The notes under the pieces are model-generated. The model ran no database searches. It was not told the DNA's origin and was given only the letters and a program-made list of their open reading frames with translations. From assembly GCA_022565195.1 (NCBI GenBank), contig JADFJZ010000030.1, positions 1 to 8,662 on the forward strand: a stretch of 8,662 nt of DNA. Reading direction: 5' to 3'. The stretch comes from Planctomycetota bacterium (GTDB lineage Bacteria; Planctomycetota; Phycisphaerae; UBA1845; CAIVHJ01). Position numbers and translations under genes: made by a program. Shown here in pieces: positions 1 through 8,662 of this stretch (position 1 is its first letter; each line of letters begins with the position of its first letter).

Positions 1-2
1 TG

Positions 3-1187
3 CAAGTTGTCCTGGGCTGGTTGCTGCTGTCGTTTCCACCGGTCGTACGGGCCTTCGATTATCTGGCCAGCGGTGTGAACGTCGTCATCGGCTGTGCGGA
101 CACGGGCATTGAATTCGTATTTGGACCGCGCCTGATGGATCCGACAGGCCCCTGGGGCTTCATCTTTGCTGTCAAGGTCTTGCCGGTCATCATTTTCTTT
201 TCTTCGCTTATGGGCGTGCTGTACCACTTGGGCATCATGCAGCGCGTGGTGGCCGGTTTGGCGTGGGTCTTGCGCAGCGTCATGGGCGTGACCGGCACCG
301 AAGCGCTGGCCATGGCTGCCAATGTTTTCGTAGGCCAGACCGAGGCGCCGCTGTGCATCAAGCCCTACGTCGATAAAATGACCGTCTCGCAGCTCATGGC
401 ATTGATGGTCGGCGGATTTGCGACCATCGCGGGTTCGGTGCTTGTGGCTTACGTCGGCATTCTGGGCGGCGATGACCCGGTCCAGCGCGAACTGTTCATC
501 AAACACTTGCTCACCGCCAGCGTGATGTCGGCGCCGGCGGCGTTCGTCATCGCCAAGATCATGATGCCCGAAGTCGATACGCCGCTGGACGAACAGAAGT
601 TTCTGCAAGAGCAAAAGCATGAAACGCAAAACGTACTTGACGCCGCTGCCCGAGGCGCCACCGATGGACTCAAGCTGGCGCTGAACGTCGCCGCCATGTT
701 GATCGCCTTCGTGGCCTTGCTCGCGCTGCTGAATTGGCCGATCGGGGCTTTGGGCGATATTGGCTTAATCGCCGACTGGCGTCAGGCCCACGACATTCCG
801 CCGTTGTCGTTGGAGTATTTTCTCGGCTGGCTGTTCACCCCGTTGGCATGGTTGATGGGCGTCGAGGCGGCGGACTGCCAACCGTTCGGCTCGCTGATGG
901 GGTTGAAGATCATCGCCACCGAGTTCATTGCCTACCAGTCATTGAGCAACATGATGGTCGATCCGGCGGGTCAGGCGGAGATGTCCGTCCGATCAATACA
1001 AATTGCAGCGTACGCGTTGTGCGGTTTCGCAAACTTGCCGTCGATCGCCATCCAGATCGGCGGCTTGACCGGCATTGCCCCGAGTCGGCGGACTGATTTT
1101 GCGCGGCTGGGCCTGCGGGCGATGATCGGTGGGGCGCTGGCCTCGTGGATGACCGCCAGCATCGCGGGCATATTCCTGAGCGGCTGA
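3..1187 (+). CDS. Concentrative nucleoside transporter (CNT/NupC family), 5' partial
   Basis: Inner-membrane symporter expected to import nucleosides using an H+ or Na+ gradient. The frame is open from base 3, and residues before the first in-frame TTG (base 21) already look like a CNT membrane segment. The true start therefore lies left of the window and 395 codons are visible. Family signatures are clear: GQTEAP with codons at 333-350, TEFIAYQ with its Glu at 921-923, and FANLPS with Asn at 1032-1034 and Ser at 1041-1043. In the Vibrio CNT structure the matching Gln-Thr-Glu contact the base, and the Glu, Asn and Ser contact the ribose; all are kept here. Several long hydrophobic segments alternate with short loops. 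A soluble charged stretch (about 580-650, EQKFLQEQKHETQ) is consistent with a cytoplasmic loop. It ends with TGA 57 bases before a DUF4406 gene and lies upstream of adenine deaminase, which suggests purine nucleosides as cargo. Specificity cannot be read from sequence alone. Confidence 0.94.
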   Translation, partial: QVVLGWLLLSFPPVVRAFDYLASGVNVVIGCADTGIEFVFGPRLMDPTGPWGFIFAVKVLPVIIFFSSLMGVLYHLGIMQRVVAGLAWVLRSVMGVTGTEALAMAANVFVGQTEAPLCIKPYVDKMTVSQLMALMVGGFATIAGSVLVAYVGILGGDDPVQRELFIKHLLTASVMSAPAAFVIAKIMMPEVDTPLDEQKFLQEQKHETQNVLDAAARGATDGLKLALNVAAMLIAFVALLALLNWPIGALGDIGLIADWRQAHDIPPLSLEYFLGWLFTPLAWLMGVEAADCQPFGSLMGLKIIATEFIAYQSLSNMMVDPAGQAEMSVRSIQIAAYALCGFANLPSIAIQIGGLTGIAPSRRTDFARLGLRAMIGGALASWMTASIAGIFLSG

Positions 1188-1230
1188 TGTGCATTGAACA
1201 CTTCGCCACGGTATCATTCGAGCGAGTCGG

Positions 1231-1236
1231 AAGGAG
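1231..1236 (+). promoter_or_regulatory. Strong Shine-Dalgarno of the DUF4406 gene
   Basis: AAGGAG lies 8 bases before the ATG at 1245. It is one of the two best ribosome-binding sites in the window and fixes the start of the downstream gene. The 57-base gap after the transporter shows no convincing -35/-10 pair, so co-transcription with the transporter is likely. Confidence 0.8.
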
Positions 1237-1244
1237 AACAGTAA

Positions 1245-1778
1245 ATGAGTGATGCGCCACGGCGACTCTATCTCGCCGGCCCGATGTCGGGCTATGCGGA
1301 GCACAACTTCCCGGAGTTCAATCGCGTCGCAGCGCTGTTGCGCGCCGAAGGCTACGAGGTCTTCAACCCCGCCGAGAACGACGACGGCGGCGTGCGCCGC
1401 CCACGGTCGTTCTACATGCGGCGGGACATTCCCGCTTTGATGGACTGCGACGCGATCGCTGCCTTGCCCAACTGGCAACAGTCGCGCGGCGCCTGCTTGG
1501 AGATGTGGATCGCCATTGACCTCGACATGCCCATCTTCAACTGCCGAATGCGCGACGGCTCAGTCTCCTTGGAACCAAACAAGGCAATCGATATCAAGGC
1601 TCTGCCGTTTTCGCGCGTACCGGACGCGGATCGGCGAGAGAGACAACCCACAGATCAACGAGCGACCGGCACCGCCGACAAAACCCAAGGAGCCGCAGGC
1701 GGAATGGAATCCCGACTCGTCGGGAGCCTGCGCGAGCCCGCGGACAGATTGCCCGCAGCCGGCAGGTCGCTTCTCTAA
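1245..1778 (+). CDS. DUF4406 protein, nucleoside 2-deoxyribosyltransferase-like
   Basis: Small cytoplasmic protein of 177 residues. Residues about 7-102 match the DUF4406 pattern. They include an N-terminal strand and loop YLAGPMSG (9-16), then FPEFNRVAALLRAEGYEVFNP (a helix leading into the second strand). Next come a R-RDIPALMDCDAI block (59-71) and SRGACLEMWIA (80-90), followed by DMPIF. The Glu at residue 86 sits where nucleoside 2-deoxyribosyltransferases carry their catalytic nucleophile, so N-glycosidic bond chemistry on a nucleoside or nucleotide is plausible. The activity of this subgroup is not established to my knowledge. Many relatives are phage genes, but nothing else here is phage-like. 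The start is supported by AAGGAG at 1231-1236. The tail (about 103-177) is polar, low in hydrophobics and not recognised. The gene lies between a nucleoside transporter and adenine deaminase (26 bases to the next ATG), which suggests a purine nucleoside role. Confidence 0.85.
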   Translation: MSDAPRRLYLAGPMSGYAEHNFPEFNRVAALLRAEGYEVFNPAENDDGGVRRPRSFYMRRDIPALMDCDAIAALPNWQQSRGACLEMWIAIDLDMPIFNCRMRDGSVSLEPNKAIDIKALPFSRVPDADRRERQPTDQRATGTADKTQGAAGGMESRLVGSLREPADRLPAAGRSLL

Positions 1779-1804
1779 ACCACGGACATCAACGGAACGT
1801 CATC

Positions 1805-3523
1805 ATGGAACTCAAACGTCTCATCGATATCGCCGCCGGGCGGCAGCTCGCTGATCTGGTTTTGAAAAACGGCCGGGTGGTCAATGTCTTCACCGAAGAA
1901 ATTCTCGAAGCGGACGTGGCCATCGCGGGCGATCGCATTGCCGGCGTCGGTTCATATGAGGGGGCTGAAACGATCGACCTGGAAGGGCAGTTCGTTTGCC
2001 CAGGATTCATCGACGCCCACGTGCACATTGAATCGTCGATGCTCTCGGTGCCGGAATTCGCCAGGCTGGCCGCCGCCCACGGCACCGCCGCCGTGATCAC
2101 CGACCCCCACGAGATCGCCAACGTCATGGGCATCGATGGCATCCGCTACATGCTCGATTCCGCCAAAGGCTGCCCGTTGCGAATCTACGTCATGCTCAGC
2201 TCCTGCGTGCCCGCGTCGCACCTGGAAAGCGCCGGCGCGAACCTGTCCGCCGACGACCTGAGGCCGCTGCTCGATGATCCCTGCGTGTTGGGACTGGCGG
2301 AGATGATGAACTTCCCCGGCGTGGTCAATGGCGACGAACAGGTGCTGAACAAGCTCAAAATGTGCTCAGGCCGCGTGATCGACGGCCATTCGCCGGGGCT
2401 CACCGGGCGCGATCTGCAAGCCTACATCGCATCCGGGATCGGCAGCGATCACGAATGTACCACGCTGGAAGAAGCCCGCGAGAAGCTCCGCGCCGGCCAG
2501 TGCATCATGATCCGCGAAGGCTCGCAGGCCCGAAACCTGGAAACGCTGCTCCCGCTGGTCACGCCCGAGACGGCCCACCGCTTCATGTTCGTTACGGACG
2601 ACAAGGATGTTGAAGACTTGCTGACAGAGGGGCACGTCGATCACATCATCCGCAAGGCGATCTCGTGCGGCTTGAAACCCGCGACGGCCATTCGTCTGGC
2701 GAGCATCAACGCCGCGCGCTACTTCGGCCTGGAGTGGTTCGGGGCTGTCGCGCCGGGGTATGCTGCCTCGCTGGCGATTCTGGACAATCTCGAAGAGTGC
2801 CGCGTGCAGCGCGTCTACCACGAAGGGCAATTGATCGCCGAGCAGGGCCGATGCGTGGCCGGTGAATCCGCCGGGCCGGTACCCGTGCCCGCAAGCACTA
2901 TGAATGTACATCAACTGCAACCCGAGCAGTTTGGTATCAAATCCAGCGGCGGCGAGACGCAGAAAGTACACGTCATCGAGATGATCGAAGATCAACTTGT
3001 GACCAACCGCTGTGTGGAAGCACTGCCCGTGGTCGAGGGACTGGTGATGCCGGACCCGTCACGCGATATTGCCCAGCTTGTCGTCATCGAGCGGCACGGC
3101 GCCACCGGGCGCATGGGATTCGGTTTCATCCGCGGCTTCGGCCTGCGCGCCGGCGCGATTGCATCGACGGTGGCGCACGATGCCCACAACATCGTCATCG
3201 CCGGCACCAACGTGTCCGACATTTACGAAGCGGCGGTTCATGCAGTGAAATTGCGCGGCGGATTGTGCGCCGTGAAGAATGGAAAGGTGCTGGCGGACAT
3301 GCCGCTGCCCATCGCCGGCCTGATGAGTGACGCCCCGGCGGCGGAGGCGGGCAAGCAGCTCAGCGTCCTGCAACGTGCGACTACGCAGGAACTCGGCGGC
3401 ACGCTGCGAAAGCCGTTTATGGCACTGTCGTTTATGAGCCTGTCGGTGATTGGTTCGCTGAAAGTGACCGACCTCGGCCTGATCGACGTCGATCAGTTCA
3501 AACCGATCGAGCTATTCTTGTAG
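1805..3523 (+). CDS. ade: Adenine deaminase (EC 3.5.4.2)
   Basis: Cytoplasmic metal-dependent amidohydrolase that converts adenine to hypoxanthine plus ammonia. The 572 residues are normal for bacterial Ade. The N-terminal composite domain contains LVLKNGRVVNVFTEEI, followed by the TIM-barrel metal site: FIDAHVHIESS with His72 and His74, TDPHEIANVMG with His102, GLAEMMN with Glu166, DGHSPGL with His195 and GSDHE at 213-217. FVTDD at 262-266 supplies a late-barrel Asp. The family C-terminal domain is intact, with GFGFIRGFGL and GAIASTVAHDAHN around residues 438-465. The start at 1805 gives the usual N-terminus, but the upstream region has only a weak GGAA-type ribosome-binding site. The short spacing implies an operon with the DUF4406 gene and the transporter. 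Its TAG stop is the first three bases of a palindromic repeat. The product hypoxanthine would feed purine salvage or xanthine dehydrogenase-type oxidation; no such oxidase gene is visible in the window. Confidence 0.97.
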   Translation: MELKRLIDIAAGRQLADLVLKNGRVVNVFTEEILEADVAIAGDRIAGVGSYEGAETIDLEGQFVCPGFIDAHVHIESSMLSVPEFARLAAAHGTAAVITDPHEIANVMGIDGIRYMLDSAKGCPLRIYVMLSSCVPASHLESAGANLSADDLRPLLDDPCVLGLAEMMNFPGVVNGDEQVLNKLKMCSGRVIDGHSPGLTGRDLQAYIASGIGSDHECTTLEEAREKLRAGQCIMIREGSQARNLETLLPLVTPETAHRFMFVTDDKDVEDLLTEGHVDHIIRKAISCGLKPATAIRLASINAARYFGLEWFGAVAPGYAASLAILDNLEECRVQRVYHEGQLIAEQGRCVAGESAGPVPVPASTMNVHQLQPEQFGIKSSGGETQKVHVIEMIEDQLVTNRCVEALPVVEGLVMPDPSRDIAQLVVIERHGATGRMGFGFIRGFGLRAGAIASTVAHDAHNIVIAGTNVSDIYEAAVHAVKLRGGLCAVKNGKVLADMPLPIAGLMSDAPAAEAGKQLSVLQRATTQELGGTLRKPFMALSFMSLSVIGSLKVTDLGLIDVDQFKPIELFL

Positions 3524-3544
3524 CGGCCGGCGTCCCTGCCGGCC
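3521..3544. repeat. Dispersed palindrome, copy 1 (half-length), overlapping the ade stop
   Basis: The element begins TAGCGG and folds as a perfect 7-bp stem: GGCCGGC at 3525-3531, loop GTCCCT at 3532-3537, GCCGGCC at 3538-3544. Its first three bases are the ade stop codon. The same start, loop and stem design recur at 4882-4905. It could act as a transcription attenuator or mRNA 3'-end stabiliser, but no T-tract follows, so it is not a classical intrinsic terminator. Confidence 0.75.
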
Positions 3545-3551
3545 GTCGGGC

Positions 3552-3607
3552 CTGCTAAACGACGAAGTCAGTGCGAACGACCCTGCCGTTGGCTTGCCGT
3601 TTAGCAG
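3552..3607. repeat. 10-bp perfect inverted repeat in the ade-ygeY gap
   Basis: CTGCTAAACG at 3552-3561 is exactly matched by its reverse complement CGTTTAGCAG at 3598-3607, with 36 bases between. Inside the spacer a smaller AACG/CGTT hairpin (3576-3579 with 3587-3590) can form. No protein reading frame explains the arms. It may be a separate dispersed element or the boundary of a small non-autonomous insertion. The function is unknown. Confidence 0.65.
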
Positions 3608-3635
3608 CAGTGTGAGAGTATTGAGGCCTCCCCGC

Positions 3636-3654
3636 TGAATCAGAGGGTGATTCA
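3636..3654 (+). other. Hairpin just before the ygeY ribosome-binding site
   Basis: TGAATC (3636-3641) pairs perfectly with GATTCA (3649-3654) across a 7-base loop. The 3' arm abuts and partly shares bases with the AAGGA candidate Shine-Dalgarno at 3654-3658, which itself sits rather far (14 bases) from the ATG at 3673. It could modulate ygeY translation or be a short operator. A 6-bp stem can also arise by chance. Confidence 0.35.
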
Positions 3655-3672
3655 AGGATGTGACCACTCATT

Positions 3673-4884
3673 ATGAACCGCTCAGCAATCCTCAAACAAT
3701 CAAAGAAGTACGAAAATAAAATGGTCGCTTTTCTGCGCGAGATCGTTGCCATTCCATCCGAAAGCGGGCAGGAGCGCCGCGTCATCGAGCGCATCCGCCG
3801 CGAAATGAACAAGTTGCGCTGCTTCGATCGCGTGTGGACCGACCCGATGGGCAATCTGCTGGCCCGCATCGGCCGAGGCCCGCGACTGATCGCCATCGAC
3901 GCCCACGTTGATACGGTCGGCGTCGGCGACCCGAGCGAGTGGAAGCACGACCCGTACAAAGGCAAAGTCGCCAAGGGTGTCGTCTACGGCAGAGGCGCCG
4001 GCGACCAAAAGGGTGCCGTCCCGGCGATGGTCTATGCCGGCAAGATCATCAAAGACCTCAAGCTACGGAGCAACGACTGGTCGCTGCTGCTGACTTGTAC
4101 GGTGATGGAGGAAGACTGCGACGGGTTGTGCTGGCAATACATCGTCAACGAAGACCGCATCCGGCCGGAGTGCGTCGTCGTGACGGACTCGACGAACTGC
4201 AAGATCCTCCGAGGCCAGCGCGGGCGCATGGAGGTCGGCGTGACGGTCAAGGGCAAGTCCTGCCACGGCTCCATGCCGCACAAGGGCGACAACGCAATCT
4301 ACAAGATCGCCAAAGTCGTCAACGAGATCGAGAAGCTGAACAAGCGATTGAAGAAGGACAAGTTCCTCGGCGACGGGACAATCACGGTCTCTTATGTCGA
4401 TTGCAAGACGCCGAGCATGTGCGCCGTGCCGGGCGAAGCGTACATTCATCTCGATCGCCGCCTGACCATCGGCGAGACCAAGGCCTCCGCCTTGCGCGAG
4501 ATTCGCGACGCCGTCCGCCGCGCCGGCGTACGGGCCAAGGTGGCCATTCCGCGCTACTCCAAGCCGAGCTACACCGGCCTGGTATACGAAACCGACCATT
4601 ACTTCCCCACTTGGTGCGAGCCGGAGGACGCTCCGCAAGTCTGCGCAGCCGTTGATACATACAAGTCACTTTTCGGCAAAAAGCAGAAACCCAGCCGCTG
4701 GACCTTCAGCACCAACGCCGTCTCGATTGCCGGCATGTTCGGCATTCCCTGCGTCGGCTTCGGCCCAGCGCCGGAAGATGTCGCCCACACCGTCAATGAC
4801 TCCGTGCCGGTTGAACATCTCACCAAGTGCGCTGCGTTCTACGCGGCGTTCCCGGACACGCACTGTGCGGGGGCTCGTTGGTAG
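3673..4884 (+). CDS. ygeY: YgeY-type M20 family metallohydrolase
   Basis: Predicted cytoplasmic two-zinc amidohydrolase of the M20/ArgE/DapE fold, 403 residues, closest in motif pattern to the YgeY 'selenium metabolism-linked' group. Metal and catalytic residues are complete: AHVDTV with His78 and Asp80, GRGAGDQKGA with bridging Asp111, MEED with Glu146 (general base) and Glu147, TDS with Asp172, and EDVAHT with His372. The central part (about 180-295) is the dimerisation domain, with KSCHGSMPHKGDNA in its first half. In organisms with the ssnA/ygfK cluster YgeY is thought to act on a ureido or N-acyl intermediate of purine breakdown; the exact substrate here is inference. The ATG at 3673 places 25-30 residues before the first conserved segment, as in E. 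coli YgeY; an in-frame ATG at 3721 would be short. It runs with ade but is 149 bases away, and it converges on ygeW. Its TAG stop lies in a palindromic repeat. Confidence 0.9.
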   Translation: MNRSAILKQSKKYENKMVAFLREIVAIPSESGQERRVIERIRREMNKLRCFDRVWTDPMGNLLARIGRGPRLIAIDAHVDTVGVGDPSEWKHDPYKGKVAKGVVYGRGAGDQKGAVPAMVYAGKIIKDLKLRSNDWSLLLTCTVMEEDCDGLCWQYIVNEDRIRPECVVVTDSTNCKILRGQRGRMEVGVTVKGKSCHGSMPHKGDNAIYKIAKVVNEIEKLNKRLKKDKFLGDGTITVSYVDCKTPSMCAVPGEAYIHLDRRLTIGETKASALREIRDAVRRAGVRAKVAIPRYSKPSYTGLVYETDHYFPTWCEPEDAPQVCAAVDTYKSLFGKKQKPSRWTFSTNAVSIAGMFGIPCVGFGPAPEDVAHTVNDSVPVEHLTKCAAFYAAFPDTHCAGARW

Positions 4885-4932
4885 CGGTCGGCGTCCCTGC
4901 CGACTGACGGCCGGCACAGAGGCCGGCCGCTA
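4882..4932. repeat. Dispersed palindrome, copy 2 (full length), filling the ygeY/ygeW convergent gap
   Basis: The ends are imperfect inverted repeats: TAGCGGTCGGC (4882-4892) against GCCGGCCGCTA (4922-4932), 10 of 11 paired with one G-T wobble. Alternatively two hairpins form. The first is GGTCGGC (4886-4892), loop GTCCCT, GCCGACT (4899-4905). The second is GGCCGGC (4909-4915), loop ACAGAG, GCCGGCC (4922-4928). Its first three bases are the ygeY stop codon, and the ygeW stop is at 4938-4940. It may serve as a bidirectional transcription barrier, though T-tracts are absent. Confidence 0.8.
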
Positions 4933-4937
4933 CACCT

Positions 4938-6131
4938 CTACGCGGTTCGGCGGGGGGTGGCGCGATCGGTTAGACGGCGGAGAACCTCGGCTGGCTTCTC
5001 GAATCGTGCGAGCAAGATCATCGCCGCGATGATGAAGGGTTTGTGGGAGGCTTCGTGGTAGGTATCGAGGCGGGCGCGCTCGAAGACCTCGGCGGACACT
5101 TCGCCGGCGGCGCAACTGACGCCGGAAATGTCCGCCGGCAGGCAGTGCATGTACGACGCTTTGCCCCCGCGCGTCAGCGTCATCATTTTCTCGTTGCACT
5201 CCCAATCCTTGTGCTTGGCATTGTCCGCCAGGCACTGTTTCTCCAGATCACCGAGCTTGCTGGAATCGTCCGCCCGCAATAGCTCCGTACGTTGTTGCAT
5301 GATTTGATACGGCGCCCAGCTCTTGGGATAGACAATGTCGGCCTCGCGAAAGGCTTCTTCCATGCTGTGAACGTGCGTGAACGACCCGCCCGACTCGCCG
5401 GCGCGTGTGGCGGCGATGTCCAGCGTTTCCGGAACCAAGTCGTAGCCTTCGGGATGGGCCAGCACGACGTTCATTCCGAAGCGCGTCATCAGCGTGATGA
5501 TGCCCTGCGGCACGGACAACGGCTTGCCGTAGGACGGCGAATAGGCCCAGGTCATGGCCAGCTTCTTGCCGCGCAGGGCGTCGAGCGAGCCGAAGGTCTT
5601 TTGCAAGTGCAGCAAGTCTGACATGGACTGCGTCGGATGGTCCAGATCGCATTGCAGATTGATCACCGCCGGCCGCTGCGGCAGCACGCCCTCTTTGTGG
5701 CCCTGCTCGACGGCTTCGGCCACTTGCTGCATGTACTTGTGACCTTCGCCGAGGAACAGATCGTCGCGAATGCCGATCACTTCGGTCAGAAACGAAATCA
5801 TATTGGCAGTCTCGCGCACGGTCTCGCCGTGGGCGATTTGCGATTTGGCTTCGTCCAGATCCTGCACCGCAAGTCCCAGCAGGTTGGCGGCACTGGCGAA
5901 GCTGAACCGCGTCCTCGTGGACTTATCTCGAAAGATCGAAACCGCCAGCCCGGACTCAAACACACGGGCTGAGATATTCGCGCGGTGCAGTTCCTCCAGC
6001 ACCTCCGCCGCCAGCAACACCGCCCGCACGTCGTCGGCAGACTGCTCCCAGGTCAGCAGAAAGTCGCGCTGGTAGAGGCTGGTCGCGCGGGCCTGCAACT
6101 GCTCGATCAGTGATCGGGTCTGTTCAGACAT
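4938..6131 (-). CDS. ygeW: YgeW-type knotted carbamoyltransferase
   Basis: Member of the aspartate/ornithine carbamoyltransferase superfamily, 397 residues, the usual length of the YgeW group and longer than typical ATCase or OTCase. The carbamoyl-phosphate site is intact: DKSTRTRFSF (STRTR at 71-75), HPTQSMSD (HPTQ at 165-168) and MHCLPAD (HCLP at 329-332). The segment TWAYSPSYGKPLSVPQG after the linker fits the second, amino-substrate domain of knotted relatives such as YgeW. The true substrate of YgeW was unresolved when its structure was described. Later work on anaerobic purine degradation proposes removal of a ureido carbamoyl group to give carbamoyl phosphate; I transfer that only tentatively. 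The start has a good ribosome-binding site (GAGGAA at 6136-6141 on the - strand, 4 bases before ATG). It follows the 482-residue PLP gene on the same strand after 174 bases and converges with ygeY. Confidence 0.92.
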   Translation of the reverse strand: MSEQTRSLIEQLQARATSLYQRDFLLTWEQSADDVRAVLLAAEVLEELHRANISARVFESGLAVSIFRDKSTRTRFSFASAANLLGLAVQDLDEAKSQIAHGETVRETANMISFLTEVIGIRDDLFLGEGHKYMQQVAEAVEQGHKEGVLPQRPAVINLQCDLDHPTQSMSDLLHLQKTFGSLDALRGKKLAMTWAYSPSYGKPLSVPQGIITLMTRFGMNVVLAHPEGYDLVPETLDIAATRAGESGGSFTHVHSMEEAFREADIVYPKSWAPYQIMQQRTELLRADDSSKLGDLEKQCLADNAKHKDWECNEKMMTLTRGGKASYMHCLPADISGVSCAAGEVSAEVFERARLDTYHEASHKPFIIAAMILLARFEKPAEVLRRLTDRATPRRTA

Positions 6132-6154
6132 TTGTTTCCTCGGGAATCAATTAG

Positions 6155-6306
6155 GCCACTAAGGCACAAAGACACAAAGAATTTGAGATTTGAGATTGCA
6201 AAATACAGAATGCGTCGTCGAGAGCGGAAGTCGCGCCCGCAGCATTGACTGTTCCTCCATGCTCTATTCTCCATTTCTTCACTTTCTGCCTTGGTGTCTT
6301 TGTGGC
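6155..6306. repeat. MITE-like spacer with 25-bp inverted ends between ygeW and the PLP gene
   Basis: The left arm at 6155-6179 and the right arm at 6282-6306 are inverted copies that match at 20 of 25 positions (pattern GCCAC-AAG-CAC-AAG-CA-AAAG). The interior starts with a tandem ATTTGAG ATTTGAG (6181-6194), has AT-richer edges and a GC-richer middle, and shows no coding signal that fits a known family. The outer edge of the right arm contributes to the TAG stop of the PLP gene (6306-6308). Similar 'CACAAAGACACAAAG' spacers are, to my recollection, scattered between genes in several environmental phyla. It separates two genes that otherwise look like an operon. Confidence 0.7.
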
Positions 6307-7754
6307 TAGCTTACACCGGCGCGCTGGTTGAATTCCTCGATCAGCTTGTCCCATTCGTGTATTTGTTCAAACTGTTCGGTCCAGAAATCCGGATCCCAGA
6401 GGCGGTTCAAGTCTTCGACGGTGCGCTGTTGCTGTTCGACCCAGGTAAAATACTTGAGGTTGTGCAGGGCTTTGCGGTCGTGGTAGCTCAATTCGCGCAG
6501 GTGGTCGATGCCGATGCCTTCGAGATAGCGGCCGAAGTGCCGCGCGGCGGTCGTCTCGTCGTATGCGCCGTGCTCTTGGCGCAACTCCGCCAGCCGCGAT
6601 TGATACAAATCGACCGAATCGGTCAGCGGCGTAAACAGCACGTCGCGCGAGTCCATTTCGTAATGCTTGGCCGTCTTGATGGCGGCGACCAGGTTGCAGA
6701 CGCCCGAAATCCCCAGCAGTGGCAGTTGTTCGATCAGGTTGGCCGGGACATTCTGCCTGCCGAGAAACGCCCGGCCGGCGTCCTCGTTGAACAGCCGCAA
6801 CAGTGTCAGGCACTGCTCGTCGTCGACGGCGCAGACCATGTCGGTGTTGCGAACGTTGTGGATCCAGGGGACGTGCTTGTCGCCGATTCCCTCGATGCGA
6901 TGGCCCCCGAAGCCGCTCCGCAACAGTGTTGGACATTGCAAGGCCTCGACCGCTACGACCCGCAGCGACGGGTGCTGCGTGCGCAAGTAATCACCCGCGG
7001 CGATCGTGCCGGCGCTGCCCGTGGCCGAGACGTAGGCGGCGAGGCGGTTGCCTTGGCCGGCGATGCGACTGAAGATTTCCTCAATGATTCCGCCGGTGAG
7101 GTGGTAATGCCAGATCGAGTTACCAAACTCCTCGAACTGGTTGAAGATCACGCAGTCTGGGCGCGTGCGGCGGATTTCCCAGCACTTGTCGTAGATTTCT
7201 TTGACGTTCGATTCGCAGCCGGGCGTGGCGATGACCTCGGCGCCGATCGATTCGAGCCATTCGAAGCGTTCGCGCGACATACCTTCCGGCAGGATGGCCA
7301 CTGCCGTGCAACCCAACAGCGCGCAGTCAAACGCGCCACCACGACAAAAATTCCCCGTGCTCGGCCAGACGGCTTTCTGGGCGGTCGGATCGAATTGCCC
7401 GGTGACCAGGCGCGGCGCAAGGCAGCCGAAGCCCGCGCCGACCTTGTGCGAACCGGTCGGGAAGTACTTGCCGATCAGCCCCATGATCCGGGCGGGAACG
7501 CCGGTGAGTTCCGGCGGAAACTCGATCCAGTTGCCGTCATTGAATCCGCCGCCCGTCTCGATCGGCTCGTTTTTCCACGTGATCCGAAAGAGGTTCAATG
7601 GATCAACGTCCCACAGGCCGACGCCGGCAAGCCGCTGTTTGATCGAATCGGGGATCGTCGCCGGGTCTTTCTGCTGCGCGAACGTCGGCACCACAATGCC
7701 GCGCTCACGACACCGCTGGACAGTCTTTTCGAGCACTTGCTCATTTATTTGCAT
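6306..7754 (-). CDS. Fold-type II PLP-dependent enzyme (CysK/TrpB-like), unknown substrate
   Basis: A 482-residue cytoplasmic enzyme of the tryptophan-synthase-beta superfamily. Residue Lys104 in TGSHKVGAG is the likely Schiff-base lysine. STGNFCRGGA (132-141) is the substrate-carboxylate loop, and SATGSAGT (243-250) is the glycine-rich PLP phosphate site. The family usually spans 300-400 residues. Here about 50-60 extra residues precede the core, and a roughly 100-residue charged, Trp-rich tail follows it (WDPDFWTEQFEQIHEWDKL near the end). Proteins of this type are often annotated only as 'PLP-dependent protein subunit beta'. It lies upstream of ygeW in the position where E. coli has ygeX (diaminopropionate ammonia-lyase), but its motifs differ from YgeX. 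A lyase or ammonia-lyase acting on a diamino or ureido acid is inference. The ATG start has GGAGAA (7759-7764, - strand) 4 bases upstream. Confidence 0.85.
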   Translation of the reverse strand: MQINEQVLEKTVQRCRERGIVVPTFAQQKDPATIPDSIKQRLAGVGLWDVDPLNLFRITWKNEPIETGGGFNDGNWIEFPPELTGVPARIMGLIGKYFPTGSHKVGAGFGCLAPRLVTGQFDPTAQKAVWPSTGNFCRGGAFDCALLGCTAVAILPEGMSRERFEWLESIGAEVIATPGCESNVKEIYDKCWEIRRTRPDCVIFNQFEEFGNSIWHYHLTGGIIEEIFSRIAGQGNRLAAYVSATGSAGTIAAGDYLRTQHPSLRVVAVEALQCPTLLRSGFGGHRIEGIGDKHVPWIHNVRNTDMVCAVDDEQCLTLLRLFNEDAGRAFLGRQNVPANLIEQLPLLGISGVCNLVAAIKTAKHYEMDSRDVLFTPLTDSVDLYQSRLAELRQEHGAYDETTAARHFGRYLEGIGIDHLRELSYHDRKALHNLKYFTWVEQQQRTVEDLNRLWDPDFWTEQFEQIHEWDKLIEEFNQRAGVS

Positions 7755-7784
7755 ACGATTCTCCGCTACAGCATATCCCGCAAG

Positions 7785-7813
7785 TTGGCAGAACGAAGCG
7801 GGTGAGCTATCTT
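7785..7813 (+). promoter_or_regulatory. Sigma70-like promoter for the threonine-synthase-like gene
   Basis: TTGGCA (7785-7790, 5 of 6 to consensus) and TATCTT (7808-7813, 4 of 6) are separated by exactly 17 bases. Transcription would begin near 7820, leaving a leader of about 24 bases that holds the GAGGAG ribosome-binding site before GTG 7844. The site lies in the divergent gap with the 482-residue PLP gene, so a regulator binding here could affect both. No clear operator palindrome is visible. Confidence 0.5.
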
Positions 7814-7828
7814 ACCATGCAATCGAAC

Positions 7829-7834
7829 GAGGAG
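7829..7834 (+). promoter_or_regulatory. Shine-Dalgarno deciding the GTG start
   Basis: GAGGAG lies 9 bases before GTG 7844. It favours that codon over the in-frame ATG at 7817, which has only GGTGAG 10 bases upstream and would precede the predicted transcription start. Confidence 0.65.
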
Positions 7835-7843
7835 AAACCGATC

Positions 7844-8662
7844 GTGTCGCTGGTGACCAACCTCATTTGCGTGAACTGCCAGGCCGAATACGCCGAAGGC
7901 CAGGCCGACGTTTGCCCGCAGTGCGGCATCGATGAGGGCATTCTGGATGTCTGCTTCGATCTGGCTGCCGCCGGCAAGACGCTGACGCGGGCGGCGCTGG
8001 CTGAGCGTCCGCCGTCCATCTGGCGTTATCGCGAGGTACTGCCTGTCGACGGCGCTCCGCCCGCCGGTTTGGAACAAATCGGCTGGACGCCGCTGATCGA
8101 GGCCCCGCGCCTGGCGGCTGACCTCGGCATCGGCCGACTGCGACTCAAGGACGACGGCCGGAGTGCGTCTGGCTCGTTCAAAGACCGGGCCAGCGCCATC
8201 GGCGTGGCTCGGGCGCTCGACGAGGGCACCGGCGAAGTGGCCTGCGCCTCGACCGGCAACGCCGCCAGCAGCCTGGCCCATTGCGCGGCAGCCGTCGGAC
8301 TGCGTGCGAACATCTTTGTCTCCGAAATGGTGCCGGAAGGCAAGCTCGCACAGTTGCTCGCCTACGGCGCACGGGTCTTCAAGGTTCGCGGCACGTACGC
8401 CCAGGCCTATGAGTTATGCATGCAGGCCTGCCGCGAGTTCGGCTGGTATAACCGTAACGCGGCGATCAATCCGTATTTGGTCGAGGGCAAGAAGACCGGC
8501 GGGCTGGAGGTGGCTGAGCAGTGCGCGGATGATCCGCCCGACTGGGTGGTGTGCAGCGTCGGCGACGGCTGCTCGATCGCCGGAGTACACAAAGGCCTGC
8601 GAACAATGAAGGAAGTTGGTGTGATTGACTGGACCGCGCGAATGCTCGGCGTGCCGGCCGCC
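7844..8662 (+). CDS. Threonine-synthase-like PLP enzyme with N-terminal zinc ribbon, 3' partial
   Basis: The frame is open to the last base of the window; 273 codons are visible from GTG 7844 (282 from the alternative ATG 7817). An N-terminal zinc ribbon has Cys9-x2-Cys12 and Cys24-x2-Cys27. The fold-type II PLP core then begins with GWTPLIEAPRLAADLGI. Lys113 in SASGSFKDRAS is the expected PLP lysine, and STGNAASS (136-143) is the substrate-carboxylate loop. GDGCSIAG near the edge fits the glycine-rich phosphate site. Threonine synthase converts O-phosphohomoserine to threonine, and the zinc-ribbon class is common. However, the position beside ygeW, ygeY and a second PLP enzyme makes a catabolic lyase role (for example on diaminopropionate or serine/threonine-like substrates) a real alternative. 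No homoserine kinase or dehydrogenase is visible to support threonine synthesis. It has its own promoter and is divergent from the other PLP gene. Confidence 0.85.
   Translation, partial: MSLVTNLICVNCQAEYAEGQADVCPQCGIDEGILDVCFDLAAAGKTLTRAALAERPPSIWRYREVLPVDGAPPAGLEQIGWTPLIEAPRLAADLGIGRLRLKDDGRSASGSFKDRASAIGVARALDEGTGEVACASTGNAASSLAHCAAAVGLRANIFVSEMVPEGKLAQLLAYGARVFKVRGTYAQAYELCMQACREFGWYNRNAAINPYLVEGKKTGGLEVAEQCADDPPDWVVCSVGDGCSIAGVHKGLRTMKEVGVIDWTARMLGVPAA

Follow-up and report, generated by a model that had tools for sequence, protein, structure and literature searches.

The window, meaning the whole 8,662-nucleotide stretch of DNA analyzed here, probably belongs to a set of Planctomycetota genes that breaks down purines and urate anaerobically by reduction, in which 2 PLP enzymes, PLP1 and a ThrC-like protein, would replace YgeX at the last step; on sequence comparison, we put this reading at a probability of about 0.6. 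The reductive urate pathway was described biochemically in 2025, with the E. coli cluster comprising xdhD, ygfK, ssnA, hyuA, ygeW, ygeY, and ygeX (PMC12507026). The elements that are directly established are gene content, homology, synteny, co-occurrence, and an altered threonine-synthase signature. What sets the locus apart, and what the earlier note on this DNA missed, is the 2 PLP enzymes, as they occupy the place where YgeX would be expected.

Gene content and lineage

Protein calls were made with curated NCBIfam models having their own cut-offs, and profile scores confirm all 7 genes that the earlier note had named, at or near the spans it gave (Table 1). The genes at the 2 edges both extend past the window; in the near relative G001, their counterparts are a 432-aa open frame for the transporter and a 425-aa ThrC-like protein, each 98% identical. 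The DUF4406 protein has a homolog of 180 aa in G001 (86% identical), and scores 27.5 bits against PF05014 (Nuc_deoxyrib_tr), slightly under the cut-off of 28.8. The 7 genes are not one operon, since those from the transporter to YgeY lie on the plus strand, YgeW and PLP1 on the minus strand, and the ThrC-like gene on the plus strand. No Rfam element, riboswitch included, reaches the gathering threshold in the window or in locus L004.

Table 1. Genes of the window, in order
Gene product	Span	Strand	Evidence and remarks
CNT nucleoside transporter, NupC-family	3..1187	+	TIGR00804 380 bits (cut-off 442), PF07662 256 bits; 5'-truncated by window edge
DUF4406 protein, nucleoside-deoxyribosyltransferase-like (putative function)	1245..1778	+	PF14359 74 bits (cut-off 22)
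Adenine deaminase (adenine to hypoxanthine)	1805..3523	+	TIGR01178 633 bits (cut-off 472.5)
YgeY, M20-family hydrolase of the reductive urate pathway	3673..4884	+	TIGR03526 529.5 bits (cut-off 321.5); NF009555 538 bits, over cut-off
YgeW, knotted carbamoyltransferase	4938..6131	-	TIGR03316 628 bits (cut-off 500); NF005538 665 bits, over cut-off
PLP1, CysK/CBS-like fold-type-II PLP enzyme with C-terminal extension	6306..7754	-	PF00291; candidate half of YgeX replacement
ThrC-like fold-type-II PLP enzyme with N-terminal four-cysteine segment	7802..8662	+	PF00291 167 bits; 3'-truncated at window end; candidate partner of PLP1

The DNA is planctomycete, with 95.1% identity to the MAG contig JACZTW010000016 of the near relative G001 and a YgeW 97% identical to that of MAG B14T1B10 (Planctomycetota), in agreement with the claim that the lineage is neither enterobacterial nor clostridial. 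Statements about whole genomes rest on G001, which has 95.1% nucleotide identity over the window and is 80% complete, and on other genomes; MAG flanks and genomes are incomplete.

Pathway genes in relatives and the proposed route

The window had been taken for a variant of the ssnA/ygfK/xdhD neighborhood, with a check of the flanks for ssnA, ygfK, a molybdenum hydroxylase, and hyuA suggested. That idea holds up in G001: within 9 kb of the counterparts of the window's genes are those for a TIGR03311 molybdenum hydroxylase, a probable SsnA, and an N-terminal half of YgfK, and a hydantoinase is found elsewhere in the genome. The hydroxylase scores 964 bits (cut-off 830). SsnA scores 429 bits against NF005540 (cut-off 444) and 398 against TIGR03314 (cut-off 455.5), by far its best families though slightly under their cut-offs. 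The 666-aa YgfK-like protein matches TIGR03315 at 372.5 bits (cut-off 835), over the N-terminal part only (model positions 5-404 of 1012). The hydantoinase (C177) is 37% identical to E. coli HyuA, with 457 bits against TIGR02033 (cut-off 393), and, being unlinked, could serve pyrimidines. A search of related genomes for the same gene order had also been suggested; among them, PLP1-YgeW-YgeY with SsnA and a ThrC-like gene recurs in Planctomycetota loci L009, L047, and L071, the latter 2 with an XDH as well.

Another planctomycete relative, L010, encodes a PreA/UacX-type reductase (NF006183 460 bits, cut-off 335) with a GltD-like partner, and a frame in L014 resembles that reductase as judged by eye. 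A second ornithine-type carbamoyltransferase in L014 was considered as a YgeY replacement and rejected, being an aspartate carbamoyltransferase (TIGR00670 243.5 bits, cut-off 237); the copy in L015 resembles it. Genes like yqeB occur in 22 of 102 clustered loci. The "selenium-linked" label for the neighborhood is older than the 2025 biochemistry (PMC12507026).

Shared with the E. coli cluster (PMC12507026) are YgeW and YgeY in the window and, in G001, a probable SsnA, the YgfK-type N-terminal half, the XDH homolog, and the hydantoinase. The differences are that the YgfK-like protein matches only part of its model and the TIGR03311-type hydroxylase has no counterpart of the XdhD Glu606 loop (both in G001), the missing loop weighing against the main reading, that the window carries adenine deaminase and a nucleoside transporter, and that PLP1 and the ThrC-like protein are present instead of YgeX. 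The C. difficile uricolytic cluster with UacX and UacY (PMC12507026) is similar in having parts replaced, in an XDH without YgfM, and in the reductase type seen in L010, but in C. difficile it is YgeW that is replaced while YgeX stays, whereas the planctomycete cluster retains YgeW and YgeX is missing.

In the proposed route, the CNT protein would take up nucleosides and the bases would be released from them, the DUF4406 protein being a possible contributor. Adenine deaminase would turn adenine into hypoxanthine, and the molybdenum hydroxylase adjoining the cluster would oxidize this towards urate. Urate would be reduced to yanthine and then dihydro-yanthine, which SsnA and the hydantoinase would open to 2,3-diureidopropionate. 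YgeW, which in E. coli carries out phosphorolysis of that compound, would together with YgeY strip its ureido groups to leave 2,3-diaminopropionate (DAP). The conversion of DAP to pyruvate and ammonia, done by YgeX in E. coli, would fall to PLP1 and the ThrC-like protein, the latter being the likelier direct counterpart of YgeX and PLP1 providing a companion step or handling the other DAP isomer. All of these reactions are inferences for the planctomycete host, most of all those assigned to PLP1 and the ThrC-like protein.

Conservation of the front end from nucleoside to hypoxanthine, which the earlier note had made a feature of this variant, is not supported. Adenine deaminase with a CNT transporter is found at 1 of 80 YgeW loci, that one belonging to the near-identical relative, although a missing neighbor is weak evidence among the 72 non-enteric loci because many contigs are short. 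Going one step further, the oxidation of hypoxanthine to urate releases 4 electrons and the reductive arm consumes 4, so that an adenine-fed version of the pathway would be redox-neutral, with no formate needed.

PLP1, the ThrC-like protein, and the place of YgeX

G001, at its 80% completeness, has no match to the YgeX model NF006058 at 1e-30. The ThrC-like protein scores 43.6 bits against that model (cut-off 276) and PLP1 has no reported match; both align a Thr with Asp120 of YgeX, which we take to be a catalytic residue. Among 100 YgeW-bearing genomes, PLP1 is found in 82 and YgeX in 18, with 76 having PLP1 only, 12 YgeX only, 6 both, and 6 neither. The Fisher p value is 2e-7, or 0.011 when 8 enteric and aeromonad genomes are removed, the genomes not being independent. 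With YgeW matches taken at 1e-90, PLP1 occurs in 13 of 17 Planctomycetota genomes with YgeW, there without YgeX, versus 13 of the 277 others, and in 6/6 Bacteroidota genomes with YgeW versus 16/241; these 16 and 13 genomes are the ones that have PLP1 without a YgeW match, and they weigh against the proposal. The Planctomycetota genomes G198 and G231 have YgeX with PLP1 absent at 1e-100, and in G198, YgeW, YgeY, and YgeX lie in a row.

An exchange of genes is seen in Bacteroidota, where the arrangement PLP1-ThrC-XDH-SsnA gives way to PLP1-YgeX-XDH in G601 and to YgeX-XDH-SsnA in G618. There YgeX, which also has the PF00291 fold, sits in the ThrC-like slot, and these are the only 2 among 22 genomes tested in which a TIGR00260 match of at least 159 bits is missing. 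PLP1 was at first considered the sole replacement for YgeX, and this was given up because G601 has the 2 side by side, so that PLP1 by itself cannot be equated with YgeX. Also weighing against the proposal, 5 further genomes have PLP1 together with a YgeX-family gene that lies far from those of the pathway, and YgeW without PLP1 occurs in G618, G045, G124, G594, G600, G296, and G310, and 6 of these 7 are also without YgeX.

The ThrC-like protein forms its own clade, with support of 100/100, apart from canonical threonine synthases, in a tree of 35 sequences after identical rows were collapsed. L343 and L344 (weak dehydratase-like matches) and L350 and L352 (wrong reading frame) were left out of both the tree and the residue count. 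In 10 canonical threonine synthases, the Ser, Arg, and Asn of the NS-NPxR and VGN motifs, which presumably bind phosphate, are present in 10/10 each, unlike the 25 ThrC-like sequences, where the Ser column has Ser in 1, the Arg column has Arg in none (5 have one a residue later), and the Asn column is an invariant Asp. The Gln of EGQK is also replaced, and there are 4 invariant cysteines, an invariant Arg218, and A-D-S and G-D-G motifs.

PLP1 has the CysK/CBS fold in the structure comparison list. That is the fold of beta-replacement enzymes. It differs from cysteine synthase and cystathionine beta-synthase in having 18-28% identity in the structure lists and extra N- and C-terminal segments. 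A DAP ammonia-lyase does not appear in the VIA structure list for PLP1, which is no evidence of a different fold.

The explanation that these are an ordinary threonine synthase and cysteine synthase, there by chance, is largely refuted and very improbable. The full-length ThrC-like protein of G001 does exceed the TIGR00260 cut-off (186 bits against 167; NF006050 gives 268 against 303), and some Bacteroidota, such as G324, have no second ThrC over that cut-off. However, G001 has 2 more proteins that match TIGR00260, one of them above its cut-off, PLP1 is far under the cut-off for cysteine synthase A (TIGR01139, 105 bits against 351), the separate clade has its signature altered, and the link with urate genes recurs across phyla. 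We also think it quite improbable that PLP1 eliminates urea directly from albizziin, bypassing YgeY. This would suit the 8 of 20 genomes searched that have no YgeY match at 1e-80, 7 of them with PLP1 and YgeW, including G298, which consists of one 3.79-Mb record with "chromosome" in its title. Yet many loci have YgeY near PLP1 (11/20 in Bacteroidota), and G279, which is without YgeW and YgeY and beside SsnA has an M20 carbamoylase and a protein of the nitrilase family, keeps PLP1 and the ThrC-like protein. From G279, the pair seems to act after the loss of both ureido groups.

Two other divisions of labor were considered, and we doubt both. The ThrC-like protein may be a DAP ammonia-lyase by itself, with PLP1 merely co-occurring in a separate role tied to anaerobic amino-acid metabolism. 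Consistent with this, the exchange with YgeX involves the ThrC-like gene and not PLP1, hhalign to the YgeX profile gives 97% for the ThrC-like protein versus 62% for PLP1, and the Asp at the signature Asn could hold a cationic amino group. PLP1 is moreover often away from pathway genes: PLP1-centered loci had no pathway gene within the stretch in 16 of 33 from YgeW-bearing genomes, a choice leaning to PLP1 outside the YgeW locus, and in 19 of 23 examined of 26 from the Planctomycetota draw, which also counts against the main reading. In favor of the main reading, 19 of 20 examined of 22 in Bacteroidota are near pathway-type genes. Against the ThrC-like protein acting alone, PLP1 tracks YgeW across phyla in the counts above, and is missing in 10 of 11 genomes with YgeX among the pathway genes (8 enteric or aeromonad, G198, and G618, the exception being G601). 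The other possibility, about as likely, is that the 2 enzymes work in sequence, PLP1 using water or a thiol to displace the beta-amino or ureido group on DAP or albizziin, which would give serine or cysteine, and the ThrC-like protein acting as the dehydratase or lyase that yields pyruvate. PLP1 fits by its fold, by the CysK-type S-T-G-N loop (S132-T133-G134-N135), and by the following Gln (Q206), and the 2 genes lie next to each other in several phyla (L293, L296, L302, L312, L316, and L320), but no sequence feature names the nucleophile, and G601 keeps PLP1 with a YgeX that needs no first step.

Possible reach of the proposed substitution

Taken more widely, and at somewhat less than even odds, the reductive urate pathway of about 10 phyla (by record titles, mostly environmental MAGs) may end with a so far unrecognized pair of PLP1 and a ThrC-derived enzyme, in place of YgeX, converting DAP to pyruvate and ammonia, and the YgeX version of E. 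coli would be derived, having come by a lineage-specific substitution into a pathway that is older and environmental. A published survey marked YgeX by PF00291 only, and since PF00291 is also on PLP1 and the ThrC-like protein, such a substitution would have escaped that survey. In 2025, a commentary weighed an ancient, environmental origin of the pathway against recent adaptation to the gut, and inclined to the second. YgeW loci are found in MAGs that have groundwater, fen, sediment, and marine in their titles, and the enterobacterial YgeW clade is nested among environmental ones in a tree with uncertain root and Clostridia not sampled; these point against recent gut adaptation and make the question testable. 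The pathway is being engineered against gout. If the proposal is true, the relatives of PLP1, named cysteine synthase or merely PLP-dependent enzyme in the listed sources, would gain a concrete and cheaply testable function.

Urate-pathway genes of the window and a close relative

The E. coli reductive urate pathway (PMC12507026) begins with XdhD-YgfM, which converts urate to 2,8-dioxopurine (yanthine), after which YgfK and SsnA reduce yanthine and open the ring, HyuA leads to 2,3-diureidopropionate, YgeW and YgeY remove both ureido groups, and YgeX converts 2,3-diaminopropionate (DAP) to pyruvate and ammonia. The sequence of the two ureido removals is under dispute (PMC12990295).

The seven protein genes claimed for the window in the earlier note are all present, and the neighborhood it predicted has a counterpart in the close planctomycete relative G001 (Planctomycetota bacterium B14T1B10), where a probable SsnA, a half-YgfK and a xanthine-dehydrogenase-type Mo hydroxylase homolog (XDH) adjoin the same genes. 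The window aligns to the G001 contig JACZTW010000016.1 with 95.1% identity over 8,665 alignment columns. Past the ThrC-like gene, the order in G001 is SsnA (NF005540 429 bits, cut-off 444), a YgfK-like protein (372.5 bits against a cut-off of 835, with only model positions 5-404 of 1012 matched), and a Mo hydroxylase (TIGR03311 964 bits, above the cut-off of 830). Because a probable SsnA, a half-YgfK, and a Mo hydroxylase lie beside the same genes there, the window appears to be a piece of an SsnA/YgfK/XDH neighborhood. The opposite flank of the G001 cluster carries a methyltransferase-like gene; a hydantoinase above the TIGR02033 cut-off is encoded elsewhere in the genome, not at the cluster, and a genome search at 1e-30 finds no match to YgeX, the 2,3-diaminopropionate ammonia-lyase.

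Genes and intergenic elements of the window, and located genes of related loci (L004 from G001, L178 from G279)
Feature	Position	Strand	Remark
CNT nucleoside transporter		+	5'-truncated
DUF4406 protein		+	
Adenine deaminase (ade)		+	above curated NCBIfam cut-off
YgeY		+	above curated NCBIfam cut-off
YgeW		-	above curated NCBIfam cut-off
PLP1		-	Pfam: general PALP domain (PF00291) only
ThrC-like PLP enzyme		+	3'-truncated; Pfam: general PALP domain (PF00291) only
Intergenic hairpin after ade	window 3524-3545		core GGCGTCCCTGCC; possibly a repeated terminator-like element
Intergenic hairpin between convergent ygeY/ygeW ends	window 4885-4904		same core; possibly the same repeated element
Imperfect inverted repeat, intergenic	window 6132-6305		ACTAAGGCACAAAGACACAAAG ... 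CTTTCTGCCTTGGTGTCTTTGTG; may be an interspersed palindromic element
YgfK-like protein	L004:3536-5533		666 aa
Mo hydroxylase	L004:796-3492		899 aa
M20 hydantoinase/carbamoylase plus nitrilase-family protein	L178:2297-4539		beside SsnA

YgeX and the two PLP enzymes

The unusual part of the window is the pair formed by PLP1, a CysK/CBS-like fold-type-II PLP enzyme, and the ThrC-like protein, which resembles threonine synthase. Among 80 YgeW loci, YgeX is present in 8/8 from enterobacteria and aeromonads versus 0/72 others, and the corresponding counts are 0/8 versus 28/72 for PLP1 and 0/8 versus 25/72 for ThrC-like. A published survey took SsnA as its marker and scored YgeX by PF00291 (PMC12507026), a domain also present in PLP1 and ThrC-like. 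Protein clustering of 102 loci (the window, L004, and L178, together with 79 YgeW loci and 20 PLP1 loci from Bacteroidota) gives YgeW, YgeY, XDH, PLP1, SsnA, ThrC-like, YgfK, HyuA, yqeB, yqeA, and xdhB as the most frequent families; of the 37 rows grouped as ThrC, 12 lack any ThrC match and resemble antisense frames.

With thresholds of 1e-40 for PLP1 and 1e-30 for YgeX in the YgeW genomes of loci L007-L085, the 49 genomes of L007-L056 (without L045) have PLP1 in 45, YgeX in 7, and both in 5, and the 29 of L057-L085 have 19, 9, and 1. Among 294 Planctomycetota, YgeW (1e-90) occurs in 17, 13 of them above its cut-off, PLP1 (1e-100) in 26, and the two together in 13; the four YgeW genomes without PLP1 are G198 and G231, which have YgeX, and G045 and G124 (59% complete), which have none. 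Among 247 Bacteroidota, PLP1 is found in 22, including all 6 with YgeW, and YgeX in none of the five YgeW genomes new to the count. Summed over 100 YgeW genomes, the first 78 of which were chosen by similarity to the window's YgeW, 76 have PLP1 only, 6 both, 12 YgeX only, and 6 neither (Fisher p = 2e-7, or 0.011 minus the eight enteric/aeromonad genomes, both too small owing to shared ancestry).

Bacteroidota PLP1 lies near an SsnA, YgeY, YgeW, YgfK/UacX, HyuA, or XDH homolog in 19 of 20 loci fetched (of 22), also where YgeW is divergent (31-41%) or not seen. Pathway genes are near PLP1 in 17/33 PLP1 loci of YgeW genomes, and in just 4 of the 23 loci fetched (of 26) from the Planctomycetota draw. 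The distant PLP1 relatives of deep Planctomycetota (about 45-58% identity) may have another role; in G004 and G020, such a relative adjoins SsnA. Four Bacteroidota with PLP1 (G374, G413, G467, and G398; L286-L290) carry YgeX-family genes with no urate gene seen nearby, and a YgeV-like sigma-54 regulator is near that gene in G413 and G467.

The order PLP1, ThrC-like, XDH, SsnA is seen in Bacteroidota loci L292-L294, L317, and L320, and in opposite orientation in L311. G601 has the order PLP1, YgeX-family protein, XDH. G618, a genome with no PLP1 match at 1e-40, has the order YgeX-family protein, XDH, SsnA, HyuA. When 22 genomes are searched with a threonine-synthase model, only G601 and G618 have no match of at least 159 bits (best 56 and 93 bits). 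The threonine-synthase signature Ser is absent from 24/25 ThrC-like sequences, and the one retained Ser does not affect the case on the signature because the Arg and Asn columns carry it.

Five other YgeW genomes have both PLP1 and YgeX, with no pathway gene seen beside YgeX. In the YgeW tree, whose outgroup is very distant and many of whose deep forks are weak, and whose 80 loci were drawn by similarity to the planctomycete protein with Clostridia missing, the enterobacterial clade belongs to a set of 17 rows (support 100/97) that also takes in Kiritimatiellota, Verrucomicrobiota, Riflebacteria, and a single alphaproteobacterium. That set includes four of the five both-gene genomes (L017, L018, L021, L042), which suggests a stepwise replacement. 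A literature search of incomplete coverage gave no paper on YgeX with threonine synthase, or on a Planctomycete with SsnA and xanthine dehydrogenase.

Other interchangeable modules

G279 shares its class with G001; it gives no match to YgeW (1e-90) or YgeY (1e-80), and retains XDH, half-YgfK, PLP1, and ThrC-like. Beside its SsnA are encoded an M20 hydantoinase/carbamoylase (TIGR01879 383 bits, cut-off 204) and a nitrilase-family protein whose sole family match at 1e-30 is N-carbamoylputrescine amidase (140 against a cut-off of 410). G004 (L176) has the same row of carbamoylase, amidase-like protein, SsnA, and PLP1. In both genomes, it looks as if two plain hydrolyses substitute for phosphorolysis plus hydrolysis; exchange of the ureido-removal enzymes with the PLP enzymes unchanged is expected if the PLP enzymes act last.

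G298 (L010, a record titled chromosome) has YgeW, PLP1, ThrC-like, SsnA, and XDH, with no YgeY match at 1e-80; YgfK is replaced there by a reductase of the PreA/UacX type and its GltD-like partner. In L004, the YgfK-like protein, with kin in L047, L071, L173, and L178, matches just the N-terminal portion of the YgfK model and lacks the GltD-like NAD(P)H half, which suggests a different electron donor, such as ferredoxin. The G001 cluster Mo hydroxylase and the Bacteroidota XDHs differ from E. coli XdhD in having no Glu606 loop, which is present in two spirochaete homologs (L067, L074).

The adenine and nucleoside front end

The pathway assignment of the earlier note stands, and a conserved front end finds no support: the CNT transporter with adenine deaminase occurs in 1/80 YgeW loci, many of them short, namely the near-identical L006, and looks like a lineage-specific addition. 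The main point made here, concerning PLP1 and ThrC-like, was absent from that note. Anaerobic urate degradation is reported to require formate in Enterococcus UAD1 and E. coli (PMC12507026). Oxidation of hypoxanthine to urate would yield four electrons, and reduction of urate to dihydro-yanthine would use four; since yield would equal demand, we infer that adenine or hypoxanthine could likely be fermented without formate.
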